This document shows, piece after piece, positions 1 through 64,000 of a DNA stretch of 64,000 nucleotides. A program made the position numbers and the translations under genes. The notes under the pieces are model-generated. The model worked only from the letters and a program-made list of their open reading frames with translations. It ran no database searches and had not been told where the DNA came from. Location of the stretch: NCBI RefSeq assembly GCF_003675385.1, contig NZ_RCWZ01000004.1:682001-746000 (forward strand), in the 5' to 3' direction. The DNA comes from Mucilaginibacter kameinonensis (GTDB lineage Bacteria; Bacteroidota; Bacteroidia; Sphingobacteriales; Sphingobacteriaceae). Numbering within the stretch: position 1 is the first letter of the stretch; the number at the start of each line of letters is the position of its first letter.

Positions 1-938
1 ACATCGCGATAGGAATGTTTATTATCGGTGCCATGGCGCTGAGTTCCTGCTCTACAACCAAGCTTGCATCAAACCAAAGTAATGATGACGTTTATTTTTC
101 TGACGCGCGAGCGGGCGATGAACCTGTTTATGCACAGCAGCCAGCCTACAACCAAACTCCGGCTGCCCAGGATGGGTACAGCGATGACGACGATGACTAC
201 TTTTATTATGATGATTATGCTACACGCATAAACCGTTTCAGCTACTTCTCCCCTTTTGGCTATTACGACGACTTTTACTCAGCATATAACAACTACCCTT
301 ACTATAACTACGGATTAGGCTACGGTGGCTTAGGCTATTATGGCGGCCCTGGCTATTACAGCGGCTGGGATTTAGGCTATGGCTACGGCGGATACGGTTA
401 CGGCTGGGGCCTTGGCTACGGTTATGGTGGCTTAGGTTTAGGTTACGGCTATGGATACGGCGGCTGGGGACACGGCTATTACGGCGGTGGTTACGGATAC
501 GGTGGTGGCTATGGCGGTTATTACGGAGGCGGTTATGCTTCATCCGGTACGGCAAGACCTTACCGTGGCAATGGCAATCCGTTTGCAGGTAGCGGCGGTC
601 GCCCTGTTAGCAGCGCCGTTTCGGGCATAGGATATGTTCCAGGAGGCCGTAACAGACCTCTTGGCAGCCGCACAAATACTTACAGTACATATAGTACAGG
701 TAGCAACGGAAGCAACAGCTATAATAATAACACGGGCACCCGTTACGCACGCCCGGCCCGTACAGATGCGGCTCCTACACGTGACTCGCAGCCTGTTTAC
801 AGGCAACCACAGGTTGAGCGTGCATCGCAGCCTCAACCGTCATATACACCGGCATCATCAAGCTCAAGCGGCGGCGGCAGTTCACGCAGCACCGGCAGCA
901 GCAGCGGAGGCGGCGGTGGCAGACCATCAAGACCATAA
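1..938 (+). CDS. Gly/Tyr-rich lipoprotein, 5' end outside the window
   Basis: The frame is open from base 3, so the true start probably lies left of the window; the first Met inside is at 15. A short hydrophobic stretch ends in LSSC (Cys 12 counted from that Met), a lipobox, so the mature protein should be an acylated envelope lipoprotein. Residues about 20-70 are rich in Asp and Tyr. Residues about 90-175 are almost only Gly, Tyr, Leu and Trp in GYGYGG-type repeats. The rest is a Ser/Thr/Pro/Arg tail. No catalytic domain is visible. The low-complexity core suggests a structural or surface role, which is inference. A FadL-like porin gene follows 33 bp downstream. Confidence 0.75.
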   Translation, partial: IAIGMFIIGAMALSSCSTTKLASNQSNDDVYFSDARAGDEPVYAQQPAYNQTPAAQDGYSDDDDDYFYYDDYATRINRFSYFSPFGYYDDFYSAYNNYPYYNYGLGYGGLGYYGGPGYYSGWDLGYGYGGYGYGWGLGYGYGGLGLGYGYGYGGWGHGYYGGGYGYGGGYGGYYGGGYASSGTARPYRGNGNPFAGSGGRPVSSAVSGIGYVPGGRNRPLGSRTNTYSTYSTGSNGSNSYNNNTGTRYARPARTDAAPTRDSQPVYRQPQVERASQPQPSYTPASSSSSGGGSSRSTGSSSGGGGGRPSRP

Positions 939-971
939 ACCTAAATCTTATATCTTTTTTACCTGAATTTT

Positions 972-2453
972 ATGAAAATCAAGTATTTACTAAGCGTAAT
1001 TGCTATAGTAGCAATTACTAAAGATAGCTTTGCGCAATACTCACAGGATGCCATCAGGTTTTCAACCTTTCAAACCGGGTCAACATCACGCATTAAAGCT
1101 ATTGGCAACGCAGGTACAGCTATAGGCGGCGATCTGAGTTCGATAAGCGGCAATCCCGCAGGTCTGGGCTTTTTCACCCACTCGGAGGTTAGCCTTACAC
1201 CTGAGTATGACAATTCAAAAATAAACTCAAGCTTTTTTGGGCAGGCAGGCAGCGCAAACCGCAATGATGTAAACATGAGCAATGCCGCTATAGTTTTATA
1301 TCAGCAGCTTAATACCACACACAAGGATAAAAGCAAAGGCTGGCTAAGTATTAACTACGGAGCGGGTTACAGCCGTACCAACAACTTTTATGAAAACGTT
1401 GCATACGGCGGTACCAATCAAACAAGTTCTATTTCTGATTACTACGCTGGTATAGCCAAACGCGAGGTTTCTCAGTACGGCAGCGTTAACCCCAACGGTC
1501 TTGACGGCTGGGCTTATGATCATGTATTAATCGATAACTTTGGCCCGGCTACCGATCCAAATTCTTATTCAAGCACCGTAAATGTTCCGGTAAGGCAATT
1601 GGCGGGTATTACCCATACAGGTGGTCAGTCGGAATTTAACCTGTCATTCGGTGCCAATTACAGCAATAAACTTTATGTGGGTTTAGGCTTGGCCATTACC
1701 GATATCAGGTACAACTCAAACAGCGCGTTCACCGAAAATGGTAACGCCGTTATAACTAATGGCGGTGCCCCTACCGATTTTTCATCAACCTTTTTGCAAA
1801 GCCAGGCAACTAAAGGTTCGGGCTTCAACGCCAAACTGGGTATTATTTACAAACCAGTACAGGCAGTACGCTTAGGTTTCGTATTTACTTCGCCAACGTT
1901 TTATAATATCGACGACTCCTATACTGAAGGACTTCAAACCCAATACACCGGCGGAACCAGCTACAGGAATGTATCTGAGCCATACCAGTTGAGCTATAAC
2001 CTGCGTACTCCACTAAAATTAGCCGGTGGTGCCTCCGTTTTCATTGGCAAATATGGTTTTATAAGTGGCGATGTTGAATATATTGATTACACCACTACAC
2101 ATTTAAGCAGCAACGACAGCTATACTGCCGATGGTGATAACAGCGATATCAAGTCACTTTATCGCTCAACAGTAAACCTGCACGTAGGTGCCGAAATTAA
2201 TGTAAACAGCCTGGTTTATTTGCGCGGCGGTTACAGTCAGCAAGGCAACCCGATGAAAGATCTGGGCAGTGATATTAAAACTGTTAGCGGTGGTATAGGT
2301 GTGCACTTTGGCGCTTACTTTATTGATGCTACCTACGCGAGGGTAACCGGCAGACAAACGCTATTCCCTTATGATGTTGGAGCAACCAGTCCTTTCGCCG
2401 ATTTGAAAAAAACTAATAATAATGCGTTCCTAACTTTAGGATACCGTTTCTAG
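972..2453 (+). CDS. OmpP1/FadL-like outer-membrane protein
   Basis: A 493-residue protein with a cleavable signal peptide (MKIKYLL...DSFAQ) and no internal membrane helices. The N-terminal part has the FadL-type pattern of a Gly-rich segment followed by SGNPAGLGFF, where an NPA-like motif marks the hatch region. The remainder alternates short amphipathic strands and turns rich in Asn, Ser, Gly and Tyr, and ends in the aromatic residue Phe (LGYRF), as outer-membrane beta barrels do. The FadL family moves hydrophobic compounds across the outer membrane; the substrate here cannot be read from sequence. It may be co-transcribed with the preceding lipoprotein. A strong terminator follows at 2500. 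Confidence 0.85.
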   Translation: MKIKYLLSVIAIVAITKDSFAQYSQDAIRFSTFQTGSTSRIKAIGNAGTAIGGDLSSISGNPAGLGFFTHSEVSLTPEYDNSKINSSFFGQAGSANRNDVNMSNAAIVLYQQLNTTHKDKSKGWLSINYGAGYSRTNNFYENVAYGGTNQTSSISDYYAGIAKREVSQYGSVNPNGLDGWAYDHVLIDNFGPATDPNSYSSTVNVPVRQLAGITHTGGQSEFNLSFGANYSNKLYVGLGLAITDIRYNSNSAFTENGNAVITNGGAPTDFSSTFLQSQATKGSGFNAKLGIIYKPVQAVRLGFVFTSPTFYNIDDSYTEGLQTQYTGGTSYRNVSEPYQLSYNLRTPLKLAGGASVFIGKYGFISGDVEYIDYTTTHLSSNDSYTADGDNSDIKSLYRSTVNLHVGAEINVNSLVYLRGGYSQQGNPMKDLGSDIKTVSGGIGVHFGAYFIDATYARVTGRQTLFPYDVGATSPFADLKKTNNNAFLTLGYRF

Positions 2454-2696
2454 ACCGTTGATCTTTTTGAGTGATTACTCTGATTGCGTTGATCTGTTCA
2501 GCCTCCCTTTTTATGAAAAAAGGGAGGCTATTTTTTTTATCAAGAATTCAACATTGCGCTATTGTTAGTGACAACACCAACGACGGCGAAAAATCAACTA
2601 TCAAAAAACATCTGCGAAATCAACGTAATCAAAAAAGTCAACGGTCAAAATGTGCCATTATCAGCGAAATCAATGCAATCAAAAAAATCAGCGGTC
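2453..2696. repeat. Three degenerate copies of a TTGATT-type repeat, one inverted
   Basis: A motif close to GACCGTTGATTTTTTTGATT followed by GCGTTGATTTCGCTG occurs once on the plus strand at 2453-2495, starting at the last base of the porin stop codon, and twice on the minus strand at 2612-2646 and 2662-2696. A weaker partial copy lies at about 2585-2609. The 84-codon open frame through this stretch is repeat-derived and not a gene. Similar TTGATT-rich sequence flanks the palindrome at 36565. Confidence 0.7.
2500..2538 (+). terminator. Rho-independent terminator after the FadL-like gene
   Basis: An AGCCTCCCTTTTT arm pairs with AAAAAGGGAGGCT across a short loop and is followed by eight T at 2531-2538. 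Confidence 0.9.
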
Positions 2697-2732
2697 AAAT
2701 AACTAACTTGCCATTCAAAATTTAAATTGACC

Positions 2733-4517
2733 ATGAATAAAAACCTACTTAAAAGCGCGGGCATACTGATGCTGTTGACTGGTATCGGCTTTAATGCCCG
2801 GGCCCAGCAATCTGCCGAAACCAAAGCCTGGGTAGCCAAATCAAACGAGTATACCAAGATCATCATTGATCTGGATAAAAAATATTCGCCCGAATACGGA
2901 TCATCACAGGGGCTGGCGGAGTACGACAGCGATATTGCCGTACCAACTCTGCAAAACATAATGGCCGAGCGTAAGGATGAGGAGGCCGTTGTAGCCAAAC
3001 TTACCGAAGTCCTTAAAACCGAGAAAAATACATTTATCCAACAGGATATCAATATCATCATAACCCATCTTAAATTAGGTTTCCGTCAGCAGGATTTTGA
3101 GCTGAGCCGCCAGGTACCTTTTCTTAATGCGTCATCAACTGTTTACAGCGGTTTGGAAACCCTGCTTGATGATCAAACACCGGAAGCCCGCCGCCAGGCA
3201 GCTGTAATGCGCATCCGTAAATATGCCGGACTTGAAAAAGGCTATAAACCTTTAGCGACTATTTATATGGAGCGCGTTCAACACCAGATGGCAGGTAAAA
3301 ACATGATCTATCCGTCAAAACAACGTATGGAAACCGACCTGTCGCGTAATGCCAGCATCGTAAGCGGTATTGCAGAGCTTTGCACCAAATACAAAGTAAC
3401 CGGCTGGGAACAACCTTATGCTACGCTTAAAAAGCAACTGGAAGATTATGATAAATGGGTAAAAGCAAACGTACTGGTAAAGGCCCGTACAGATTTCCGC
3501 CTGCCGCCCGAAGAATATGCCATGAATTTAGAATCTTATGGCATTGATATCCCTCCGGCCAAGGTTGCCGAAATGGCACACGCCTTATTCAATGAACTTC
3601 AGAATGAAATGAAGCCCATTGCCGAGCAAATTGCAAAAAAACGCAACTTGCCATCAAGCGATTACCGCGCTGTGATCCGGGAGCTTAAAAAAGAGCAAAT
3701 CCATGGTGATTCTATTATTCCGTTGTATGAGCAGCATTTGAAGGATATAGAAGGTATTATCCGCGAGCATCAATTGGTAACATTGCCAAACCGTCCGGCC
3801 ATTATCCGTTTGGCTACTGCTGCCGAAACCGCACAGGGCCCGGCCCCGCATATGGTACCGCCGCCATTCCTGAACAATACCGGCCAGCGTGGTGTATTTG
3901 TGTTGCCATTAAATATGCCTGCATCGCCCGGCGAAAAAGCGACCGACAAATACGACGACTTTACATTTGACGCAGCCTCATGGACCATCATAGCCCACGA
4001 AGCACGACCAGGTCATGAATTGCAATTTGATAAAATGGTAGAAGAAGGCGTATCGCAAGCCCGCGCGCTGTATGCCTTTAACTCAACCAATGTTGAGGGC
4101 TGGGGCTTATACTCTGAATACATCACCCGCCCTTATATGCCTTTAGAAGGTCAGCTGGTATCGTTAGATTACCGCCTGCTCAGGGCAGCCCGCGCTTTCC
4201 TCGACCCGGAATTACAAGCCGGCAAAATAACCCAGCAGCAGGCTCTTGATGTGCTGATGAACGATGTTGTACAATCGCGCGCGTTTGCCCGTCAGGAGGT
4301 TGAACGTTATACCATTAACGCTCCTGGCCAGGCTAACAGCTATTTTTATGGCTTTACCAAAATGATTGCCCTGCGCAAGGATACCGAAGCCGCTTTAGGC
4401 AGCAAATTCAACGTCTTGCATTTCCATGATTTTATCCTGTCGCAGGGTATCCTGCCTCCGGCCTTGATCCGCGAAGCGGTTATGAATGATTTTGTTCCGA
4501 AAGAGAAAGCTTTGTAA
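2733..4517 (+). CDS. DUF885 family exported protein (putative metallohydrolase)
   Basis: A 594-residue protein. I use ATG 2733 rather than TTG 2727 because it gives a clean signal peptide (MNKNLLKSAG...NARAQ). The C-terminal half carries HEARPGHELQ, an HExxxGH-like zinc-site motif typical of DUF885 proteins, followed by NVEGWGLYSEY with a downstream conserved Glu. Family members are large, mostly helical putative metallopeptidases of unknown substrate, found in the periplasm of Bacteroidota. Length is normal for the family. It stands alone between a terminator upstream and another downstream. Function beyond predicted hydrolase is unknown. Confidence 0.85.
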   Translation: MNKNLLKSAGILMLLTGIGFNARAQQSAETKAWVAKSNEYTKIIIDLDKKYSPEYGSSQGLAEYDSDIAVPTLQNIMAERKDEEAVVAKLTEVLKTEKNTFIQQDINIIITHLKLGFRQQDFELSRQVPFLNASSTVYSGLETLLDDQTPEARRQAAVMRIRKYAGLEKGYKPLATIYMERVQHQMAGKNMIYPSKQRMETDLSRNASIVSGIAELCTKYKVTGWEQPYATLKKQLEDYDKWVKANVLVKARTDFRLPPEEYAMNLESYGIDIPPAKVAEMAHALFNELQNEMKPIAEQIAKKRNLPSSDYRAVIRELKKEQIHGDSIIPLYEQHLKDIEGIIREHQLVTLPNRPAIIRLATAAETAQGPAPHMVPPPFLNNTGQRGVFVLPLNMPASPGEKATDKYDDFTFDAASWTIIAHEARPGHELQFDKMVEEGVSQARALYAFNSTNVEGWGLYSEYITRPYMPLEGQLVSLDYRLLRAARAFLDPELQAGKITQQQALDVLMNDVVQSRAFARQEVERYTINAPGQANSYFYGFTKMIALRKDTEAALGSKFNVLHFHDFILSQGILPPALIREAVMNDFVPKEKAL

Positions 4518-4536
4518 GCGTATTCCTATTTCTACA

Positions 4537-4580
4537 AACAAGATCGCCGAATAGTTAAACTATCCGGCGGTCTTGTTTTA
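4537..4580 (+). terminator. Rho-independent terminator after the DUF885 gene
   Basis: AACAAGATCGCCGaatag pairs with ctatCCGGCGGTCTTGTTTT; the hairpin begins 20 bp after the stop codon and ends in a T-rich run. Confidence 0.85.
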
Positions 4581-4587
4581 TTCTCCG

Positions 4588-4709
4588 TGTCATTTCGAAA
4601 CGAGGAACGAGTGAGAAATCTTATACGCCATGCTTATCCGATCAACAAGGCGTACAAGATTTCTCCTTCGCCCCAAAGCGCTTTCCTCCCCTGCTCTCTC
4701 GAAATGACA
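4588..4709. repeat. Palindromic repeat family B, copy 1
   Basis: The ends TGTCATTTCGA and TCGAAATGACA are inverted, and the inner arms GAGAAATCTTATACGC and GTACAAGATTTCTC also pair. The same arrangement recurs at 27921-28080. It sits in the gap between convergent genes. It has no coding capacity, so it is a MITE- or REP-like element. Confidence 0.85.
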
Positions 4710-4718
4710 ATTCTTTTT

Positions 4719-5498
4719 TTACTTCTTCGCCTGTTTCAGCAGCCATTGCGCTACATCATTTGCAGCCTTGTCATTCTCGTATCCAGCGGGTAATCTTCCG
4801 TTCACATATTCATTATACAACCAGGGGTCGCCAACGGCTATTACGGTTCCTTTGCCGTATTTGGCCGATGCTATTATAGTTGCCCCTTCCTTGTTTTTGA
4901 GTACGGATACGGCAGCACCGCTTAAGCCTATCGAACAGGCATCCTTCATGAAAACTTTGATCGCGGTTTTCAAAACCGGGTTGTTTTTAACATAAACGGC
5001 ACCATCTTCAAAGTGGGCATCATCAATTACGTGGTTTTGCAGATCATTATTAAAATGCATCCCGAACTTAGCGGCGAGATTATTAAAATGAGGTAGCTCA
5101 ACGTTAACACTGTCATTGGCCATCATCAGTAACACGCCACCCTTTTTAACCCAGGCTGCAATTTGCTCAATATCATTTTCCTGGATATAGTTAGGATTTG
5201 GGCTTTCCTTTTTGGTATCCGGGTCAACAATAATGTAAACCGACGATCCCTTCAGGTTTTCCAATGTCGGCGCAACGCCAAGCGTATCCAGCTTAGCCCC
5301 GCGACTTGTAAAAGCTTCACCAAAAATCTTGAAACCGTTGTTATCCGTTTCATCCCACAGGTAATGAAAACGCTCGGGTTGACCGTTTGCACCTTTGTGT
5401 ACCTCGTGATTAAAATAATAATCGAGGGTTACGGTTTGGGCGTTTGCGGCAAAACCTGCAAGGGTGAATAATGTGATGATTGATGATTTGAGTTTCAT
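4719..5498 (-). CDS. Exported DUF4350-like protein linked to uronate genes
   Basis: A 259-residue protein with a signal peptide (MKLKSSIITLFTLAGFAANAQ). Its body resembles the class I glutamine-amidotransferase-like fold of DUF4350/GldG-type domains: a segment SSVYIIVDPDTKKE, then IAAWVKKGGVLLMMAND, then NLAAKFGM, and near the end GKGTVIAVGDPWLYNEY. No catalytic Cys is evident, so binding rather than catalysis is likely. In Bacteroidota such domains are often found beside or fused to unsaturated-uronidase genes (family knowledge). It lies downstream of kduI and the SDR on the same strand, 465 bp away with a repeat in between, so co-transcription is uncertain. Exact role unknown. Confidence 0.65.
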   Translation of the reverse strand: MKLKSSIITLFTLAGFAANAQTVTLDYYFNHEVHKGANGQPERFHYLWDETDNNGFKIFGEAFTSRGAKLDTLGVAPTLENLKGSSVYIIVDPDTKKESPNPNYIQENDIEQIAAWVKKGGVLLMMANDSVNVELPHFNNLAAKFGMHFNNDLQNHVIDDAHFEDGAVYVKNNPVLKTAIKVFMKDACSIGLSGAAVSVLKNKEGATIIASAKYGKGTVIAVGDPWLYNEYVNGRLPAGYENDKAANDVAQWLLKQAKK

Positions 5499-5813
5499 TG
5501 TAGGTTTATTATTGGGTTAGCTTTCGGTAGGCGTTATTAACTTTTATTATCTGTTTTTCCATGTGTTCAACTTTTAAAGTGTAAACACCCTCACTTATTT
5601 CAAAAACAAAACACCACTGATAATCAATAAGTTGAATTTTATAAAAACAGTTACTTTAGCAAAATCGAACACATCAACGCTGACAATCAACAAGTTACAT
5701 TTAAGCGAAATAAAAAATTGAACACCCGTTTTTCAGAAATTGAACACTCATTTCCGGATGCAATTTTGCAGCTTGTGGCCAGCATTATTACAACAACTAT
5801 TCCGATGATTTAT
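5499..5813. other. Intergenic AT-rich region, no gene seen
   Basis: Upstream of the DUF4350-like gene. It contains two near-copies of ATTGAACAC about 25 bp apart (around 5716 and 5740) and several TTGAA/TTCAA boxes, but no promoter with both elements and no convincing reading frame. A TTG-started frame of 81 codons runs into repeat C and is not supported. Confidence 0.5.
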
Positions 5814-5933
5814 AATTCCCTCCCTCGGGAGGGGTGCGGCTGGATGTGTGATGCAGGGAGGGGTTTATTCGCTTTGCTAAATGTTTTACATAGCGACGAA
5901 ACCCCTCCCTACACCCTCCCAGGGGAGGGAATC
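5814..5933. repeat. Palindromic GC-rich repeat family C, copy 1
   Basis: Left arm ATTCCCTCCCTCGGGAGGGG and right arm CCCTCCCAGGGGAGGGAATC are inverted. An inner pair GGGAGGGGTTT / GAAACCCCTCCC lies between them. The same plan and the same right-end GGAATCGCAC recur at 63634-63746. It lies between the SDR stop and the DUF4350-like gene. Confidence 0.8.
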
Positions 5934-5963
5934 GCACAGGCCTCTCTTTATTCTTTTTTTTAA

Positions 5964-6779
5964 TTACACCCCGCCAAAAATCGAGAACCCGCCGTCAACG
6001 CAGATCATCGAACCGGTTACAAATGCCGAGGCGTCGCTTAGTAGCCATACCAAGGCGCCTTTCAGCTCATCGGCCTGACCAAAGCGTTTAAATGGCGTTT
6101 GTTTGATCACCAGCTCGCCGCGTTGGGTATATCCGCCCTCGGGTTTGGTTAGCAGGTTACGGTTTTGTTCGGTAAGGAAAAAACCTGGGGCCAATGCGTT
6201 CATCCTGATCTTGTCGCCATGACGGTTAGCCAGTTCAACGGCAAACCATTGGTTATAGCAATCAACAGCGGCTTTACCCATATTGTAGCCTAAAACTTTA
6301 GTAATGGCCCTTTTGCTGTTCATGGATGATATATTAACAATGCTGCCTTTACCTGTTTGGGCAATGGCTTCGCCAAAAACCTGTGTAGGGATTAGTGTGC
6401 CCCAAAGGTTCAGATCCATCACTTTTTTCATCCCTTCGATATTCATTTTAAAAATATCCTCGTCGGGCTGCAAAACACCTTCGGGCATGTTACCACCGGC
6501 GCCATTTACCAGGCCATCTATCCTGCCGAAAGCTGCCAGCAATTTATCTTTAGCGGCCACCAGTTCAGCCTCATTCATCACATCAGCTACCAGGGCAATA
6601 GCCTTACCGCCTGCCTGGTTTATCGCGTTAGCACGCTCTTCTGCTACCTGTGCATTACGACCCAGGATACCTACGGCACCTCCGGCTTCAACAATGCCAT
6701 CAATAAACGCTTTTCCTAATATGCCTGTTCCGCCGGTAACTACTATTACTTTACCGGCTAATGAAAATTGATTATCCAC
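5964..6779 (-). CDS. SDR oxidoreductase, uronate (fructuronate/mannonate) type
   Basis: A 271-residue classical short-chain dehydrogenase. The Rossmann motif TGGTGILG is at the N terminus, NGAGG replaces NNAG, Ser is in NISSMNS, and the catalytic pair is YNMGK; the C terminus ends with VDGGFSIFGGV. The start is GTG at 6779, since a stop codon lies directly upstream. Close relatives in Bacteroidota are annotated as fructuronate or 2-keto-3-deoxy-sugar reductases and are encoded next to kduI, as here (31 bp gap, same strand). The likely role is NAD(P)H-dependent reduction of the keto-uronate made by the isomerase, in the cytoplasm. Substrate assignment is inference from context. Confidence 0.85.
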   Translation of the reverse strand: MDNQFSLAGKVIVVTGGTGILGKAFIDGIVEAGGAVGILGRNAQVAEERANAINQAGGKAIALVADVMNEAELVAAKDKLLAAFGRIDGLVNGAGGNMPEGVLQPDEDIFKMNIEGMKKVMDLNLWGTLIPTQVFGEAIAQTGKGSIVNISSMNSKRAITKVLGYNMGKAAVDCYNQWFAVELANRHGDKIRMNALAPGFFLTEQNRNLLTKPEGGYTQRGELVIKQTPFKRFGQADELKGALVWLLSDASAFVTGSMICVDGGFSIFGGV

Positions 6780-6810
6780 TTAAATTATATTTTTCGGGTT
6801 GATTGTATGA

Positions 6811-7665
6811 TTATTTCAGATCTGTTATCGCGATGGCATCCATATCGGTATAATCCAGGTTTTCGCCTGCCATACCCCAAATAAAGCTATAGTTTGATGT
6901 ACCACTGCCCGAGTGAATACTCCATGGCGGCGATACCACAGCATCATAGTTATCCATAGTGATATGTCTGGTTTCCTGCCCCTCGCCCATGTAATGGAAA
7001 ATCTTTTGTCCTGCAGGCACATCGAAATAAAAATAAGCCTCCATACGGCGGTCATGCACGTGTGCAGGCATGGTATTCCAAACACTGCCCTCGTGCAGTA
7101 TGGTTAAGCCCATCACCAGCTGGCAGCTTCTTACACCTTCCAGGTGGATGTATTTATTAATGGTACGCTTGTTTGCCGTAGCTATTGAACCCAGTTCAAC
7201 TTTAACAGCATCGGCATGGGTAAGCTGCGTTGTAGGGTAAACCGCGTGTGCCGGCGACGATAACAAATAAAATACAGCAGGTACCGAGGCATCCTTGCTT
7301 TCAAAAGTTACGCTCTTAGTCCCTTTGCCAATGTACAGGCAATCCAGTTTGTTCATTTCAAAGGCCTGACCGTCGGCTTTTATGACGCCGGCACCGCCTA
7401 CGTTGATGATGCCTATCTCGCGGCGCTCTAAAAAATATTCGGCGCGTAGGTTTGGGTAGTTTGGCAACTCAAGTGTTTTGCTTACCGGGTTGGCCATGCC
7501 TACAATCATCCTATCGTAATGGGTATAGGTACAATTGATCTGATCGGCCTGTACCTGTTTATCAATCAAAAATCGTTCACGTATGGTGGTGGTATCGTAG
7601 CTTTTAAAATCCGATGGGTGGACGCTGTGTATTGTTTTCAAAGCAAATGTTGTTTTAGAAGACAT
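6811..7665 (-). CDS. kduI: 5-dehydro-4-deoxy-D-glucuronate isomerase (KduI)
   Basis: A 284-residue cupin-fold isomerase of the usual length. It interconverts 5-keto-4-deoxyuronate and 3-deoxy-D-glycero-2,5-hexodiulosonate in pectin and glycosaminoglycan breakdown. The zinc ligands are visible in PAHVHDRRMEAYFYF (His, His and Glu with H-x-H-x4-E spacing as in E. coli KduI) and in WSIHSG (fourth His). Starts at ATG 7665. It is the first gene of a minus-strand set with the SDR at 5964. The divergent promoter region up to 7908 holds two inverted repeats that may be operators. No lyase, SusCD pair or transporter is in the window, so this is only part of a uronate-utilisation pathway. Confidence 0.93.
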   Translation of the reverse strand: MSSKTTFALKTIHSVHPSDFKSYDTTTIRERFLIDKQVQADQINCTYTHYDRMIVGMANPVSKTLELPNYPNLRAEYFLERREIGIINVGGAGVIKADGQAFEMNKLDCLYIGKGTKSVTFESKDASVPAVFYLLSSPAHAVYPTTQLTHADAVKVELGSIATANKRTINKYIHLEGVRSCQLVMGLTILHEGSVWNTMPAHVHDRRMEAYFYFDVPAGQKIFHYMGEGQETRHITMDNYDAVVSPPWSIHSGSGTSNYSFIWGMAGENLDYTDMDAIAITDLK

Positions 7666-7707
7666 TGGTTAATAACTACAATTCTACAACGTTAAAAAGT
7701 ATTAAAA

Positions 7708-7723
7708 AAGGTATCCATACCTT
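7708..7723. promoter_or_regulatory. Inverted repeat AAGGTATCCATACCTT, candidate operator
   Basis: A perfect 7-bp inverted repeat with a 2-bp spacer lies 43 bp upstream of kduI. It has the look of an operator for a dimeric regulator; the GGTAT..ATACC core resembles GntR-type uronate regulator sites in proteobacteria, but that parallel is inference. Confidence 0.45.
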
Positions 7724-7734
7724 ATTTTCACTCA

Positions 7735-7790
7735 AACGTTATAGTTTATCTGCCGTACCTTAGCGCTAATAAAAATTAAACTATAACGTT
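7735..7790. promoter_or_regulatory. Perfect 14-bp inverted repeat in divergent uronate promoter region
   Basis: AACGTTATAGTTTA at 7735-7748 is repeated inverted as TAAACTATAACGTT at 7777-7790, with 28 bp between. The spacer contains TACCTTAG (7756-7763), one mismatch from the -7 consensus TAnnTTTG on the plus strand. Paired operator half-sites around a promoter for the YhcH-family gene, kduI, or both, is the simplest reading. Confidence 0.55.
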
Positions 7791-7908
7791 AAAGTAAATA
7801 TTTAACGGTTAGTATATTGTTTTATTTATTTAAGCTTGTATAATTGAATGCCTTAACCAGAATCCGTTACCGCGCTGCCAATTCAATAACCGATAAATAA
7901 TTAAAACT

Positions 7909-8523
7909 ATGAAACATTTAACAACTTATAAAAATATCATGTTGCTAATACTTTTTTCGCTTACAGCTGCGGGTGCTTCGGCTCAACAGCAGGACATTAC
8001 GGCAAAAAGCGCCAAAACCTGGGTTAAAAGCCGCGTTTGGGCCAATGGCCTTAAACTGAAGTTAAACTCATCAACCAATGATGTGGAGTTTGCAAAACAA
8101 TACGCTGCAAACAAATCCGCTTGGGATAAAGCGTTTGAATTTCTTCGCGAACGTAACCTCGAAACTATAGAACCAGGCAAATACACTATTGATGGCGATA
8201 ACGTTTATGCCATGATCACCGAAGGCCCCTCAAAAGAGCCTGAACAGGCAGCTTGGGAATCGCACCAAAACTATATCGACGTGCAGTACGTGATCAAAGG
8301 AAAAGAAAAAATTGGCGTTGCACCTATTGAAAGCCTTACTGTAACCAAACCTTACGACGCTGAAAAAGATTTCGCGAATTACAGCGGCGAAGGCAAATAT
8401 TACACCGCTACTCCCGATGAGTTTTTCCTGTTTTTCCCAAGTGATGGTCACAGGCCTAATATGAAGGTTAATGGCTATGATAAGGTAAAGAAACTGGTTA
8501 TTAAGGTTAGGGAGATAAAGTAA
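7909..8523 (+). CDS. YhcH/YjgK/YiaL family protein with signal peptide
   Basis: A 204-residue protein. Residues 1-25 form a signal peptide (LLILFSLTAAGASAQ), and the rest is a DUF386 cupin-like domain with the characteristic WESHQNYIDVQYVIKGKE segment and the late FFPSDGHRPNM metal-site segment (His and Glu/Asp ligands). Family members are associated with sialic acid, uronate and other acidic sugar use, possibly as anomerases or isomerases. E. coli homologues are cytosolic; the export signal here puts the domain in the periplasm. It is divergent from kduI across the operator-like region at 7708-7790, so shared regulation is likely. Confidence 0.85.
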   Translation: MKHLTTYKNIMLLILFSLTAAGASAQQQDITAKSAKTWVKSRVWANGLKLKLNSSTNDVEFAKQYAANKSAWDKAFEFLRERNLETIEPGKYTIDGDNVYAMITEGPSKEPEQAAWESHQNYIDVQYVIKGKEKIGVAPIESLTVTKPYDAEKDFANYSGEGKYYTATPDEFFLFFPSDGHRPNMKVNGYDKVKKLVIKVREIK

Positions 8524-8533
8524 ATTTCCCGTT

Positions 8534-8624
8534 TGTCATTGCGAGGAGGAACGACGAAGCAATCGCATACTATACAGGGCGGACCTGCATAGCATGCGAT
8601 TGCCGCGCTTCGCTCGCAATGACA
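8534..8624. repeat. Palindromic repeat family A, copy 1
   Basis: Outer arms TGTCATTGCGAG and CTCGCAATGACA; inner arms GCAATCGCAT and ATGCGATTGC around CTATACAGGGC. It lies between convergent genes and has no coding capacity. Other copies are at 14072, 22660 (short), 26696, 33211, 35337, 38192 and 55047. Confidence 0.9.
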
Positions 8625-8646
8625 TATTTATGTCTCTATTTATTTT

Positions 8647-9165
8647 TTATACCTGCACCGTTTTCACCAGCTTCCTCACATCAAATCCCTGTTCGGCGGC
8701 TTGCACTACCAGCTGGTTATAGATCTGCTCATCCAGTGTTGAACGGCGACTTATTATCCACAAGTAATTTCTGTTAGGATGGCCTACCATGGCGTAGCTG
8801 TAATCATCGGCCAAAGCTATGATCCAGTATTTGCCTTTAAAGGGCCATTGAAATTGTACGTCAAGCTTGGCGTTACTTGTTTTATCGGCAACAACGGCAC
8901 GGCCTTCAACTATTTTTATTTTATTGTCTTTTATACAACGGTTTTTAACAACGATGCTGCCGTCTTTGGCTAAACCATAGGCCGCTGAAGTAAAGGTGCA
9001 TCCCGATTCAAAACATTGCGGTAAAGCGGCAATTTCAAACCATGAACCAACATATTTTTTCAGATCGACGTAGGGAACAGTTTGCAATGGTTTGCAGCGG
9101 GTAGCCTGCAGGGCCAAAGCTGTTAAACCTAATGCTACAGAGGTTGCAATAATCTCTTTCTTCAT
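8647..9165 (-). CDS. Lipocalin family protein (Blc-like)
   Basis: A 172-residue protein with an N-terminal hydrophobic segment (IIATSVALGLTALALQATRC) that could be a signal or anchor; the Cys at 24 is not in a canonical lipobox. The lipocalin signature GSWFEIA follows (KYVGSWFEIA, residues about 38-47), and the second conserved block YAMVGHPNRNYLWIISR lies in the C-terminal half, as in bacterial Blc and apolipoprotein D. Blc-type lipocalins bind fatty acids or lysophospholipids in the envelope. It is a single gene between repeat A1 and a divergent SDR gene. Confidence 0.88.
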   Translation of the reverse strand: MKKEIIATSVALGLTALALQATRCKPLQTVPYVDLKKYVGSWFEIAALPQCFESGCTFTSAAYGLAKDGSIVVKNRCIKDNKIKIVEGRAVVADKTSNAKLDVQFQWPFKGKYWIIALADDYSYAMVGHPNRNYLWIISRRSTLDEQIYNQLVVQAAEQGFDVRKLVKTVQV

Positions 9166-9246
9166 AAAACATTAACGCCCGGTATGCCCAAAAAGTTTAA
9201 ACCAAAAGCACATTAATGGCAGTCAAACACCATATCATTATTTAAT

Positions 9247-9254
9247 TACCTTTG
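9247..9254 (+). promoter_or_regulatory. Candidate -7 element for the YeeZ-like gene
   Basis: TACCTTTG matches the Bacteroidota -7 consensus TAnnTTTG, 22 bp upstream of ATG 9277. No TTG lies at the usual -33 spacing. Confidence 0.5.
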
Positions 9255-9276
9255 CGCCAAAGCATTATTTTACAAC

Positions 9277-10074
9277 ATGCCCGGTATAACAAACATCAGT
9301 ATTTTAGGCTGCGGCTGGTACGGCAGCGCATTAGCAAAAGCTTTGCTTGCCAGTGGTATGCAGGTAAAAGGCTCAACTACCTCGGCAGTTAAACTTGACG
9401 ACCTGGCGGCCATGGGCATCAAACCTTACGTCGTTAACTTTTTGCCCAACCAGGAGATATATGATGCTGATTTTTTTAACTGCGAGGTTTTATGGATAGC
9501 TATCCCGCCTAAAACCAGAGGTGGCGAAGGGTCTATCTTTTTGGAGAAAATAAAGAGCATCATCGACGCTATAAAACGCCATCAGATCGAAAATGTGGTA
9601 TTCATCAGTTCGACCGCAGTTTATGCCGATAGCAATAAGCATGTAAATGAACAAACCGATCCTCAGCCTAATACAGAATCAGGGCGAATATTATTGGAAG
9701 CCGAAAACCTGTTCCTTGCAGAGAGCGGATTCAAAACAACCATCATCCGCTTTGCCGGCTTGATTGGGCCTGCCCGTAACCCCGGTAGGTTTTTCGCGGG
9801 TAAAAAGGAGATCCCTAACGGGGATGCTCCTGTAAACCTCATACACCTTGATGATTGTATCGGGATAAGCAAAGCTATCTTGGCTAAACAAGCTTTCGGA
9901 TATTTATTTAACGGATGTTCGCCCGATCACCCTGCTAAGGCTGATTTTTATACCCGCGCGGCTATGGATTCGGGGTTTGAAAAACCTGAATTTATACGTG
10001 AGCTTAACGAATGGAAAATTGTGGATAGTTTGAATACCAGTGCGATCCTTGATTATCAATGCAGCAGTTTATAA
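9277..10074 (+). CDS. NAD(P)-binding SDR-like protein, YeeZ type
   Basis: A 265-residue extended/atypical SDR. The N-terminal nucleotide-binding motif is GCGWYGSALA, followed by FISSTAVY and a segment with VNEQTDPQPNTESGR where extended SDRs carry the active-site Tyr, so the canonical YxxxK is missing. This matches the YeeZ/atypical SDR group, which retains the fold but lacks the usual catalytic residues. The C-terminal HLDDCIGI is typical of epimerase-like members. Substrate unknown. It precedes guaA by 75 bp on the same strand, but guaA has its own promoter-like element. Confidence 0.75.
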   Translation: MPGITNISILGCGWYGSALAKALLASGMQVKGSTTSAVKLDDLAAMGIKPYVVNFLPNQEIYDADFFNCEVLWIAIPPKTRGGEGSIFLEKIKSIIDAIKRHQIENVVFISSTAVYADSNKHVNEQTDPQPNTESGRILLEAENLFLAESGFKTTIIRFAGLIGPARNPGRFFAGKKEIPNGDAPVNLIHLDDCIGISKAILAKQAFGYLFNGCSPDHPAKADFYTRAAMDSGFEKPEFIRELNEWKIVDSLNTSAILDYQCSSL

Positions 10075-10082
10075 TCGATCAT

Positions 10083-10137
10083 TTCAATCTCCCATAAAAA
10101 ATCCGAAATCCGGAATCCCAATTTTCAAATCAAAATC
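10083..10137. repeat. Degenerate TCCGAAATCCGGAATCC repeat (family H)
   Basis: AT-rich intergenic run with ATCCGAAATCCGGAATCC. Related sequence recurs at 17982, 39420, 54020 and 54125. No coding potential. Confidence 0.5.
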
Positions 10138-10138
10138 C

Positions 10139-10146
10139 TATCTTTG
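10139..10146 (+). promoter_or_regulatory. -7 element of guaA, immediately before the start codon
   Basis: TATCTTTG is a full match to TAnnTTTG and ends only three bases before ATG 10150. Transcription from it would begin at or next to the A of the start codon, implying a leaderless or near-leaderless guaA mRNA. Confidence 0.6.
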
Positions 10147-10149
10147 CCC

Positions 10150-11679
10150 ATGCAAGAAAAAATCCTCATTCTTGACTTTGGCTCGCAATTCACCCAACTT
10201 ATAGCGCGCCGTGTCAGGGAGCTCAATATTTATTGTGAGATCCACCCATTCAATCATTATCCCGAAATTGACAGCACTGTAAAAGGTATCATCCTTTCAG
10301 GCAGTCCTTATTCTGTAAGGCAGGAAGACGCTCCTCATTTCGATTTTGAAAAATTCCACACCACACGCCCTATTTTAGGTGTTTGCTATGGTGCTCAATA
10401 CGTTGCCCATTTCCACGGCGGCGAAGTATTGCCATCAAGCACCCGCGAATACGGTCGTGCCAACCTGGAATACATTAAACAGGATAATCCATTGTTTAAA
10501 GACGTTCCCGGCGGTTCACAGGTATGGATGTCGCACGGCGATACCATTGCTACCATTGGCGATAACTTTGAGGTAATTGCAAGTACCGATAGCGTTAAAG
10601 TTGCCGCTTACCAGGTTACCGGTACCCAAACTTACGGTATCCAGTTTCACCCGGAAGTTACCCACAGTATTGATGGCAAGCAATTGCTGCAAAACTTTTT
10701 GGTTGACATTTGCGGTTGCAAACAGGATTGGACACCAGACTCGTTCATCGAAACCACCGTCGCCGCGCTTCGCGAAAAAATTGGCGATGATAAAGTAGTA
10801 CTTGGTTTGTCAGGCGGTGTTGATTCATCGGTTGCTGCTGTATTACTGCACCATGCCATCGGTAAAAACCTGCACTGTATATTTGTTGATAACGGCCTTT
10901 TGCGTAAGGATGAATTTGAGCAGGTGCTTGAATCATACAAACACATGGGCTTAAACATAAAAGGCATCGATGCCAAACAACGTTTTTATGACGCGCTTGC
11001 CGGCTTAACCGATCCTGAAAAGAAACGTAAAGCTATCGGTCGTGTATTCATCGAGGTATTTGATGACGCCGCGCACGAAGTACAAGACGTGAAATGGCTT
11101 GGTCAGGGTACCATCTATCCGGATGTTATCGAATCGGTATCGGTTAAAGGCCCTTCGGCTACCATCAAATCGCACCATAACGTAGGTGGCTTGCCCGACT
11201 TTATGAAACTTAAAGTTGTTGAGCCGCTTAACACTTTGTTTAAAGATGAAGTAAGGAAAGTAGGCAAGGCATTAGGTATCGATCCTAATATTTTAGGTCG
11301 CCACCCATTCCCTGGGCCAGGCCTGGCTATCAGGATTTTGGGCGATATCACCCCTGAAAAAGTGGCGATATTACAGGAAGCCGATGCAATTTATATAAAC
11401 AATTTACGTGCTGCCGGAGTTTACGATAAAGTTTGGCAAGCCGGCTCTATATTTTTACCGGTTCAATCGGTAGGTGTAATGGGCGATGAACGTACTTACG
11501 AAAACGTGATTTGCCTCCGTGCCGTTGAATCGGTTGACGGGATGACCGCCGACTGGTGCCATTTACCGTACGACTTGCTGGCTAAGATCAGCAACGAGAT
11601 CATCAACAACGTAAAAGGAATTAACCGGGTAGTATATGATATCAGTTCAAAACCACCGGCCACCATTGAGTGGGAATAA
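10150..11679 (+). CDS. guaA: GMP synthase (glutamine-hydrolysing), GuaA
   Basis: A 509-residue enzyme converting XMP to GMP with ATP and glutamine. The class I amidotransferase domain spans about residues 1-190, with the nucleophile Cys 79 in GVCYGAQ and the His/Glu pair in FHPEV. The ATP pyrophosphatase domain follows with the P-loop LSGGVDSSV, and the C-terminal dimerisation domain ends in [12 protein letters not shown] 10150 is used because GuaA proteins begin [13 protein letters not shown]; a TTG two codons upstream is not needed. The next gene starts inside its last 15 codons, so coupled translation is likely. Confidence 0.97.
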
Positions 11680-12895
11680 GTGGTTACCGTTTTTTTGCAT
11701 AGCATTGCTGCTGGCCGCGTGTTCACCAAAAACGCGGCCGGTAGCAACTACCGTAAAAAAACCGACTGATAACACCGAAAAAAAGCCCGGCAATACCACC
11801 GAGAAACCGGCAGAAAAGGCTTCGGAACAAAAAGTGGCAAACATTGCCATGCTCCTGCCCCTGAATTTGGAGCACTTAAATCCGGCTCAAAAATACAGTC
11901 CGCTTCAGATAAGCCAGGCAAATATCGCGGTTGAATATTACCAGGGATTTAAACTCGCCCTTGATTCGCTTACCGCTTATGGCAATAATTACAAGCTGCA
12001 GATCTTTGACTCAAGAGATGAGGCTATGCAGGCGCATGACCTGGCCTTAAACGCGTTTATCCGCTCGAGCGACTTGATCGTGGGCCCTGTTTTTCCGGAT
12101 GGTGTAAAGGCATTTTCCGGCGCGTTATCTTATTCAAAAGGGCCAATCTTGTCGCCGTTGTCGCCCGCCAACCCGGCCACCATCAACAGCAAAAACTTAA
12201 TCACTGCTATCCCCCCGCTTGAATATCATGCATGGGGCGCTGCTGAATATATCAACAGAACAGTTAAGCCTAAAAAGATCTTCATCCTCCGTTCGGGCTT
12301 TAACCAGGAAAATGATTACGCTGTCAACTTTAAAAAAGCTATCGACAGTTTAAGCAAAAAAAAGGTAAAGGTTACCAACGTTTATGTTGTGCGCGGGAAA
12401 TTAAGCAGCCTGCTTCCGCAGCTTTCCAAAACCGAAAAAAATGTGTTTGTGATCCCCGCTACCGATCAGGCTTTTTTAGGCGTAACCCTCCGCTCGTTAG
12501 ATACCTTGAACAAACACTATCCCGTTATGGTGTTCGGGCACCCGAGCTGGGAGAAGTTCAGCTTCCTGAAACCGCAACTTTTACAACGTTTGAATACGCA
12601 TATCACCTCTACCGAAAAAATAAATTACAAAGCAGGGGCCACAACAACATTTTTACGTAACTATAGGCGCGCTTATCACGTTGAACCGACCGAATACGCC
12701 ATTAAGGGTTTTGATGAAGGACTATACTTTGGCAGGCAGCTTTTTGCCGATAAAGGATTGTCATCAATTGAGGGAACCGATTTTACCGGCTTGCATAACA
12801 GCTTTCATTTTATAAAGAAGCCGGGGCAGGGTTGGATCAATACCCACGTAAATATATTAATGTACACTAACTTTGAGCTAAAACAGGTAGAATGA
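11636..12895 (+). CDS. Periplasmic-binding-protein-like lipoprotein (LpoA/ABC-SBP type)
   Basis: A 419-residue protein from ATG 11636, which overlaps guaA by 44 bp. An in-frame TTG at 11666 would give a more typical lipoprotein start (SGNKWLPFF), so that site may be the real one. The lipobox LLAAC precedes a Lys/Thr/Pro-rich linker (about residues 32-65). The rest is a type 1 periplasmic binding fold: [31 protein letters not shown] and VMVFGHPSW match the amino-acid-ABC-substrate/LpoA superfamily. It may bind a small ligand or, like LpoA, a cell-wall enzyme. It overlaps the following methyltransferase gene by 4 bp. Confidence 0.78.
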
Positions 12896-14064
12896 AGGCT
12901 ATAAATCAGCTTAAAACGTTTCAGCGAATTTTGGGTGAATACCCTGCCGATACGCCACTAAGTAAATTTTTACCCGGCTTTTACCGGCAAAACAAACAAA
13001 TGGGCTCAACCGACAGGCGGGTTGCCAACCGGTTGGTGTATAACTACTTTCGCCTGGGCAGGGCATTGCCCGATGTGCCCGAAGACGAGCGCCTTTTAGT
13101 CGCCGAGTTTTTATGCAATACCCAAACTAACTCCTACCTGCAAAACTTTAAGCCCGAATGGGCCGCTTGTATAGGTTTTAGTGACGATGATAAACTGGCC
13201 CTCGTAAAAACCTCCTACCCTGATTTTAAACTGGAAGATGTTTTCCCCTGGAGCAGCCAGCTTTCGGAAGGCATTGATAAAGAAGCTTTCCTGAAATCGT
13301 TTTTTTACCAGCCCGATCTGTTTATCCGTGTCCGTAACGGTTATGATCATTTGGTGAAAGCTGAGTTAACCAAAGCTCAGGTTGTATTTAAGGATGAAGG
13401 TAACGGCTGCTATTCGCTGCCCAATGGCACACGCCTTGAAACCATATTTGCCAAGCAACACTGGTTTGAGGTGCAGGATTATTCATCGCAGCAAACAGGC
13501 AACTATTTTAAGCCGCAACGCTGGGATAGCTGGTGGGATGCCTGCGCGGCATCGGGCGGCAAATCCTTATTGCTGCATGAAGACGAACCTAATATCAAAC
13601 TGGTTGTATCCGATATCCGCGAGTCCATCCTGGCTAATCTTGATGAGCGCTTTCAGCTTGCCGGATTAACCAAATATCAAAAAAAGGCCCTCGATCTTAC
13701 ACAGAATATCGATTCGGTGATGCATGATTACGCTTTCGACGGGATCATCCTCGATGCCCCCTGCAGCGGCTCAGGCACCTGGGGACGTACTCCCGAGATG
13801 ATAGCCCAGTTTGATAATCATAAAATAGAGTTTTTCCAGAAGCTTCAAAAAAGCATCGCCCAAAACGTAGTAAAATATCTTAAACCCGGTAAGCCCCTTA
13901 TCTATATCACATGCTCTGCCTTTAAAGGAGAGAATGAAGATGTAGTTGATTACCTGGTAAACGAGCTTGGATTAAAGTTGGAAGAAAAAGCGGTGTTAAA
14001 AGGATACGAGCGCAAAGCGGATACCATGTTTGTAGCAAGGTTGAGCCCTTCTCCGATAGTATAA
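12892..14064 (+). CDS. RsmB-like RNA cytosine-C5 methyltransferase (NOL1/NOP2/Sun family)
   Basis: A 390-residue SAM-dependent RNA methyltransferase. An N-terminal helical region (about 1-120) resembles the NusB-like part of RsmB, but divergent. The catalytic domain has motif IV DAPCSGSGTWGRTPE with the Cys-Pro reversed as PCS, and motif VI YITCSAFKGENE with the second catalytic Cys (TCS). Both cysteines required for m5C chemistry are present. ATG overlaps the previous stop as GAATGA, pointing to translational coupling with the guaA operon. The precise rRNA or tRNA target cannot be read from sequence. Confidence 0.88.
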   Translation: MKAINQLKTFQRILGEYPADTPLSKFLPGFYRQNKQMGSTDRRVANRLVYNYFRLGRALPDVPEDERLLVAEFLCNTQTNSYLQNFKPEWAACIGFSDDDKLALVKTSYPDFKLEDVFPWSSQLSEGIDKEAFLKSFFYQPDLFIRVRNGYDHLVKAELTKAQVVFKDEGNGCYSLPNGTRLETIFAKQHWFEVQDYSSQQTGNYFKPQRWDSWWDACAASGGKSLLLHEDEPNIKLVVSDIRESILANLDERFQLAGLTKYQKKALDLTQNIDSVMHDYAFDGIILDAPCSGSGTWGRTPEMIAQFDNHKIEFFQKLQKSIAQNVVKYLKPGKPLIYITCSAFKGENEDVVDYLVNELGLKLEEKAVLKGYERKADTMFVARLSPSPIV

Positions 14065-14071
14065 ACCACCA

Positions 14072-14165
14072 TGTCATTGCGAGCGAAGCGTGGCAATCTC
14101 GTCGCCAATGCATGTTCGCCCTGTAGAGCTACGAGATTGCTTCGTCGTTCCTCCTCGCAATGACA
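14072..14165. repeat. Palindromic repeat family A, copy 2
   Basis: Outer arms TGTCATTGCGAG and CTCGCAATGACA. The inner part reads GAAGCGTGGCAATCTCG on the left and CGAGATTGCTTCGTCG on the right, around CCCTGTAGAGC. It lies 7 bp after the methyltransferase stop. Confidence 0.9.
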
Positions 14166-14180
14166 TGGTTTTTATTTCAA

Positions 14181-14220
14181 CAAACGCTATCGCTCGGCTC
14201 CCGCCGAGCGACAGCGTTTG
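14181..14220. repeat. 40-bp near-perfect hairpin (family D, short form)
   Basis: CAAACGCTATCGCTCGGC pairs with GCCGAGCGACAGCGTTTG across TCCC with one mismatch. The CGCTCGGCTCC core recurs in the large palindrome at 36565-36680. It sits between convergent genes and could end transcription in both directions, although no T run follows. Confidence 0.8.
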
Positions 14221-14233
14221 GATGTACCTTTAA

Positions 14234-14806
14234 CTACAAATGCGTATTACTCCTGAACAGCTTAATCGCTATCGCCAATAGAATAATACCGAATGCCTTG
14301 CGTAACACGCTCAATCCTATAGGCCCAAGCAACCTTTCCAGCCATTTTACATTTTTAAGCACCAGGTAAACTACAAGGGTATTCAGCACTATACCTACAA
14401 GGATGTTTTGTGTTTGATACTGCGATTTAAGGGAAAGCAGCGTGGTCATGGTTCCTGCGCCGGCTATAAGCGGGAAAGCCAGCGGTACGATAGACGCCGC
14501 CTGCGGCAATTCTTCTTTAAAAAAGTCGACACCTAATATCATTTCCATGGCAATGATGAAGATCACCAGTGAGCCAGCGATGGCAAATGACGAAATATCC
14601 AGACCTATTACCGCCAGCAGTTCATCTCCTATAAAAAGAAAGGTCACCATAAGCACCAGCACGGCTATACTGGCCTTTTCCGATTCGATGTGACCAACAC
14701 GTTGCCTCAGCTGAATAATTACCGGTATAGCACCCAAAATATCAATAATAGCAAACAGGATCATCGTAACCGAAATGATCTCCTTAAAAATAAACGGGTG
14801 CGGCAT
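14234..14806 (-). CDS. MarC family integral membrane protein
   Basis: A 190-residue protein with six predicted membrane helices, matching the MarC/YchE/YhgN family in length. It begins with the conserved region FAIIDILGAIPVII and contains PLAFPLIAGAGTMTT, the family's central Pro/Gly-rich motif. The function of MarC proteins is unsettled; the old multiple-antibiotic-resistance label is not supported experimentally. It lies 12 bp downstream of the MFS gene on the same strand, so the two are probably co-transcribed. Confidence 0.9.
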   Translation of the reverse strand: MPHPFIFKEIISVTMILFAIIDILGAIPVIIQLRQRVGHIESEKASIAVLVLMVTFLFIGDELLAVIGLDISSFAIAGSLVIFIIAMEMILGVDFFKEELPQAASIVPLAFPLIAGAGTMTTLLSLKSQYQTQNILVGIVLNTLVVYLVLKNVKWLERLLGPIGLSVLRKAFGIILLAIAIKLFRSNTHL

Positions 14807-14818
14807 GGTGTCTTGAAT

Positions 14819-15982
14819 TTATTCTTTTTTCTTTAACCGGATACTTAGCAGCAAAGCAGCCAAAATATAGCATGAAGATAAGAAGAAAATAGCATGTACC
14901 GATAGCAAAGCTGCAAAGCCGGCAGTAACCGGCCCGAGGGTTTGACCAATAGAAGCGTACGATTGGTTGATCCCCAATATTTTGCCTTGTTCTTTATGAT
15001 CAATATGATCTGCAATTATAGCGTTGAGCATAGGGTTTCGCAAGCCATTGAAAAGGCCATAAATACAAATACCGATGACAAAAGGAATAAAATGATTGGT
15101 GAGCCCCGTTACAAACATTGCAGCGAGACAAAGCAGCGTAGAGAGCATCAGAATTGTTGATTTGGACGAGAACCATTTGGTAAACAACGGCACGCAGAGC
15201 TGCATGATAATGCCACTTACACCAAACCCCGCATATAAAATACCAATCTGGGTAGGATTGATTTGCAATACATCAACAGTAAAAGTTTGAAAACCGATGA
15301 TCATGGTAAACTGCGCCATGGTAAGCATAAAACCCGTAAACACCGCCGTACCAATAAGCGGGCGCTTAAGTGTTGTTGCCAGAGCCGTGAACGAGAATTT
15401 AGTTTTTTCCGAATCTCGCTTCGTTTTGTCGGGCGGATTAGTTTCCTTTAAAAAGAACAAGCTGCAGAGTGTGCCGATAAGTGATATGCCCGCCGCGAAA
15501 TAGAAAGGCACCTGCATACCATACCTGTTCAGCAAACCGCCTATGGCCGGCCCTATCACAAAACCAAACCCAAATGCCGAACTTAGTATCCCGAACCTTT
15601 TAGCCCGGTTATCCGGCCCGGCCGTGTCCGATACCATAGCTTGCGCTACAGATACGTTGCCACCGGTAAGTCCGTCCAGGATGCGGGCCGCAAAAAGTAT
15701 GGCCATACTCCGTGCTTCGGCAAAAAGGATGAAGGAGATACAGGTACCCGCCAGGCTGATCACCAGTAAAGGCTTCCTCCCCCATTTATCGGAAAGGGAG
15801 CCCAAAACCGGCGTGGCAAAAAACTGGGCTACCGAAAACGAAGCGGTGAGGATCCCCAACGTTTCGCCGGTAACGCCGAAAGTTTTACCGTATGAGTAAA
15901 GTATCGGTACAATGATGCCAAACCCCAGGGAGTTGATAACACAAATAAATACTAATACCCACAGGTTTTTATCGCCCTTCAT
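14819..15982 (-). CDS. MFS transporter, TetA-like drug:H+ antiporter group
   Basis: A 387-residue permease with 12 predicted helices. Motif A is GSLSDKWGRKPLL in the loop between helices 2 and 3, and motif C-like GFGFVIGPAIGG is in helix 5, which marks antiporters of the TetA/Bcr group. Its substrate could be a drug or a metabolite. Operon with the downstream marC-like gene (12 bp). The start at 15982 places the Lys-rich N terminus just before helix 1. Confidence 0.88.
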   Translation of the reverse strand: MKGDKNLWVLVFICVINSLGFGIIVPILYSYGKTFGVTGETLGILTASFSVAQFFATPVLGSLSDKWGRKPLLVISLAGTCISFILFAEARSMAILFAARILDGLTGGNVSVAQAMVSDTAGPDNRAKRFGILSSAFGFGFVIGPAIGGLLNRYGMQVPFYFAAGISLIGTLCSLFFLKETNPPDKTKRDSEKTKFSFTALATTLKRPLIGTAVFTGFMLTMAQFTMIIGFQTFTVDVLQINPTQIGILYAGFGVSGIIMQLCVPLFTKWFSSKSTILMLSTLLCLAAMFVTGLTNHFIPFVIGICIYGLFNGLRNPMLNAIIADHIDHKEQGKILGINQSYASIGQTLGPVTAGFAALLSVHAIFFLSSCYILAALLLSIRLKKKE

Positions 15983-16023
15983 GAAGCGGTTTTATTGGTT
16001 TACAATGTAAAATGGAATGTAAC

Positions 16024-16055
16024 AAAAAAGGTTCTGAAAATTCAGAACCTTTTTT
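16024..16055 (-). terminator. Terminator of the amino acid permease gene
   Basis: A perfect 15-bp stem, AAAAAAGGTTCTGAA / TTCAGAACCTTTTTT, with a 2-base loop at 16039-16040 ends in a T run on either strand. It lies 23 bp past the permease stop on the minus strand and upstream of the MFS gene. Confidence 0.9.
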
Positions 16056-16077
16056 GTTTATGATAACATTGTTATAG

Positions 16078-17634
16078 TTACTCAACAAATTTAGGATTGA
16101 TAGGGTTATTGGCACCCTCAACCTTGCCGTGGCGTACGTGTGAACGTTTGATGCTATAGCCGAAGTAAATTACAAAGCCAATCAGTAACCAAACAATAAG
16201 CCTTGCCCAGTTTTCCCAGCCCTCGCTTGCAATCATACACAAACAAATGATGGCACCCAGCGGGCAAACTATCATGTAAGCAGGGGTTTTGAACGGACGC
16301 ACAATATCAGGATCAGTTTTCCTTAAAATTAAGATTCCAATGCATACCAGTACAAATGCGAACAATGTACCTATGCTCACCATATCGCCAACATATTTAT
16401 CAGGGATAAAACCGGCAAATAATGATACGAACACAAAGAATAACCATTGTGATTTATACGGTGTGCGGAACTTAGGGTGCAACTTTGAAAACACTGAAGG
16501 AATTAACCCATCTGTACTCATGGTGTAAAACACGCGGGTTTGGCCCATCAGCATCACCAGGATCACTGAAGAGAAACCTGCAAGTATAGATACAGTAACA
16601 AATGAAGCCAACCAGCCATAACCAGGCATAGCTGTCTTAATAGCATAACTTACAGAAGCCTCTTTACCCTGGATAAGGAAATCCTTATATGAAACCAAGC
16701 CGGTTAACACGTGTGAAAACAAGATATAAAGCACAGTACAAAACACCAATGATATCAAGATACCCTTTGGCATATCTCTCTGTGGGTTTTTAGCTTCCTG
16801 CGCAGCGGTTGAAACCGCATCAAAACCGATAAAGGCAAAAAACACAACACTTGCACCACGTAAAACACCGAGCCATCCGTGATTAAATGTATCAGCATAA
16901 TCAACTACGCCGGCGCTAACTTTGATCTTACCGGCATCGGCAGGAATAGTATAAGGCGTGTGGAAAGCCGGATTAATAAAATGCCAGCCTAAACCTATAA
17001 TTAACAACACGATCGCAACCTTTACAATCACAATAATGTTGTTTACTACTGCCGATTCGGCTGTGCCACGGATTAATAACAGGGTTAGCAGGAACAGGAC
17101 CAGGATAGCCGGCAGGTTAATAATACCTCTTGTACCAAATTCGGCGGCATACATACCTGTGGAAGTATTTGAAACCTCCATAAACGAGTGTGACCACGCG
17201 TATGGTATATGCACGTTAAAGAAAGTTGTTAAAAACTCATTAAAATACTGCGACCAGCCAATAGCAACCGTAGCGGCGCCAAGGGCATATTCAAGCACTA
17301 AGTCCCAACCAATGATCCAGGCAATAAACTCGCCCATGGTAGCATAAGAGTAGGTATAAGCAGATCCTGCAATAGGGATCATACTTGCAAATTCGGCATA
17401 GCATAAACCAGCCAGCGCGCAACCTGCGGCTGCTATAAGGAAGGAAATGGTAACCGCAGGTCCGGCGTGTTCACCTGCCGCAGCTGCCGTACGAACAAAA
17501 ATACCGGCACCTATAATTGCGCCGATACCGAGTGCTATAAGTGAGCCAACGCCTAAGGTTCTCTTAAGCGATTTCTCTGTTTCTGCCGAAGCAGCCATTA
17601 GTTGAGCAATCGGTTTCTTAATAAATAATTTCAT
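16078..17634 (-). CDS. APC family amino acid permease (cationic amino acid transporter-like)
   Basis: A 518-residue permease with about 12-13 helices. The substrate-binding helix 1 motif GIGAIIGAGIFV and helix 6 FFAFIGFDAVSTAAQE are typical of the CAT/YfnA branch of the APC superfamily, which imports amino acids by proton symport or exchange. The N-terminal IKKPIAQLMAASAETEKSLKRTLG is typical of this Bacteroidota group. Single gene with its own terminator at 16024. A TACGTTTG box (17680-17687, minus strand) lies about 45 bp upstream of the start as a likely -7 element. Confidence 0.9.
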   Translation of the reverse strand: MKLFIKKPIAQLMAASAETEKSLKRTLGVGSLIALGIGAIIGAGIFVRTAAAAGEHAGPAVTISFLIAAAGCALAGLCYAEFASMIPIAGSAYTYSYATMGEFIAWIIGWDLVLEYALGAATVAIGWSQYFNEFLTTFFNVHIPYAWSHSFMEVSNTSTGMYAAEFGTRGIINLPAILVLFLLTLLLIRGTAESAVVNNIIVIVKVAIVLLIIGLGWHFINPAFHTPYTIPADAGKIKVSAGVVDYADTFNHGWLGVLRGASVVFFAFIGFDAVSTAAQEAKNPQRDMPKGILISLVFCTVLYILFSHVLTGLVSYKDFLIQGKEASVSYAIKTAMPGYGWLASFVTVSILAGFSSVILVMLMGQTRVFYTMSTDGLIPSVFSKLHPKFRTPYKSQWLFFVFVSLFAGFIPDKYVGDMVSIGTLFAFVLVCIGILILRKTDPDIVRPFKTPAYMIVCPLGAIICLCMIASEGWENWARLIVWLLIGFVIYFGYSIKRSHVRHGKVEGANNPINPKFVE

Positions 17635-18123
17635 TTTAAATTAGTAAGATCAGTCAAAAATTAAAAATTTACATTTCCCCAAACGTACTTAAATTTATTG
17701 ATAACATAAAGAGCCGAATGAAACAACAGTTAAGTATTAATTATCAAAATATTAAACTGTTAAATGCTATTAAATCTATAGAGATTGAGACTATGCATTG
17801 ATATTTTACCGCTCAGATAGTTGTTTAAACCGGTAACTTAAAGGATAATTACGATTTTCTATTCTCCAAAAACAGATTTGTGGGAGTAATCTTAGATTTT
17901 ACCGGGCTTACATCCGCGCTTAAATCGGTTTGAGCGATTCAGCAGGTATTTTAGGATTTAAAAATTATTGATTTTTGTCTGAACCCGGATTCTTGGGATT
18001 AATGGATTTCCGGGATTCCTGCCGCCCAAACATAGCAGAAGTACTGCAACTGCTAACTATAAACTGCCCACTTAAACTGCTACTGCAAACTGCCACTGCT
18101 ACTAAAAAAACTGCTAACTGAAA
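17635..18123. other. Intergenic region: permease promoter and simple repeats
   Basis: The permease -7 element is at 17680-17687. The stretch at 17982-18022 is a degenerate GGATTCTTGGGATT-type repeat (family H). The stretch at 18046-18120 is low-complexity sequence built from AAACTGC/ACTGCTA units. No gene or structured RNA is evident. Confidence 0.55.
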
Positions 18124-18483
18124 TTATTCCCCTTCCCTTTTCACCAGCAACACCTCATCATTATCTAACAGCAGGTAACCGTATTCATAATTAAAAAAAT
18201 ACGTTGATCCGGTTTTGGTTTGGTAGATGCTGGTGATATGGTCAAAATCAAAACCTTTTGCGGTAAGTTTTTTACGGGTTGTTTTGGTTTTGCCTGTTGG
18301 GTTCAGTTCTTCCAGTATGCGGCGGTTACGGCGCAGGATATTATTGATATTACGCACCAGGTTATAACTGTTACTATTGAGTTGATTGTTATAATTATTG
18401 CGGCACAGATCGTTACAAAACTTTTTGTCGGCACGGCCTTGTAACGGCGTACCGCAATCTAAGCATACTCTTTCCTGGTTCAT
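18124..18483 (-). CDS. Small zinc-ribbon protein
   Basis: A 119-residue protein. The N terminus has CLDCGTPL and then KKFCNDLCRNNY, four cysteines in a CxxC...CxxxC arrangement that should bind one zinc. The middle is basic (RNINNILRRNRRILEEL, GKTKTTRKKL), and the C terminus is a small beta-rich segment, YFFNYEYGYLLLDNDEVLLVK. It resembles short hypothetical proteins of Bacteroidota that start with a Zn-ribbon of the DUF2116 type. Nucleic-acid contact is plausible from the zinc and basic parts, but unproven. It is divergent from ssb, 150 bp apart. Confidence 0.75.
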   Translation of the reverse strand: MNQERVCLDCGTPLQGRADKKFCNDLCRNNYNNQLNSNSYNLVRNINNILRRNRRILEELNPTGKTKTTRKKLTAKGFDFDHITSIYQTKTGSTYFFNYEYGYLLLDNDEVLLVKREGE

Positions 18484-18487
18484 AGTA

Positions 18488-18518
18488 TAAAGGTAACGAT
18501 TAATTTATCCGTTTGCAA
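18488..18518 (-). promoter_or_regulatory. Promoter of the zinc-ribbon gene with overlapping inverted repeat
   Basis: On the minus strand TTG (18518-18516), 20 bp, TACCTTTA (18495-18488), one mismatch from TAnnTTTG, just upstream of ATG 18483. An inverted repeat ATCCGTTT / AAACGGAT (18507-18514, 18527-18534) covers the -33 element and could be an operator. Confidence 0.55.
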
Positions 18519-18633
18519 ACGCTTACAAACGGATACTATCGACTATAAACGGTTATTATCCGGCTAATTTTTCCTGTCCTCCCCACCTTTGTATCGTTAA
18601 CTCAAACAACATTAAACAGTAAATATTAAAACG

Positions 18634-18972
18634 ATGAACTCATTAAGAAACAGTGTACGCCTGGTAGGTAACTTAGGTATGGACCCGGAAGTAAAAGTAT
18701 TTGACAGCAATAAAAAAATGGTGCGCCTTTCCATCGCCACCAACGAGAGCTATAAGAACGATAAAGGCGAAAAGATAACCGACACCCAATGGCATAACCT
18801 CGTTTTCTGGGGACCACAAGCCAGCCTTGCCGAAGACCTGCTTAAAAAAGGCGATGAATTGGCTATTGAAGGTAAACTTACCAACCGCAACTATACCGAC
18901 AAAGATGGCATTAAACGCTACGTGTCAGAAATAGTAGTGAACGAATTTTTAAAGGTGGGCGCCAAAGGCTGA
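18634..18972 (+). CDS. ssb: Single-stranded DNA-binding protein, short form without acidic tail
   Basis: A 112-residue OB-fold SSB. The core is intact: NSVRLVGNLGMDPEV, VRLSIATNE, TQWHNLVFWG and YVSEIVVNEF are the standard SSB strands. The protein stops at FLKVGAKG, with no Gly/Gln-rich linker and no DDDIPF-like C-terminal tip, which normally recruits partner proteins. A genome of this kind usually has a second, full-length ssb, so this may be an accessory paralogue. It is divergent from a Zn-ribbon gene. Confidence 0.9.
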   Translation: MNSLRNSVRLVGNLGMDPEVKVFDSNKKMVRLSIATNESYKNDKGEKITDTQWHNLVFWGPQASLAEDLLKKGDELAIEGKLTNRNYTDKDGIKRYVSEIVVNEFLKVGAKG

Positions 18973-19243
18973 AGAGCGAAGGGCGAGGTGCCTAAGACTA
19001 CGGGACATTGGCGGGTAAAACCTGTGAACGCAGTTGGTTTGGTATCTCCAAAAGATGAATAACAACAAATAATAGTTAATTAAAACACTGATGATATAAA
19101 ATACTGATGATAAATCAATGTAACAGATTGCCGTTTATATTAAATTTTCGAGTCGGTCACTTTTGATTTATCATCACAAATTTTTCAATTACGAATACAA
19201 TAGAAAAAGTATCTTCGCAATAGTTCTTAAAACACCTGAATAC

Positions 19244-19720
19244 ATGTTAAAGCTATATAGAAAAGATGCCGAAATCATAAACTACTGGGAGACCTGGGAT
19301 AAAGATGATAAAACGGGGTTGATTCATTGGGGAATTGTCGGCGAAGTAGGGCAAAGCGAAGAAATTAAGTCAGGCTTACTATCTAACTTTCACAAAAAAA
19401 TTCAAACTATCATAAATAAAAAAATAGAAGAAGGCTACAGGCAAATCGATATAGATGATCACTATACTCTTTTAGTCGAATATCTGGTTGAAGGTATGGG
19501 AACGGCGGAAGATATTGACAAAAGGACGAGACTTCAAAATAAAATGGATGAGGTTTTAGGATGGACTGGCCTTGGACATTGCGATGGCGGCAGTATCGGT
19601 AGTGACACTATGGAAGTTTGTTGCTTAGTGGTAGATTTTAATTTAGCTAAAACGGTAATTGAAAGATCTTTGCAAAACACCGAATTTGCAAACTACACAC
19701 GGATTTATAACGAAAACTAA
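19244..19720 (+). CDS. WGR-like domain protein of unknown function
   Basis: A 158-residue protein from ATG 19244; a TTG at 19163 would add 27 AT-rich residues without family support. Residues about 8-75 (YWETWDKDDKTGLIHWGIVG ... KKIEEGYRQI) fit the WGR pattern, a small domain usually seen in PARPs and MolR-like proteins. The C-terminal part, LGWTGLGHCDGGSIGSDTME and VCCLVVDFNLAKTVIE, resembles standalone Bacteroidota hypotheticals. It looks richer in AT than its neighbours and stands alone, so recent acquisition is possible. No function is proposed. Confidence 0.65.
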   Translation: MLKLYRKDAEIINYWETWDKDDKTGLIHWGIVGEVGQSEEIKSGLLSNFHKKIQTIINKKIEEGYRQIDIDDHYTLLVEYLVEGMGTAEDIDKRTRLQNKMDEVLGWTGLGHCDGGSIGSDTMEVCCLVVDFNLAKTVIERSLQNTEFANYTRIYNEN

Positions 19721-19741
19721 TAACGGAGGGAATCAGAGTAG

Positions 19742-20410
19742 CTATTTAACTTCCTGCTCATGAACTATCTTCTCTATCTCCGGCAGTTGCCTTTTATATT
19801 CCTCAGCATCCCAGTTTTTAGCGTAATCTTTCATTGGCTGCATGCCCATGACTTTGCGTCGCTCATCCAGATGGTCAACGTCGGCAACAGGATAAATATA
19901 TGTTTTGCCGGTTTGTTTGTCGGTAAATCCCTGGCTCCCGTAAACTTGCTTTTTGCCGGTCCGCATGTTGATCCTGTCTTCAAGGATAGCCAGGTTGCTT
20001 GACAGGATCTCACCGTTTTTCTCTGCTGTCCGGATCATCGGCAGATAGTTTTGCTGTGTTTGCAAATCGGCATGTTGAATTACCAGGAACAGGGCCTGGC
20101 TGCCTGTAATGCCCACCTTTTGCGGACCTAACCAACCATATTTTGTTAATATCGTGTTTACCCTGATCAAATTTTGGCTATCCGTATTACGCATAATCTT
20201 TTGCAGGCTATCAACAATATTGACTTGCGCATTATCCCTTTTTGCCTGCAGATATTTTATTCTCACCGATTGATCTGATTGGAAAATGGTATCCAAAATA
20301 GTCATTAAAGGCTTGTTTAATTTACTGCTGTCAATAGTGAATGAGGTAACCTGGGCATATGAGATATTGCTCAACAATAGAAAAACACTTATGATAAAAA
20401 GCCTATGCAT
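19742..20410 (-). CDS. Exported DUF6624-like protein
   Basis: A 222-residue protein starting at ATG 20410 with signal peptide MHRLFIISVFLLLSNISYAQ; the longer frame to 20542 lies inside the neighbouring kinase gene and is not used. The body carries the DUF6624-type motif KYGWLGPQKVG, ALFLVIQHADLQTQQNYLP and LAILEDRINMRTGKKQVYG. The family has no known activity. It overlaps the kinase-like gene upstream by 8 bp, so translation is probably coupled. The pairing of an exported DUF6624 protein with a sensor protein is noteworthy, but its meaning is unknown. Confidence 0.75.
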   Translation of the reverse strand: MHRLFIISVFLLLSNISYAQVTSFTIDSSKLNKPLMTILDTIFQSDQSVRIKYLQAKRDNAQVNIVDSLQKIMRNTDSQNLIRVNTILTKYGWLGPQKVGITGSQALFLVIQHADLQTQQNYLPMIRTAEKNGEILSSNLAILEDRINMRTGKKQVYGSQGFTDKQTGKTYIYPVADVDHLDERRKVMGMQPMKDYAKNWDAEEYKRQLPEIEKIVHEQEVK

Positions 20411-21836
20411 CAGCCCCAAAAGCTTTGATAAAGGCCGTTCTTTCCACAATAGAATGGATAACCCCATCAAGTTGTTGTGATGTTGTATCAATGTGTTCGA
20501 TGATCTCTTTATTGAGCGGATTTTGCAGGTCATCGTTATCAAATAAATTAACCAAACCTAAAATAGTGGCTACCGGCTTACGTAATTCGTGTGAGCTGAT
20601 ATTGGCGATAGTTTGCAGCCGGTTATTCTGTTCACGGATATTGTCTTCCGTTTTTTTGCTTTCTATTAACACCCTGAGGATGTTAACTGTACGCTCTATG
20701 ATGCTTTGCTCATCATTGCTTGGCTCACGTGTTTCATGATAATAGATGCCAAACACGGCCAAAACTTTTGATCCTTTTGAGCTCATTACCGGGGTAGACC
20801 AGCAGGCTTTTAAACCGTAAGGCCTTACCATATGTGCATAATTATCCCAAAGCGGGTTGTTTTCTATGTCGCTTACAATTACCTGTTCCCGATGGTACAC
20901 CGCCCTGCCACATGAGCCGATATCCGGGCCCACAGGCAGCCCTTCGAGCAAATCGCAATAAGCCTGTGACAAGCGCGGAGCTGCCAGTACATGCATTTTT
21001 TCCTGTTGCTCATCAACTTCCAGTACCGAGCATACCATATCCGGAAAAATCCGCTCAATACCCCGCAATAATTCACGCGTAGTTTGCCCAAGTGTATATT
21101 GCGCAGTAGCATTTAACTCCAGCACTGCTTTTTCAAGCTCCAAAACCCATTCCTGCATCTTGATCTCCGTGATATCGCGGATAAAAATGGCTAACTGGTT
21201 TTTATAAGGATAAACGTTGATGCGTAACCAGCCATTGGATTTGGTATTGAGATATTGCACTTGTATAGATCGTCTCTCGGTTAACGATAACTGGAACTCG
21301 TTAGCAACGCGTTCACTCAAGCCCAGGTTTTCTATCTGCATAAAATTAGCCTCTTTCACCTCTTCAACACTTAAGTTGGTCATGGCGTGAAAGGCTGGAT
21401 TAAACGCAGTAATGTTCCAGAACGAGTCTAATACGGCAAAACCTTCGTTAAGGCCCTGAATGGTATGCTGAACTATATCATTTTCCGGCTGCCCCACCAT
21501 ACCGGCAAGGGTATTACCGCTTGAATAAATGAGGTTATCATCCTCATTTAATATTACCGACCAGATAATGCTGAAATAACACCCGTCTTTGGCCTTTACC
21601 CGGCTTTGATAACCTACCAGCTTTTTATGAAGCAGGAGGCTGGCCTGAGATTCGGCCTGGCGTTCCTTATCGGCAGGGTGACAAATAGATGCGATATTTA
21701 AACCTGCTAAATCCTGATCGGTATAGTTAAATGTATTTCGAAACGCGTAATTGGTATGAAGGATCACACCATTCATATCCATGACAAAAAAAATGTCTTT
21801 CGAATGAGTAAAAAGTGATGTAAACCTGGTGTCCAT
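20403..21836 (-). CDS. PAS-PAS-GAF protein ending in a HisKA domain, no ATPase domain
   Basis: A 477-residue cytoplasmic protein. PAS1 spans about 5-110, PAS2 about 120-225, GAF about 245-395 (LEKAVLELNATAQ start, PVGPDIGSCGRAVY inside), and a HisKA phospho-acceptor helix follows with His 416 in ANISSHELRKPVA. The protein ends about 60 residues after that His, right after the dimerisation helix pair, with no N, G1 or G2 boxes. The next gene begins 8 bp before the stop, so the catalytic domain is not present in another frame. It could be phosphorylated by a separate kinase or act as a phosphatase or scaffold. Confidence 0.85.
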   Translation of the reverse strand: MDTRFTSLFTHSKDIFFVMDMNGVILHTNYAFRNTFNYTDQDLAGLNIASICHPADKERQAESQASLLLHKKLVGYQSRVKAKDGCYFSIIWSVILNEDDNLIYSSGNTLAGMVGQPENDIVQHTIQGLNEGFAVLDSFWNITAFNPAFHAMTNLSVEEVKEANFMQIENLGLSERVANEFQLSLTERRSIQVQYLNTKSNGWLRINVYPYKNQLAIFIRDITEIKMQEWVLELEKAVLELNATAQYTLGQTTRELLRGIERIFPDMVCSVLEVDEQQEKMHVLAAPRLSQAYCDLLEGLPVGPDIGSCGRAVYHREQVIVSDIENNPLWDNYAHMVRPYGLKACWSTPVMSSKGSKVLAVFGIYYHETREPSNDEQSIIERTVNILRVLIESKKTEDNIREQNNRLQTIANISSHELRKPVATILGLVNLFDNDDLQNPLNKEIIEHIDTTSQQLDGVIHSIVERTAFIKAFGADA

Positions 21837-21901
21837 TAGCTAAAAGCATAACATATTTATAATAACTAAGTTATAAAAATGTTTGCAATATTATTCAATA
21901 T

Positions 21902-22606
21902 TCATGGAGTAGTTGCTGCTACAGGTATTATTTTTCCGTTAAAAAATTTACTACCGGTTAATGCGAAGTCGGCAATATATTTTCCCATTTCAAAAGCCAT
22001 CACCGGCGATTCATACCCTGGAAAGGCCTGTTCCAGCATCTCGGTTTGTGCCGATCCTAAAGCCAAACAGTTTACTTTAACCCCCTGTTCTGTTAGCTCC
22101 TGCGCCAAACATTCTGTTAGTGTATGTAAAGCTGATTTACTTGCTGAGTAAGCCGCAAGGCCCGGAAATTTAGCACTCCCCTGGAAACCACCCATACTGC
22201 CGATATTAAGGATATGTGCGCCTGCAGGCATTAAAGGCAACAGTGACTGAATCGCCCTTACATGACCAATAAAGTTGCTTTGCAGCATCTCTACAAAGTC
22301 CGACTCAAGCAATTGGGCAAATGGCTTATTGATAAGCACCCCGGCGTTGTTGATCAAAATATCAACCCGGTTATCAAAATGTGATGCTATGAAATGCTGC
22401 AAGCCTTCGTAATCGTCATGCACAATATCAAATTTCAGGGCAAACAACTGGCAATCGGGATTTAAGCCATGAGCTATTTCCAGCAAACGTTCCAGTTTAT
22501 CCTGTGAGCGGGCCAAAGCAATTACTTTATGGCTGCCCGATAGTATCAGTTCAATTACGGCTTCAAAGCCCACGCCACTACTGGCGCCGGTTATTATAAT
22601 GTTCAT
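21902..22606 (-). CDS. SDR family oxidoreductase
   Basis: A 234-residue classical SDR. Cofactor motif TGASSGVG at the N terminus, NNAG in ILINNAGVL, Ser in LNIGSMGG, and the active-site YSASKSAL with Tyr and Lys. The substrate cannot be inferred. It lies 65 bp upstream of the PAS/GAF gene on the same strand; the 3' end of the aromatic hydroxylase gene lies 119 bp further upstream, beyond repeats C3 and A3. Confidence 0.85.
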   Translation of the reverse strand: MNIIITGASSGVGFEAVIELILSGSHKVIALARSQDKLERLLEIAHGLNPDCQLFALKFDIVHDDYEGLQHFIASHFDNRVDILINNAGVLINKPFAQLLESDFVEMLQSNFIGHVRAIQSLLPLMPAGAHILNIGSMGGFQGSAKFPGLAAYSASKSALHTLTECLAQELTEQGVKVNCLALGSAQTEMLEQAFPGYESPVMAFEMGKYIADFALTGSKFFNGKIIPVAATTP

Positions 22607-22609
22607 ATG

Positions 22610-22633
22610 CCCCCTACCCCCTAAAGGGGGAAT
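22610..22633. repeat. Short CCCCCTACCCCCTAAAGGGGG repeat fragment (family C-like)
   Basis: CCCCCT and AGGGGG arms beside the SDR start. It resembles the ends of the family C palindromes at 5814 and 63634. Confidence 0.5.
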
Positions 22634-22659
22634 AATTGTTTGTTATTAATTTTATTTCC

Positions 22660-22693
22660 AAACGTCATTGCTTCGTACCTCGCAATGACGTTT
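22660..22693. repeat. Palindromic repeat family A, short solo form
   Basis: AAACGTCATTGC and GCAATGACGTTT are inverted arms around TTCGTACCTC. The central half of the family A unit is missing, as if only one end of the element is present. Confidence 0.8.
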
Positions 22694-22724
22694 GATTTAA
22701 TACCCCTAAGATGGTAAATCAACG

Positions 22725-24506
22725 CTAAACTACCAATTTTTGCTCAACCGGGTGCTTGATCAGGTAAAAACCATCGCTGATGAGTTTGCCGTATTCAGGC
22801 TCGCTACTTCCTTTTTGCTCCAGAAAATGTTTGATCTCGGTGGCTAATACGGGCTCTGCTTTTTCATGATCCAGTATTTCAAGGATCTCGAGGGCGCAAA
22901 GCCAGTCGTCATGATGGTCTTTTTGCAATTGCTGCCAAACGTTGCCTAAAAATCCGTAGTCGCCATGGTTAATGCGGCAATCACGCACCTGCTGGTAAAG
23001 CCGGTGCAGTTCTTTGGTCTTATGGTCGTGCACAGCATGGTGGGTTTCTGTTTTTGATTTATAAACAATGGTTTCGTAAGCCTCCCTATCGGCCGCGCCG
23101 CAAAATACTGAAACAATTTCTTCACCAACAGCCATATCATAAACACCCCATGCCGGATCAAACAATATCGTTCCCTTATTATCAGTAACGGTTACATCGT
23201 TAAAAGTGACCAAGCAAATTCTACCATCCACAGAAAGCACATTTTTCACAACGCCACTTACCGTTATGCCACTTTCAAAAAGTAATTCTGTTCTGTTACC
23301 ATTTACTATGCCGGCTGCTTTTAAATCTTCTTCCGAAAAATTCTCTAAAGCAAGGTCAGGGCTATTCTTCAGTTTACCAACCGGCGAACTGAAACCATCT
23401 TTATGATAGTCTTTTCCTTGGCCTTTTAACTGTTTGTTATTAAATGCCAAAGCAGTAGGGCCGGTTGTTTTGATAAAATAAGGTTTCCCACCGGCACTTG
23501 TTTTAAAATCGGTAATGGTACCGGAAACCTGCAAGCCCGAGCTGTAAACCGCGGTACAGGTATTTTTGCTCTCTACAGCTTTATTTAAACCGTAAGCCCC
23601 ACCCTTTCTGAATGACATGGTATCGGCAAACTCTTCCAGTACATTGATCAGGTTCTGAAAATCGGGGGTTACAAAAAGCTGAGGTTGTGGCTTAGTAATA
23701 TCATATGAATACTTAACAGCATCAATAGTATACCACAACTTTTCAACATTCTTATTCATACAGGTGGAGCTTTCACCGATGGATGAAAGCAAGCCTGCCC
23801 CATAGATCTTTGGCTGCTCCAGTGTTCCGATCAGGCCGTACTCTACCGTCCACCAATGTAAACGGCTCAATAAGGCCATTTCCGAAGGCTCGCCTATGTT
23901 TTCCTGGCAATAGGTTACAAGCGCTTCGGCCTTGATGATCTCCTGTTCATCGGCATCGGGCATTTCTTTTAATATCGATAAAGCCCTGATAGCTTCGTAC
24001 AACTCGAAGTCCTGTGCCGAAAACATGGCTTTCGCCCCTATCGATCCAAAATAACTCAGATATTCGTGATAGTCCTTATCGGCAATAATAGGCGCATGTC
24101 CTGCCGATTCATGGATAATGTCAGGTGCAGGTGTATATTCGATATGTTTTAACTGACGAATATCTGCCGCGATAACCAACACCCTGTAAGCCTGGTACTC
24201 CATAAATGCAGCCGGCGGAATAAAACCATCAACAGTAACCGCTCCCCAGCCAATTTTGCCGAGGGCATCATTCATCTCCTGTAAATTGGGGATATGCTCA
24301 ATGGTCAATCCCGCTTTCTGCAGGCCGGGTATGTACGGATAGTAAGCTACATCTTTCAGATAGCTATAATTCTGACGCATAACGTAACGCCACACCGCAT
24401 GGTCAATAGGTGTATAATGCTCGTAGTGCTGGTCGACTATAAATTGTTTTAAATGACCGGGCAATGCCGCAACCTGCGGATTATTAAAATCATTAAAATG
24501 GCTCAT
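22725..24506 (-). CDS. phhA: Aromatic amino acid hydroxylase (phenylalanine 4-monooxygenase-like), long form
   Basis: A 593-residue protein from ATG 24506; the upstream TTG is not needed. The pterin- and iron-dependent hydroxylase domain occupies about residues 20-320, with PDIIHESAGHAP supplying the two iron His, the later Glu in WWTVEYGLIG, and GAGLLSSIGE. Bacterial PhhA proteins are near 270 residues. Here a further 270 residues follow, with a beta-rich part (SGTITDFKTSAGGKPYFI, TVSGVVKNVLSVDGR) and a helical end, as in other Bacteroidota members. It should feed tyrosine to the hppD/hmgA/fah genes at 35-39 kb. Phe rather than Trp as substrate is inferred from that context. Confidence 0.85.
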   Translation of the reverse strand: MSHFNDFNNPQVAALPGHLKQFIVDQHYEHYTPIDHAVWRYVMRQNYSYLKDVAYYPYIPGLQKAGLTIEHIPNLQEMNDALGKIGWGAVTVDGFIPPAAFMEYQAYRVLVIAADIRQLKHIEYTPAPDIIHESAGHAPIIADKDYHEYLSYFGSIGAKAMFSAQDFELYEAIRALSILKEMPDADEQEIIKAEALVTYCQENIGEPSEMALLSRLHWWTVEYGLIGTLEQPKIYGAGLLSSIGESSTCMNKNVEKLWYTIDAVKYSYDITKPQPQLFVTPDFQNLINVLEEFADTMSFRKGGAYGLNKAVESKNTCTAVYSSGLQVSGTITDFKTSAGGKPYFIKTTGPTALAFNNKQLKGQGKDYHKDGFSSPVGKLKNSPDLALENFSEEDLKAAGIVNGNRTELLFESGITVSGVVKNVLSVDGRICLVTFNDVTVTDNKGTILFDPAWGVYDMAVGEEIVSVFCGAADREAYETIVYKSKTETHHAVHDHKTKELHRLYQQVRDCRINHGDYGFLGNVWQQLQKDHHDDWLCALEILEILDHEKAEPVLATEIKHFLEQKGSSEPEYGKLISDGFYLIKHPVEQKLVV

Positions 24507-24608
24507 TGCTAAACTTGACGATTTATAATATAACGCCAAGTTTAGCAGATGCTTGCCATGAAAACAAGTTTCAGTTTATTATTACGAAATTAAATTTTAA
24601 ACAGAATA

Positions 24609-25568
24609 TTATTCTTCTATTGGGTGATTTTCCATTTTTGGTTCTTCGCCTTTTTTAAGATTGCCATCCAAACGCTTAGGAACAAGCACGTAATACACGC
24701 CTAATAAAGCCACAATAATAGAGATGAGATAAAACCCGAAACTCAGGTAAACAGCCATGTCTTCGGCTAAATTAAACTGACGGGCTAAGGTAAGGAACAA
24801 CGCGTCGCGGATACCACCACCGCCTAAACTAAACGGAATAATTGCCGCTAAGGATGAGAAAAGAAACGACAGTAAATACGGAGCAAATTTACCGTTGAAA
24901 TCCTGCGCAAGCAGTAAACAAACAATGGTAAGCAATTGCATGCTTTGTACACCTATGGCTTTTAAATGCGCCTGCACAAAGTTGTGGGTATATTCTTTAA
25001 AAAACTTACGGGCTACAAAGTAATAGATCACCGAACCAACCGACACTATGCCAAGCGGCCAACCCAGGTGATAAGGAAAACTCGGTATTAATATAACCAA
25101 ACCCACTACAATGGCACCAATGGCCCAAAAGCCACTAAGCCTGTCAAACAGGATAGCCCAGAATACTTTTTTTGTAGGCAAATGATAGCGTTTGTGCAGC
25201 AGGTAAATTTTGTAGCCATCGCCGCCGATACCGCCGGGCAATAGCACGTTATAGCACAAGCCAAGAAAATACAGGCGAAGGTTAAAACGCCAGTCTAACC
25301 GTAAACCAATGGATTTAAAATAACTTAATAACCGCCATGATGAAAAAAACATCGAACCGACATAACAGGCTATAGCAGCGGCTAACCAGGCACGGTTAGC
25401 ATGAATTAAACGAAATTTTATTTTGGCAAAAGGCACTTTACTGAAAACCCAATAAAGCAAACCGCCGGTTACTACTATGATAAGAATTACTTTTATAACG
25501 CCCCAAAGCTTACCTTTCCAGGTTTTATGTTCGGCACCTTCGTCAATGATGTCTTCTGTTTGTGTCAT
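24609..25568 (-). CDS. Lysylphosphatidylglycerol synthase TM-region (UPF0104/YbhN) family protein
   Basis: A 319-residue membrane protein with about 8 helices. LPGGIGGDGYKIYLLHKR and the later PFSLGGGGIRDALF are the conserved Gly-rich motifs of the LPG_synthase_TM/UPF0104 family, the flippase-like half of MprF. The soluble aminoacyl-transferase domain of MprF is absent, so lipid flipping or glycolipid handling is more likely than lysinylation. It stands alone, 102 bp upstream of the hydroxylase on the same strand. Confidence 0.85.
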   Translation of the reverse strand: MTQTEDIIDEGAEHKTWKGKLWGVIKVILIIVVTGGLLYWVFSKVPFAKIKFRLIHANRAWLAAAIACYVGSMFFSSWRLLSYFKSIGLRLDWRFNLRLYFLGLCYNVLLPGGIGGDGYKIYLLHKRYHLPTKKVFWAILFDRLSGFWAIGAIVVGLVILIPSFPYHLGWPLGIVSVGSVIYYFVARKFFKEYTHNFVQAHLKAIGVQSMQLLTIVCLLLAQDFNGKFAPYLLSFLFSSLAAIIPFSLGGGGIRDALFLTLARQFNLAEDMAVYLSFGFYLISIIVALLGVYYVLVPKRLDGNLKKGEEPKMENHPIEE

Positions 25569-25790
25569 TCGGCTGCAAAGCTATGTTATTTTTTTATTTG
25601 GATGTACAGGATAGTCAATTAACAATTTTTCTTCATTTTGTTTTCAGAAACATTAAAAGCAGTAAATCAGCTTATTATTTAAGGCATGCTGTAATTTAAA
25701 ACCGCAATGGCAATCTCATACCATTGTAATTCTACTTTCAACTCAGTGTAATCATAATATTAAAAGGCTGAAATCCTTGTTACAAAGTGT

Positions 25791-25798
25791 TACTTTTG
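25791..25798 (+). promoter_or_regulatory. -7 element of aguB
   Basis: TACTTTTG fits TAnnTTTG, 16 bp upstream of ATG 25815. A CTG at 25768-25770 lies at the right distance for a weak -33. Confidence 0.5.
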
Positions 25799-25814
25799 CG
25801 CAAATTTTTTGAAG

Positions 25815-26684
25815 ATGAGTAAAGTAAAAGTTGGTTTAGTACAAATGAGCTGTACTGCTGATAAACAGCAGAACCTGGAAAAGGCGATTGTTAAAGTAAG
25901 GGAAGCTGCTGCTAAAGGCGCGCAAATAGTTTGTTTACAGGAACTTTTCACCTCGCTTTATTTTTGCGATGTAGAAGATTATGACAATTTTAAGCTGGCC
26001 GAGGCTATTCCTGGCCCATCAACAGACGAGCTTTCAAAAGTTGCTGCCGAGCTTAATGTAGTAATCATTGCTTCATTATTTGAAAAACGTGCTCAGGGCG
26101 TTTATCACAACACTACCGCGGTGCTTGATGCCGACGGAAGCTATTTAGGCAAATATCGCAAAATGCATATCCCTGATGATCCGGGCTTTTACGAAAAATT
26201 TTACTTCACCCCTGGTGATCTGGGTTACAAAGTATTCAATACTAAATTTGCCCGTGTAGGCGTATTGATTTGCTGGGACCAATGGTATCCTGAAGCAGCG
26301 CGTATCACCGCTTTAATGGGTGCCGATATATTATTTTACCCAACCGCTATCGGCTGGGCTACCACACAAGACGAAGCCACAAATACAGAACAATACAATG
26401 CATGGCAAACCATCCAGCGTTCGCACGCGGTAGCTAACGGCATACACGTAGTAAGCGTAAACCGTGTAGGCGAAGAAGCCGGCGTAAAATTCTGGGGCGG
26501 TTCATTCTTTGCAAATCCATTTGGTGCAATCATCCACCAAACATCACACAATGATGAGGAAGTAGTAGTACAGGAACTTGATCTGGATAAATCTGATTAC
26601 TACAGAAGCCACTGGCCGTTTTTACGTGACAGAAGGATCGATTCGTATCATCCGATCACCAAGCGCTTGCTTGACGAGGATTAG
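25815..26684 (+). CDS. aguB: N-carbamoylputrescine amidase (AguB)
   Basis: A 289-residue nitrilase-superfamily enzyme that hydrolyses N-carbamoylputrescine to putrescine, CO2 and ammonia. The Glu-Lys-Cys triad is visible: Glu in CLQELFTS, Lys in YRKMHIPDD and Cys in GVLICWDQWYPE. The last motif is characteristic of the plant-type AguB branch. I use ATG 25815 (MSKVKVGLVQMS) over the TTG two codons upstream. aguA follows 133 bp later, separated by a family A palindrome, and both act in the same pathway. Confidence 0.93.
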   Translation: MSKVKVGLVQMSCTADKQQNLEKAIVKVREAAAKGAQIVCLQELFTSLYFCDVEDYDNFKLAEAIPGPSTDELSKVAAELNVVIIASLFEKRAQGVYHNTTAVLDADGSYLGKYRKMHIPDDPGFYEKFYFTPGDLGYKVFNTKFARVGVLICWDQWYPEAARITALMGADILFYPTAIGWATTQDEATNTEQYNAWQTIQRSHAVANGIHVVSVNRVGEEAGVKFWGGSFFANPFGAIIHQTSHNDEEVVVQELDLDKSDYYRSHWPFLRDRRIDSYHPITKRLLDED

Positions 26685-26695
26685 CCTTTTCTACA

Positions 26696-26786
26696 TGTCA
26701 TTGCGAGGAGGTACGACGAAGCAATCGCATGCTATACAGGGCCGCTCTGTATAACATGCGATTGCCGCGCTACGCTCGCAATGACA
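26696..26786. repeat. Palindromic repeat family A, copy between aguB and aguA
   Basis: Outer arms TGTCATTGCGAG / CTCGCAATGACA; inner arms GCATGCTATACAG / CTGTATAACATGC. It lies between two genes of one pathway. Confidence 0.9.
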
Positions 26787-26796
26787 TACAGTTTCT

Positions 26797-26804
26797 TACA
26801 TTTG
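26797..26804 (+). promoter_or_regulatory. -7 element of aguA
   Basis: TACATTTG fits TAnnTTTG and lies 13 bp before ATG 26818, just after repeat A. It suggests that aguA has its own promoter. Confidence 0.5.
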
Positions 26805-26817
26805 CATTAACCAAATT

Positions 26818-27873
26818 ATGAGCCAACAAATATCAACTATACTCACCCCCGCTTCGCAAGGCTTCTCTTTCCCCGCCGAGTGGGCTAAACATACAGCCAC
26901 CTGGCTTAGCTGGCCTCATAAAGAGGCTTCGTGGCCGGGCAAAATCGATACCATTTACGCGCCTTACATTGAGTTTATCAAAGTAGTTACCCAAGGCGAA
27001 CTGGTACGTATCAACGTAGCAAACGAAGACATGAAAGCCTCGGTGATTTTCCAGTTGCAAAACGCCGGCGTTGACCTTAATAAAATAGAGATCTTTGAAT
27101 TCCCGACTAATGATGCCTGGTGCCGCGACCACGGACCGGCTTTTTTGATCAACCCTACTACAAGGCAAAAAGCTATTGTTGACTGGGGCTATAACGCCTG
27201 GGGCGGCAAATACCCCCCTTTTGACCTGGATGATGTGATCCCAACCAAAATAGGCAACCACTTTGGCTTACCGGTATTTAACCCGGGCATTGTGATGGAA
27301 GGCGGCTCTGTCGACTTTAATGGCAAAGGCACTATTTTAACTACCACTGCCTGCCTGCTTAACAAAAACCGCAACCCGCAGCTTAACCAGCAGCAGATTG
27401 AAAGCTACCTGCAAAACTACTACGGGGCAGAACAGATCCTTTGGTTAGGTGATGGTATTATAGGCGATGATACCGACGGTCATATTGACGATATCACCCG
27501 CTTTGTAAACGAGGATACCGTAGTTACCGTTGTTGAGGAAGATAAAAACGATGAGAACTATCACATCCTTCAGGAAAACCTTGAAACGCTGAAAACCATG
27601 CGCCTGCTTAACGGCAAACAACTAAACATTGTTGAGTTACCGATGCCCGACGCTGTAGTTTATGAAGATACCCGTTTACCGGCCTCATATGCTAATTTTT
27701 ATATAGCCAACTCGGCGGTGATAGTGCCTACTTACCGTTCAAAAAACGATGATAAAGCACTTGAGATATTAACCCAATGCTTCCCCGACCGTAAGGTTGT
27801 AGGCATTGACAGCACCGACATTATCTGGGGCCTTGGCAGTTTCCATTGCCTGAGCCAGCAGGAACCGGAATAA
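26818..27873 (+). CDS. aguA: Agmatine deiminase (AguA)
   Basis: A 351-residue enzyme of the guanidino-group-modifying (peptidyl-arginine deiminase-like) family; it converts agmatine to N-carbamoylputrescine and ammonia. NDAWCRDHGPAF near residue 100 supplies the substrate Asp, DDTDGHIDDITRF the catalytic His region, and GLGSFHCLSQQEP the C-terminal Cys nucleophile. Length is usual. Together with aguB it forms the plant-type two-step route to putrescine; no arginine decarboxylase is in the window. Confidence 0.95.
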   Translation: MSQQISTILTPASQGFSFPAEWAKHTATWLSWPHKEASWPGKIDTIYAPYIEFIKVVTQGELVRINVANEDMKASVIFQLQNAGVDLNKIEIFEFPTNDAWCRDHGPAFLINPTTRQKAIVDWGYNAWGGKYPPFDLDDVIPTKIGNHFGLPVFNPGIVMEGGSVDFNGKGTILTTTACLLNKNRNPQLNQQQIESYLQNYYGAEQILWLGDGIIGDDTDGHIDDITRFVNEDTVVTVVEEDKNDENYHILQENLETLKTMRLLNGKQLNIVELPMPDAVVYEDTRLPASYANFYIANSAVIVPTYRSKNDDKALEILTQCFPDRKVVGIDSTDIIWGLGSFHCLSQQEPE

Positions 27874-27881
27874 GCCCATTC

Positions 27882-27908
27882 AGCCCTCCGCTAAAGGGAG
27901 GGCTTTTT
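27882..27908 (+). terminator. Terminator after aguA
   Basis: AGCCCTCC-gctaaag-GGAGGGCT followed by TTTTT, nine bases after the stop codon. Confidence 0.9.
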
Positions 27909-27920
27909 GATTAAAAACAT

Positions 27921-28080
27921 TGTCATTTCGACAGAGCAGCGATGGGATTGTGCATCGGGGCGAAAGAGAAATCTTATACGTAATGCATAACTGTCACCCA
28001 CGCCTTAGCCTTAGAGTAGGGCGTATAAGATTTCTCCTCACGCCATCACACTTCCCTCCACCTGTTCGTTCGAAATGACA
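27921..28080. repeat. Palindromic repeat family B, copy 2
   Basis: TGTCATTTCGA and TCGAAATGACA at the ends, GAGAAATCTTATACG and CGTATAAGATTTCTC inside, in the same order as at 4588-4709. The centre is longer and differs, so the arms are conserved more than the middle. Downstream, 28100-28140 is low-complexity CTTGCTTCTTGACTTCTTG sequence. Confidence 0.85.
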
Positions 28081-28207
28081 ATGCGATTTTATCAATACGA
28101 ATCCCATTCTTCGTTTCTTGCTTCTTGACTTCTTGCCGCTCCGCTTCTTTTTCACCGCCTTTATCCCCTGCTTCACCGACATCTCCCCTTACATCGCCAA
28201 GTATTGA

Positions 28208-28238
28208 TTGACCCGCCTGCCGCACTGCTGTAGATTTG
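28208..28238 (+). promoter_or_regulatory. Promoter of the DUF5668 gene
   Basis: TTG (28208-28210), 20 bp, TAGATTTG (28231-28238): a complete Bacteroidota sigma-A type promoter. Its -33 context TTGATTGAC is shared with the promoter of the paralogue at 30111. Confidence 0.75.
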
Positions 28239-28260
28239 GGTAACATTAAAACTTAAAGCG

Positions 28261-28668
28261 ATGAACAACGATATAATAAACACCGAAAACAAAAGAAATG
28301 GCAAAATCATGTTAGGAATAATATTACTGGCAGCCGGTGGTTTATTTCTGATAGATCAGCTTAACGCCTTCCTTATTCCCGATTGGCTTTTTAGCTGGCC
28401 AATGTGGTTCATAGCCTGGGGCGCTTACATGGGTGCCAAACACGACTTCAAGAAACCATCATGGATCTTTATGATACTGTTAGGCGTAATATTCCTGGTA
28501 AACGATAACGTTAACGATGCCGACCGCATAACCTGGCCAATTGCATTGATGCTGCTTGGCACCTGGATAGCCATCAGGCCGGCTAAACAAACCGACAGGG
28601 ATTTCTGGGAAAAGAACGAAAAAGCCAAACAACACTTTGATTTTGAACAACCCAAAACCGAAGCTTAA
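28261..28668 (+). CDS. LiaF N-terminal-like (DUF5668) small membrane protein
   Basis: A 135-residue protein with four predicted helices: LGIILLAAGGLFLI, WPMWFIAWGAYMGA, WIFMILLGVIFLV and ITWPIALMLLGTWIAI, followed by a charged cytoplasmic tail. It is paralogous to the N-terminal half of the protein at 30170 (shared MNNDI start, AGxILLAxGG, GAKH and GVIFL blocks), but lacks the beta-helical C-terminal domain. Such proteins occur as envelope-stress sensors or regulators in LiaF-type systems. A LytS/LytTR pair lies 2.7 kb downstream. Confidence 0.8.
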   Translation: MNNDIINTENKRNGKIMLGIILLAAGGLFLIDQLNAFLIPDWLFSWPMWFIAWGAYMGAKHDFKKPSWIFMILLGVIFLVNDNVNDADRITWPIALMLLGTWIAIRPAKQTDRDFWEKNEKAKQHFDFEQPKTEA

Positions 28669-28690
28669 CTCAATCATCCATCATATATAA

Positions 28691-28733
28691 ATCAAAGCCG
28701 GGGCATTTTTAAAAAGCCCGGGCTTTTTGTTTT
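28691..28733 (+). terminator. Terminator between convergent DUF5668 and membrane-protein genes
   Basis: AAAGCCGGGGC pairs with GCCCGGGCTTT (one mismatch) and is followed by TTGTTTTATC. The GC-rich stem may serve both convergent genes. Confidence 0.8.
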
Positions 28734-28747
28734 ATCTTATTTAGCAA

Positions 28748-29953
28748 TTACAGACTAACATAATACCACGGCATTTTAAACAGGCCTGGTTTTAAATTTA
28801 CATAAACTGTATCGCCAACCTTAACCTGGTAGTAAAGTGATTTGGAAACTTCTGTTTCCTCACTTTCTTTCTGTCCCCATTTGCTTAAAGTTAAATCGTA
28901 CGATGTGTGTTTGCCTGTCGATATCCTTTGACTAAGCACCTGCACTTTATATTCTTTTGGGTTACTATAATCAAAATTGCAATTGATTATAACGGGGGCT
29001 GTAAAACCATATAATAATACAAATACCGTTGCGCTGAGCCAGGTTGTTTTGTTTGAACGTGCTTTTTCTTTCGAGCTCATTATTATCCCAAAAAAAGCAG
29101 CTCCCAATACAACTATCACTGTAAACGCCGGCAAAAGTATATCTGTTAAATGCATCAATTTAAAATCAGCCAGCACCCTCACCAAAAGCGCAAGTGGTGG
29201 AAATATCAACGCCATACTTAAAGATGGGTACACGGCCTGTTTCTTATCCTCAGCATTGTTAAGTGTAACTACATCGCGCTTTAAATAAAAAACAACCATT
29301 ACCACAAGAGGCCATATTGTGGCAATTAAAACAGCATAATCGTAAGGTGCAGGATGTATAAATAGCCAAAAACACAAAGCAATGCCTCCATAATTAAAGT
29401 ATGAGCAAAACCGCTTTAATTTTTTCAATTCGGCCAATCGCTCTTCACTACTATAGCCGTAGCTCTCGTCATTTTGTATCTCCTCTATACCTTTTTGTTC
29501 CTGTTCGGCATCAAGGTCTTTACAATTTGCTGTTAACCATTGCAATATTTCACCATATTCGGCGAAATAGCTGTAGTCACTTAAAACTATCGCTTTATTT
29601 GATTTATCAACAGGGCGTATCGTTATCCTTTTACCCTGAACAGTATCATAACCCTTAATATCATTAATTAACAACTCCCTGCTACTGAAATAGCCCGTCC
29701 GTTTTATGCTGTTGTTGGAGATAATTATTTTGCTTGCCTTAAATTCGAGATAAAGATAAAGTCCTAACGTTACCAGCCCAATCCCTATTAATACAAGCCA
29801 CCAGCTTTTATCGGCGATAGAAGTATAAGCGAGATAAGCGCCACCTATTATCATGGCTACTATGGTGATATATAAGAATATTTTCCATCCGGTGCTGAAG
29901 CTGTATTCTTTTTCAAACGTAGTGCCCCTTGAAGGGCTAAATTCCTGTTCCAT
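28748..29953 (-). CDS. Multi-pass membrane protein with PH-like segment, function unknown
   Basis: A 401-residue protein. Two helices near the N terminus (about 24-70) precede a cytoplasmic segment, ASKIIISNNSIKRTGYFSSR, typical of bacterial PH-domain proteins. It is followed by four further helices (about 190-320) and a C-terminal soluble part with YDLTLSKWGQKE and GDTVYVNLKPG. I do not recognise a defined family. It is convergent with the DUF5668 gene and divergent from its LiaF-like paralogue, so it sits between the two LiaF-like genes. Confidence 0.6.
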   Translation of the reverse strand: MEQEFSPSRGTTFEKEYSFSTGWKIFLYITIVAMIIGGAYLAYTSIADKSWWLVLIGIGLVTLGLYLYLEFKASKIIISNNSIKRTGYFSSRELLINDIKGYDTVQGKRITIRPVDKSNKAIVLSDYSYFAEYGEILQWLTANCKDLDAEQEQKGIEEIQNDESYGYSSEERLAELKKLKRFCSYFNYGGIALCFWLFIHPAPYDYAVLIATIWPLVVMVVFYLKRDVVTLNNAEDKKQAVYPSLSMALIFPPLALLVRVLADFKLMHLTDILLPAFTVIVVLGAAFFGIIMSSKEKARSNKTTWLSATVFVLLYGFTAPVIINCNFDYSNPKEYKVQVLSQRISTGKHTSYDLTLSKWGQKESEETEVSKSLYYQVKVGDTVYVNLKPGLFKMPWYYVSL

Positions 29954-30110
29954 TTTTATATGATAAGTTTAGTGTGGTTATTTATGGATAAAAAACCGTC
30001 ACAACATACAAATTTTTATTTTTGCCGAATGTTAAAAAATCAAACACAACTTTTTCACCGCCAAAACATCCCTCTTTACCGATTTCTTTAAATACGTCGC
30101 CAGTTTTTGA

Positions 30111-30141
30111 TTGACTCAACTATAATGTTACCTTAGTTTTG
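30111..30141 (+). promoter_or_regulatory. Promoter of the LiaF-like gene
   Basis: TTG (30111-30113), 20 bp, TAGTTTTG (30134-30141). The -33 region TTGATTGAC is the same as upstream of the paralogue at 28261. Confidence 0.75.
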
Positions 30142-30169
30142 GATATGATTTCAATTTGCAGATAATACA

Positions 30170-31024
30170 ATGAACAACGATATAGAACATCCAAAAGATC
30201 CCAACAAAGGCAAGTCTGTTGCCGGGATCATTTTACTTGCTGTAGGCGGCATATTGCTGCTTCAGCAATTCCGATTTTTTTTCATACCCGATCATCTTTC
30301 CCTATGGCCATTGTGGCTTATTTTCTGGGGCGTATATGTAGGTGCCAAGCATAATTATAAAAAGGCTTCATGGGTAATGCTGGTAGCTTTAGGTGTCATA
30401 TTCCTGATAACCCAAAACATCAACAACTCCGATCGTATAGTAGGCCCTTTGGCTGTAATTGGCTTTGGCATGTGGTTAATATTAAGGCGCAACAAACATT
30501 TTGATCCAAACCAGTGGAAAAACGATTTCAAAGGCGAAAAATGGACAAACTGGGATAAAAAAGAGCCCTTTCAATTTGAAAAGACCGAACCTGTTGACTA
30601 CACTGTAAAAGACGAAGGCGATCCGGTACCTCCCGTTGATCCGTACGCTCAGAAACAGCAGCAGTATAACACCAAATACTCTGGTGATGATTATATAGAT
30701 ACTGTATCTATTTTTGGCGGGGTTAACAAAACTATTCTTTCCAAACAATTCCGCGGAGGCGATATCGTGAACATATTTGGCGGTGCCGAACTTGATTTTA
30801 CCCAGGCAGATATCAACGGCAGAATCATCATCGACATTACCCAAATCTTTGGCGGCACTAAAATAATTGTGCCATCAAACTGGCAGGTAGTATCTGACCT
30901 TGCGGCTGTTTTTGCCAGTGTTGATGATAAACGCATCAGGAGCACCGCAAGCGTAGGCAGCGAAAAGGTGCTGGTACTTAAAGGTGTATCCATTTTTGCG
31001 GGAGTAGATATCCGCAGTTATTAA
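30170..31024 (+). CDS. LiaF-like protein: DUF5668 membrane domain plus LiaF C-terminal domain
   Basis: A 284-residue protein. Residues about 15-110 form four helices like those of the protein at 28261; a Pro/Asp-rich linker (about 130-175) follows. The C-terminal domain, DTVSIFGGVNKTILSKQFRGG, then IVNIFGGAELDF, IFGGTKIIVPSNW and VSIFAGVDIRS, is the repeated FGG beta-helix of LiaF/YvqF C-terminal domains. In Firmicutes LiaF represses a two-component envelope-stress system; here a LytS-like kinase and LytTR regulator lie 0.4 kb downstream on the same strand, which suggests a functional link (inference). Confidence 0.85.
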   Translation: MNNDIEHPKDPNKGKSVAGIILLAVGGILLLQQFRFFFIPDHLSLWPLWLIFWGVYVGAKHNYKKASWVMLVALGVIFLITQNINNSDRIVGPLAVIGFGMWLILRRNKHFDPNQWKNDFKGEKWTNWDKKEPFQFEKTEPVDYTVKDEGDPVPPVDPYAQKQQQYNTKYSGDDYIDTVSIFGGVNKTILSKQFRGGDIVNIFGGAELDFTQADINGRIIIDITQIFGGTKIIVPSNWQVVSDLAAVFASVDDKRIRSTASVGSEKVLVLKGVSIFAGVDIRSY

Positions 31025-31057
31025 TTAAGGCAGCTAATTACGAAAAGCATAAATAAC

Positions 31058-31393
31058 ATGAACTGGTACGTAGCAAAATTAGTTTTCAGGGTGATAAGCG
31101 GGGATGGCGATCATCAGGCGCAGTTTGATGAGCAATTAAGGCTGATCAGTGCTGACAGTGAACTGGTGGCTTATGAAAAAGCAAACCGCATAGGTCACGC
31201 CAACCAGGATAGCTTTAAGAACATTGAAAAGCAAACCGTTAAATGGCAATTTATAGATGTAGCCGAACTTAACCAGCTTGGCGAACTTACCGATGGCACC
31301 GAGTTGTACTACAACATACATGAAACGCCCGACGCTGATTTGTACATTGCTTGGGCGCATCATAAATCGGCCTTATTGGGCGTCAGAAACTAA
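31058..31393 (+). CDS. DUF4288 family small protein
   Basis: A 111-residue soluble protein. The start MNWYVAKLVFRV, the KANRIGHANQDSFKN region with VKWQFIDVAEL, and the closing tripartite acidic and aromatic pattern match DUF4288, a Bacteroidota and Firmicutes family without known function. It lies 33 bp after the LiaF-like gene and 27 bp before the kinase, so it is probably in the same transcript. Confidence 0.8.
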   Translation: MNWYVAKLVFRVISGDGDHQAQFDEQLRLISADSELVAYEKANRIGHANQDSFKNIEKQTVKWQFIDVAELNQLGELTDGTELYYNIHETPDADLYIAWAHHKSALLGVRN

Positions 31394-31420
31394 ACCTTAA
31401 ACCACAGAAAGCAACCCGTT

Positions 31421-32455
31421 TTGGAAGTCCCATCAATACAATCATCAAAACTATACGCGGCATTTGTAATATGCGGTGTAGCGTGGGCTGCATTGCAAAC
31501 TTACATCATCCATAGTTTTGGTTTTTTATGGTTCACTGCCGCTACCGATGGCCTGCTTAGCGCAATATTCCTTTCATGTGCCTGCTGGCTTATCAATAAT
31601 AACTTACGCTACTACCAACCAGGTAAAGGCAGCTACATTAACCTGTTTATTTGGTGCGTAGCGCTTGCAGGGATCTGTACAGCCGGCTGCCGTTACATTT
31701 TGCCGTTAATTAACAGCGACACGATCTACACCGGTTTCCTGGCCCAGTCGTTGACCATCCGCTTTTTTACCGACTTTTTGGCGATAGGCTGGATGGCGAT
31801 GATCAGTTTGTTGTGGTTTTCACAATTGGATCAGAAAGAAACCCTAAAGCGTAAAACCGAGGCCGAGCAACTGGCCCGCGAAGCCGAATTATATAATTTG
31901 AGGCAGCAGTTACAGCCACACTTTTTGTTTAACAGCTTAAACTCTATTAACGCGCTTATCGGCTTTAAGCCTGATGAGGCCCGCAGGATGATCCACCAGT
32001 TATCTGACTTTTTACGCGGAACACTCAAGAAAGACGATCAGTTACAGGTTAGCTTAACTGAAGAGCTTGCGCACCTCAACTTATACCTCGATATAGAAAA
32101 AGTACGCTTTGGTCACCGTTTACAAACTGAAATAAGCTGCGACCCAAAATGCGGAACCGCCATATTACCATCCATGTTGTTACAGCCTTTGGTTGAAAAT
32201 GCCATTAAATTTGGCCTTTATGATACCATAGGCGAAGTCACCGTGAGCATTCGCGGCGAAATTGAGGATGGCTATCTGAATTTAATGGTACAGAACCCCT
32301 ACGATCCACAAACATCAAAACCAAAAAAAGGTACAGGTTTTGGTTTGCGGGGAGTGCAACGGCGATTATATTTGCTGTATGCCCGCAATGATTTAATGGA
32401 AACCCATGCGAGCGATGATCTGTACACTACCATTATAAAAATACCGCAACTATGA
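31421..32455 (+). CDS. LytS/YehU-type sensor histidine kinase
   Basis: A 344-residue membrane kinase. Four helices span about residues 10-140. The His_kinase domain has the H-box LQPHFLFNSLNSI (phospho-acceptor His), the N-box PLVENAIKFGL and the G-box GTGFGLRGVQRRL. No ATG is available before residue 130, so the start is TTG 31421. The response regulator gene overlaps the stop as ATGA. The small N-terminal domain has no extracellular sensor fold, so input probably comes through the membrane or a partner such as the LiaF-like protein. Confidence 0.9.
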   Translation: MEVPSIQSSKLYAAFVICGVAWAALQTYIIHSFGFLWFTAATDGLLSAIFLSCACWLINNNLRYYQPGKGSYINLFIWCVALAGICTAGCRYILPLINSDTIYTGFLAQSLTIRFFTDFLAIGWMAMISLLWFSQLDQKETLKRKTEAEQLAREAELYNLRQQLQPHFLFNSLNSINALIGFKPDEARRMIHQLSDFLRGTLKKDDQLQVSLTEELAHLNLYLDIEKVRFGHRLQTEISCDPKCGTAILPSMLLQPLVENAIKFGLYDTIGEVTVSIRGEIEDGYLNLMVQNPYDPQTSKPKKGTGFGLRGVQRRLYLLYARNDLMETHASDDLYTTIIKIPQL

Positions 32456-33198
32456 AGCGAGCTTTAATTATTGATGATGAACCTTTAGCCCGCATGGTTG
32501 TAAGGGAATACCTGCTTGATTTTAAAGACATTGAACTGATACAGGAATGTAACGATGGCTTTGAAGGTCTTAAAGCTATTCAGCAACACCAGCCCGATTT
32601 GGTTTTTTTAGATATCCAGATGCCTAAAATTACCGGCTTTGAAATGCTTGAACTGGTTGAGCAGCCCCCTGCCGTAATATTTGCCACCGCCTTTGATGAA
32701 TACGCCATAAAAGCTTTTGAAGCACACGCGGTTGATTATTTGTTAAAACCTTTCAGTAAAGAACGCTTTAATAAAGCTGTTGAAAAGTTCCTGGCTACTG
32801 CTGCTCCAAAACCGGCAGCTAAGCAAACGGAAGAACTGTTGGAAACCGCAGCCACCCAGTCGCCGGCACAGCATGAGCGTATTGTGGTAAAAACCGGCAC
32901 CAAGGTGAAAATTATCCCTGTTGCCGATGTTGAATACCTGCAAGCTGATGATGATTATGTAAGCGTGATCACCAAAGAAGGTTCATACCTCAAAAACAAA
33001 ACCATGAGCTTTTTTGAGCAAACGCTTGACCCTAATCATTTTGTCCGCGTACACCGTTCATACATGGTAGCAATCCCGCAAATCACCCGTATCGATCCAT
33101 ACGAAAAAGACGCGCACCTCGCCATCTTGAAATCCGGCGCCAAGATCCCGGTAAGTAAAACAGGATATGTGAAATTGAAGCAGGTGTTGGGGATATAA
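32452..33198 (+). CDS. LytTR family response regulator
   Basis: A 248-residue transcription regulator. The receiver domain (about 1-120) has the acidic pocket DDEP, phospho-acceptor Asp in FLDIQMP, conserved Thr/Ala in FATAF, and Lys in LLKPFS. After an Ala/Pro/Thr-rich linker the LytTR DNA-binding domain covers about 145-248 (DVEYLQADDDYVSVIT, FVRVHRSYMVAI). It overlaps the kinase gene by 4 bp and should be its partner. Target sites, usually paired direct repeats, could not be identified here. Confidence 0.93.
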   Translation: MKRALIIDDEPLARMVVREYLLDFKDIELIQECNDGFEGLKAIQQHQPDLVFLDIQMPKITGFEMLELVEQPPAVIFATAFDEYAIKAFEAHAVDYLLKPFSKERFNKAVEKFLATAAPKPAAKQTEELLETAATQSPAQHERIVVKTGTKVKIIPVADVEYLQADDDYVSVITKEGSYLKNKTMSFFEQTLDPNHFVRVHRSYMVAIPQITRIDPYEKDAHLAILKSGAKIPVSKTGYVKLKQVLGI

Positions 33199-33210
33199 AT
33201 AGTATCCCCA

Positions 33211-33295
33211 ACGTCATTGCGAGGCACGAAGCAATCGCATGCTATACAGAGCGGCTCTGTACCGTTCGCGATTGCTTCGTTCCTCGCAATGACGT
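33211..33295. repeat. Palindromic repeat family A, copy after the LytTR gene
   Basis: AACGTCATTGCGAGG / CCTCGCAATGACGT outer arms; GCACGAAGCAATCGC / GCGATTGCTTCGTTC inner arms around a TACAGAGCGGCTCTGTA palindrome. Confidence 0.9.
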
Positions 33296-33397
33296 GTTAA
33301 GAATAGCAGGTTTCAACTACAACATAAAAATCTCCGGCCCCACATAATTTCCTCCCGGCAACTCCGTTAACTACAATTATAGTTAATAACCTGACCA

Positions 33398-34096
33398 ATG
33401 CCTAAACTGATCACATTGCTGCTATTAATACTATTATTAGCGCTTCACAAAACCGAAATTCCAGATAGTAAACGTGCCAGCGATGTACGTATTAAAGTTT
33501 GGCCCAAGCTTCAGAAAGAGCTTAAAGACAAAGGTCTTGCTCCCTATGGTTCAGTATATCTCCGTATTATCAAAGACATTAGCGTGCTTGAAGTATGGGT
33601 AAAATCGGCCAATAAATACCAGCTATTTAAAACTTACGATGTATGCACCTACTCCGGTGGACTGGGTACAAAAACCCGCGACGGTGACGGCAAAAGTCCG
33701 GAGGGATTATACACAATTGAACCTAAACAGCTTAATCCGGCAAGTAATTATTATTTGGCTATTAATGTTGGATACCCTAACGTGGTTGATAAAGCCAAGG
33801 GCTATACCGGAAGTGCCATTATGGTACATGGACATTGTGCTTCGATTGGCTGTTACGCTATGACTGATGCCCGCATAGAAGAAATTTATACCCTGGTTTA
33901 CGAAGCGTTTACAGCCGGTCAAAAACAAATCCGGGTTGATATTTTTCCTTTCCGGATGGATGATGCTAATCTAAAGCGCTACGCAGCTTACAAACAAGAT
34001 GCCTTTTGGCGCTCATTGAAACCAGCGTACGAACTATTTGAAAAAAGACAGCTACCGGTTGATTATCACCTTAAGGGGAAGGATTATGCTTATTGA
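33398..34096 (+). CDS. L,D-transpeptidase (YkuD fold, YafK/DpaA-like)
   Basis: A 232-residue exported protein with a hydrophobic leader (LITLLLLILLLALHK). The catalytic motif is MVHGHCASIGCYAMTD, where HG...SxGC supplies His and the nucleophile Cys. Family relatives include E. coli YafK/DpaA, which cuts rather than makes Lpp-peptidoglycan bonds, so transpeptidase versus hydrolase activity is open. A near-palindrome AACTACAATTATAGTT (33370-33385) is found 13 bp before the start. Confidence 0.85.
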   Translation: MPKLITLLLLILLLALHKTEIPDSKRASDVRIKVWPKLQKELKDKGLAPYGSVYLRIIKDISVLEVWVKSANKYQLFKTYDVCTYSGGLGTKTRDGDGKSPEGLYTIEPKQLNPASNYYLAINVGYPNVVDKAKGYTGSAIMVHGHCASIGCYAMTDARIEEIYTLVYEAFTAGQKQIRVDIFPFRMDDANLKRYAAYKQDAFWRSLKPAYELFEKRQLPVDYHLKGKDYAY

Positions 34097-34137
34097 TGAT
34101 TGATTAAGCTATATTTAACGTCCCGCTTAATCAGCCA

Positions 34138-34419
34138 ATGAAAAAATCACTTATTGACGTTGGAGTATTCCTGCTAAACCTTGCAATGCTAATTGGGTTG
34201 CAAATTGTATCTCAATTTGTGGTATTCTTTTTATACGGCGAAGGGGTTTCGGCCGATAAACAATACGATAGATGGGCTATAATATTTGCGGCTATCCAAA
34301 TTCTGGTCATTATTGTGTTATACCTAAATAAAACGCTTTACCGCAGAATAATTCCTGTAATTTTAAGCATCGCGACGGTAATTATTGCTTGCTTATATAT
34401 GGTTGTTAATAATAGTTGA
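34138..34419 (+). CDS. Small membrane protein, function unknown
   Basis: A 93-residue protein with three predicted helices: FLLNLAMLIGLQIVSQFVVFFL, WAIIFAAIQILVIIVLYL and IIPVILSIATVIIACLYMV. It has no recognisable family. ATG 34138 follows the L,D-transpeptidase stop by 41 bp on the same strand, so it may share its transcript. Confidence 0.55.
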   Translation: MKKSLIDVGVFLLNLAMLIGLQIVSQFVVFFLYGEGVSADKQYDRWAIIFAAIQILVIIVLYLNKTLYRRIIPVILSIATVIIACLYMVVNNS

Positions 34420-34423
34420 TCGT

Positions 34424-35314
34424 TTATTCCATCAACAACACCATCAAAGCTTCCTCTACCCTTTCCAATTCCAAAAGCTGTTTGGCTTTCAAATGCAGTT
34501 GCAATTCGCGGGTTTGGCTATCGCCGATGGTGGCGTCGAGTACTTCTTTTATCTCCGGGGTAAGCGCGAAGGCTTCAATAGCCTCGTCGGTAGGTATGGT
34601 TTCCAGGTTGCCTAATTGCCCAAGATTGTTACCGGTTAATATTCTTGAATTACGGATGGCATAGGGCAAGGCATCAACACCAATGCCTATCCTGATGTTT
34701 GGTTTGGCTACTTTAAACAGGTTGTCTTTAGTAACGCGACAATACCAGTCGCCGCCAAGACGGGCCACCAGGTCCATTTTGGCCTGGTCTATCTTTCCGT
34801 CCTCGCCTAAAACAGCGTCACTAACGTGGATCAGTTTAATTTCGGCGAGTACAAGGTTACCGGCGCCATGGCTTTGTCCTAATTCAATCACCTCGTTAAC
34901 TACACATTCCAGTTGCACATATGATTCGGCCACCCGTGGTGGTTTTACCAATTGTGATGGCACCGGTGTTAAACCCGATTTGATAAACTCGTTAACCCCC
35001 AGCGGATATTCTACACTTGAAAGCGAGGTTTGCTGTACCATATCATAGTTAACAATATTGATGACACATTCGGGTACTTCCTTTACATTTTCGAGCGTGT
35101 GTTTAGTAGTATTGTCCCTCACCCGACGCGATGGCGAAAAAATACATATCGGCGGATTGGTACTGAAAAAATTAAAAAAACTGAAAGGGCTCAGGTTTAC
35201 ATTACCTGCTTCATCAACAGTAGAGGCCAGGCATATCGGTCGTGGCGCTATTACATAATGCAGGTAGCTTTGAAGCTGAACAGGCGAAAGATCGGCTATA
35301 TTAATGGTGGGCAT
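34424..35314 (-). CDS. Flavin reductase family (FMN-binding split-barrel) protein
   Basis: A 296-residue protein with a split-barrel flavoprotein core: RPICLASTVDEAGNVNLSPF, FSPSRRVRDNTTKHT and VNIVNYDMVQ are characteristic of the flavin-reductase-like family in which NAD(P)H or F420-like chemistry uses bound FMN. The C-terminal 80 residues are an extension with no obvious domain. It lies on the same strand downstream of fah and is often seen next to tyrosine-catabolism genes in this group, but a specific step has not been assigned. The 3' end nearly abuts the convergent small membrane gene (4 bp). Confidence 0.82.
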   Translation of the reverse strand: MPTINIADLSPVQLQSYLHYVIAPRPICLASTVDEAGNVNLSPFSFFNFFSTNPPICIFSPSRRVRDNTTKHTLENVKEVPECVINIVNYDMVQQTSLSSVEYPLGVNEFIKSGLTPVPSQLVKPPRVAESYVQLECVVNEVIELGQSHGAGNLVLAEIKLIHVSDAVLGEDGKIDQAKMDLVARLGGDWYCRVTKDNLFKVAKPNIRIGIGVDALPYAIRNSRILTGNNLGQLGNLETIPTDEAIEAFALTPEIKEVLDATIGDSQTRELQLHLKAKQLLELERVEEALMVLLME

Positions 35315-35336
35315 TACTATGTATCATTATATCATA

Positions 35337-35422
35337 TGTCATTGCGAGGAGGTACGACGAAGCAATCGCACGGAGGCATAGCCGCTCTGTATAGCATGCG
35401 GTTGCCGCGCTTCGCAATGACA
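35337..35422. repeat. Palindromic repeat family A, copy between fah and flavin reductase
   Basis: TGTCATTGCGAGG on the left; GCAATGACA on the right with a shortened right arm (TTCGCAATGACA). The inner pair GCAATCGCA / TGCGGTTGC is partly decayed. Confidence 0.85.
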
Positions 35423-35435
35423 TAATTTTTATTTC

Positions 35436-36431
35436 TTACTTCTTCAATTTCAATATCGAAAAATCACTATCGGCCTTTTCAATAATATTGCCCAACATGC
35501 CTAAGCCGGTGATCTCCATTTCAACCAGGTCGCCGGGTTGCAACCATTGTGGTTCGTAGTCGGCATTATTAAGTACGCCGGTGCCATTTAGTTCAAGGAA
35601 GCAACCTGTACCAACTGTGCCCGAACCTATAACATCGCCAGGCAAAACATCGCAGCCATAGGCAGCGCGCTCAATGATTTCGGCGAAGGTCCAGTCCATA
35701 TCGGCCATATTACCTGCTGATACTTGCTTGCCATTCACCACACATTTCATCTCCAGGTTATAAGCGTTACCCGTATGCCCAGGTTTTGCAGGCACTTTGT
35801 ATTGCTCCAGTTCATCTGGCGTTACCAACCACGGACCAATAACCGTCGAAAAATCTTTACCCTTTGCCGGGCCAAGGTTCAGCAGCATTTCTTCCATTTG
35901 CAGGGTACGGGCGCTCATATCATTCATGATCATATAGCCCGCAATAAAGCTATCTGCCTCGGCAGCCCTAATGTTACGGCCTTTCTTATTCAATACTATA
36001 GCTACTTCCAGTTCAAAGTCCAGCTTTTGAAAATGATCGGGCATACACTCAATTTCGCCGGGGCCTTGTATGGCATTATGGTTGGTGAAATAAAAAATAG
36101 GATACTGATCAAACTCCGGTATCATATCCAATTTACGGTTGCGCCTTGCTGAGGCTACGTGCTGCCTGAAAGCGTAACCATCCCTGCACGATGTTGGATG
36201 AGGTACAGGCGCCATCAGCTCAAAAAACAATTCTTCCTTAGCCTCTATCTTTCCCGAACGAATATCTTCATTAACCCGCGCGGCATGCTCCATCAGTTCG
36301 GGCCCTCCCCATAAAAATTCATTCATATTGTCGGGGATCAGCTTATCGCAGGAGTTTAAATTATAGATGTGGCCATTAACAAAAACACCAAGATGTTCGC
36401 GGTCTTCAGTTTTATAGGATACTAATTTCAT
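35436..36431 (-). CDS. Fumarylacetoacetate hydrolase family protein
   Basis: A 331-residue protein. The FAH catalytic core is at about residues 95-325: DFELEVAIVL with the metal-binding Glu, NDMSARTLQ, and GSGTVGTGCFLELNG. With hmgA and hppD 0.6 and 1.9 kb away (opposite strand) it is the likely last step of tyrosine breakdown, cleaving fumarylacetoacetate to fumarate and acetoacetate. FAH-fold proteins of other specificities exist, so the assignment rests partly on context. Its start at 36431 faces the regulatory and repeat-rich gap before hmgA. Confidence 0.88.
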   Translation of the reverse strand: MKLVSYKTEDREHLGVFVNGHIYNLNSCDKLIPDNMNEFLWGGPELMEHAARVNEDIRSGKIEAKEELFFELMAPVPHPTSCRDGYAFRQHVASARRNRKLDMIPEFDQYPIFYFTNHNAIQGPGEIECMPDHFQKLDFELEVAIVLNKKGRNIRAAEADSFIAGYMIMNDMSARTLQMEEMLLNLGPAKGKDFSTVIGPWLVTPDELEQYKVPAKPGHTGNAYNLEMKCVVNGKQVSAGNMADMDWTFAEIIERAAYGCDVLPGDVIGSGTVGTGCFLELNGTGVLNNADYEPQWLQPGDLVEMEITGLGMLGNIIEKADSDFSILKLKK

Positions 36432-36479
36432 AGAGTAGCTTAATTGGTATAATCAAAGCTAATGATTTTGGTTGATGGT

Positions 36480-36745
36480 TTATGAGGTGAATGGTTGATT
36501 AAGTTGATTGGAGAGTGGTGAGTAGTTGATTAGGTGATTAGTTTCTTACGCGGATATATATTCCGCCGCCGCTCGGCTCCTGCCGAGTGGCCGTTATCCC
36601 CAAGCCTCTGGCCTGTATACATCACGCCGGCGGCCAGAGGCCGTGAAATAGTTGCCACTCGGCAGGAGCCGAGCGGCGGCGTTAAAAAATAATAGCAACC
36701 ACTCACCTAATCAACCCAATCAACCACTCACCATCTTCCAACCAA
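36480..36745. repeat. Large nested palindrome (family D, long form) with TTGATT-rich flanks
   Basis: A perfect 26-bp inverted repeat at 36565-36590 and 36655-36680 begins GCCGCCGCTCGGCTCCTGCC. Inside, GCCTCTGGCC / GGCCAGAGGC is a second perfect 10-bp hairpin. Each 26-bp arm itself can fold (CTCGGCTCCTGCCGAG). Outside, GGTTGATTAAGTTGATTGG (about 36493) and its degenerate inverse CCCAATCAACCACTCACC (about 36714) flank the element. No reading frame. Confidence 0.85.
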
Positions 36746-36748
36746 AAC

Positions 36749-36779
36749 TTGCATCCTAAAAATAATCCTGCTAACTTAG
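36749..36779 (+). promoter_or_regulatory. Promoter-like pair before a 36-codon frame
   Basis: TTG (36749-36751), 20 bp, TAACTTAG (36772-36779; one mismatch from TAnnTTTG). It ends four bases before ATG 36784. Confidence 0.45.
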
Positions 36780-36783
36780 TATC

Positions 36784-36894
36784 ATGTTACGGGTACAAAT
36801 GCATTTTCTGTTTTCATTGGGGTTAACCTCCATGAGCGATGCCTCATCGTTCAGAGATGCTATGCTCGCTAAGATCGTGCTGGCGCAATACTAA
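36784..36894 (+). CDS. Possible 36-residue small protein or leader peptide upstream of hmgA
   Basis: ATG 36784 opens a 36-codon frame (MLRVQMHFLFSLGLTSMSD... to TAA 36892-36894) directly after a promoter-like pair, 131 bp before hmgA. There is no recognised family and no space for a ribosome binding site, so if translated it would be leaderless. A chance frame is quite possible. Confidence 0.25.
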   Translation: MLRVQMHFLFSLGLTSMSDASSFRDAMLAKIVLAQY

Positions 36895-37025
36895 TTCCTC
36901 CCCCTGTTTTCTTCATTTTTTTTAACCATTATTTATTAAATGGTTATGGCTATGCGTTACAGACTTTTAAGCCGAACACAAATCAGCATTTTATACGTTT
37001 TATTGTTAACCAATTAAACCACTCC

Positions 37026-38183
37026 ATGCCTGTATATCATAGTTTAGGATCAATTCCGCCTAAGCGGCATACGCAATTTCGTAAGCCCGACGGTAGTTTA
37101 TATGCCGAAGAACTGGTGTCAACCGAGGGCTTTTCGAGCCTTTATTCATTAGTATACCATGCTTACCCGCCCACCATTGTAAAAACCCTGGGCGAGCCCT
37201 ACAGCGTGGAGCCTAAAATAGCGCGCGAAAAGCACCTGAAGCATACCAGCCTGATAGGTTTTAATGTACAGCCCGAAGATGATTACCTGCAAAGCCGCAA
37301 GCCGGTACTGGTAAACAGCGATCTGCATATTTCGCTGGCAGCACCGCGCCAAAGCATGACCGACTATTTTTACAAAAACAGCCAGGCCGATGAGGTAGTA
37401 TTTATTCATGAGGGTACCGGCACCTTAAAAACCGGTTTTGGCAATATCAAGTTTCAGTATGGCGATTACCTGGTGATTCCGCGCGGTACTATTTACCAAA
37501 TGGAGTTTGACGGTACAGCAAACAGGCTTTTCATTGTAGAAAGTTTCAGCCCTATTCGTCCGCCAAAACGTTACCGAAACCAGTACGGGCAGTTGATGGA
37601 ACATTCACCTTATTGTGAACGTGATATCAAGCGACCTGCCGATCTGAAAACTTATGATGAGCATGGCGATTTTAAAATTCTGATTAAAAAGCAAGGCCTC
37701 ATTTATCCTTATATCTATGGCACCCATCCGTTTGATTTTGTAGGCTGGGATGGCTTTCATTATCCATGGGCCTTATCCATTCATGATTTTGAGCCGATAA
37801 CCGGGAGGTTGCACCAACCACCGCCGGTACATCAAACCTTTGAGGGTAACAACTTTGTGATTTGTTCTTTTGTGCCCCGCAAGTTTGACTATCACCCGCT
37901 ATCTATCCCTGCACCGTACAACCACAGCAATGTGGATAGCGACGAGGTGTTGTATTATGTTGATGGCGATTTCATGAGCCGCAAAAGCGTGGTAAAAGGA
38001 CAGATCACCTTGCACCCGGGCGGTATCCCGCACGGGCCGCATCCTGGCTCTGTCGAAAAATCGATAGGTAAGGAATCAACAGACGAACTGGCTGTAATGA
38101 TAGATCCGTTCAGGCCACTAATGTTAACCGAGGATGCTATCAGGATAGAGGATGAAAATTATTATAAAAGCTGGCAATATTAA
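37026..38183 (+). CDS. hmgA: Homogentisate 1,2-dioxygenase (HmgA)
   Basis: A 385-residue iron-dependent ring-cleaving dioxygenase, somewhat shorter than the 430-440 residues of proteobacterial and human enzymes, as in other Bacteroidota. The cupin-like core has FVPRKFDYHPLSIPAPYNHS with the first iron His, acidic residues SDEVLYYVDGD, and HPGGIPHGPHPG with the remaining His. It converts homogentisate to maleylacetoacetate. hppD follows 113 bp downstream on the same strand with a family A palindrome in the gap. Confidence 0.95.
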   Translation: MPVYHSLGSIPPKRHTQFRKPDGSLYAEELVSTEGFSSLYSLVYHAYPPTIVKTLGEPYSVEPKIAREKHLKHTSLIGFNVQPEDDYLQSRKPVLVNSDLHISLAAPRQSMTDYFYKNSQADEVVFIHEGTGTLKTGFGNIKFQYGDYLVIPRGTIYQMEFDGTANRLFIVESFSPIRPPKRYRNQYGQLMEHSPYCERDIKRPADLKTYDEHGDFKILIKKQGLIYPYIYGTHPFDFVGWDGFHYPWALSIHDFEPITGRLHQPPPVHQTFEGNNFVICSFVPRKFDYHPLSIPAPYNHSNVDSDEVLYYVDGDFMSRKSVVKGQITLHPGGIPHGPHPGSVEKSIGKESTDELAVMIDPFRPLMLTEDAIRIEDENYYKSWQY

Positions 38184-38191
38184 CCGCTATA

Positions 38192-38279
38192 TCATTACGA
38201 GCGAAGCGTGGCAACCGCACGGAAGCATATTCGCCCTGTATAGCATGCGATTGCTTCGTCGTTCCTCCTCGTAATGACA
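38192..38279. repeat. Palindromic repeat family A copy with matched base changes, hmgA-hppD gap
   Basis: The left arm reads TCATTACGAG and the right CTCGTAATGA, whereas other copies have TCATTGCGAG / CTCGCAATGA. Both arms carry the complementary change, so pairing is kept. Inner arms GCATGCGATTGCTTCGTCG and the partner GAAGCGTGGCAACCGCA are partly decayed. Confidence 0.88.
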
Positions 38280-38296
38280 TATTTAATTTAATTAAA

Positions 38297-39421
38297 ATGA
38301 CTACTCAAACTTTAGATAAACAACAAACTACAACCGATTTCCTGCCCCTTAACGGCACGGATTACGTTGAATTTTATGTGGGTAACGCCAAGCAGGCAGC
38401 CCATTATTATAAAAGCGCTTTCGGCTTTCAAAACCTGGCTTATGCAGGACCTGAAACCGGCGTACGCGACCGCGCATCATACGTTTTACAACAAGGCAAA
38501 ATCAGGATTGTGCTTACTACTCCCCTGCACTCCAACCATCCAATTGCCGAGCATATCAAAAAACATGGCGACGGCGTAAAGGTACTGGCCCTTTGGGTTG
38601 ATGACGCCTATGATGCCTTTGAGCAAACCATCAAACGTGGCGCTGAAGCCTATCAGCAACCGCAAACTTTAACTGACGAGCATGGCGAGGTACGTACCAG
38701 CGGTATCAAACTTTATGGCGAAACCGTGCACATGTTTGTAGAACGTAAAAACTACAATGGCTTGTTTTTGCCCGGCTATCAGAAACTGGAAAATGCCTTT
38801 AACCCAACCGATACAGGTTTACTATATGTTGACCATTGCGTAGGCAACGTAGGCTGGCATAAAATGAATGAGTGGGTTAATTTTTATGAAGAAGTTTTAG
38901 GCTTCAGGAATATCCTCACCTTTGATGATAAAATGATCTCAACCGAGTATTCAGCTTTAATGAGTAAGGTGATGAGCAACGGGAATGGCTATGTAAAATT
39001 CCCGATCAATGAGCCGGCCGAAGGCAAAAAGAAATCGCAGATTGAAGAATACCTGGAGTTTTACGAAGACGAAGGCGTACAACACCTCGCTCTTGCTACC
39101 CATGATATTGTAGCTACGGTTACCGAACTGCAAAGCCGTGGCGTTGAATTTTTAAAGGTACCATCTACCTATTATGATGATCTGATTGATCGTGTAGGCC
39201 ACATCGACGAAGACCTTGAACCTTTAAAGCACTTAGGTATTTTGGTTGACCGTGATGACGAAGGCTACCTGCTGCAGATCTTCACCAAGCCGGTTGAAGA
39301 CAGGCCGACACTCTTCTTCGAGATCATTCAGCGCAAGGGTGCCAAATCATTCGGTGCGGGTAATTTTAAAGCTTTGTTTGAAGCTATTGAACGCGAACAG
39401 GAAGCAAGGGGGAACCTTTGA
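38297..39421 (+). CDS. hppD: 4-hydroxyphenylpyruvate dioxygenase (HppD)
   Basis: A 374-residue enzyme of two vicinal-oxygen-chelate domains that converts 4-hydroxyphenylpyruvate to homogentisate. Iron ligands are His in YVDHCVGNVG, His in GVQHLALAT and Glu in TLFFEIIQRKG. The N-terminal domain (about 15-155) carries DYVEFYVGNAKQAAHYY. It lies directly downstream of hmgA and supplies its substrate. Length is normal for the family. Confidence 0.96.
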   Translation: MTTQTLDKQQTTTDFLPLNGTDYVEFYVGNAKQAAHYYKSAFGFQNLAYAGPETGVRDRASYVLQQGKIRIVLTTPLHSNHPIAEHIKKHGDGVKVLALWVDDAYDAFEQTIKRGAEAYQQPQTLTDEHGEVRTSGIKLYGETVHMFVERKNYNGLFLPGYQKLENAFNPTDTGLLYVDHCVGNVGWHKMNEWVNFYEEVLGFRNILTFDDKMISTEYSALMSKVMSNGNGYVKFPINEPAEGKKKSQIEEYLEFYEDEGVQHLALATHDIVATVTELQSRGVEFLKVPSTYYDDLIDRVGHIDEDLEPLKHLGILVDRDDEGYLLQIFTKPVEDRPTLFFEIIQRKGAKSFGAGNFKALFEAIEREQEARGNL

Positions 39422-39457
39422 TTTCGGAATTTCTATTTCGGATTTCGGATTTTTTAA
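39420..39457. repeat. Degenerate ATTTCGGATTTCGGATT repeat (family H)
   Basis: GATTTCGGAATTTCTATTTCGG and a following TTTCGGATT unit, between hppD and its terminator. Similar to 54020-54062. Confidence 0.6.
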
Positions 39458-39475
39458 ATAGTGATTTATGATTAG

Positions 39476-39500
39476 AAGCCGGGCGTTGCCCGGCTTTTTT
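39476..39500 (+). terminator. Terminator after hppD
   Basis: AAGCCGGGCGTTGCCCGGCTT followed by TTTT. Confidence 0.92.
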
Positions 39501-39524
39501 GTTGCAATTTGTTATTTTTAGCCC

Positions 39525-40781
39525 ATGTATAAATACCTGACCTTTTTCTTTATGCTGCTATGCTCTGCAGTATTTGGACAAAAAAGCCTGAGCAGCAAAG
39601 GCGATAGCCTGTACGAGGCAAAAAACTTTATCCATGCCGGAAATTGCTACCTGCAATCGGCCAAACAAGCCGAATTTAAAGCTTCGGCCACCAATGATTA
39701 TTATAATGCAGCATGTTGCTATGCACTATCGGGCAAAGCCGATAGCGCTATGATCATTTTACAACTGGCTGTAAATAGTGGTTACAAAAACGCGGCGCAC
39801 CTGATAACAGATTCAGACCTGAATTCACTGCATCAAATGCCTCAATGGCGGCCGCTGGTTAGCTCGGTAGAAAAGAAACCCAAAGGATTTACCGATGATC
39901 CTTTAAAAGCCAAACTGGTAACCAGCGATATTAAAAACTTCTGGACAGCTTATGACCGGGCTCAAAAAGATACAGCCAACCGTCTTAAAATTTACAGGAA
40001 ATACTACGTTGACCCCGGATCGCCGGGCTTGCAGGATTACTTTGCCATTAAAGTTGTGCACATGAATTACTTTGTAAAGGGGCACGATAAAAAGTCAAAG
40101 TTTTATGCTGCTATCCGCAAAAACACTTATACAGTTGATGAACAAAAACCGCAGATGACGGCGTCGTTTGTAAAATTGAAAGAGCTTTATCCGCAAGCCA
40201 AATTCCCCGATGTTTATTTTGTTATCGGCGCCTTTTCATCTGGCGGCACATCAACAGATAACGGGCTGCTTATCGGGCTTGACCAGGCTGTACGCACACC
40301 TGATATTCCTGTTAGTGAACTTAATCTCTGGGAAAACAACAATTTTGGCAAACTTGACTACATCCCCAACCTTGTAGCGCACGAACTTATCCACTTTAAC
40401 CAGGACGGTATGTTAGGCGGTGATACCACTTTACTCAGGGCAGTTTTGGTTGAAGGTATGGCGGATTTTTTAGGCGAACTGATATCAGGCCACACGGCCA
40501 ATGAGCGCCTACATGTATGGGCAAAAGGTCGCGAAAAGCAAATATGGACCGATTTTGAAAAAGAAATGTACTTACAACGAGGCTACAACTGGATAGCCAA
40601 CTCGAACCAGGAAACGGCTGATAAACCCGCCGATCTGGGTTATTGGGTTGGTTACCAGATTTGCAAAGGTTACTATGATAACAGCACGGATAAAAAGCAG
40701 GCCATTTATGATATGCTGAATATCAAAGACTATAAAGCCTTTTATGAAAAAAGCGGAACCGGTAAAAAGTTTGGCAATTAG
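39525..40781 (+). CDS. Exported DUF2268-type putative zinc protease with TPR-like N terminus
   Basis: A 418-residue protein with signal peptide MYKYLTFFFMLLCSAVFGQ. Residues about 20-110 have a helical TPR-like composition (NDYYNAACCYALSGKADSAM). The C-terminal domain has NLVAHELIHFNQ, an HExxH zinc motif, followed by the third-ligand candidate Glu in LVEGMADFLGE. This is the DUF2268 putative Zn-protease arrangement; the substrate is unknown. Terminators stand on both sides, so it is monocistronic. Confidence 0.8.
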   Translation: MYKYLTFFFMLLCSAVFGQKSLSSKGDSLYEAKNFIHAGNCYLQSAKQAEFKASATNDYYNAACCYALSGKADSAMIILQLAVNSGYKNAAHLITDSDLNSLHQMPQWRPLVSSVEKKPKGFTDDPLKAKLVTSDIKNFWTAYDRAQKDTANRLKIYRKYYVDPGSPGLQDYFAIKVVHMNYFVKGHDKKSKFYAAIRKNTYTVDEQKPQMTASFVKLKELYPQAKFPDVYFVIGAFSSGGTSTDNGLLIGLDQAVRTPDIPVSELNLWENNNFGKLDYIPNLVAHELIHFNQDGMLGGDTTLLRAVLVEGMADFLGELISGHTANERLHVWAKGREKQIWTDFEKEMYLQRGYNWIANSNQETADKPADLGYWVGYQICKGYYDNSTDKKQAIYDMLNIKDYKAFYEKSGTGKKFGN

Positions 40782-40809
40782 CATAACTATATGTTCATAA
40801 ATAGATTTT

Positions 40810-40835
40810 AAGCCGGGCCAATACCCGGCTTTTTA
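40810..40835 (+). terminator. Terminator after the DUF2268 gene
   Basis: AAGCCGGGccaataCCCGGCTT followed by TTTAT. Confidence 0.9.
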
Positions 40836-40880
40836 TTTGGTTGGCATTAGGTTATATTTGATATAACCAATAATCATGTT

Positions 40881-41350
40881 ATGAAAAAAGCTTTACTCAT
40901 TATTACCGCTGCTGTATTAAGCCTTAACTGCTTAGCCCAAAGCGGCCCTGCGGCCAAACCCGTTTATGATGCCGCCCTGGCTAAAAAACTGGGGCCGATG
41001 ATTACGGCATGAAAAAATACGTAATGGCTTTCCTAAAAGAAGGGCCTACCCGGCTAAAAGATTCGGCGGCTAACATGCAGTTGCAAATGGCGCATCTTAA
41101 AAATATTGGCAGGCTTGCTGCCGAAGGTAAATTGGTTGTTGCAGGTCCGTTTTTGGATGACCAGCCTTTACGCGGCATTTTCATTTTTAATGTAGAGACT
41201 GTAGAAGAAGCTAAAAAACTTACCGAAACAGACCCGGCTATTAAGGCAGGGTCTTTAGTGTTGGAACTGCACCCTTTTTATTGCAGCGCGGCGCTGATGC
41301 AGGTTGTGCCTATTCACAATACCCTCCAAAAGAAAAGCATGACTAATTAA
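40881..41350 (+). pseudogene. YciI-like exported protein, frameshifted in a G run
   Basis: ATG 40881 gives a signal peptide (MKKALLIITAAVLSLNCLAQ) and runs to YDAALAKKLGPMITA and a stop at 41010-41012. Shifting frame at the GGGG run 40991-40994 (one G missing) restores KKLGADDYGMKKYVMAFLKEG, which is exactly how intact Bacteroidota YciI-like proteins read, and continues to TAA 41350. The downstream part has the YciI fold (HLKNIGRLAAEGKLVVAGPF, IFNVETVEEAKKL). Restoring one G would give a protein of about 156 residues. It may be a real pseudogene or an assembly error. The stop abuts the AlkD-like start at 41351. Confidence 0.85.
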
Positions 41351-42007
41351 ATGGATGCCGTAGCATTTGTACTTGAACAGCTTAAAGAAAAGGCCGATGC
41401 CACCTACTTAAAAGGCATGGCCCGCTTTGGTATCGACAGTTCGCGGGCTCTGGGTGTAAAGCTGCCCGAGATCCGTAAGCTTGCCAAAATCATTAAAAAA
41501 GATCATGAGTTGGCCCTGGCGCTTTGGGATACTCAAATACATGAGGCCAGGATGCTGGCATCAATGATTGCTGAGCCCAAACAGGTAACGCCCGAACTTA
41601 TGGATAAATGGGCTGGCGACTTTTATTCCTGGGATATTTGCGACCAGGTTTGCGGTAATCTTTTCGACAGGACTCCATTTGCTATTGATAAAGCTGTTGA
41701 ATATAGCAGCCACCAGGAGGAGTTTGTAAAACGCACGGGCTTTGTGCTGATGGCCGAATACGCCATACACAATAAAACCGCACCCGATGAGGTTTTCCTG
41801 AACCTGTTCCCTATTATGGAAAGGGAAGCCTGGGATAACCGCAACTTTGTTAAAAAGGCTATTAACTGGGCCTTACGCCAAATAGGCAAACGGAATAATA
41901 TATTAAAAGTTAATGCTATTAACACTGCAAGAAATATTTATAACCAATCCTCCAAATCGGCCAAGTGGATAGCTAAAAGTGCAATAGATGAACTAATAAG
42001 CAAATAA
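41351..42007 (+). CDS. DNA alkylation repair (AlkD-like) HEAT-repeat protein
   Basis: A 218-residue all-helical protein of the DNA_alkylation family: YLKGMARFGIDSSRALGVKL, PEIRKLAKIIKKDHELALALW and WDICDQVCGNLF, followed by FVKKAINWALRQIGKRN. AlkD-type glycosylases remove alkylated purines such as 3-methyladenine without base flipping. Its ATG follows the YciI-like stop with no gap, so it is translationally linked. The catalytic Asp of AlkD is plausibly in NRNFVKKAINW or WDICDQ, but I cannot assign it firmly. Confidence 0.85.
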   Translation: MDAVAFVLEQLKEKADATYLKGMARFGIDSSRALGVKLPEIRKLAKIIKKDHELALALWDTQIHEARMLASMIAEPKQVTPELMDKWAGDFYSWDICDQVCGNLFDRTPFAIDKAVEYSSHQEEFVKRTGFVLMAEYAIHNKTAPDEVFLNLFPIMEREAWDNRNFVKKAINWALRQIGKRNNILKVNAINTARNIYNQSSKSAKWIAKSAIDELISK

Positions 42008-42460
42008 GTTTGATAATATTTTTCTACATAATTAAAAACGCCCAAGTTGCCTGTAAAATAGGACATTATAATACCCAATAATAGTTCACCCATATTCACT
42101 AACTTAGTGCCCGCTATTTTTACAATCAAATTACGTCAAAGTATTTTATAGGGAATATCTTCAACTTTTAGTGTATTTAAACAAAGTTTAGGTTCTTTGA
42201 TGGCTCTTTTACAAAATAATACTTCAATTAGGAGTACATATAGCCAAATATTCTAAAAACCGTAATTACCAGTAAAAGAATACATTATAAAGTATCAAAA
42301 ATATTATATTTGAGGCTGAGCAAATGTGGAATAATGATTGAGAAGAATATAACAACAAAACAACTGGTAGTTGTAAGTTAAAAAACTTCAAATCATGGCA
42401 CATATTTTAATAATAAGCACGTGTCAAAAAACAAATTGAATTAGTGAACGGATTGTTGAT
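42008..42460. other. AT-rich intergenic region with kinase promoter
   Basis: 453 bp. CACTAACTTAGTG (about 42100) is a palindrome, and TATATTTG (42305-42312) matches the -7 consensus, about 150 bp before the kinase ATG; no TTG sits at standard -33 spacing. No gene seen. Confidence 0.5.
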
Positions 42461-43942
42461 ATGAGTTTTTCGGAAAAGGGTAAACTTTCTGGCGATGATA
42501 TTCATCTTACCCCTTTGATCAATGATCTGGATACGGGTATTTGGAAATATAATTTCAATACCAGGGAGGTAAAATGGTCGACTGGCTTTTATACTGTATT
42601 AGGCTATCAGTTCAATGAAATTGAATGTTCTGTCAATACTTTTTTTGAGCACCTGCTTTACCATGGCGATAAGCCTGCTTTTACCAACGCTATCAACAAC
42701 AGGATAACCGACGATACCCCTCCCCTTCAGTTACGTTTTTTAACCAAAAAAAATGGCTACCAATGGTTTGAAACTACCATCAGGAAGCAGGATGACGAAA
42801 ACGGCAGTATCGTTTACGGTTCGCTTATAAATATCAACCGCTACAAGCATAACGACTTATTATCGGCCCATAATCAGGCTACTCATGACGACGCCTTTAA
42901 AACAGCACGCTTGGGCATTTGGGAAATTGACACGCAAAACATTAATACCATTGTATTGTCAAAACAGGTTTATGAGTTGTTTGATCTCCAGAACCACTTA
43001 AACCTGAGTGTTGAAGAATTTATCAGCTTTTTTGAGCCTCCGTACCGCCCGGTTTTACAAAACGCTATTAATAATACTATCAACCACAGTCGGCCTTTTG
43101 ATATCGATCTGCTTTTACGATCGGCCAAAAACAATATGCTTTGGCTGAAAGTGAAAGCTGTACCGGTAATTAACCATTTTGGCAAATGCACCGCTATTAA
43201 AGGGATTGTTCAGGATATCGACAATGAAAAAAGAAAGCTGCTTAAGCTGGAGCAATCCATAAATCTGCTTACCGACCAGAATCGCCGTTTGCAAAACTTC
43301 GCGTACATCGTATCGCATAATCTCCGTTCGCATACCGGGAACCTTCAGTTTATGGTGAACCTGTTTGAGCAGGCAGACGCCCGGGAAGAGCGGGAGGAGA
43401 TCTTTTCGCACATCAAAGCTATAAGTGAAAGTTTGGATGGAACCATTGAGCATATTAATGAAATAGTTAAAATCCAGACCGAAATCACCAAGGAGCGGAA
43501 GGTAGTTGAATTGGAGCCGATGTTCAGGACTATTTGCTCGGCTTTAAAAAATAACATCGAAGCTATAAACGCCCGTGTTGAATGGGACTTTTCCCAATGC
43601 CGTGAAATCAGTTATATCCCGGCTTATATGGAAAGCATTTTGCAAAACCTGCTTACCAACTCGTTAAAATATAGCAGCCCGGAAAGGCAACCCATCATAA
43701 AATGTTACACGCTGGCCGAAGGAAACCACATATATCTTATTTTTGAAGATAACGGCCTGGGTATCGATCTTGAACGGTATGGCGACAAGCTCTTCGGAAT
43801 GTATAAAACATTTCATAACAACAGTGACGCCAAGGGAATTGGCTTGTTTATAACCCGCAACCAGGTTGAAGCGTTAGGCGGTAACATTAAAGTTGACAGC
43901 ACCGTAAATGTTGGCACAAAATTTACTATCAGGTTGGTATAA
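42461..43942 (+). CDS. PAS-domain sensor histidine kinase
   Basis: A 493-residue soluble kinase. PAS domains at about 20-125 (GIWKYNFNTREVKWSTGFY) and 145-255 (FKTARLGIWEIDTQN), then HisKA with His 286 in YIVSHNLRSHTGNL, and HATPase_c at about 375-493: N-box ILQNLLTNSLKYS, G1 EDNGLGIDL, G2 GIGLFITRNQVEALGG. All catalytic boxes are intact. No membrane segment, so it senses an internal signal or a ligand bound by PAS. The partner receiver starts 17 bp downstream. Confidence 0.92.
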   Translation: MSFSEKGKLSGDDIHLTPLINDLDTGIWKYNFNTREVKWSTGFYTVLGYQFNEIECSVNTFFEHLLYHGDKPAFTNAINNRITDDTPPLQLRFLTKKNGYQWFETTIRKQDDENGSIVYGSLININRYKHNDLLSAHNQATHDDAFKTARLGIWEIDTQNINTIVLSKQVYELFDLQNHLNLSVEEFISFFEPPYRPVLQNAINNTINHSRPFDIDLLLRSAKNNMLWLKVKAVPVINHFGKCTAIKGIVQDIDNEKRKLLKLEQSINLLTDQNRRLQNFAYIVSHNLRSHTGNLQFMVNLFEQADAREEREEIFSHIKAISESLDGTIEHINEIVKIQTEITKERKVVELEPMFRTICSALKNNIEAINARVEWDFSQCREISYIPAYMESILQNLLTNSLKYSSPERQPIIKCYTLAEGNHIYLIFEDNGLGIDLERYGDKLFGMYKTFHNNSDAKGIGLFITRNQVEALGGNIKVDSTVNVGTKFTIRLV

Positions 43943-43959
43943 TTTACAAATACGGAGAG

Positions 43960-44403
43960 ATGATTGAAGAGCGAAATCCTACAAACACCTGGATTGTAGA
44001 CGATGATAGCATTTATGTTTACGGCCTGAAAAAACTGATAAGTATAAAGGGGATAAATACCAATTTAAGTCACTTTATTAACGGACAAGAGGGCATTAAC
44101 GCGCTAAAAAAAGCAAACGAAAATCAACAATTGCCGGATATCATATTACTGGACATCAATATGCCCGTAATGGATGGATGGGAGTTTATGAATGAATTTG
44201 CGAAATTAAAGCCACAATTAGGGAAAAACATTACTGTATATATCGTGACCCCCTCCCTTGATCTCAACGATATCCACCGGGCTAAAAGTATTCCGGAAGT
44301 TGCCGATTATATTTTTAAGCCTGTAAAGATCAGCCAGCTTACAGAAATTTTTTCTCAAACCCAGTATCAGGCAAACGAAAGAATAAGACAATACGGAACA
44401 TGA
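43960..44403 (+). CDS. Single-domain response regulator (receiver only)
   Basis: A 147-residue CheY-like receiver: acidic pair DDD near residue 14, phospho-acceptor Asp in ILLDINMPVMDGWEF, Thr/Ser-equivalent in YIVTPS and Lys in YIFKPVK. No output domain follows. It is 17 bp behind the PAS kinase gene. The stop codon itself lies in the loop of the terminator hairpin. Confidence 0.93.
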   Translation: MIEERNPTNTWIVDDDSIYVYGLKKLISIKGINTNLSHFINGQEGINALKKANENQQLPDIILLDINMPVMDGWEFMNEFAKLKPQLGKNITVYIVTPSLDLNDIHRAKSIPEVADYIFKPVKISQLTEIFSQTQYQANERIRQYGT

Positions 44404-44414
44404 TGTTCCGTATT
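44390..44414. terminator. Terminator hairpin whose loop is the regulator's stop codon
   Basis: AATACGGAACA and TGTTCCGTATT are a perfect 11-bp stem with loop TGA, the stop codon of the receiver gene. TTTTTATTGTTTTA follows on the plus strand; the convergent gene ends 6 bp beyond. Confidence 0.85.
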
Positions 44415-44419
44415 GCTTT

Positions 44420-44895
44420 TTATTGTTTTACCAAAACCGATGTGGATATAAAGTTTTGAGAGGTATCTTTAAAGGTAAGCTGAACTTTTCCGCCCACATT
44501 ACTCAATTGCCCATATGAGGCGTTGTTGCCCGAAACGGTAAATTTTATCCTGTTACTGCCACTCATCACCCACTGGCCTGCGGCGGCATCACCTTTTGCC
44601 CCTATTATAGTAACGCTATTCGGTGTTCTTGAAACATAACAATCTTCCGCTCCTACGTAGCCCCCCGCCCAGGTTCCATCGTCTTTAAGCGTAGTTTGGT
44701 TATCGCTCAAACATGGCGAAGCTGTGCTTGTATACGTTTCGGAAGCACCCGTGCTGGTGTCAAAATCGGCTTTAGATATAAGCACATATTTACCAGCATA
44801 TGCGCTTTTGGGATTACTGTTTTCCTTTTTGCAGCTATTACCGGCAAACAATACTGTTAGGATAAGGCTAAAAAAGGTTATTCTTTTTTATACAT
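44420..44895 (-). pseudogene. Small lipoprotein-like gene, frameshifted in an A run of its signal peptide
   Basis: The body (143 codons, from TTG 44851) reads CKKENSNPKSAYAGKYVLIS..., a small secreted beta-rich domain with a lipocalin-like plan and no ATG of its own. Upstream, ATG 44895 starts MYKK and stops at once, but adding one A to the run of six (44884-44889 as T on the plus strand) yields MYKKRITFFSLILTVLFAGN before SC, a normal lipoprotein leader. One base is therefore missing, by mutation, phase variation or assembly error. Function unknown. Confidence 0.75.
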
Positions 44896-44914
44896 GCAGG
44901 TGTATACGTGTTAA

Positions 44915-45895
44915 TTATTCAATGTAGCTTTCCAGAATTTTAAAGCCACCGGTTGTTTCCAATTCAATTTTATCAATGCTTTTTGGCAACAGGATACACT
45001 CGCCCATTTTAACGGCATATGCCTCGTTATTATATTTTACAGTATAACCGCCTGCAACACAAACATGGATAACAAATGAATCCAGGGCCGAATAGTCTTT
45101 AGATGTACTTTCATCAAAGTCAAGCACATTGGTTGTGAAGTAAGGGCAGGTAACCAGCTTTACTGTTTCATCCTTTTTAGGCTCGTATTGAGTTTTGTAC
45201 TCATCGTAATGTTTGCAATCAATAGCGGCAAGGGCTTCTTCGGTATGTAATTCACGTTTCTGGCCTTTATCATCAACACGGTCAAAATCGTAAATACGAT
45301 AGGTAATATCTGATGTTTGTTGAATTTCTGCAATCAGTAATCCTTTACCAATGGTATGTACCCTACCGGCAGGTAAAAAGAAAACATCATCGGCAACGGC
45401 CTCTTCCCTGTTCAGGATATCCATAATATGACCGCTGTTTAAAGCATCAATATATTTTTGCTCGGTCATTTCCTGGTTAAAGCCGGTAATCAACGTCGAA
45501 CCAGGATCGGCTTCGATGATATACCACATTTCGGTTTTGCCAAATGAGTTATGACGCTCTTTTGCCAGTTTATCATCAGGGTGCACCTGTACAGAAAGGT
45601 CATCATTGGCATCAATAAATTTCACCAATAAAGGGAAGATATTGCCAAAATGATCGTAAACCTTTTTACCAACCAGTTCGTCTTTATATTGCTCCAGCAA
45701 ATCGGCCAATGACTCGCCTTCAAGCGCGCCAGATGCTACTACCGAAACATCAGATTTTACGCCTGATATTTCCCAGGTTTCGCCACAGTTTGGCAAGCTG
45801 CCAAAATCTTTATGCAAATAGGTTTTGATCTTTTGACCGCCCCATATTTTATCCTTATATATGGTTTTGAATTTTAACGGATATAATGCCGACAT
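44915..45895 (-). CDS. manA: Class I mannose-6-phosphate isomerase (ManA)
   Basis: A 326-residue cupin-fold isomerase (fructose-6-P to mannose-6-P). The zinc site is formed by QVHPDD (His), GKTEMWYI (Glu) and GRVHTIG (His), and the catalytic Arg lies in YRIYDFDR. The short length fits the Bacillus-type ManA. Its stop is 20 bp from the upstream end of the lipoprotein-like gene, so that gene may be read from the manA transcript. Confidence 0.93.
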   Translation of the reverse strand: MSALYPLKFKTIYKDKIWGGQKIKTYLHKDFGSLPNCGETWEISGVKSDVSVVASGALEGESLADLLEQYKDELVGKKVYDHFGNIFPLLVKFIDANDDLSVQVHPDDKLAKERHNSFGKTEMWYIIEADPGSTLITGFNQEMTEQKYIDALNSGHIMDILNREEAVADDVFFLPAGRVHTIGKGLLIAEIQQTSDITYRIYDFDRVDDKGQKRELHTEEALAAIDCKHYDEYKTQYEPKKDETVKLVTCPYFTTNVLDFDESTSKDYSALDSFVIHVCVAGGYTVKYNNEAYAVKMGECILLPKSIDKIELETTGGFKILESYIE

Positions 45896-45976
45896 AGTGT
45901 TGTGTATTTTGACTGCTAAGTTAGGAGTTAAATAGATAATTGAAAATGCTAAATTGATTTACTTAACATATTGTAT

Positions 45977-46012
45977 AACAAAAAAGCCCATGCTAAATGC
46001 ACGGGCTTTCCT
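45977..46012 (-). terminator. Terminator of icd
   Basis: On the minus strand GAAAGCCCGTGCATTTAGCATG then GGCTTTTTTGTT. The stem AAAGCCC / GGGCTTT lies 20 bp past the icd stop. Confidence 0.85.
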
Positions 46013-46031
46013 ATATGAAACTTGCCGGTAA

Positions 46032-47261
46032 TTATTTACCTAAGCGTTTTTTCAGGTTTTCGTCAATTGCAGCCAAAAACTCTTCGGTGTACAGGTAATC
46101 GGTACCGTGCTCCACTTTTGGTTTAATGGTGATGGCCAAATCTTTGGTCATTTTGCCGCTTTCAACAGTTTCGATACAAACTTCTTCCAAAGCTTTGCAG
46201 AAATCAATCAGTTCCTGATTTTTATCCAGGATACCGCGGAATTCCAAACCTCTTGTCCAAGCGAAAATTGACGCGATTGGGTTAGTTGAAGTTGGTTTAC
46301 CAGCCTGGTGATCGCGATAGTGACGGGTTACTGTACCGTGAGCGGCTTCAGCTTCCATTACAGTACCATCCGGGGTAACCAGGGTTGAAGTCATTAAACC
46401 TAATGAACCAAAGCCTTGAGCTACGGTGTCAGACTGTACGTCGCCATCATAGTTTTTACAAGCCCAAACAAAGTTACCGTTCCATTTCAGGGCCGAGGCA
46501 ACCATGTCGTCAATTAAGCGGTGCTCATAAGTAATGCCGGCTGCATCAAACTTTTGTTTGTAATCACTTTGATAGATCTCTTCAAAAATATCTTTGAAGC
46601 GACCATCATATTTTTTAAGGATCGTATTTTTAGTTGAAAGGTATAAAGGCCAACCTTTCATTAAAGCCTGGTTAAAGCAAGCATGGGCGAAACCTCTGAT
46701 AGATTCATCGGTATTGTACATGGTTAACGCAACACCATCACCTTTAAAGTTAAATACCTCATATGACTGCTCTGGGCCGCCATCTTCAGGAGTAAATTTA
46801 ACGGTAAGTTTGCCTTTGCCTTTAGTTAAGAAATCGGTAGCGCGGTATTGATCGCCAAAAGCATGACGGCCAATGCAGATAGGAGCTGTCCAGTTAGGTA
46901 CTAAACGAGGTACGTTTGACATAACGATTGGCTCACGGAAAACAGTACCATCTAAAATGTTACGGATAGTTCCGTTAGGTGATTTCCACATTTGTTTTAA
47001 TCCAAATTCAGCAACCCTTGCTTCGTCGGGAGTAATAGTAGCACATTTGATACCAACACCATATTGTTTAATAGCGTTAGCTGCATCAATAGTAACCTGG
47101 TCGTCGGTTTGGTCGCGGTACTCAATACCTAAATCGTAGTATTTGATATCAAGATCAAGATACGGTGTAATCAATTTGTCTTTGATGAATTTCCAGATAA
47201 TGCGGGTCATTTCATCTCCATCCAGTTCAACTACCGGATTTTCTACTTTTATTTTTGACAT
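46032..47261 (-). CDS. icd: NADP-dependent isocitrate dehydrogenase, eukaryote-like type
   Basis: A 409-residue enzyme starting at ATG 47261 ([20 protein letters not shown]); the upstream TTG frame adds 11 unrelated residues. [20 protein letters not shown] binds isocitrate, and the conserved motif [20 protein letters not shown] and C-terminal KMTKDLA match the eukaryotic/Bacteroidota type II homodimeric NADP-IDH, not the E. coli type. TCA-cycle enzyme producing 2-oxoglutarate and NADPH. A TATATTTG box (47299-47292, minus strand) is the probable -7 element. Confidence 0.95.
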
Positions 47262-47471
47262 GCCTGATGTGGTTTTTGTTTTACAAACGGCCAAATATAT
47301 AAAATAGACTTTATGAATTTTATCAAATAATGCAATGAAAAATCACACATTTCGTTATTATGACAATTATTAACACGGGTATTGTTGTTTTTATAAACTT
47401 TGGTGCTATTTTTACTAAAACAAAATGCTTACCATAAAACAAACTCCTTTTAGCCGGAGTTAACGTTTATT

Positions 47472-48182
47472 ATGATAAAACTGATACTAAAAACCTCCTT
47501 TATAATCCTGTTGTGTTCTGTTTCGTTTTTAGCCAAAGCCCAGATAGGGTTTGACTACGCACAATATGATGTTGGCTTTGCCGCAGGTATTAACCAGGCC
47601 AGTTCGGCCGACGTGCAAACCTTAAAAACAACACCTTCCATAAATCTTAACTTTACTTACAATCAAAGCCCATATATTAATTATGTATTTAATGTAGAGG
47701 TAGGCAGGTTAAAAGGAGGCTCTCCAAACACCACAACACAAAGGCAGTTTGAAAATCATTTTAGTGCCTACTCATTCAGAATACAGGTACAGGCAGGCGA
47801 ATTAATTGATTATTCGCAAAGCGCCATAGCCAATGCCTTTAAAAACCTTTACCTGTCATCAGGTTTGGGCTACATTAATAACAATGTTGTATACAGAACG
47901 GATGACGCTCTTCTATTAGCAAACAACCAGGTTTTGCCTTTTGAACCTAAAACAAATGAAATATTTATACCCCTTAGATTAGGTTACGAGTTTAAATTCT
48001 TTAACAGCTACAACCAACCTTCTGTTAAAATTGACCTGGGCTATCAATACAACTTTATTATGGGCGATAACCTTGACGGATACGTTGCCGGCGCTCATAA
48101 TGATGCTTACTCGCAGGTTACCTTAGGCTTTAAATTTGCTATTGGCGGCGTTACTTCGTACCGTAAACAGATCCATTATTAA
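47472..48182 (+). CDS. Outer-membrane beta-barrel protein
   Basis: A 236-residue protein with signal peptide (LILKTSFIILLCSVSFLAKAQ). The rest consists of alternating strands with aromatic girdle residues (VTLGFKFAIGG, LGYQYNFIM, FIPLRLGYEFKF) in the style of small outer-membrane barrels. No recognised family. A small hairpin AACTCC/GGAGTT occurs at 47445-47464 just before the ATG. Confidence 0.7.
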   Translation: MIKLILKTSFIILLCSVSFLAKAQIGFDYAQYDVGFAAGINQASSADVQTLKTTPSINLNFTYNQSPYINYVFNVEVGRLKGGSPNTTTQRQFENHFSAYSFRIQVQAGELIDYSQSAIANAFKNLYLSSGLGYINNNVVYRTDDALLLANNQVLPFEPKTNEIFIPLRLGYEFKFFNSYNQPSVKIDLGYQYNFIMGDNLDGYVAGAHNDAYSQVTLGFKFAIGGVTSYRKQIHY

Positions 48183-48269
48183 GCTTTAGGTAAAAATCTT
48201 TTTTTTAATCAGTTTGTTTTTTTGGCAGGGTTTTTACTGTGTATATTTATACTATAAAAACACAGACCT

Positions 48270-48692
48270 ATGGACAACGATCAAATTGACGACGCAGGTT
48301 TTAACGACGATCTGCTTGATCGCGACGAAACACTAAAAGATGAGCTGGGTGAAACCATTGATGAGGAAAACCTGAACTACAATCCGGACGATAACAGCTA
48401 CGAATACGATGTTAAAAGTGATGATCCGGATTATGACCACCCCGATCCGTATCATACCACGGCAAAAAATGGCGAGGATTTTAACTCTACTTACGATGAG
48501 GCAAACCCCTATGATGTTGATGGCGAATTTGACGAAGATCGCTCGCTTGAAACTGATGTAGATGAATTAGGAATGCATATCGATCACGGCGAAAGTGTGG
48601 AAGTTGATCCCGTTGATGCCGCCCTTTCTCATACTCCTGAAGATGACCGGGACGACCTTGATGAGGAAGGATACCCAAAAAACGACAGATAA
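48270..48692 (+). CDS. Highly acidic hypothetical protein
   Basis: A 140-residue protein dominated by Asp, Glu, Asn and Tyr (start MDNDQIDDAGFNDDLLDRDE). No hydrophobic core, signal peptide or domain is seen, so it is probably disordered. Such proteins occur in Sphingobacteriaceae without known function. A second small acidic protein is at 52532. Confidence 0.65.
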   Translation: MDNDQIDDAGFNDDLLDRDETLKDELGETIDEENLNYNPDDNSYEYDVKSDDPDYDHPDPYHTTAKNGEDFNSTYDEANPYDVDGEFDEDRSLETDVDELGMHIDHGESVEVDPVDAALSHTPEDDRDDLDEEGYPKNDR

Positions 48693-48715
48693 TCAATTAC
48701 CGGGATATTTTTATT

Positions 48716-48757
48716 GATACTGAGTTGTTGGTTTAATATAACCTGCGGCTCAGTATC
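48716..48757. terminator. Inverted repeat between convergent genes, possible terminator
   Basis: GATACTGAG / CTCAGTATC with an inner GGTT/AACC pairing. It is positioned between the acidic-protein gene and dnaX. T tracts are weak on both sides. Confidence 0.5.
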
Positions 48758-48768
48758 CAAACCTTTCC

Positions 48769-50556
48769 TTAATCAAAATCAAGATTAAACCTGCTCTTCA
48801 ATTCCAATAACTGCGGATTGCGGGTTGCCATATGTTGAAATTTTTCTGGAGCAGTGTAAGGTTTACGTACCATTTTTAATTCATCAACACGGGCATTTAC
48901 ATCAATAGTAAAATTTTTAAGTGTGCTGCGCAGATAATTCAGCATAAGAGGTTTTTCATCCCTAAACGTGGTTTCCTGCACCATGTTACCTACTATTACC
49001 TCAAAAACATATGGTTTTAGCATACGTGGCGCGTTTGATGTAAAAATAGTTACCAGGTTTTTTTTGCCCTCTTTTTTGGCAAACGCGGCAAAATCACTCC
49101 AGCATTGCAAAAAGGCATCCATAGTAAAATCCTCATTGTCATCACCCTTTAAATAAGGGTCTTCCTCTTCAAGTAGTTGCTCCTGCGTTTTCACCTCGCC
49201 TGTTAATGAAGGCGTGAGCGTACTGCGCAACGGCATTATTATCTTAGGCTTTTCGGCCGGAGGTGTTTCTTTTGCCGTTACAGGTGGTGCAGCTACTTCT
49301 TTAGGAGCAGTTTTATAAACTGGTACAGCTTCGCTCACTACCGACACTGCCGGGCTTGACGGAGCATTATTTACAGGTGTTACTGCTGAGGTATCAGGTT
49401 TTTTTTTTAATCCCCCGTCGGCTGCGGGCGTTACTGTGAGTGGTGTGGTTGCCAGGTTAAATACCGATGGCAGGTGGCACATCTTGAGCAACGCCAGCTC
49501 AACCTGTAGTCGCTGATTTTTACTTAGCTTGTAACTGATATCGCACTGGTTGGCAATATTCATAGCCGAAAGCAAAAACGACACCGATGACTGTTGCGAT
49601 TGCTGCAGGTATTTCGTTTTTATACCATCACTTACTTCAAGCAGCTTTAACGTTGATTGGTCTTTCCCAACCAGCAGGTTCCTGAAATGCTCGGAAAGAC
49701 CGGCTATAAAATGGGCTCCATCAAAGCCTCGTGAAAGGATCTCGTCAAAAAAGAGCAATACTTTGGCGGTATCCTCCCTAAGCAGGCTTTCGGTTATATT
49801 AAAGTAGTAATCGTAATCAAGTATGTTCAGGTTATCAATAACCGAACGATAAGTTACTTTGGCACCCGAAAAGCTAACGATTTGGTCAAACATCGACAAT
49901 GCGTCGCGCAAACCGCCATCTGCTTTCTGAGCTATGATGTGCAAACCATCTGGTTCGTAACTGATATTTTCCTTACCGGCAATTGAAGCCAGGTGATTAG
50001 CCATATCCTCAACCCTGATGCGGTTAAAATCAAAGATCTGGCATCGGGAAAGAATGGTTGGGAGGATCTTGTGTTTTTCGGTAGTGGCTAATATGAATAT
50101 AGCATAATGAGGCGGCTCTTCCAGTGTTTTCAGGAACGCGTTAAAAGCGGCCTGCGATAGCATGTGCACCTCATCGATGATATAAACCTTGTAACGTGCA
50201 GCCTGTGGTGGGATCCGTACTTGTTCTATCAGGCTCCGGATATCATCAACAGAGTTATTTGATGCGGCATCAAGCTCATGTACGTTAAAGGAGTTTCCAT
50301 TTTCAAAGGCCTTACATGACGGGCATTCGCCGCAGGCTTCGCCATTAGGCTGCAAATTGGTGCAGTTAATGGTTTTTGCGAGGATTCGCGCACAGGTAGT
50401 TTTACCCACACCACGCGGCCCACAGAACAAAAATGCCTGTGCCAGCTGGTTATTTTTTATAGCGTTTTTGAGCGTGTTGGTTATATGTTGCTGACCAACA
50501 ACGGTTTCAAAAGTAGCCGGGCGATACTTACGGGCCGAAACAATGAAATTATCCAC
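48769..50556 (-). CDS. dnaX: DNA polymerase III subunits gamma/tau (DnaX)
   Basis: A 595-residue clamp-loader protein. AAA+ domain at about 1-220: Walker A GPRGVGKTT (46-54), zinc Cys 65, 75, 78 and 81, Walker B IIDEVHML, sensor ILATTEKHKI, and arginine finger in SRCQ. Domain III ends near residue 365; a Pro/Ala/Val linker follows, then the tau-specific part (about 480-595). At 49399-49408 the coding strand has ten A (codons LKKK, residues about 383-386) right after domain III; the -1 frame hits TGA after one codon and the +1 frame hits TAA after six, so slippage would make a gamma-like protein of about 390 residues. Confidence 0.95.
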   Translation of the reverse strand: MDNFIVSARKYRPATFETVVGQQHITNTLKNAIKNNQLAQAFLFCGPRGVGKTTCARILAKTINCTNLQPNGEACGECPSCKAFENGNSFNVHELDAASNNSVDDIRSLIEQVRIPPQAARYKVYIIDEVHMLSQAAFNAFLKTLEEPPHYAIFILATTEKHKILPTILSRCQIFDFNRIRVEDMANHLASIAGKENISYEPDGLHIIAQKADGGLRDALSMFDQIVSFSGAKVTYRSVIDNLNILDYDYYFNITESLLREDTAKVLLFFDEILSRGFDGAHFIAGLSEHFRNLLVGKDQSTLKLLEVSDGIKTKYLQQSQQSSVSFLLSAMNIANQCDISYKLSKNQRLQVELALLKMCHLPSVFNLATTPLTVTPAADGGLKKKPDTSAVTPVNNAPSSPAVSVVSEAVPVYKTAPKEVAAPPVTAKETPPAEKPKIIMPLRSTLTPSLTGEVKTQEQLLEEEDPYLKGDDNEDFTMDAFLQCWSDFAAFAKKEGKKNLVTIFTSNAPRMLKPYVFEVIVGNMVQETTFRDEKPLMLNYLRSTLKNFTIDVNARVDELKMVRKPYTAPEKFQHMATRNPQLLELKSRFNLDFD

Positions 50557-50661
50557 AAGTGCTAAGGTAGTGAGAAATTAGATTGGGTGAAAGAGCGCGT
50601 TTGCTAATTTTTTACACATTGCAACCTAACCATCTCAAATAAATATCTGTCCCGGCTTTAA

Positions 50662-52113
50662 TTACATAAATGACTTTGACACTTTCAGGATAACACCAAA
50701 TGAATTATAAAGCAGCCCTCCATGATCATAAGCCAGATCATAACCAACAGTATAGCCATTTTTTAATGACCGCGAACTCCCCAAATAAAGCGATAGTTCA
50801 TTAACCGCCTTAAATACGCCCGGATAACCTGGTTTAACTAAATGACCGCTTATTAATCTAAATGGCTCACTACCGGTTTGAAAAGTACCAAGGTTATGCG
50901 AATAGGAAATCTTAGCAGTATAATTCCATTTGAAAGCATAAAATTGTCCCGCAACATGATATGCATATAGTCTATTGTTTATAAAAAACTGCCTGGGGTC
51001 TCGACCCAGATTGGCCCGTCCGTCAAGTGATGTAGTGATAAATGGCGAACCTAAAGCAAGTGTTTTGTAAGACCAGCCTTCTACATACTCATAATTATTA
51101 TAATAATCCTCGGCGCCGGATTGTGTCATTTTTGACCCTAAAGTACCCGCTTGGTCGGCGGTGTATAAAAACTCAAACAACAGTTTTTTCCAGGCAAAAT
51201 TTCCGGTAATGGATTGATTATTAGTTAAACTAATGCCATTTAAGCCATCCTTTACGTTAGCAAGAGACGACAAAGCCCCTTTATCATAAAAGCTTTGGCG
51301 ATAAAACTTCAGGGTAAACGCATCAAATCTGTATTCACCACCTAAATCTAATGATCCGAGATGATTACCTACTTTTGATGAATAAAATACTTTACCGGTT
51401 AACACATACCAGTAAGTTTCCGAACCCGAAAGATCAAATTGCTTCCCAAAAATTTTCTTTTCATCGCCCCATAATACCTCATGGTTATATCCAGCTTCAA
51501 ATTTAAACCGCCATGAAGGTTTTCCTATTCTGGCATAAAGATAGTTTTCAAGGTAATAGCTCTTCACATTTAAGGCCCTATAGTATTTTGATGAAATTAT
51601 ACCGCCATATCCGTTTGCAAAGGAACCTTTAACGGCAAATAATTTATCAAAAAAGGGGATACTATAATAATGAGGAATACTGATGCTTATTTTAGGAATC
51701 CCCAAAGCATTACCCGATATAGAAAAAGCTCCTGATGACAGATTAGAGTCAACAAGCCCCACAATATCTTTTGACCGGCCTGCTTTTAATTCAAAAATAC
51801 TTGCATGGGCTTTAATTGCCCCTTCAATGAGCGAAAAGCGGCTATCTTTTCCTGCATTGCCCCGGCCTTCAAATGAAAATCCCCAGCCAAACGTTTTTGT
51901 TGTATCATAATCCTTCCTGATTTTTCCAATCAAGCTACCGGAACCTCCTGACAGCGGAACACTTCCAAACTGATTTGCCCTTAACCAAAACGGGACCACG
52001 TTATTGGTGGTGGCAATACCCTGGGCTTCCAAACTAATGTGCACATTCTGATCTTGTGCTCTCGCAAAAAAAACAAACGCAAGTAGTGGCAATAAAACAA
52101 ATAGCTTTTTCAT
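50662..52113 (-). CDS. Capsule assembly Wzi family protein
   Basis: A 483-residue outer-membrane protein. ATG 52113 (MKKLFVLLPLLAFVFFARAQ) gives the proper signal peptide; the TTG upstream is not used. Wzi proteins are 18-stranded barrels that bind capsular polysaccharide at the surface. Family traits here are PFWLRANQFGSVPLSGG near the N terminus and GWGFSFEGRGNAGKDSRFSL, plus many Tyr/Phe/Gly strands up to the final VSKSFM. No capsule genes are nearby, so the polysaccharide involved is unknown. Confidence 0.85.
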   Translation of the reverse strand: MKKLFVLLPLLAFVFFARAQDQNVHISLEAQGIATTNNVVPFWLRANQFGSVPLSGGSGSLIGKIRKDYDTTKTFGWGFSFEGRGNAGKDSRFSLIEGAIKAHASIFELKAGRSKDIVGLVDSNLSSGAFSISGNALGIPKISISIPHYYSIPFFDKLFAVKGSFANGYGGIISSKYYRALNVKSYYLENYLYARIGKPSWRFKFEAGYNHEVLWGDEKKIFGKQFDLSGSETYWYVLTGKVFYSSKVGNHLGSLDLGGEYRFDAFTLKFYRQSFYDKGALSSLANVKDGLNGISLTNNQSITGNFAWKKLLFEFLYTADQAGTLGSKMTQSGAEDYYNNYEYVEGWSYKTLALGSPFITTSLDGRANLGRDPRQFFINNRLYAYHVAGQFYAFKWNYTAKISYSHNLGTFQTGSEPFRLISGHLVKPGYPGVFKAVNELSLYLGSSRSLKNGYTVGYDLAYDHGGLLYNSFGVILKVSKSFM

Positions 52114-52338
52114 AGATAGATAGTTTCGGCAAACGATTAATTTCAAATAACGAAAAATGAACTTTTATTAACAATAATGTTATTTCATTGTTAAAATCAC
52201 ATCATTAACAGCAATAAAAACACATAACTATCACAATATATCTAATTCAATTCAATAATCTAAATTAAACCAATAATTAAATTTAACTATTTGTTTAAAT
52301 ACATGAAAGTCAGATCGAAAAAATTTAAATCCTTACGA
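52114..52338. other. AT-rich intergenic region, nothing identified
   Basis: Very AT-rich sequence upstream of the Wzi-like gene; no complete promoter, gene or repeat recognised. Confidence 0.5.
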
Positions 52339-52367
52339 AATAAAAAGCATACCAAAGCCAGGTATGT
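52339..52367 (-). terminator. Probable terminator of the acidic protein gene
   Basis: On the minus strand CATACC-tggcttt-GGTATG, then CTTTTTATTT. It lies about 165 bp past the stop of the gene at 52532. Confidence 0.55.
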
Positions 52368-52531
52368 ACCAAGCCTTTTTGTTTCAGATTTTAGCAGATA
52401 AAGGACAGTTTAGGAAATAACTATCCCCTTGCCTGTAAACGGCAATATGTGGAGTAATAAATACTAAATACGCTTTAAAGCTTATACGCCGTGCAATAAG
52501 CAGTTAAGCTCTTCATTGTCAAAAAAACTAT

Positions 52532-52768
52532 TTAAAAATCGTCATCAGGTAAATGATCGTCATCTTCCGGGTCTGGCTCGCCCATATCATCATCAACCTG
52601 TATTTCATGCAGATCTTCTTTATCGTCAAGTATGTCGTCAAAATCTTCATCTTCCTGGTCATCCCAATCACCTTCAAGAGGCTCATCACCTCCGCCGTAC
52701 ATCAGAATTTCATCAAAAGAAAGCGTTTGTGAATTTTCTACACCGGTTAAGTCTGTTAACAACTGCAT
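52532..52768 (-). CDS. Small acidic hypothetical protein
   Basis: A 78-residue protein from ATG 52768 (MQLLTDLTGVENSQTLSFDE); a GTG ten codons upstream is an alternative. After a structured-looking N terminus, the last 45 residues are mostly Asp and Glu (DEDFDDILDDKEDLHE and DDDHLPDDDF). No family recognised. It is divergent from the rpsF operon. Confidence 0.6.
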   Translation of the reverse strand: MQLLTDLTGVENSQTLSFDEILMYGGGDEPLEGDWDDQEDEDFDDILDDKEDLHEIQVDDDMGEPDPEDDDHLPDDDF

Positions 52769-52857
52769 AGCTATACGTTTTTTAGGATAGAACGGCACAT
52801 TACCTTATAAGTTTTAAAAAAGCGCGTAAATAGTTATTAACCAATATCAACACTCAT

Positions 52858-52888
52858 TTGAAAATTAAAAAACTATTTGTACATTTGC
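52858..52888 (+). promoter_or_regulatory. Promoter of the rpsF-rpsR-rplI operon
   Basis: TTTG (52858-52861), 19 bp, TACATTTG (52881-52888): both elements match the Bacteroidota consensus exactly, about 40 bp upstream of rpsF. Confidence 0.85.
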
Positions 52889-52891
52889 AGC

Positions 52892-52907
52892 CCCGTTATA
52901 GCGGGTA
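52892..52907 (+). promoter_or_regulatory. Small hairpin at the 5' end of the rpsF mRNA
   Basis: CCCG-ttatag-CGGG directly follows the promoter, so it would be the first structure in the transcript. It could be part of an S6:S18-type autoregulatory leader, known for this operon in other bacteria; too short to be sure. Confidence 0.35.
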
Positions 52908-52928
52908 AATAATTAAAAATCAAGTATA

Positions 52929-53297
52929 ATGCAACAGTACGAAATCGTGATCGTTCTAACCCCGTTGCTTTCAGAAGAGATTGCTAAAGAGGCAAATGCC
53001 AAATACAGCAAGATCCTTACTGATGGCGGAGCCGAAATTGTCCAGGAGGATAATTGGGGTTTGAGAAAATTAGCGTACCCTATCCAAAAGAAAACTACAG
53101 GGTACTATCACTTAACTGAATTTAAGGCTCCGGGTGAATTAATTAACAAATTGGAGGTAGAGTTAAGGCGCGATGAGCGTGTATTGCGTTTCCTGACCAT
53201 TGCTTTGGACAAACATGCCATTGCTTACAATGACAAAAAACGCAGCGGTGCTTTTAACAAAAAACCAGCAGCTAAAGCAGAGGAGGCAGCAAACTAA
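52929..53297 (+). CDS. rpsF: 30S ribosomal protein S6
   Basis: A 122-residue protein. [17 protein letters not shown], then [20 protein letters not shown] and [17 protein letters not shown] are standard S6. The C-terminal [19 protein letters not shown] extension is basic then acidic. First gene of the S6-S18-L9 operon; its stop overlaps the rpsR start by one base (TAATG). Confidence 0.97.
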
Positions 53298-53560
53298 TGG
53301 CTAACGAACAAATTAAATACGTTACCGCTCCAAAAGTGGAGGATAACCGTAAAAAATACTGCCGTTTCAAAAAGAACGGTATCAAGTATATCGATTACAA
53401 AGACGCAAACTTTTTATTAAAGTTCATTAACGACCAGGGTAAAGTATTACCACGTCGTTTAACCGGTACTTCATTAAAATTTCAGCGTAAAGTGGCTCAG
53501 GCTGTTAAACGTGCCCGTCACATCGGTTTATTACCTTACGTTACAGATTCATTAAAATAA
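53297..53560 (+). CDS. rpsR: 30S ribosomal protein S18
   Basis: An 87-residue protein: [34 protein letters not shown] and [12 protein letters not shown] are the S18 blocks. It binds S6 on the 30S platform. It is translationally coupled to rpsF (1-bp overlap). Confidence 0.97.
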
Positions 53561-53575
53561 TAGGAGATTTAAGAA

Positions 53576-54019
53576 ATGGAAGTTATTTTAAAACAAGATG
53601 TAAAAAACCTGGGTGATAAAGACGATATCGTAAATGTGAAACCAGGTTATGGCCGTAACTACCTTTTACCTAAAGGTTACGCCATATTAGCTACTGAAAG
53701 TGCACGTAAAGTTTTAGCTGAAAACCTTAAACAAGCTCAATTTAAGCAAGAAAAAATCCGTAAGGATGCTGACGCTATTGCAGCCCGTTTAGAAGGTGTT
53801 AAACTTAACATTGGTGCTAAAGCCGGCGAAACTGGCAAAATCTTCGGTGCTATCAACACTATCCAAATTGCTGATGCATTGAAAAAAGAAGGTTTTGACG
53901 TTGACCGTCGTCGTATCACTTTTGATCAGGAGCCAAAATTTGTTGGTGAATACGTAGCCAACATCAACCTGCACAAAGAAGTTAAAGTTCAGGTTCCGTT
54001 TGAAGTAGTAGCGGAATAA
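53576..54019 (+). CDS. rplI: 50S ribosomal protein L9
   Basis: A 147-residue protein with N-terminal domain MEVILKQDVKNLGDKDD and VKPGYGRNYLLPKGYA, a connecting helix and a C-terminal RNA-binding domain ending KVQVPFEVVAE. Last gene of the operon, 15 bp after rpsR with GGAGATTTAAGAAATG before the start, a rare clear Shine-Dalgarno-like site. Confidence 0.97.
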   Translation: MEVILKQDVKNLGDKDDIVNVKPGYGRNYLLPKGYAILATESARKVLAENLKQAQFKQEKIRKDADAIAARLEGVKLNIGAKAGETGKIFGAINTIQIADALKKEGFDVDRRRITFDQEPKFVGEYVANINLHKEVKVQVPFEVVAE

Positions 54020-54062
54020 TTATATTTCGGAATTCGGATTTGAGATTTCGGATTTTGAAAAA
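54020..54062. repeat. Degenerate TTCGGATTT repeat (family H)
   Basis: ATATTTCGGAATTCGGATTT and GATTTCGGATTTTG directly after rplI. Similar sequence recurs at 54125-54200 (both orientations). Confidence 0.6.
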
Positions 54063-54066
54063 CTTA

Positions 54067-54105
54067 AAACAGGTGTTTTGTTAATTCAAAACACCTGTTT
54101 TTTTA
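54067..54105 (+). terminator. Terminator of the rpsF operon
   Basis: AAACAGGTGTTTTG / CAAAACACCTGTTT with a 6-base loop, followed by TTTTTAT. Confidence 0.93.
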
Positions 54106-54124
54106 TGATTGAAATTAATTAAAA

Positions 54125-54200
54125 ACAAATCCGGAATCGAAAATTCGAAATTCGAAATCAAGAATATTTATTTCGGATTTCTGGAAAAAATTTAGAATTT
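54125..54200. repeat. Inverted degenerate family H repeat upstream of mtgA
   Basis: CAAATCCGGAATCGAAAATT and GAAATTCGAAATCAAG on one side and TTATTTCGGATTTCTGG on the other. The same base pattern (AATCAGAAATCGAAGTCG) continues into the first codons of mtgA. Confidence 0.5.
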
Positions 54201-54258
54201 TAAAGGGTGCTTTGCCAAACCAAAGTACCCTCTCTTTTTATAAGGAAATATTACAACA

Positions 54259-55020
54259 GTGTTAAAGTTCTTCAGCAAAAACAATCAGAAATCGAAGTCG
54301 AACGCGCGAAATTCAAAATCGGATTCTAAATATTACGGCATACCTAAACTTATCTTCAGGATCTTTAAACTGGCTTTCCTCCTCTTTTTCGGGCTGAGTT
54401 TATTAGGTGTGATATTTTACCGCTTTGTTAATCCGCCTTTTACCTGGCTCATGATTGAACGCGGCTTTCAGCGCAAATCTGCCGGAAAGGAATGGAAGAT
54501 TGATAAAAAATGGAAGGACTTTGACGATATCTCCGACAATATGAAGCGGGCCGCAGTTGCCGCCGAAGATCAAACTTTCCTGGAACACCACGGCTTCGAC
54601 TTTAATGCTATTGAAAAAGCGATTGAAAAAAACTCGCACAGCAAAAAGCTGATTGGCGGCAGCACTATATCACAGCAAGTAGCCAAAAACGTTTTCCTAT
54701 GGGAAGGCCGTTCCATACTTCGCAAAGGCATTGAAGCTTATTTTACCGTATTGATAGAAACCTTCTGGAGTAAAAAACGCATTATGGAGGTTTATCTGAA
54801 CGAAATTGAAATGGGTGACGGCATTTATGGTGTTGAAGCTGCTTCGCAGGCCTATTTCCATAAATCAGCGTCGGACTTAACCCGCCAGGAGGCTGCTGCC
54901 ATAGCGGTAATTTTCCCGAGCCCACTAAAATGGTCGGCCACCAACCCTACCAAATACTTAAAGCACAGGCAGTATCTCATCATGAAAAACATGAAAAGGT
55001 TAGGGCCGCTGGATTTTTAG
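54259..55020 (+). CDS. mtgA: Monofunctional peptidoglycan glycosyltransferase (MtgA)
   Basis: A 253-residue GT51 enzyme starting at GTG 54259. A basic, Ser/Asn/Lys-rich cytoplasmic N terminus (about 1-28) precedes one membrane helix (about 30-55, LAFLLFFGLSLLGVIFY). The catalytic domain has AAEDQTFLEHHGFD with the general-base Glu, and GGSTISQQVAKNVFL, then the second Glu region VYLNEIEMGDGIYG. No transpeptidase domain. It polymerises lipid II in the periplasm. Its N terminus resembles the repeat just upstream, so an internal start cannot be excluded, but the membrane helix would be kept in either case. Confidence 0.92.
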   Translation: MLKFFSKNNQKSKSNARNSKSDSKYYGIPKLIFRIFKLAFLLFFGLSLLGVIFYRFVNPPFTWLMIERGFQRKSAGKEWKIDKKWKDFDDISDNMKRAAVAAEDQTFLEHHGFDFNAIEKAIEKNSHSKKLIGGSTISQQVAKNVFLWEGRSILRKGIEAYFTVLIETFWSKKRIMEVYLNEIEMGDGIYGVEAASQAYFHKSASDLTRQEAAAIAVIFPSPLKWSATNPTKYLKHRQYLIMKNMKRLGPLDF

Positions 55021-55046
55021 ATTTCCATAATTCAGGACAAAACAAA

Positions 55047-55132
55047 ACGTCATTGCGAGATACGAAGCAATCTCGAACTATACAGGGCGAACCTGCTTAT
55101 TGGGGATTGCTTCGTACCTCGCAATGACGTTT
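55047..55132. repeat. Palindromic repeat family A, copy after mtgA
   Basis: AACGTCATTGCGAG and CTCGCAATGACGTT ends; GATACGAAGCAATC / GATTGCTTCGTACC inner arms around CTATACAGGGCG. Confidence 0.9.
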
Positions 55133-55140
55133 TTACATTC

Positions 55141-55299
55141 CTGGTCGAAGTTTAGCGATAGCGTAACTTCGTCCCAAAATGTTTTAAGCTTTCAGCTTAA
55201 CCGAATTGCTTTGGCTATGTATCTAATGAAGCATCCTATTGAAGCAGGATGCTTCATTAGTTTTAGGTCGAAGTTACGCTATCGCTAAACTTCGACCAG
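55141..55299. repeat. Nested cruciform-type palindromic element (family E)
   Basis: A perfect 31-bp inverted repeat (55141-55171 and 55269-55299), beginning CTGGTCGAAGTTTAGCGATA. Inside are two more perfect hairpins: TTAAGCT-ttc-AGCTTAA (about 55183-55200) and a 15-bp stem with arms 55223-55237 and 55246-55260 (CTAATGAAGCATCCT). No reading frame. The plan, an outer palindrome enclosing inner hairpins, parallels the element at 36565. Confidence 0.88.
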
Positions 55300-55336
55300 T
55301 ATTAGTATCAGAATTTATTCAGCTTCTTATTTATAA

Positions 55337-55828
55337 TCAACTCAACTTCCAATCAGGCCTTTCAAAGTGACAGGTATAGCCATATGGATTTTTTTGAAGA
55401 TAATCCTGGTGCTCCGCTTCGGCGTTCCAAAAATCAGTTGCAGGTACTACTTCCGTAACAATTTTTCCCGGCCAAATACCAGATGCTTCCATTTCGGCTA
55501 TTAGCGCGTTTGCTACTTCCCTCTGGCTTTCATTCAGGTAAAAAATAGCCGAACGATAAGAAGTACCGATATCATTTCCCTGCCTGTTCCGGGTAGTGGG
55601 GTCATGGATCTGAAAGAAATATTCCAGGAGCTTACGATAAGGCAGTTTATCGGGATCAAATTCAACTGCAATGCCTTCAGCATGTGTTCCATGATTTCGA
55701 TAAGTCGCGTTAAGCACATCACCACCAGTGTATCCCACTACCGTGGAAACAACACCAGGATAATGTCTGATCAATTCTTCTACTCCCCAAAAGCAGCCGC
55801 CTGCTAAAATGGCTTTTTCTGTATCCAT
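55337..55828 (-). CDS. msrA: Peptide methionine-S-sulfoxide reductase MsrA
   Basis: A 163-residue enzyme with catalytic Cys 12 in GGCFWGVEE, substrate-pocket residues YTGG and [13 protein letters not shown], and [20 protein letters not shown]. No fused MsrB domain. Cytoplasmic, thioredoxin-dependent repair of methionine sulfoxide. Its length is on the short side, but complete. Confidence 0.95.
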
Positions 55829-56002
55829 AATACTTTATATTTATAAGATAAAGGTAGGCTACAAATAGGTAAATGACAAACGATAGATAAAGGATATCCT
55901 CCCACGGTGTTCTGTAACTTATAATTGGCACTCCCCTTTATTTTACTAAAGCTGTAACCTTTTGTAAATTAAGGCTATCTTAATTACATAACCGAAACTG
56001 CC

Positions 56003-57091
56003 ATGTTAAAACAAAACCTAAAACTCAGCATAATTCTACTTTTGCTTTTGTTTGCCAAAAACACTGTAACCGCCCAGGTTAAAAGTGACACCCCTACCCC
56101 TTTTACTGATAAAGATATGGTGCAATTGGATTACCACTCAACAGTTATTGGTGATGATTATACTATCTACATACACTTCCCTCCGGGTTACGATACCACC
56201 AAAACCAAATACCCCGTGTTGTACATGACCGATGGCGACTGGAACATGACTGTTGCCATGAATTGTTTTAACATGCTCAGGCAGGATTACGAAACCACCG
56301 AAGCACTTATTGTAGGCATTGGCTATGGCAACCGCCCCAATCAGCGCAGCCGCGACCTGAACCCGGCAACCGGCGGCCCAAAATTCATTTCATTTATCGA
56401 ACATGAGGTAATACCGTTTGTACAAAGTAAGTACCGTGTAAACGACAATAAAGCCTTATACGGCTATTCTTTTGGTGGCATGTTTACTACGATGGTTCTA
56501 TTTGATCATCCCAGCCTGTTTAACATGATCTTTATTGGAGCGCCGGGAAATAGTGGCAGTGAACTGATCCCTTCGGCCAAAAAATATTTTGCCAATAACC
56601 ATGATCTTAACAGCCGGGTATTTTTAGGTGTAGGTTCTTTTGAGCAGTTAACAAGCAAAAACATCCAGGAATTTAAAAGCTACATGGAAAACCAGCATTG
56701 CCAGGGGCTCGATATCGCCACTGCCATTACACCAAACGCAGGGCATGGTGCGGCCCTGGCACAAGTAATGCAAAACGCAATAAAATTTGCCTATTGCAAA
56801 CTGCATAAAGAAATTAGTATTCCGGTAAAAGACCTGCAGCAATATACCGGCAATTACGTTATAGCCGGGGATACTACCAAAGGCAAATTCAAACTATACA
56901 CTAACGATAACAAACTTTATTTCGCAAATAACGGGCAACTCCCTATAGCCTTTGTACCATTTGCTAAAGATTCATTTTTCATGTACGAAAACGAAAGGGA
57001 TGAGATTTTCTTTCATAAAGAAGCCGGTAAGTTGTATATGCTTTATAGTCCGCTTCATGAAAAACCAACAAGACTGGATAAAGTGAAATAA
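56003..57091 (+). CDS. Exported esterase family (alpha/beta hydrolase) protein
   Basis: A 362-residue protein with signal peptide (LSIILLLLLFAKNTVTAQ). The esterase-D/Fes-like domain has YPVLYMTDGDWN, the nucleophile elbow GYSFGGM (Ser) and the His in NAGHGAAL. The C-terminal 90 residues (LQQYTGNYVIAGDTTKGKFK) form a small beta domain like those appended to Bacteroidota peptidases and esterases. Possible substrates are siderophore or carbohydrate esters; not determinable. Nearly abuts (11 bp) the convergent YdeI-like gene. Confidence 0.85.
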   Translation: MLKQNLKLSIILLLLLFAKNTVTAQVKSDTPTPFTDKDMVQLDYHSTVIGDDYTIYIHFPPGYDTTKTKYPVLYMTDGDWNMTVAMNCFNMLRQDYETTEALIVGIGYGNRPNQRSRDLNPATGGPKFISFIEHEVIPFVQSKYRVNDNKALYGYSFGGMFTTMVLFDHPSLFNMIFIGAPGNSGSELIPSAKKYFANNHDLNSRVFLGVGSFEQLTSKNIQEFKSYMENQHCQGLDIATAITPNAGHGAALAQVMQNAIKFAYCKLHKEISIPVKDLQQYTGNYVIAGDTTKGKFKLYTNDNKLYFANNGQLPIAFVPFAKDSFFMYENERDEIFFHKEAGKLYMLYSPLHEKPTRLDKVK

Positions 57092-57102
57092 GCTTACTAC
57101 TC

Positions 57103-57714
57103 TTACTTATATTTCCAATGCCTTGATTTGCCCTCTGTAAGCCACTCGGCGGCGGTTTCCATGCGCTTAAGGCGGGTGGCTTCGGTCTTGGCTTCAGTGA
57201 TCCATTCTATGTATTCCTTTTTTTGCGAATAGCTAAACTGGTTCAAATTAAGCCAGGCTTGCGGATGGGCTTCTAAAAATTTCACGAAGTAATCCGGGAC
57301 TACCAATTCATCGCGTTGGGCGGGCGTTTTCTTCTGAGAGGCTGGTCTTACCTTATTATCTTCATTGAGCATTATGGCCTGATGGATAAATTCGATCAGC
57401 ACTTCTTTGGGAGGCAGGTCATCAATACTGGTCAGCCGGCCAAAGCTGCCCGCTGCCTGATCGGCCAGGCTCAATATCTTTTGCGGATCGTACAATAACG
57501 ATGCTTTCCAAAAGCCAAACGAGCAATGCTGTTTAAAAGCGGCCATATTGCAGACCACACCTTTGTAATCAAAAAATGGCATACTCCATTTCATGGTTTC
57601 AACTATTGCAGGTGAGGCCTCGTGTACTACAGCCCTCAGATAATTTAAAATTGGTTTTGCAAAATCGGGCGATTTTTCGATATAGGCATCAATTCGGTTA
57701 TCGTAATGTTCCAT
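57103..57714 (-). CDS. DUF1801/YdeI (OmdA-like) protein
   Basis: A 203-residue protein with two parts. Residues about 10-120 are DUF1801-like (YLRAVVHEASPAIVETMKWS, then CSFGFWKASLL). Residues about 140-203 form the YdeI/OmdA segment (FVKFLEAHPQAWLNLNQFSY, KEYIEWITEAKTEATRLKR). YdeI-family proteins have been linked to bacteriocin and peptide tolerance, but the mechanism is unclear. Confidence 0.88.
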   Translation of the reverse strand: MEHYDNRIDAYIEKSPDFAKPILNYLRAVVHEASPAIVETMKWSMPFFDYKGVVCNMAAFKQHCSFGFWKASLLYDPQKILSLADQAAGSFGRLTSIDDLPPKEVLIEFIHQAIMLNEDNKVRPASQKKTPAQRDELVVPDYFVKFLEAHPQAWLNLNQFSYSQKKEYIEWITEAKTEATRLKRMETAAEWLTEGKSRHWKYK

Positions 57715-58042
57715 AAAATTAAAGGTAGCAAATTCAATAAAGATTTATGTAAGCAACAAATATCATTAGACTGAGAGACCGCCAGGCCGCTCCAGAGGTG
57801 CAGAAGATTTGTAGGAATAACCTATCTAACTTTTAGTTTGCCAGAGGTACACAACCCCGGTGTTCCGTACCTCTGGCACGGTTGCTTTTAAATACGCTAT
57901 TGCTACAAACCTTTACCCCCTCCGGGGGATTTTTCTTAACGGAGGCTTTATCTTCAGCGTTCTACACTCCGGAGGAGTGACGCGTCTATAGCAAATACAA
58001 AAGCCGCTTTCGGCTCCATAGGTGCCCTGTATCTGCCAATAA
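57715..58042. repeat. Repeat-rich intergenic region (family F)
   Basis: A perfect 11-bp stem GCCAGAGGTAC / GTACCTCTGGC (57840-57850, 57867-57877) is preceded by CTCCAGAGGTGCAGAAGATT TGTAGGAATAACC, related at its start to the stem. It is followed by CCCCCTCCGGGGGA (57916-57929) and CACTCCGGAGGAGTG (57965-57979). These look like degenerate copies of short GC-rich palindromes. No gene seen. Confidence 0.65.
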
Positions 58043-58044
58043 AC

Positions 58045-58076
58045 AAAAAAGCCCCTCCGAATAATCAGAGGGGCTT
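58045..58076 (-). terminator. Terminator of typA
   Basis: On the minus strand GAAGCCCCTCTGATTATTCG then GAGGGGCTTTTTTG: stem AGCCCCTC / GAGGGGCT with a T run, 22 bp past the typA stop. Confidence 0.92.
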
Positions 58077-58098
58077 CCAAAAAACATATTATAATCAA

Positions 58099-59910
58099 TT
58101 ATTGATTAACAAACCTTTTAGCGTTTACTTTACGCTCGTTTTCGGTTAAGTAGATTTTACGTAAACGCATGCTTTGCGGCGTAACTTCGATGTACTCATC
58201 GGCCTGGATATACTCCATTGATTCTTCTAATGAGAATTTGATAGCCGGCGCGATACGAACGTTATCATCGCTACCTGATGCACGCATGTTGGTTAACTGT
58301 TTACCTTTAACAACGTTGATCACCAAATCGTTATCGCGGATGTGCTCACCAAGGATCTGACCTTCGTAAATATCAACACCCGGATCAACGAAGAAACGGC
58401 CACGATCCTGCAGTTTGTCAATCGCGTAAGCGGTTGTGTTACCTTTTTCCATTGAGATCAATACACCGTTTGAGCGGCCTGGGATTGGGCCTTTCCATGG
58501 TTCATAAGCTTTAAAGCGGTGTGCCATGATAGCCTCACCCGCAGTAGCGGTAAGCACGTTGTTACGTAAACCGATGATACCACGTGAAGGGATTTCAAAC
58601 TCTAAGTGTTGCAAGTCGCCTTTTGGCTCCATAATTAACAAATCACCTTTACGTTGTGTTACCAATTCAATTACTTTACCTGCAACATCACCAGGAACGT
58701 CAACTATCAGGGTTTCAACCGGCTCGCATTTTACACCATCAATGTGTTTAACGATAACCTGTGGCTGACCTACCTGTAACTCGTAACCTTCACGACGCAT
58801 AGTTTCGATCAATACCGACAAGTGAAGGATACCACGGCCATACACGAGGTATGAATCAGGCGATTCGGTTTCAACAACCTTAAGCGCCAGGTTTTTCTCC
58901 ATCTCTTTGTACAGACGGTCACGTACGTGACGTGAGGTAACAAATTTACCTTCTTTACCAAAGAAAGGTGAGTTATTGATGGTGAACAACATGTTCATTG
59001 TTGGCTCATCAATTTTGATAACCTCTAATTGCTCTGGGTTTTCAAAATCAGCAATAGTATCACCGATATCAAAACCATCGATACCAACTACAGCGCAGAT
59101 ATCACCAGATTTTACTTCGGTAGCTTTTACTTTACCCAAACCTTCGAATGTGTAAAGTTCTTTGATCCTTGATTTTTGGATAGTGCCATCGCGTTTTACC
59201 AAAGATACCGGCTGGTTTTCTTTGATAGTACCACGGGCAACACGACCGATAGCGATACGACCTACGAAAGATGAATAATCTAACGAAGTGATCTGCATTT
59301 GCAGCGTACCTTCAGCAATTGGAGCAGGTGGAATGTTCTCCAAAATAGCGTCCATCAACGGGAAGATATCTTCCGTTGGTTTTTTATAATCTGTGCTCAT
59401 CCAGCCTTGTTTTGATGAACCGTAGATAACCGGGAAGTCCAGTTGTTCTTCGGTAGCTTCAAGGTTGAAGAATAATTCAAATATTTGTTCGTAAACTTCT
59501 TCAGGGCGACAGTTCTCTTTATCAACTTTATTTACAACCACAATTGGCTTAAGGCCTAAAGCCAAAGCTTTTTGAGTTACGAAACGAGTTTGAGGCATTG
59601 CACCTTCAAAAGCGTCACAAAGTAATAATACACCATCGGCCATTTTCAATACACGCTCAACCTCGCCACCAAAATCGGCGTGACCAGGGGTATCAATAAT
59701 GTTGATCTTAACATCTTTATACCTTACAGATACGTTTTTTGAAACGATGGTGATACCACGCTCACGTTCAAGGTCGTTGTTGTCGAGGATCAGCTCTCCG
59801 GTTTGCTCATTGTCCCTGAAAATGGCACAGCTGTGCAGAATTTTATCAACCAAAGTAGTTTTACCGTGGTCAACGTGCGCAATGATTGCGATATTTCTTA
59901 TTTTTTGCAT
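58099..59910 (-). CDS. typA: Translational GTPase TypA/BipA
   Basis: A 603-residue GTPase starting at ATG 59910 (MQKIRNIAIIAHVDHGKTT); a TTG nine codons upstream is not needed. G motifs: AHVDHGKTT, effector region RERGIT, DTPGHADFGGEV and VNKVDKE. Domain II, an EF-G-like domain and the TypA-specific C terminus (EEYIQ-type segment ... KIYLTENERKVNAKR) follow. It binds ribosomes and supports assembly, especially at low temperature or under stress. A TACCTTTG box (59942-59935, minus strand) is the -7 element. Confidence 0.96.
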   Translation of the reverse strand: MQKIRNIAIIAHVDHGKTTLVDKILHSCAIFRDNEQTGELILDNNDLERERGITIVSKNVSVRYKDVKINIIDTPGHADFGGEVERVLKMADGVLLLCDAFEGAMPQTRFVTQKALALGLKPIVVVNKVDKENCRPEEVYEQIFELFFNLEATEEQLDFPVIYGSSKQGWMSTDYKKPTEDIFPLMDAILENIPPAPIAEGTLQMQITSLDYSSFVGRIAIGRVARGTIKENQPVSLVKRDGTIQKSRIKELYTFEGLGKVKATEVKSGDICAVVGIDGFDIGDTIADFENPEQLEVIKIDEPTMNMLFTINNSPFFGKEGKFVTSRHVRDRLYKEMEKNLALKVVETESPDSYLVYGRGILHLSVLIETMRREGYELQVGQPQVIVKHIDGVKCEPVETLIVDVPGDVAGKVIELVTQRKGDLLIMEPKGDLQHLEFEIPSRGIIGLRNNVLTATAGEAIMAHRFKAYEPWKGPIPGRSNGVLISMEKGNTTAYAIDKLQDRGRFFVDPGVDIYEGQILGEHIRDNDLVINVVKGKQLTNMRASGSDDNVRIAPAIKFSLEESMEYIQADEYIEVTPQSMRLRKIYLTENERKVNAKRFVNQ

Positions 59911-59934
59911 GAAAATGCTCCCTAAAATTTGGCG

Positions 59935-59942
59935 CAAAGGTA
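59935..59942 (-). promoter_or_regulatory. -7 element of typA
   Basis: TACCTTTG on the minus strand, 24 bp upstream of ATG 59910; no clear -33 TTG. Confidence 0.5.
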
Positions 59943-60003
59943 CGCTTAATATATGAGATTATAAAGCGTTTACAAGTTATAGTTGATAATTAATTCATTA
60001 GGT

Positions 60004-60387
60004 TTACCAAACAACGCTCGCCGGATAGGCTTTAAAGTGCTGATCGGCCGAAATGATAGTAAGATTTTCAGAGATAGCCTGGGAGATAATGAGACGATCA
60101 AAAGGATCTCCGTGATGATGGGGCATAGACGTTAATTTACTTAAATGATAAGGCGTTATATCAAGAATCTCAAATTGCTTCCCTATCAGATAGCTATAAA
60201 AATTTTCATAGCCAATTTCGATATCAAGCTTTTTTAAAGCAACCTTAATAGCCATCTCCCATAGCGATGCCATGCTTATATAGCATTGATTAGCGGGATC
60301 TTCAATTAGTTGTTTGGCTGTTTTAGATAATCTATCATCAGAAGCCTGGAACCAAAGGATTGCTTGTGTATCTATAAGCAATTGCAT
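60004..60387 (-). CDS. PIN-domain toxin (VapC-like)
   Basis: A 127-residue PIN nuclease. The acidic active-site residues are visible as Asp in LLIDTQAIL, Glu in SLWEMAIK, Asp in DPFDRLII and Asp in IISADQHF. It probably cleaves RNA when freed from its antitoxin. Its ATG overlaps the stop of the DUF2281 gene by one base, the standard toxin-antitoxin arrangement with the antitoxin first. Confidence 0.9.
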   Translation of the reverse strand: MQLLIDTQAILWFQASDDRLSKTAKQLIEDPANQCYISMASLWEMAIKVALKKLDIEIGYENFYSYLIGKQFEILDITPYHLSKLTSMPHHHGDPFDRLIISQAISENLTIISADQHFKAYPASVVW

Positions 60388-60602
60388 TACATATAATCTT
60401 TGAAATCCTCAAGCGGCTCCTCAAAATCTTCCGACATCCAAATTTTCCCTTTCAAACTTCCATATCCTCTTACAGACTGATCATCATTTAATGATTCAGC
60501 GTTGGTAAACTTTTTCAAAAGCTTATCTACGTCTTTCTCTATCTGAGTTTGCAGGTCAGGTGGTAATTGATCAAGCTTTTTTATAAGTGCAGCACTAACC
60601 AT
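60387..60602 (-). CDS. DUF2281 antitoxin-like protein
   Basis: A 71-residue protein. LDQLPPDLQTQIEKDVDKLL is the helical DUF2281-type start, and the C terminus (GSLKGKIWMSEDFEEPLEDF) is the part that would wrap and block the toxin active site. It lies directly upstream of the PIN toxin and should form a type II module with it. Confidence 0.88.
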   Translation of the reverse strand: MVSAALIKKLDQLPPDLQTQIEKDVDKLLKKFTNAESLNDDQSVRGYGSLKGKIWMSEDFEEPLEDFKDYM

Positions 60603-60642
60603 GTTCTTAAACTTAATAAAGCTAATTTACAAAAACTATACC

Positions 60643-61458
60643 TTATCTCCCAAAAGCCCAAACCAAAAACTTGGCCATTGCTTTACCCCAGGTAGCGGTG
60701 TCATGGGTACCTCCTATTATTTCAACATATTGAATTTCGTCCGGGCGTTTAAAGCCTTTGACTTCCATTTCTTTGATCAGGTCGATAGTATCATCAATGG
60801 CGTCAATAATTCCGTTTTTATTGCGGTCGCTGGTTTCATCTTTGGTGCCGGTTTGCAGCCAGGCGTTGATAGCCGGTTTGGTTTTAGTTTCCCGTATCGC
60901 CTGGTGCATCAGCCTGTCTGCATCAGTATAGCCTTTGGCAAGGTCTTTTCCCCTCCACCAAAATGAACCAGAAAAAACACCCGTTTTATTAAACAATGCA
61001 GGGTTGTTCCAAACAATATCAAAAGCTGATAAACCGCCAAGCGAAAAACCTGCGAATGCAGTGGTATCAAATTCATTAAAGCCAGTTAGCTGTTGCAACT
61101 GCGGCAGTAATTCTTCTTTTATAAATTGTGTATACACATCGGCTTTAGCACCGCGGCCTTTAAAATCGGGCTTGCCGGCAATGCCATATTCGTCAAGGCG
61201 GTTATCACCAGCATGAATTGCAACAACCAAAACTGGTTTAAGGCGATTGGTATTATATAATGTTTCGAGCGTGTTTCTTAACCCCAGGTTTTCAAGCTCA
61301 TGACCATCGTTGAGCAACAGCAGGTTCAGCGGTTCGGCAATATCACTGTCTTCGGGTTTCAGGATGGTTAAAGTTACTTCCCGCTCAAGCAGCGCAGAGG
61401 TTATATTTATTTCTTGTTCGGTTATCGTCATTTCAGTATCAAGCCAGCCCGGGTACAT
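60643..61458 (-). CDS. Esterase family protein (Fes-like alpha/beta hydrolase), cytoplasmic
   Basis: A 271-residue alpha/beta hydrolase without a signal peptide. NLLLLNDGHELENLG is the oxyanion region, GFSLGGL carries the nucleophile Ser, and GGTHDTATW the His. It faces away from the esterase/ATP-grasp/GCS2 genes across a 137-bp divergent promoter region, so it may belong to the same system. The start at 61458 is ATG; ATG nine codons later (MTITEQE) is an alternative. Confidence 0.83.
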   Translation of the reverse strand: MYPGWLDTEMTITEQEINITSALLEREVTLTILKPEDSDIAEPLNLLLLNDGHELENLGLRNTLETLYNTNRLKPVLVVAIHAGDNRLDEYGIAGKPDFKGRGAKADVYTQFIKEELLPQLQQLTGFNEFDTTAFAGFSLGGLSAFDIVWNNPALFNKTGVFSGSFWWRGKDLAKGYTDADRLMHQAIRETKTKPAINAWLQTGTKDETSDRNKNGIIDAIDDTIDLIKEMEVKGFKRPDEIQYVEIIGGTHDTATWGKAMAKFLVWAFGR

Positions 61459-61595
61459 CTCTTTCTAAATTAAAATTAAGGGCACAAAAGTAAGCTATAC
61501 TTTTTACTTTTTGGGGCTAAGGATTAATATTATCAGGCTGTTGCCTTTTTCAAACAAACCTCCTAACTTACAATCATTATAAAAACTACACTGCT

Positions 61596-62303
61596 TTGAC
61601 CGAAAAATTTCACCGCTGGCACTCCCCCAACACCAACACCGACCTTGAAATGCTGGTATTCGGCGACCGCGGTTACCCCGTTATCGTTTTCCCTACCACC
61701 AAAGGTCGTTACTATCAAAATAAAGATTTCGGCCTTATTGAGAGCGTAAAATGGTTTGTTGACAATGGTCTGGTGAAGATTTATTGCCCCGATACCATTG
61801 ATGACCGCAGTTGGTACAACAAAGGCATCCATCCGGCCGACAGGGCCAAAACCTATGCCGGGTATGATCGTATGCTGACGAACGAGCTTATTCCCTGGGC
61901 CATGCACGAAACGGGAGTTGGCAAAGTAGCCGTTGCCGGCTGTAGCTTTGGCGGATACCACGCGGCTAACTTCGCTTTTAAGCACCCCGAAAAAGTCAGG
62001 CATTTATTTACCATGGGCGGGGCATTTGATATTAAAATGTTTACCGATGGTTATTACGATGACAACATTTTTTACAATAACCCGGTCGACTTTTTACCGG
62101 GCAACAATCGCCACGACCTCTGGCAAATGAACATTATTCTCGGCACGTCCGAGTACGATATATGTAAAGGGTATAATATCCAGCTTTCAAACATATTAAA
62201 ACAAAAAAACATTAAACATTGGTTGGATATCCGCCCGTTTGCCAATCATGACTGGCCTATCTGGCGCGAAATGTTCCCGCACTATTTATCAACGATTAAA
62301 TAA
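61596..62303 (+). CDS. Esterase family protein (alpha/beta hydrolase) next to ATP-grasp gene
   Basis: A 235-residue alpha/beta hydrolase starting at TTG 61596 (no earlier ATG in frame). VIVFPTTKGRYYQNKDFG near the N terminus, the elbow AGCSFGGYHAAN with Ser, and ANHDWPIW with His. No signal peptide. It is followed after 115 bp by the ATP-grasp gene and then the carboxylate-amine ligase. In this setting it may cleave an ester or amide of the product or precursor; that is inference. Confidence 0.82.
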   Translation: MTEKFHRWHSPNTNTDLEMLVFGDRGYPVIVFPTTKGRYYQNKDFGLIESVKWFVDNGLVKIYCPDTIDDRSWYNKGIHPADRAKTYAGYDRMLTNELIPWAMHETGVGKVAVAGCSFGGYHAANFAFKHPEKVRHLFTMGGAFDIKMFTDGYYDDNIFYNNPVDFLPGNNRHDLWQMNIILGTSEYDICKGYNIQLSNILKQKNIKHWLDIRPFANHDWPIWREMFPHYLSTIK

Positions 62304-62304
62304 A

Positions 62305-62400
62305 GAACCAAGAGATCAAGATTCAAGAAACAAGAAAAGACAATTTAAGAAGCAGGAAACAGGAGGCAAGATATAACACACTGAAACCCCAAAAACAAAC
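62305..62400. repeat. Low-complexity AAGA/CAAGA sequence
   Basis: AGAGATCAAGATTCAAGAAA and similar units between the esterase and ATP-grasp genes. The reverse complement of the same type is at 28100-28140. Confidence 0.5.
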
Positions 62401-62418
62401 AAATAAATACCTACTACC

Positions 62419-63624
62419 ATGAAAAAAATTGGCATCTTATTCGGACAAGAGGATTCATTTCCGCAAGCATTTGTGGATCGTGTAAACCAGAAGGCAGAAA
62501 AAGGCATTAGTGCCGAGTTTGTAAGACTTGATAAGGTTATGCAGGCCGAACCGCTTGACTATGCTGTTATTGTAGACCGTATTTCGCAGGATGTTCCCTA
62601 TTATCGCGCAGCCTTAAAAAATGCAGCTATTTGCGGTACTGCCGTAATTAACAACCCTTTTTGGTGGAGCGCCGACGAGAAGTTTTTCAACAATGCCCTT
62701 GCTGTAAAAATTGGAGTGCCAGTACCTAAAACCGTGATCCTGCCATCAAAAGAACTTCCGGACGATACCACCAATAAATCGTTCCGTAACCTGGCCTACC
62801 CACTTGACTGGAATGGCATTTTCAACTACGTAGGTTTCCCGGCCTATATGAAACCTTTTGATGGCGGCGGTTGGAAAGAAGTTTATAAGATTGAGAATGA
62901 GAAAGATTTTTTTAGCAAGTATGATAAAACCAAACAACATGTTATGATGCTGCAGGAAGAAGTTGTTTTTGACGATTACTTCCGCTGCTATTGCATTGGC
63001 GGCAAACATGTACGCATCATGCAGTATGAGCCGCGCAACCCACATCATTTGCGCTACGAGCACGGCAAAGCGCCTGCCGCCAAAAAACTGCTGGATACCG
63101 TTAAAGACTATGTAATAAAACTAAATCAATTTTTAGGCTACGATTTTAACACTGTTGAGTTTGCTGTTCGCGATGGTGTTCCTTATGCTATTGATTTCTG
63201 CAACCCTGCACCCGATGCCGAAGTAACCAGCGTTGGCCAGGAAAACTTTGACTGGGTGGTTGAAACCGCCGCCGACTACGCCATCGAACGCGCAAAAAAA
63301 CAAAAAGATGGCTTGGACAACCTTACCTGGGGCGAGTTTGTAAAAACATCGGCAGCAAAAACACCGCTGGTAGCGGCTCCACCTAAAGCCGCGGCCAAAG
63401 CCGATGTTACTGTAGCTAAAGTTGAGCATGCTATCGAAGACGAAGGCAAGGCGAAGAAAGCCAAAACTACTAAAGCACCTGCTGCAAAAGCAGCTGCGGC
63501 AAAAGAGCCCGTGGTAACAAAAGAACCTGCAAAAAAAGCAACGGTCGTGAAAGAACCTATTGCTAAAGCAGTCGCTGTAAAAGACAAAGCGGCGCCTAAG
63601 CCTAAAAAGGCAGCTAAGAAATAG
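62419..63624 (+). CDS. ATP-grasp ligase (RimK-like) with histone-H1-like Lys/Ala tail
   Basis: A 401-residue protein. The ATP-grasp fold covers about 1-305: MKKIGILFGQEDSFPQAF, the Gly-rich loop MKPFDGGGWKEVYKI, EVVFDDYFRCYCIGGKHVR, and the metal site EFAVRDGVPYAIDFCNPAP. It should activate a carboxylate as an acyl-phosphate and join it to an amine. Residues about 315-401 are a Lys/Ala/Pro/Val tail (KAKKAKTTKAPAAKAAAAKE and alike), typical of nucleic-acid- or polyanion-binding tails in Bacteroidota, and unusual on a ligase. Next gene: GCS2 ligase (177 bp, with repeat C2 between). Confidence 0.82.
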   Translation: MKKIGILFGQEDSFPQAFVDRVNQKAEKGISAEFVRLDKVMQAEPLDYAVIVDRISQDVPYYRAALKNAAICGTAVINNPFWWSADEKFFNNALAVKIGVPVPKTVILPSKELPDDTTNKSFRNLAYPLDWNGIFNYVGFPAYMKPFDGGGWKEVYKIENEKDFFSKYDKTKQHVMMLQEEVVFDDYFRCYCIGGKHVRIMQYEPRNPHHLRYEHGKAPAAKKLLDTVKDYVIKLNQFLGYDFNTVEFAVRDGVPYAIDFCNPAPDAEVTSVGQENFDWVVETAADYAIERAKKQKDGLDNLTWGEFVKTSAAKTPLVAAPPKAAAKADVTVAKVEHAIEDEGKAKKAKTTKAPAAKAAAAKEPVVTKEPAKKATVVKEPIAKAVAVKDKAAPKPKKAAKK

Positions 63625-63633
63625 AAATTCCAA

Positions 63634-63746
63634 GATTCCCCTCTCGAGAGGGGGCGCGGAGACAGCGAGCGGTGGCAGGGGTGTGTTTATACGATTAGTT
63701 TATCAAAGCAGAAACACACCCCTCCACCCCTCTCAAGAGGGGAATC
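63634..63746. repeat. Palindromic GC-rich repeat family C, copy 2
   Basis: GATTCCCCTCTCGAGAGGGG at the left and CCCCTCTCAAGAGGGGAATC at the right; inner arms CAGGGGTGTGTTT / AAACACACCCCTCC. Right end GGAATCGCAC as in copy 1. Confidence 0.85.
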
Positions 63747-63801
63747 GCACTTCCCCCTCTTTTTATATTTTGAAGAAGAAGAGTACTAACCACAACCAAT
63801 T

Positions 63802-64000
63802 ATGAACGAATTTACCTTAGGCGTTGAAGAAGAATTTATGGTGATTGATCCCGTATCGCGGGAACTTAAATCACATGAGCAAAGAATTGTGGATGCCGCC
63901 CAAAAGATCCACGAAGACCAAGTAAAGGCCGAAATGCACCAGGCCGTGGTTGAGGTAGGCACACATATTTGCCGCAATACCGAAGAAGCACGTAAAGAAG
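63802..64000 (+). CDS. Carboxylate-amine ligase, GCS2/YbdK family, cut by window edge
   Basis: The first 66 codons are present: MNEFTLGVEEEFMVIDPVSR, with the GVEEEF motif that carries the metal-binding Glu of the glutamate-cysteine ligase type 2 fold, followed by ELKSHEQRIVDAAQKIHEDQ and EVGTHICRNTEEA. YbdK-like proteins join a carboxylate to an amine with ATP. The gene is open at base 64000, so the remainder lies outside. Preceded by an ATP-grasp ligase, it forms a two-ligase gene pair. Confidence 0.85.
   Translation, partial: MNEFTLGVEEEFMVIDPVSRELKSHEQRIVDAAQKIHEDQVKAEMHQAVVEVGTHICRNTEEARKE

Follow-up and report, generated by a model that had tools for sequence, protein, structure and literature searches.

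We found that a palindromic element lying between an hmgA-like gene and hppD carries a matched base change in its two arms, with A38197 pairing T38272 where other copies of the family have a G-C pair. We put the chance at about one half that the element belongs to a REP-dimer-like family whose arms match mainly because of template switching during replication and exchange between copies. We observed matched changes that arose in place, a stem position with strong covariation and, at fixed sites between colinear flanks, elements whose content is not the same in the two species. The matched change had been pointed out in a preliminary description of the window (the whole stretch of 64,000 nucleotides that was analysed), and we could confirm it. 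The same description held that independent decay breaks pairing, which is correct, and broken pairing is what most changed copies show. The observation is sound but thin as evidence, and for a working RNA in particular it is weak evidence.

A family of head-to-head palindromes at the 3' ends of genes

The outer arms of the window copy read TCATTACGAG (38192-38201) and CTCGTAATGA (38268-38277), and the full layout is given in Table 1. Just outside the arms, at flank position -1, the copy bears a further change that is unmatched (A38191 against C38278), so that one tag is broken, the left one reading TATC. The protein of the upstream gene scored 52.8 bits against an hmgA cut-off of 510.75 and is distantly related to homogentisate dioxygenase. 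No Rfam family matched within the window at the gathering score.

Table 1. Coordinates of the element between the hmgA-like gene and hppD (window positions) and of the RAYT genes of the host genome
Feature	Position	Strand	Remarks
Whole palindromic element	38190..38279	.	head-to-head pair of REP-like units plus flanking tag bases
Left arm, type X	38192..38216	+	TCATTACGAG CGAAGCGTGGCAACC
Right arm, type Y	38249..38277	-	TCATTACGAG GAGGAACGACGAAGCAATC when read on the minus strand
Changed left-arm base	38197..38197	+	G -> A, partner 38272
Changed right-arm base	38272..38272	+	C -> T, partner 38197
Unmatched tag change	38191..38191	+	A (G in 96/97 left tags), opposite C38278
Interior (spacer)	38217..38248	.	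nearly identical in G000, G013 and G031
Upstream gene, homogentisate dioxygenase-like (hmgA-like)	37026..38183	+	
Downstream gene hppD, 4-hydroxyphenylpyruvate dioxygenase	38297..39421	+	
Four RAYT genes (L123-L126)	C8:753309, C8:795178, C7:999483, C11:124367		host genome (G000)

In the host genome (G000, 7.33 Mb), 114 copies with two consensus outer arms were found at the tested spacing and none in the reversed pattern; seven copies in the window pass the two-arm filter. The motif TCATTRCGAG has 244 forward and 242 reverse matches in the whole genome, to be compared with the 228 arms of the 114 consensus pairs. For closer analysis we used 97 host copies that passed a stricter filter: 73 on the 1.58 Mb contig C1 (from 98 raw candidates, which included false hits in coding regions and members of family B), seven in the window and 17 from 29 further loci (L010-L038). 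As these loci were picked for similarity to the window copy, the set of 97 is not a random sample, and its members were chosen as inverted pairs.

Among the 97 copies, 44 combine an X with a Y arm and 33 are Z-Z (34 by another filter). CG tags go with symmetric Z arms and TG tags with X and Y arms that are mostly unlike. The outer ends carry the tags CGTC or TGTC, with T/T at position -2 in 61 copies, C/C in 34 and T/C in two, and G/G at position -1 in 95; no tag of GTAG type was found at these ends. When five arms were folded singly, the consensus X arm formed a stem of 5+3 bp with an internal bulge and the Z arm folded otherwise. According to ORF-based gene calls, 70 of the 73 C1 copies lie in tandem (37) or convergent (33) gaps, two in divergent gaps and one within an ORF, against a background of 486 tandem, 159 convergent and 169 divergent gaps.

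Across 149 genomes of the same genus, copy number ranges from 0 to 142 and climbs with genome size (rank correlation 0.45). One exact 25-base arm recurs in at least 118 stretches of the genome collection and in 18 stretches of viral contigs; the taxa among the matches listed are mostly Bacteroidota, with some Comamonadaceae, Gammaproteobacteria and Sulfurimonas. Two cyanobacterial plasmids (NC_019728.1 and AP018309.1) match the right half of the element only, over 34-39 nt at 95-97% identity. A literature search with the arm sequence gave titles that look unrelated among the matches listed. Two related structures were also seen in the window. At 22665-22690, CGTCATTGCTTCGTACCTCGCAATGACG resembles a copy of the repeat that has lost the part between two TTGC words and so collapsed. 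The other structure, at 4590-4707, is a larger palindrome related to the repeat; its ends are TCATTTCGA and TCGAAATGA, it also lies at several C1 sites, and it has T-A at the base equivalent to the window change.

The double change at the window site arose in place

The orthologous element in G013, a close species, has the identical double change and the identical tag change. In G031 the site reads TCATAGCGAG with CTCGCAATGA, that is, a consensus right arm, a left arm with a different, unmatched change and nearly the same interior, and the orthologs in G017 and G074 have consensus outer arms. It follows from these states that the double change arose in place on the branch leading to G000 and G013, before these two split, and it was retained in both species. 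As the interior is nearly the same before and after the change, a new insertion at this site can be set aside.

A second matched copy and a covarying stem position

Another copy, at C1:992127, is matched at two pairs at once: one arm reads GAGACACGAAGTAATC and the other is exactly complementary to it. At these pairs its G013 ortholog shows G-C and C-G, besides several unmatched changes of its own, and C1:992127 keeps its interior relative to this ortholog. The 16-nt arm haplotype occurs nowhere else in the 1.58 Mb contig, nor in 0.8 Mb of G013. This copy makes a stronger case for arm correction than the window copy does.

Also in favour of arm correction, position N13 of the symmetric Z arms covaries strongly. 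Its pairs in 19 aligned copies are AU (7), UA (6), CG (3), UG (1) and others (2). Matched pairs at N13 number 17 against 7.1 by shuffling in 34 copies of G000, and 11 against 3.9 in 21 copies of G013 (P 0.0000 in 5000 shuffles for each). The covariation score of 0.068 was reached by none of 500 shuffles (mean 0.045) and by no slide (maximum 0.021). Pairs with double changes, found only at columns 15/70 and 1/84, amounted to two and were not above the shuffles (mean 3.0). Without N13, the host retained two matched pairs, which came from a single copy, where shuffling gave 0.23 (P 0.04). One-arm changes at N13 have also occurred in place: at the sites 82092, 91251 and 630345 the pair matches in only one of the two species. 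The matching at N13 could be explained by inheritance of matched subfamilies.

Orthologous copies show single-arm changes and probable exchange between copies

We paired 32 sites between G000 and G013, of which 21 could be aligned at a threshold of at least 0.85 and 11 could not. The 21 alignable pairs, found without selection, contain single-arm changes and one unmatched double change, and no matched double. This lack is the main result against the reading of arm correction, and both in-place matched cases, the window copy and C1:992127, were picked for looking matched. Within the 21 pairs, divergence amounts to 2.48% in arms, 3.86% in interiors and 5.77% in 60-base flanks, figures that overstate conservation because the pairs were selected for similarity. 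Nor is arm homogenisation general, since X-Y elements are unlike inside their arms in 44 of the 97 copies.

Fourteen of the 32 site pairs were viewed by eye, namely the 11 non-alignable ones and three others. Among the 11, both flanks are colinear in three (403722, 438751 and 628193), one side or nearly so in four, and the remaining four have the look of separate insertions. Colinearity at C1:438751 and 628193 reaches the element ends while the interior differs between the species, and the G000 versions resemble copies elsewhere at 0.95-0.98. Two further G000 copies, 82092 and 218454, have a common right-arm CATGCC that is absent in both G013 orthologs (CGTGCC in that of 218454). These sequence comparisons suggest exchange between copies for the two interiors and for the common right arm. 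At C1:403722, with its colinear flanks, the G013 interior fits better when reversed (0.91 against 0.82), but another G000 copy fits the G013 element equally well (0.92); inversion and replacement are indistinguishable here, and we rejected the site as proof of spacer inversion in place. A tandem duplication of the right arm is present in the ortholog of C1:765528 in G013.

A proposed model of template switching between arms

We favour the following model. The element, resembling a head-to-head dimer of CGTC/TGTC-tagged REPs located mostly 3' of genes, would have two arms able to pair once the DNA is single-stranded. During replication the polymerase could then leave one arm and continue on the other as its template (quasipalindrome template switching), whereby a mutation in one arm would be copied into the other in a single event. 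From the matched copies we infer this template-switch step itself, which would be the source of A-T at 38197/38272 and of the double match at C1:992127, and gene conversion between dispersed copies would spread variants of arms and interiors. The folds of the matched copies speak for the model. Pairing between the arms is maintained at their changed sites, whereas the single-arm hairpin is gone (-1.8 and -0.6 kcal/mol). The arms folded singly were the two of the window copy and one of 992127, and none forms the consensus X-arm stem. The matched changes therefore preserve the dimer hairpin and not the hairpin of the unit.

Two explanations stood in the preliminary description: the hairpin is under selection, or one arm is corrected from the other by a hairpin-dependent mechanism such as RAYT copying. 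Of these we favour correction, in the form of replication template switching and not of copying by RAYTs; selection on RNA is without support. Applied to the window copy, our preferred reading is arm correction in place through template switching; coincidence is a serious competitor, and RNA selection and RAYT copying are less likely.

Chance, selection or transposition

To judge the matched change against chance, we counted departures from consensus in the ten outer bases. In the host, 22 of 97 copies are altered there and only the window copy is matched, which makes one matched pair among 32 departing cells. From allele frequencies 0.175 matched pairs would be expected (P 0.16), and from shuffling 0.126 (P 0.12); the host count is within chance. 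Over the 149 genomes, the window pair is G-C in 2831 copies, has A in one arm in 65 and is changed in both arms in three. Two of these three represent a single orthologous site shared by G000 and G013, and the third is in G079, which leaves two origins against 0.41 expected (P 0.064 by origins, 0.0099 by copies with n=3). Copies with one changed arm are therefore about 22 times as common as copies with two, and a small genus-wide excess of pairs is possible. According to the preliminary description, its claim would fall if a genome-wide alignment held no excess of paired over unpaired substitutions. By this measure unpaired changes prevail, with 65 copies against 3 paired, although pairs may be more numerous than independence predicts.

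These counts leave room for coincidence, in which separate transitions, G -> A and C -> T, struck the same pair of the window copy with neither correction nor selection needed. The host probabilities, the two genus-wide origins, the abundance of one-arm changes and the unmatched tag change in the window copy itself are all compatible with it, but coincidence does not account for the two matched pairs at C1:992127, for the covariation at N13 or for the second both-arm case in G079, where the arms of the element are otherwise complementary, and on balance we hold it to be rather unlikely. Still less probable is selection on the long hairpin, acting either as RNA (3' end, stability or attenuation) or as a protein-bound DNA hairpin, with compensation following the first change. 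The location of the C1 copies at 3' ends, the lower divergence of orthologous arms than of flanks and the much stronger folding of the window antisense and four other copies than of shuffled sequences (z -5.2 to -13.5) would fit such selection, yet unpaired changes are retained in 21 of 22 changed host copies, as they are genus-wide, and copies in tandem gene gaps show no bias among their sense mismatches (34 G-U against 25 A-C, P 0.30). The window copy, moreover, folds worst of all in sense (-30.5 kcal/mol, z -2.66; antisense -39.8 kcal/mol, z -5.18).

We consider it very unlikely that the matched arms were inherited as subfamilies from matched master elements or were made by a tyrosine transposase moving the hairpin. 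Following the suggestion to search for a TnpA_REP gene, we found four RAYT genes in the host genome (Table 1), whose proteins score above the NCBIfam cut-off for REP-associated tyrosine transposases. The presence of T, A and C subfamilies at N13 and the differing element content at 438751 and 628193 between colinear flanks would also agree with such an origin. Against it, no family-A pair lies within 350 bp on either side of the four genes, which are flanked by other palindromes; on these grounds we rejected the RAYTs as likely movers of family A. Each gene has its own distinct palindromes, three sets of which recur on C1, with a single match for that of L126. Of the 149 genomes, 16 have no Y1_Tnp match at E<=0.001 and nevertheless carry 0-21 copies, and copy number follows Y1_Tnp counts with a rank correlation of 0.17, lower than that with genome size. 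The nearly unchanged interior at the window site argues against a new insertion there, and the single-arm hairpins, presumably the feature that RAYTs recognise, are lost in the matched copies. Template switching is thus preferred over RAYT copying because the matched changes arose in place, because two pairs changed at once in one copy and because the single-arm hairpin was lost.

Implications for covariation analysis

Compensatory base changes are commonly regarded as the strongest sign of a functioning RNA stem. The matched changes described here belong to a dispersed DNA palindrome that often has unpaired changes and for which selection on RNA is without support. Our tentative proposal, which we think a little less probable than its opposite, is that the arms are continually rewritten by template switching and inter-copy exchange, and that strong covariation would thereby build up without selection on a folded RNA. 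If this were true, covariation statistics would mistake thousands of intergenic elements for functional RNAs. The rate of arm correction in bacteria could be measured from a natural experiment, namely sets of orthologous copies from closely related species, of which the 32 site pairs studied here are an example.

Comparison with known systems

The kind of event that we propose is already known. Template switching has been described as a source of compensatory changes (PMC8794818), and in another account it comes with arm homogenisation and spacer inversion (PMC8604942). As in these cases of mutation in inverted repeats, one event would rewrite an arm at several bases in a compensatory manner, but the cases described there were shown in RNA genes and in yeast. 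A full-text search of one literature collection found no paper joining REPINs or repetitive extragenic palindromes with template switching. REPINs (Bertels and Rainey 2011, PMC3116915) resemble our element in being an inverted REP pair with a spacer that forms a hairpin, and compensatory changes are described as common in their hairpins. Unlike here, where the RAYT genes have other palindromes, REPINs are tied to RAYT genes in that account. The RAYT genes of the host fit a Bacteroidetes subclass described as flanked by atypical structures (PMC6006769).

Closest to our family are the CGTC/TGTC-tagged REP dimers, described in five phyla including Bacteroidetes and, as far as that description goes, with no dedicated transposase known (Di Nocera et al. 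2013, PMC3733652). A unit is defined there by its own stem of 8-9 bp with a loop of 4-5 nt, and the Z arms here differ in that their single-arm stem is weak. Those REPs occur mainly as head-to-head (HH) dimers, the form for which the 97 copies here were chosen. Like them, our elements carry the CGTC or TGTC tag and have a stem that begins with AT, and they likewise form both homodimers (here Z-Z) and heterodimers (here X-Y) in 3' and convergent locations.

Follow-up and report, generated by a model that had tools for sequence, protein, structure and literature searches.

Plant glutathione synthesis uses a pair of enzymes, one from the GCS2 family and one with the eukaryotic glutathione synthetase (GSS) fold. 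Iyer et al. in 2009 (Mol Biosyst 5:1636, cited in PMC4431377) reportedly predicted amidoligase neighbourhoods in which ATP-grasp and glutamine-synthetase-like ligases occur with peptidases and other hydrolases. The locus presented here is of the same general kind. We found no description of the locus in the open-access literature, a coverage that the 2009 survey lies outside. The fungal E-64 pathway is also comparable. It makes a short amide product without an NRPS, coupling the parts with Cp1B, an ATP-grasp enzyme of the GSS/YgiC fold, and another amide ligase (PMC12568646). Cp1B differs from our case in being fungal, in having an ANL-family amide bond synthetase as its partner rather than a GCS2 or RimK-like enzyme, and in belonging to a pathway that, as far as described there, has no glutamine amidotransferase (GATase). 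We favor the reading that the genes of our locus make a small amide-linked (pseudo-peptide) metabolite independently of any NRPS, by glutathione-like ligase logic, and we give this a probability of about 0.55.

The locus comes from Mucilaginibacter kameinonensis (GCF_003675385.1, contig NZ_RCWZ01000004.1, positions 682,001-746,000 of the forward strand); the whole of this 64,000 nt stretch is called the window. An earlier note on it claimed that four genes form a unit, that the window cuts the cluster and that more members probably lie to the right. All of this holds up. The four are genuine ORFs, conserved and linked across relatives, and extending the locus rightward in the Mucilaginibacter genome completes gcs2 at 64899 and adds a GATase and a second ATP-grasp ligase, making six genes with est1 divergent (Table 1). 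The note was right that ATP-grasp and GCS2 folds are present but wrong that there are two ligases, since a third has the predicted GspS/GSS fold. It also suggested looking rightward for a glutamine amidotransferase, a further hydrolase or a transporter; the first is there, but no transporter is among the conserved members in the neighbourhoods examined. The genes of the locus are few and compact.

Table 1. Coordinates of the genes of the locus, in window numbering (or its continuation to the right) and in the extended locus L002.
Gene	Window position	L002 position	Strand	Description
est1	60643..61458		-	PF00756 esterase, enterochelin-esterase-like alpha/beta hydrolase, divergent
est2	61596..62303		+	Second alpha/beta hydrolase, GCSFGG nucleophile elbow
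grasp1	62419..63624		+	RimK/LysX/Ddl-type ATP-grasp ligase
gcs2, part in window	63802..64000		+	GCS2/YbdK-family carboxylate-amine ligase, PRK13515; cut by window end
gcs2, entire	63802-64899	3803-4900		
GATase	65079-65912	5080-5913		Class-I GATase; beyond window, after gcs2
grasp2	66033-67226	6034-7227		Beyond window, after GATase

The GCS2 protein belongs to the GCS2/YbdK carboxylate-amine ligase family. It matches PF04107 at 218 bits (cut-off 21) and, over its full length, NF010039/PRK13515 at 545 bits (cut-off 371). Its profile matches E. coli YbdK (1r8g) with an E-value of 7e-56, and it aligns over most of its length with structures 1r8g and 1tt4. Unlike YbdK, it is encoded alongside two ATP-grasp ligases and a GATase in a single operon. 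This GATase is a class-I glutamine amidotransferase by its PF00117 match (36.6 bits against a cut-off of 22.8) and by a Cys108/His211/Glu213 triad that is invariant in 20/20 sequences. The divergent esterase est1 scores 87.8 bits against PF00756, shows a GFSLGG nucleophile elbow in the alignment and keeps its placement in most loci. Its companion est2 matches PF00561, PF09752 and PF00756 above cut-off, aligns well with its relatives, has a TTG start that matches their start sites and opens the forward series of genes in most loci.

The two ATP-grasp ligases are harder to name. No Pfam family matches grasp1 above cut-off, and its score against TIGR00768 (rimK_fam) in NCBIfam, 31.6 bits with an E-value of 1e-7, is under the family cut-off of 143.4. 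It consists of a core of about 315 aa and a Lys/Ala/Pro-rich, lineage-specific tail, which is variable, basic in Sphingobacteriaceae and missing from the Chitinophagaceae and Pontibacter carriers. The AlphaFold model of the core has a RimK/LysX-type ATP-grasp fold over residues 2-294, with VIA Z scores of 17.2 to RimK, 16.4 to LysX/ArgX and about 15 to the D-Ala-D-Ala ligase Ddl. Despite this likeness and the weak TIGR00768 match, grasp1 differs from all of these as a separate family lacking a Pfam model, with its variable tail and a conserved DFCNPAPD motif close to where the metal site would be expected.

For grasp2 there is no Pfam family either (PF14403 reaches an E-value of 0.062, under cut-off) and none in NCBIfam. 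Its fold, as modelled by AlphaFold, is that of glutathionylspermidine synthetase (GspS), YgiC and eukaryotic GSS. Structure comparison over the whole length (residues 1-398) gives VIA Z scores of 23.8 to YgiC, 23.3 to GspS and 22.0 to human GSS, all in the range of 22-24 that the group including YjfC shows, and 21.2 to Cp1B (9cjn). The part of grasp2 that visually lines up with the E-x-N metal motif reads IE(L/M)QGFP in 19/19 sequences. In contrast to the GspS/YgiC/GSS group, grasp2 has no amidase domain and no significant sequence similarity: its profile finds no significant match among the solved ligases in the PDB, the best being YgiC with an E-value of 1.2. The substrates of GspS or GSS therefore cannot be transferred to it.

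Conservation was examined in 80 loci from named genomes and co-occurrence in 198 Bacteroidota genomes. The earlier note had offered a lack of linkage in relatives as what would refute it, and linkage is what we see. The six-gene order is kept in most of the 80 loci, which come from Mucilaginibacter, Pedobacter, Rufibacter, Pontibacter, Ferruginibacter and other Chitinophagaceae, and GCS2 is 73-95% identical between genera and families. Intergenic gaps in compact loci run from -62 to about 280 bp, and several genes overlap or sit no more than 50 bp apart in four loci (L047, L053, L098 and L101). Three kinds of ATP-dependent amide ligase, GCS2, RimK-like and GspS-fold, are co-encoded at one conserved locus. 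The gene grasp1 was found in 72 of the 198 genomes; gcs2 and grasp2 are jointly present in 56, with gcs2 alone in 6 and grasp2 alone in 4 (Fisher 2e-37). Within families the association persists (CMH p 6e-12), with full concordance in 10/10 informative families. Gene linkage greatly exceeds chance. The two genes are also both present in 22 genomes where they do not lie within 6 kb of each other, and four Mucilaginibacter genomes whose locus lacks grasp2 have it elsewhere. Co-occurrence that holds even without linkage, and is concordant in every informative family, argues that these genes serve one pathway. Three Pedobacter genomes keep gcs2, the GATase gene and grasp2 but lack grasp1, and one family, f5, has grasp1, the GATase gene and grasp2 without gcs2. 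The three ligases therefore do not form a compulsory sequence, and at least one of them can be dispensed with or substituted.

Several other candidates were considered around the locus. The gene downstream that combines GH18, deacetylase and GT2 adjoins grasp2 in most Mucilaginibacter and lies about 4 kb away in some Pedobacter; we treat it as a neighbour rather than a member because it is not seen beyond these two genera. A CHAD domain, read by eye in a recurrent 330-aa neighbour of grasp2, has no Pfam support. No structured RNA was found at the locus at gathering threshold. An origin from mobile elements was rejected: grasp1 and grasp2 have no plasmid match, grasp2 has no viral match, and GCS2 has plasmid relatives of at most 43% identity, of which the two inspected have unrelated neighbours.

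In the pathway we propose, GCS2 would act first, coupling glutamate through its gamma-carboxylate, or a comparable acid, with an amine or amino acid. A carboxylate of this product, or of another acid, would then be linked by grasp2 to one more amine or amino acid, and grasp1, as a RimK/Ddl-type enzyme, may supply or add another amino-acid unit. An intermediate would be amidated or hydrolysed by the GATase, and est1 and est2 may cut an ester, thioester or amide on the product or a precursor; the GATase and the esterases would serve trimming or recycling. We infer this order, the substrates and a small molecule rather than a protein target. An M29 peptidase fills the GATase slot between gcs2 and grasp2 in two lineages (L147 and L173), both of whose genomes lack the GATase, which hints that the GATase acts by hydrolysis and not by ammonia delivery. 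Its role would then be hydrolytic, though it could instead be an ammonia supplier. Among the 198 genomes, 20 with all three ligases have no GATase.

The same enzymes could be read as a low-molecular-weight thiol pathway, in which GCS2 would be a glutamate-cysteine ligase and grasp2 a GSS analogue, the product would be glutathione or a similar thiol, and the esterases would act like S-formylglutathione hydrolase. The fold pair is indeed that of plants, and S-formylglutathione hydrolase is a PF00756 esterase. We nevertheless think this unlikely. The bacillithiol synthesis gene bshC is present in 196 of the 198 Bacteroidota, and hence in nearly all carriers, so a substitute thiol is not needed; the distribution of the locus is not complementary to bshC, and a thiol-replacement role is not supported. 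Family f5 retains the other genes without gcs2, and no thiol-dependent partner gene recurs in the neighbourhoods examined. A secondary thiol may still be made. Conjugation and recycling of polyamines or other amines would be a special case of the pathway we favor: grasp2 would be a peptidyl-polyamine synthetase, GCS2 would make the gamma-glutamyl acceptor and the GATase would cleave the conjugate as PuuD does gamma-glutamyl-GABA. The nearest folds to grasp2 are YgiC, YjfC and GspS (Z 23-24), though eukaryotic GSS is close at 22, and PMC12568646 terms YgiC and YjfC peptidylpolyamine synthetases. However, the sequence similarity to YgiC is insignificant, as noted, and no gene for polyamine synthesis, uptake or oxidation recurs in the loci, so this special case also seems improbable.

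Modification of a protein was the other possibility raised in the earlier note, next to the short amide-linked product that we retain as the best reading. Here the RimK-like grasp1 would attach amino acids to some protein, with the remaining ligases and hydrolases making and removing the tag. Its nearest folds, RimK and LysX/ArgX, do modify proteins, and its basic tail in Sphingobacteriaceae could recruit a macromolecule. Yet that tail is missing in the Chitinophagaceae and Pontibacter carriers, and the fold resemblance to Ddl, whose product is a free dipeptide, is almost as close. Within the compact operons the gaps are too small for an ORF encoding a carrier, tag or precursor, which speaks against a RiPP or graspetide precursor or a LysW-type carrier there, and no ORF of at least 90 aa recurs in the neighbourhoods. 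Protein tagging thus has no positive support and is quite unlikely. As for a chance grouping of unrelated metabolic genes that are passed on together, the block adjoins housekeeping genes (typA) in Sphingobacteriaceae, where vertical inheritance could by itself keep the order. A chance grouping would not explain co-occurrence despite dispersal, concordant presence and absence within families, or re-assembly in sub-operons such as grasp1-gcs2 and gat-grasp2 (L158/L159, L165/L166), and we regard chance as very improbable.

Returning to the NRPS-independent pathway, a tentative extension, which we put somewhat short of even odds, is that it operates across the phylum and is vertically inherited in Bacteroidota. 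Its three stand-alone ligases would make a new cytoplasmic small molecule, such as a gamma-glutamyl pseudo-tripeptide or an amine conjugate that is protective or acts like a cofactor, with a parallel version of the pathway in other Bacteroidota families built from a RimK-like ligase, another circularly permuted ATP-grasp, a GATase and esterases. The degree of GCS2 identity, and the way the genes are present or absent in concert throughout the phylum, point to a metabolite whose role is fixed and not to a secondary product confined to single strains. The putative peptide-like product probably belongs to neither of the established glutathione and bacillithiol pathways. If confirmed, the pathway would give a function to two unnamed ligase families (grasp1 and grasp2) and an orphan GATase, and it would add a new small molecule to a phylum prominent in the degradation of polymers in soil and water.

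The earlier note placed four open reading frames at the right end of the window, and their positions hold: two esterases (est1 and est2), a RimK-like ATP-grasp ligase (grasp1) and a GCS2/YbdK ligase (gcs2). The window ends within gcs2. The glutamine amidotransferase predicted to its right is there, a class-I enzyme (GATase), followed by a third ligase that had not been foreseen, the ATP-grasp grasp2, of the GspS/YgiC/GSS fold. The source genome is 7.3 Mb, and the closest relatives of its GCS2 come from named Mucilaginibacter at 95% identity. A 1151-aa fusion (GH18, polysaccharide deacetylase and PgaC-like GT2) stands immediately 3' of grasp2 in Mucilaginibacter. Outside the conserved block a PIN-domain (VapC-like) protein adjoins est1, and a third PF00756 esterase, apparently with a signal peptide, lies about 3.5 kb before est1.

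Coordinates of the locus and of genes found at related loci (L002 is the DNA continuing past the window end, where position + 59,999 gives the window coordinate; other L numbers are loci from Bacteroidota genomes)
Feature	Locus coordinates	Strand	Window coordinates
est1	L002 644-1459	(-)	
est2	L002 1597-2304		
grasp1	L002 2420-3625		62419-63624
gcs2	L002 3803-4900		
Class-I GATase	L002 5080-5913		
grasp2	L002 6034-7227		
GH18-deacetylase-GT2 protein	L002 7514-10969		67513-70968 (equivalent)
PIN-domain protein		(-)	60004-60387
Third PF00756 esterase		(+)	56003-57091
Ligase X (PF14403-like)	L132 7643-9058; L137 7629-9053; L136 7470-8828		
M29-type metallopeptidase	L147 7348-8367; L173 8296-9324		
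Amidohydro_3 enzyme	L144 7237-8763; L146 4400-5842; L155 4475-6118; L161 8637-10466		
ATP-grasp_4-type gene	L132 11136-12314; L167 4396-5607; L168 9345	(-) in L168	
HlyD-type and efflux genes	L022 7833-10671		
330-aa protein	L093 13517-14515; L159 8415-9407		
Divergent grasp1	L072 8826-9938		

The linkage of these genes across Bacteroidota is borne out by both gene order and co-occurrence. Among 80 loci fetched with GCS2, the order est1 (divergent)-est2-grasp1-gcs2-gat-grasp2 is found in most complete loci of Mucilaginibacter, Pedobacter, Rufibacter and Pontibacter; est2 is absent from most Chitinophagaceae loci. In 198 evenly drawn genomes of this single phylum, grasp1 is present in 72, gcs2 in 62, grasp2 in 60 and GATase in 50, or in 52 if two very weak matches are counted; these numbers depend on the E-value cut-off of the profile searches, 1e-3. 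All gene pairs co-occur far above chance (Fisher 1e-15 to 2e-37, kinship ignored). When kinship is allowed for by stratifying by family (CMH test, a correction at family level only), gcs2 and grasp2 are concordant in 10/10 informative families (p 6e-12) and grasp2 and GATase in 8/8. Distances are below 6 kb for grasp1-gcs2 in 38 of 58 genomes, for gcs2-grasp2 in 34 of 56 and for grasp2-GATase in 27 of 39; in the remaining genomes the pairs are dispersed yet still co-occur. One family has the locus split into sub-operons, grasp1-gcs2 and gat-grasp2 (L158/L159, L165/L166), and four Mucilaginibacter lack grasp2 at the locus but encode it elsewhere. This concordance, which persists through dispersal, splitting and relocation, is strong evidence that the genes form one pathway.

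Both esterases are PF00756-type hydrolases with no signal peptide evident by eye. GCS2 clearly belongs to NF010039/PRK13515 and to the YbdK group, and the catalytic triad of the GATase is invariant. Grasp2 has no family match in the Pfam/NCBIfam profile comparison. Along its full length, its AlphaFold model (mean pLDDT 84.8) matches YgiC (Z 23.8, 342 residues, 3.7 A), YjfC, GspS, trypanothione synthetase and the glutathione synthetases of human, yeast and plants; the next fold families are far behind at Z 11 and 7. Grasp1 has no Pfam family and matches RimK only below threshold; its model (mean pLDDT 70.8, core fair to good, tail disordered) resembles RimK, LysX/ArgX, graspetide ligases and Ddl at Z 15-17, with no clear winner. 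The tail (about residues 320-401) is Lys/Ala/Pro-rich and histone-H1-like. It varies in length within Sphingobacteriaceae (at least 20 residues in 73 of 86 sequences, median about 31% K+R), is AT-hook-like in L101 and is absent from Pontibacter and most Chitinophagaceae loci. In Pedobacter sp. JY14-1, grasp1 has diverged (about 50% identity) and no longer carries the motifs GGGW, WWSADEK and DFCNPAPD, which are nearly invariant elsewhere; it is possibly degenerating or re-purposed.

The system is modular. One family (f5) lacks gcs2 but has grasp1, gat and grasp2, and three Pedobacter keep gcs2-gat-grasp2 with grasp1 nowhere in the genome. GATase is missing from twenty genomes that have all three ligases, and two of these have an M29-type metallopeptidase at its position between gcs2 and grasp2; these peptidases are 61% identical, and their next full-length relatives in the sample about 31% or less. 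Families f17, f20 and f28 have a distinct circularly permuted ATP-grasp (ligase X) between grasp1 and GATase, and in f17 and f20 an est1-like esterase comes next; these loci appear to be a parallel version of the system in other Bacteroidota families. An Amidohydro_3 enzyme lies beside grasp2 or GATase in four loci of distant families. What recurs is a RimK-like ligase combined with a ligase of GspS/GSS type, a PF00756 esterase and either an amide-acting hydrolase or an amidotransferase; most lineages have GCS2 as well. Three families have, near the locus, a fourth ligase-like gene, of ATP-grasp_4 type, and a 330-aa protein without Pfam family recurs immediately 3' of grasp2. In three Mucilaginibacter (L022, L023, L025) HlyD-type membrane-fusion and outer-membrane efflux genes 3' of GATase occupy the usual position of grasp2, which is relocated elsewhere in the genome. 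Amidoligase clusters are a known kind, surveyed in 2009 (cited in PMC4431377); in the open-access literature searched, we found no description of the three-ligase locus.

GCS2 enzymes make gamma-glutamyl amides, and GspS/GSS enzymes extend a gamma-glutamyl peptide at its free carboxylate with an amine or an amino acid. The pairing of GCS2 with grasp2 resembles, in enzyme type, glutathione and glutathionylspermidine synthesis, and from this chemistry the product is most likely a short gamma-glutamyl-type pseudo-peptide or amine conjugate. That the locus supplies a substitute for bacillithiol is unlikely because bshC is present in 196 of the 198 genomes, and protein modification or tagging, which the earlier note had kept as an alternative, finds no positive support. 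A recent parallel to the proposed NRPS-free route to a pseudo-peptide comes from the E-64 pathway, in which Cp1B, an ATP-grasp of the same GSS/YgiC fold as grasp2, forms a pseudodipeptide with no NRPS involved (PMC12568646). The stand-alone ligases would build this product by putative steps and from putative substrates, and the GATase or M29 enzyme, together with the esterases, would turn it over.
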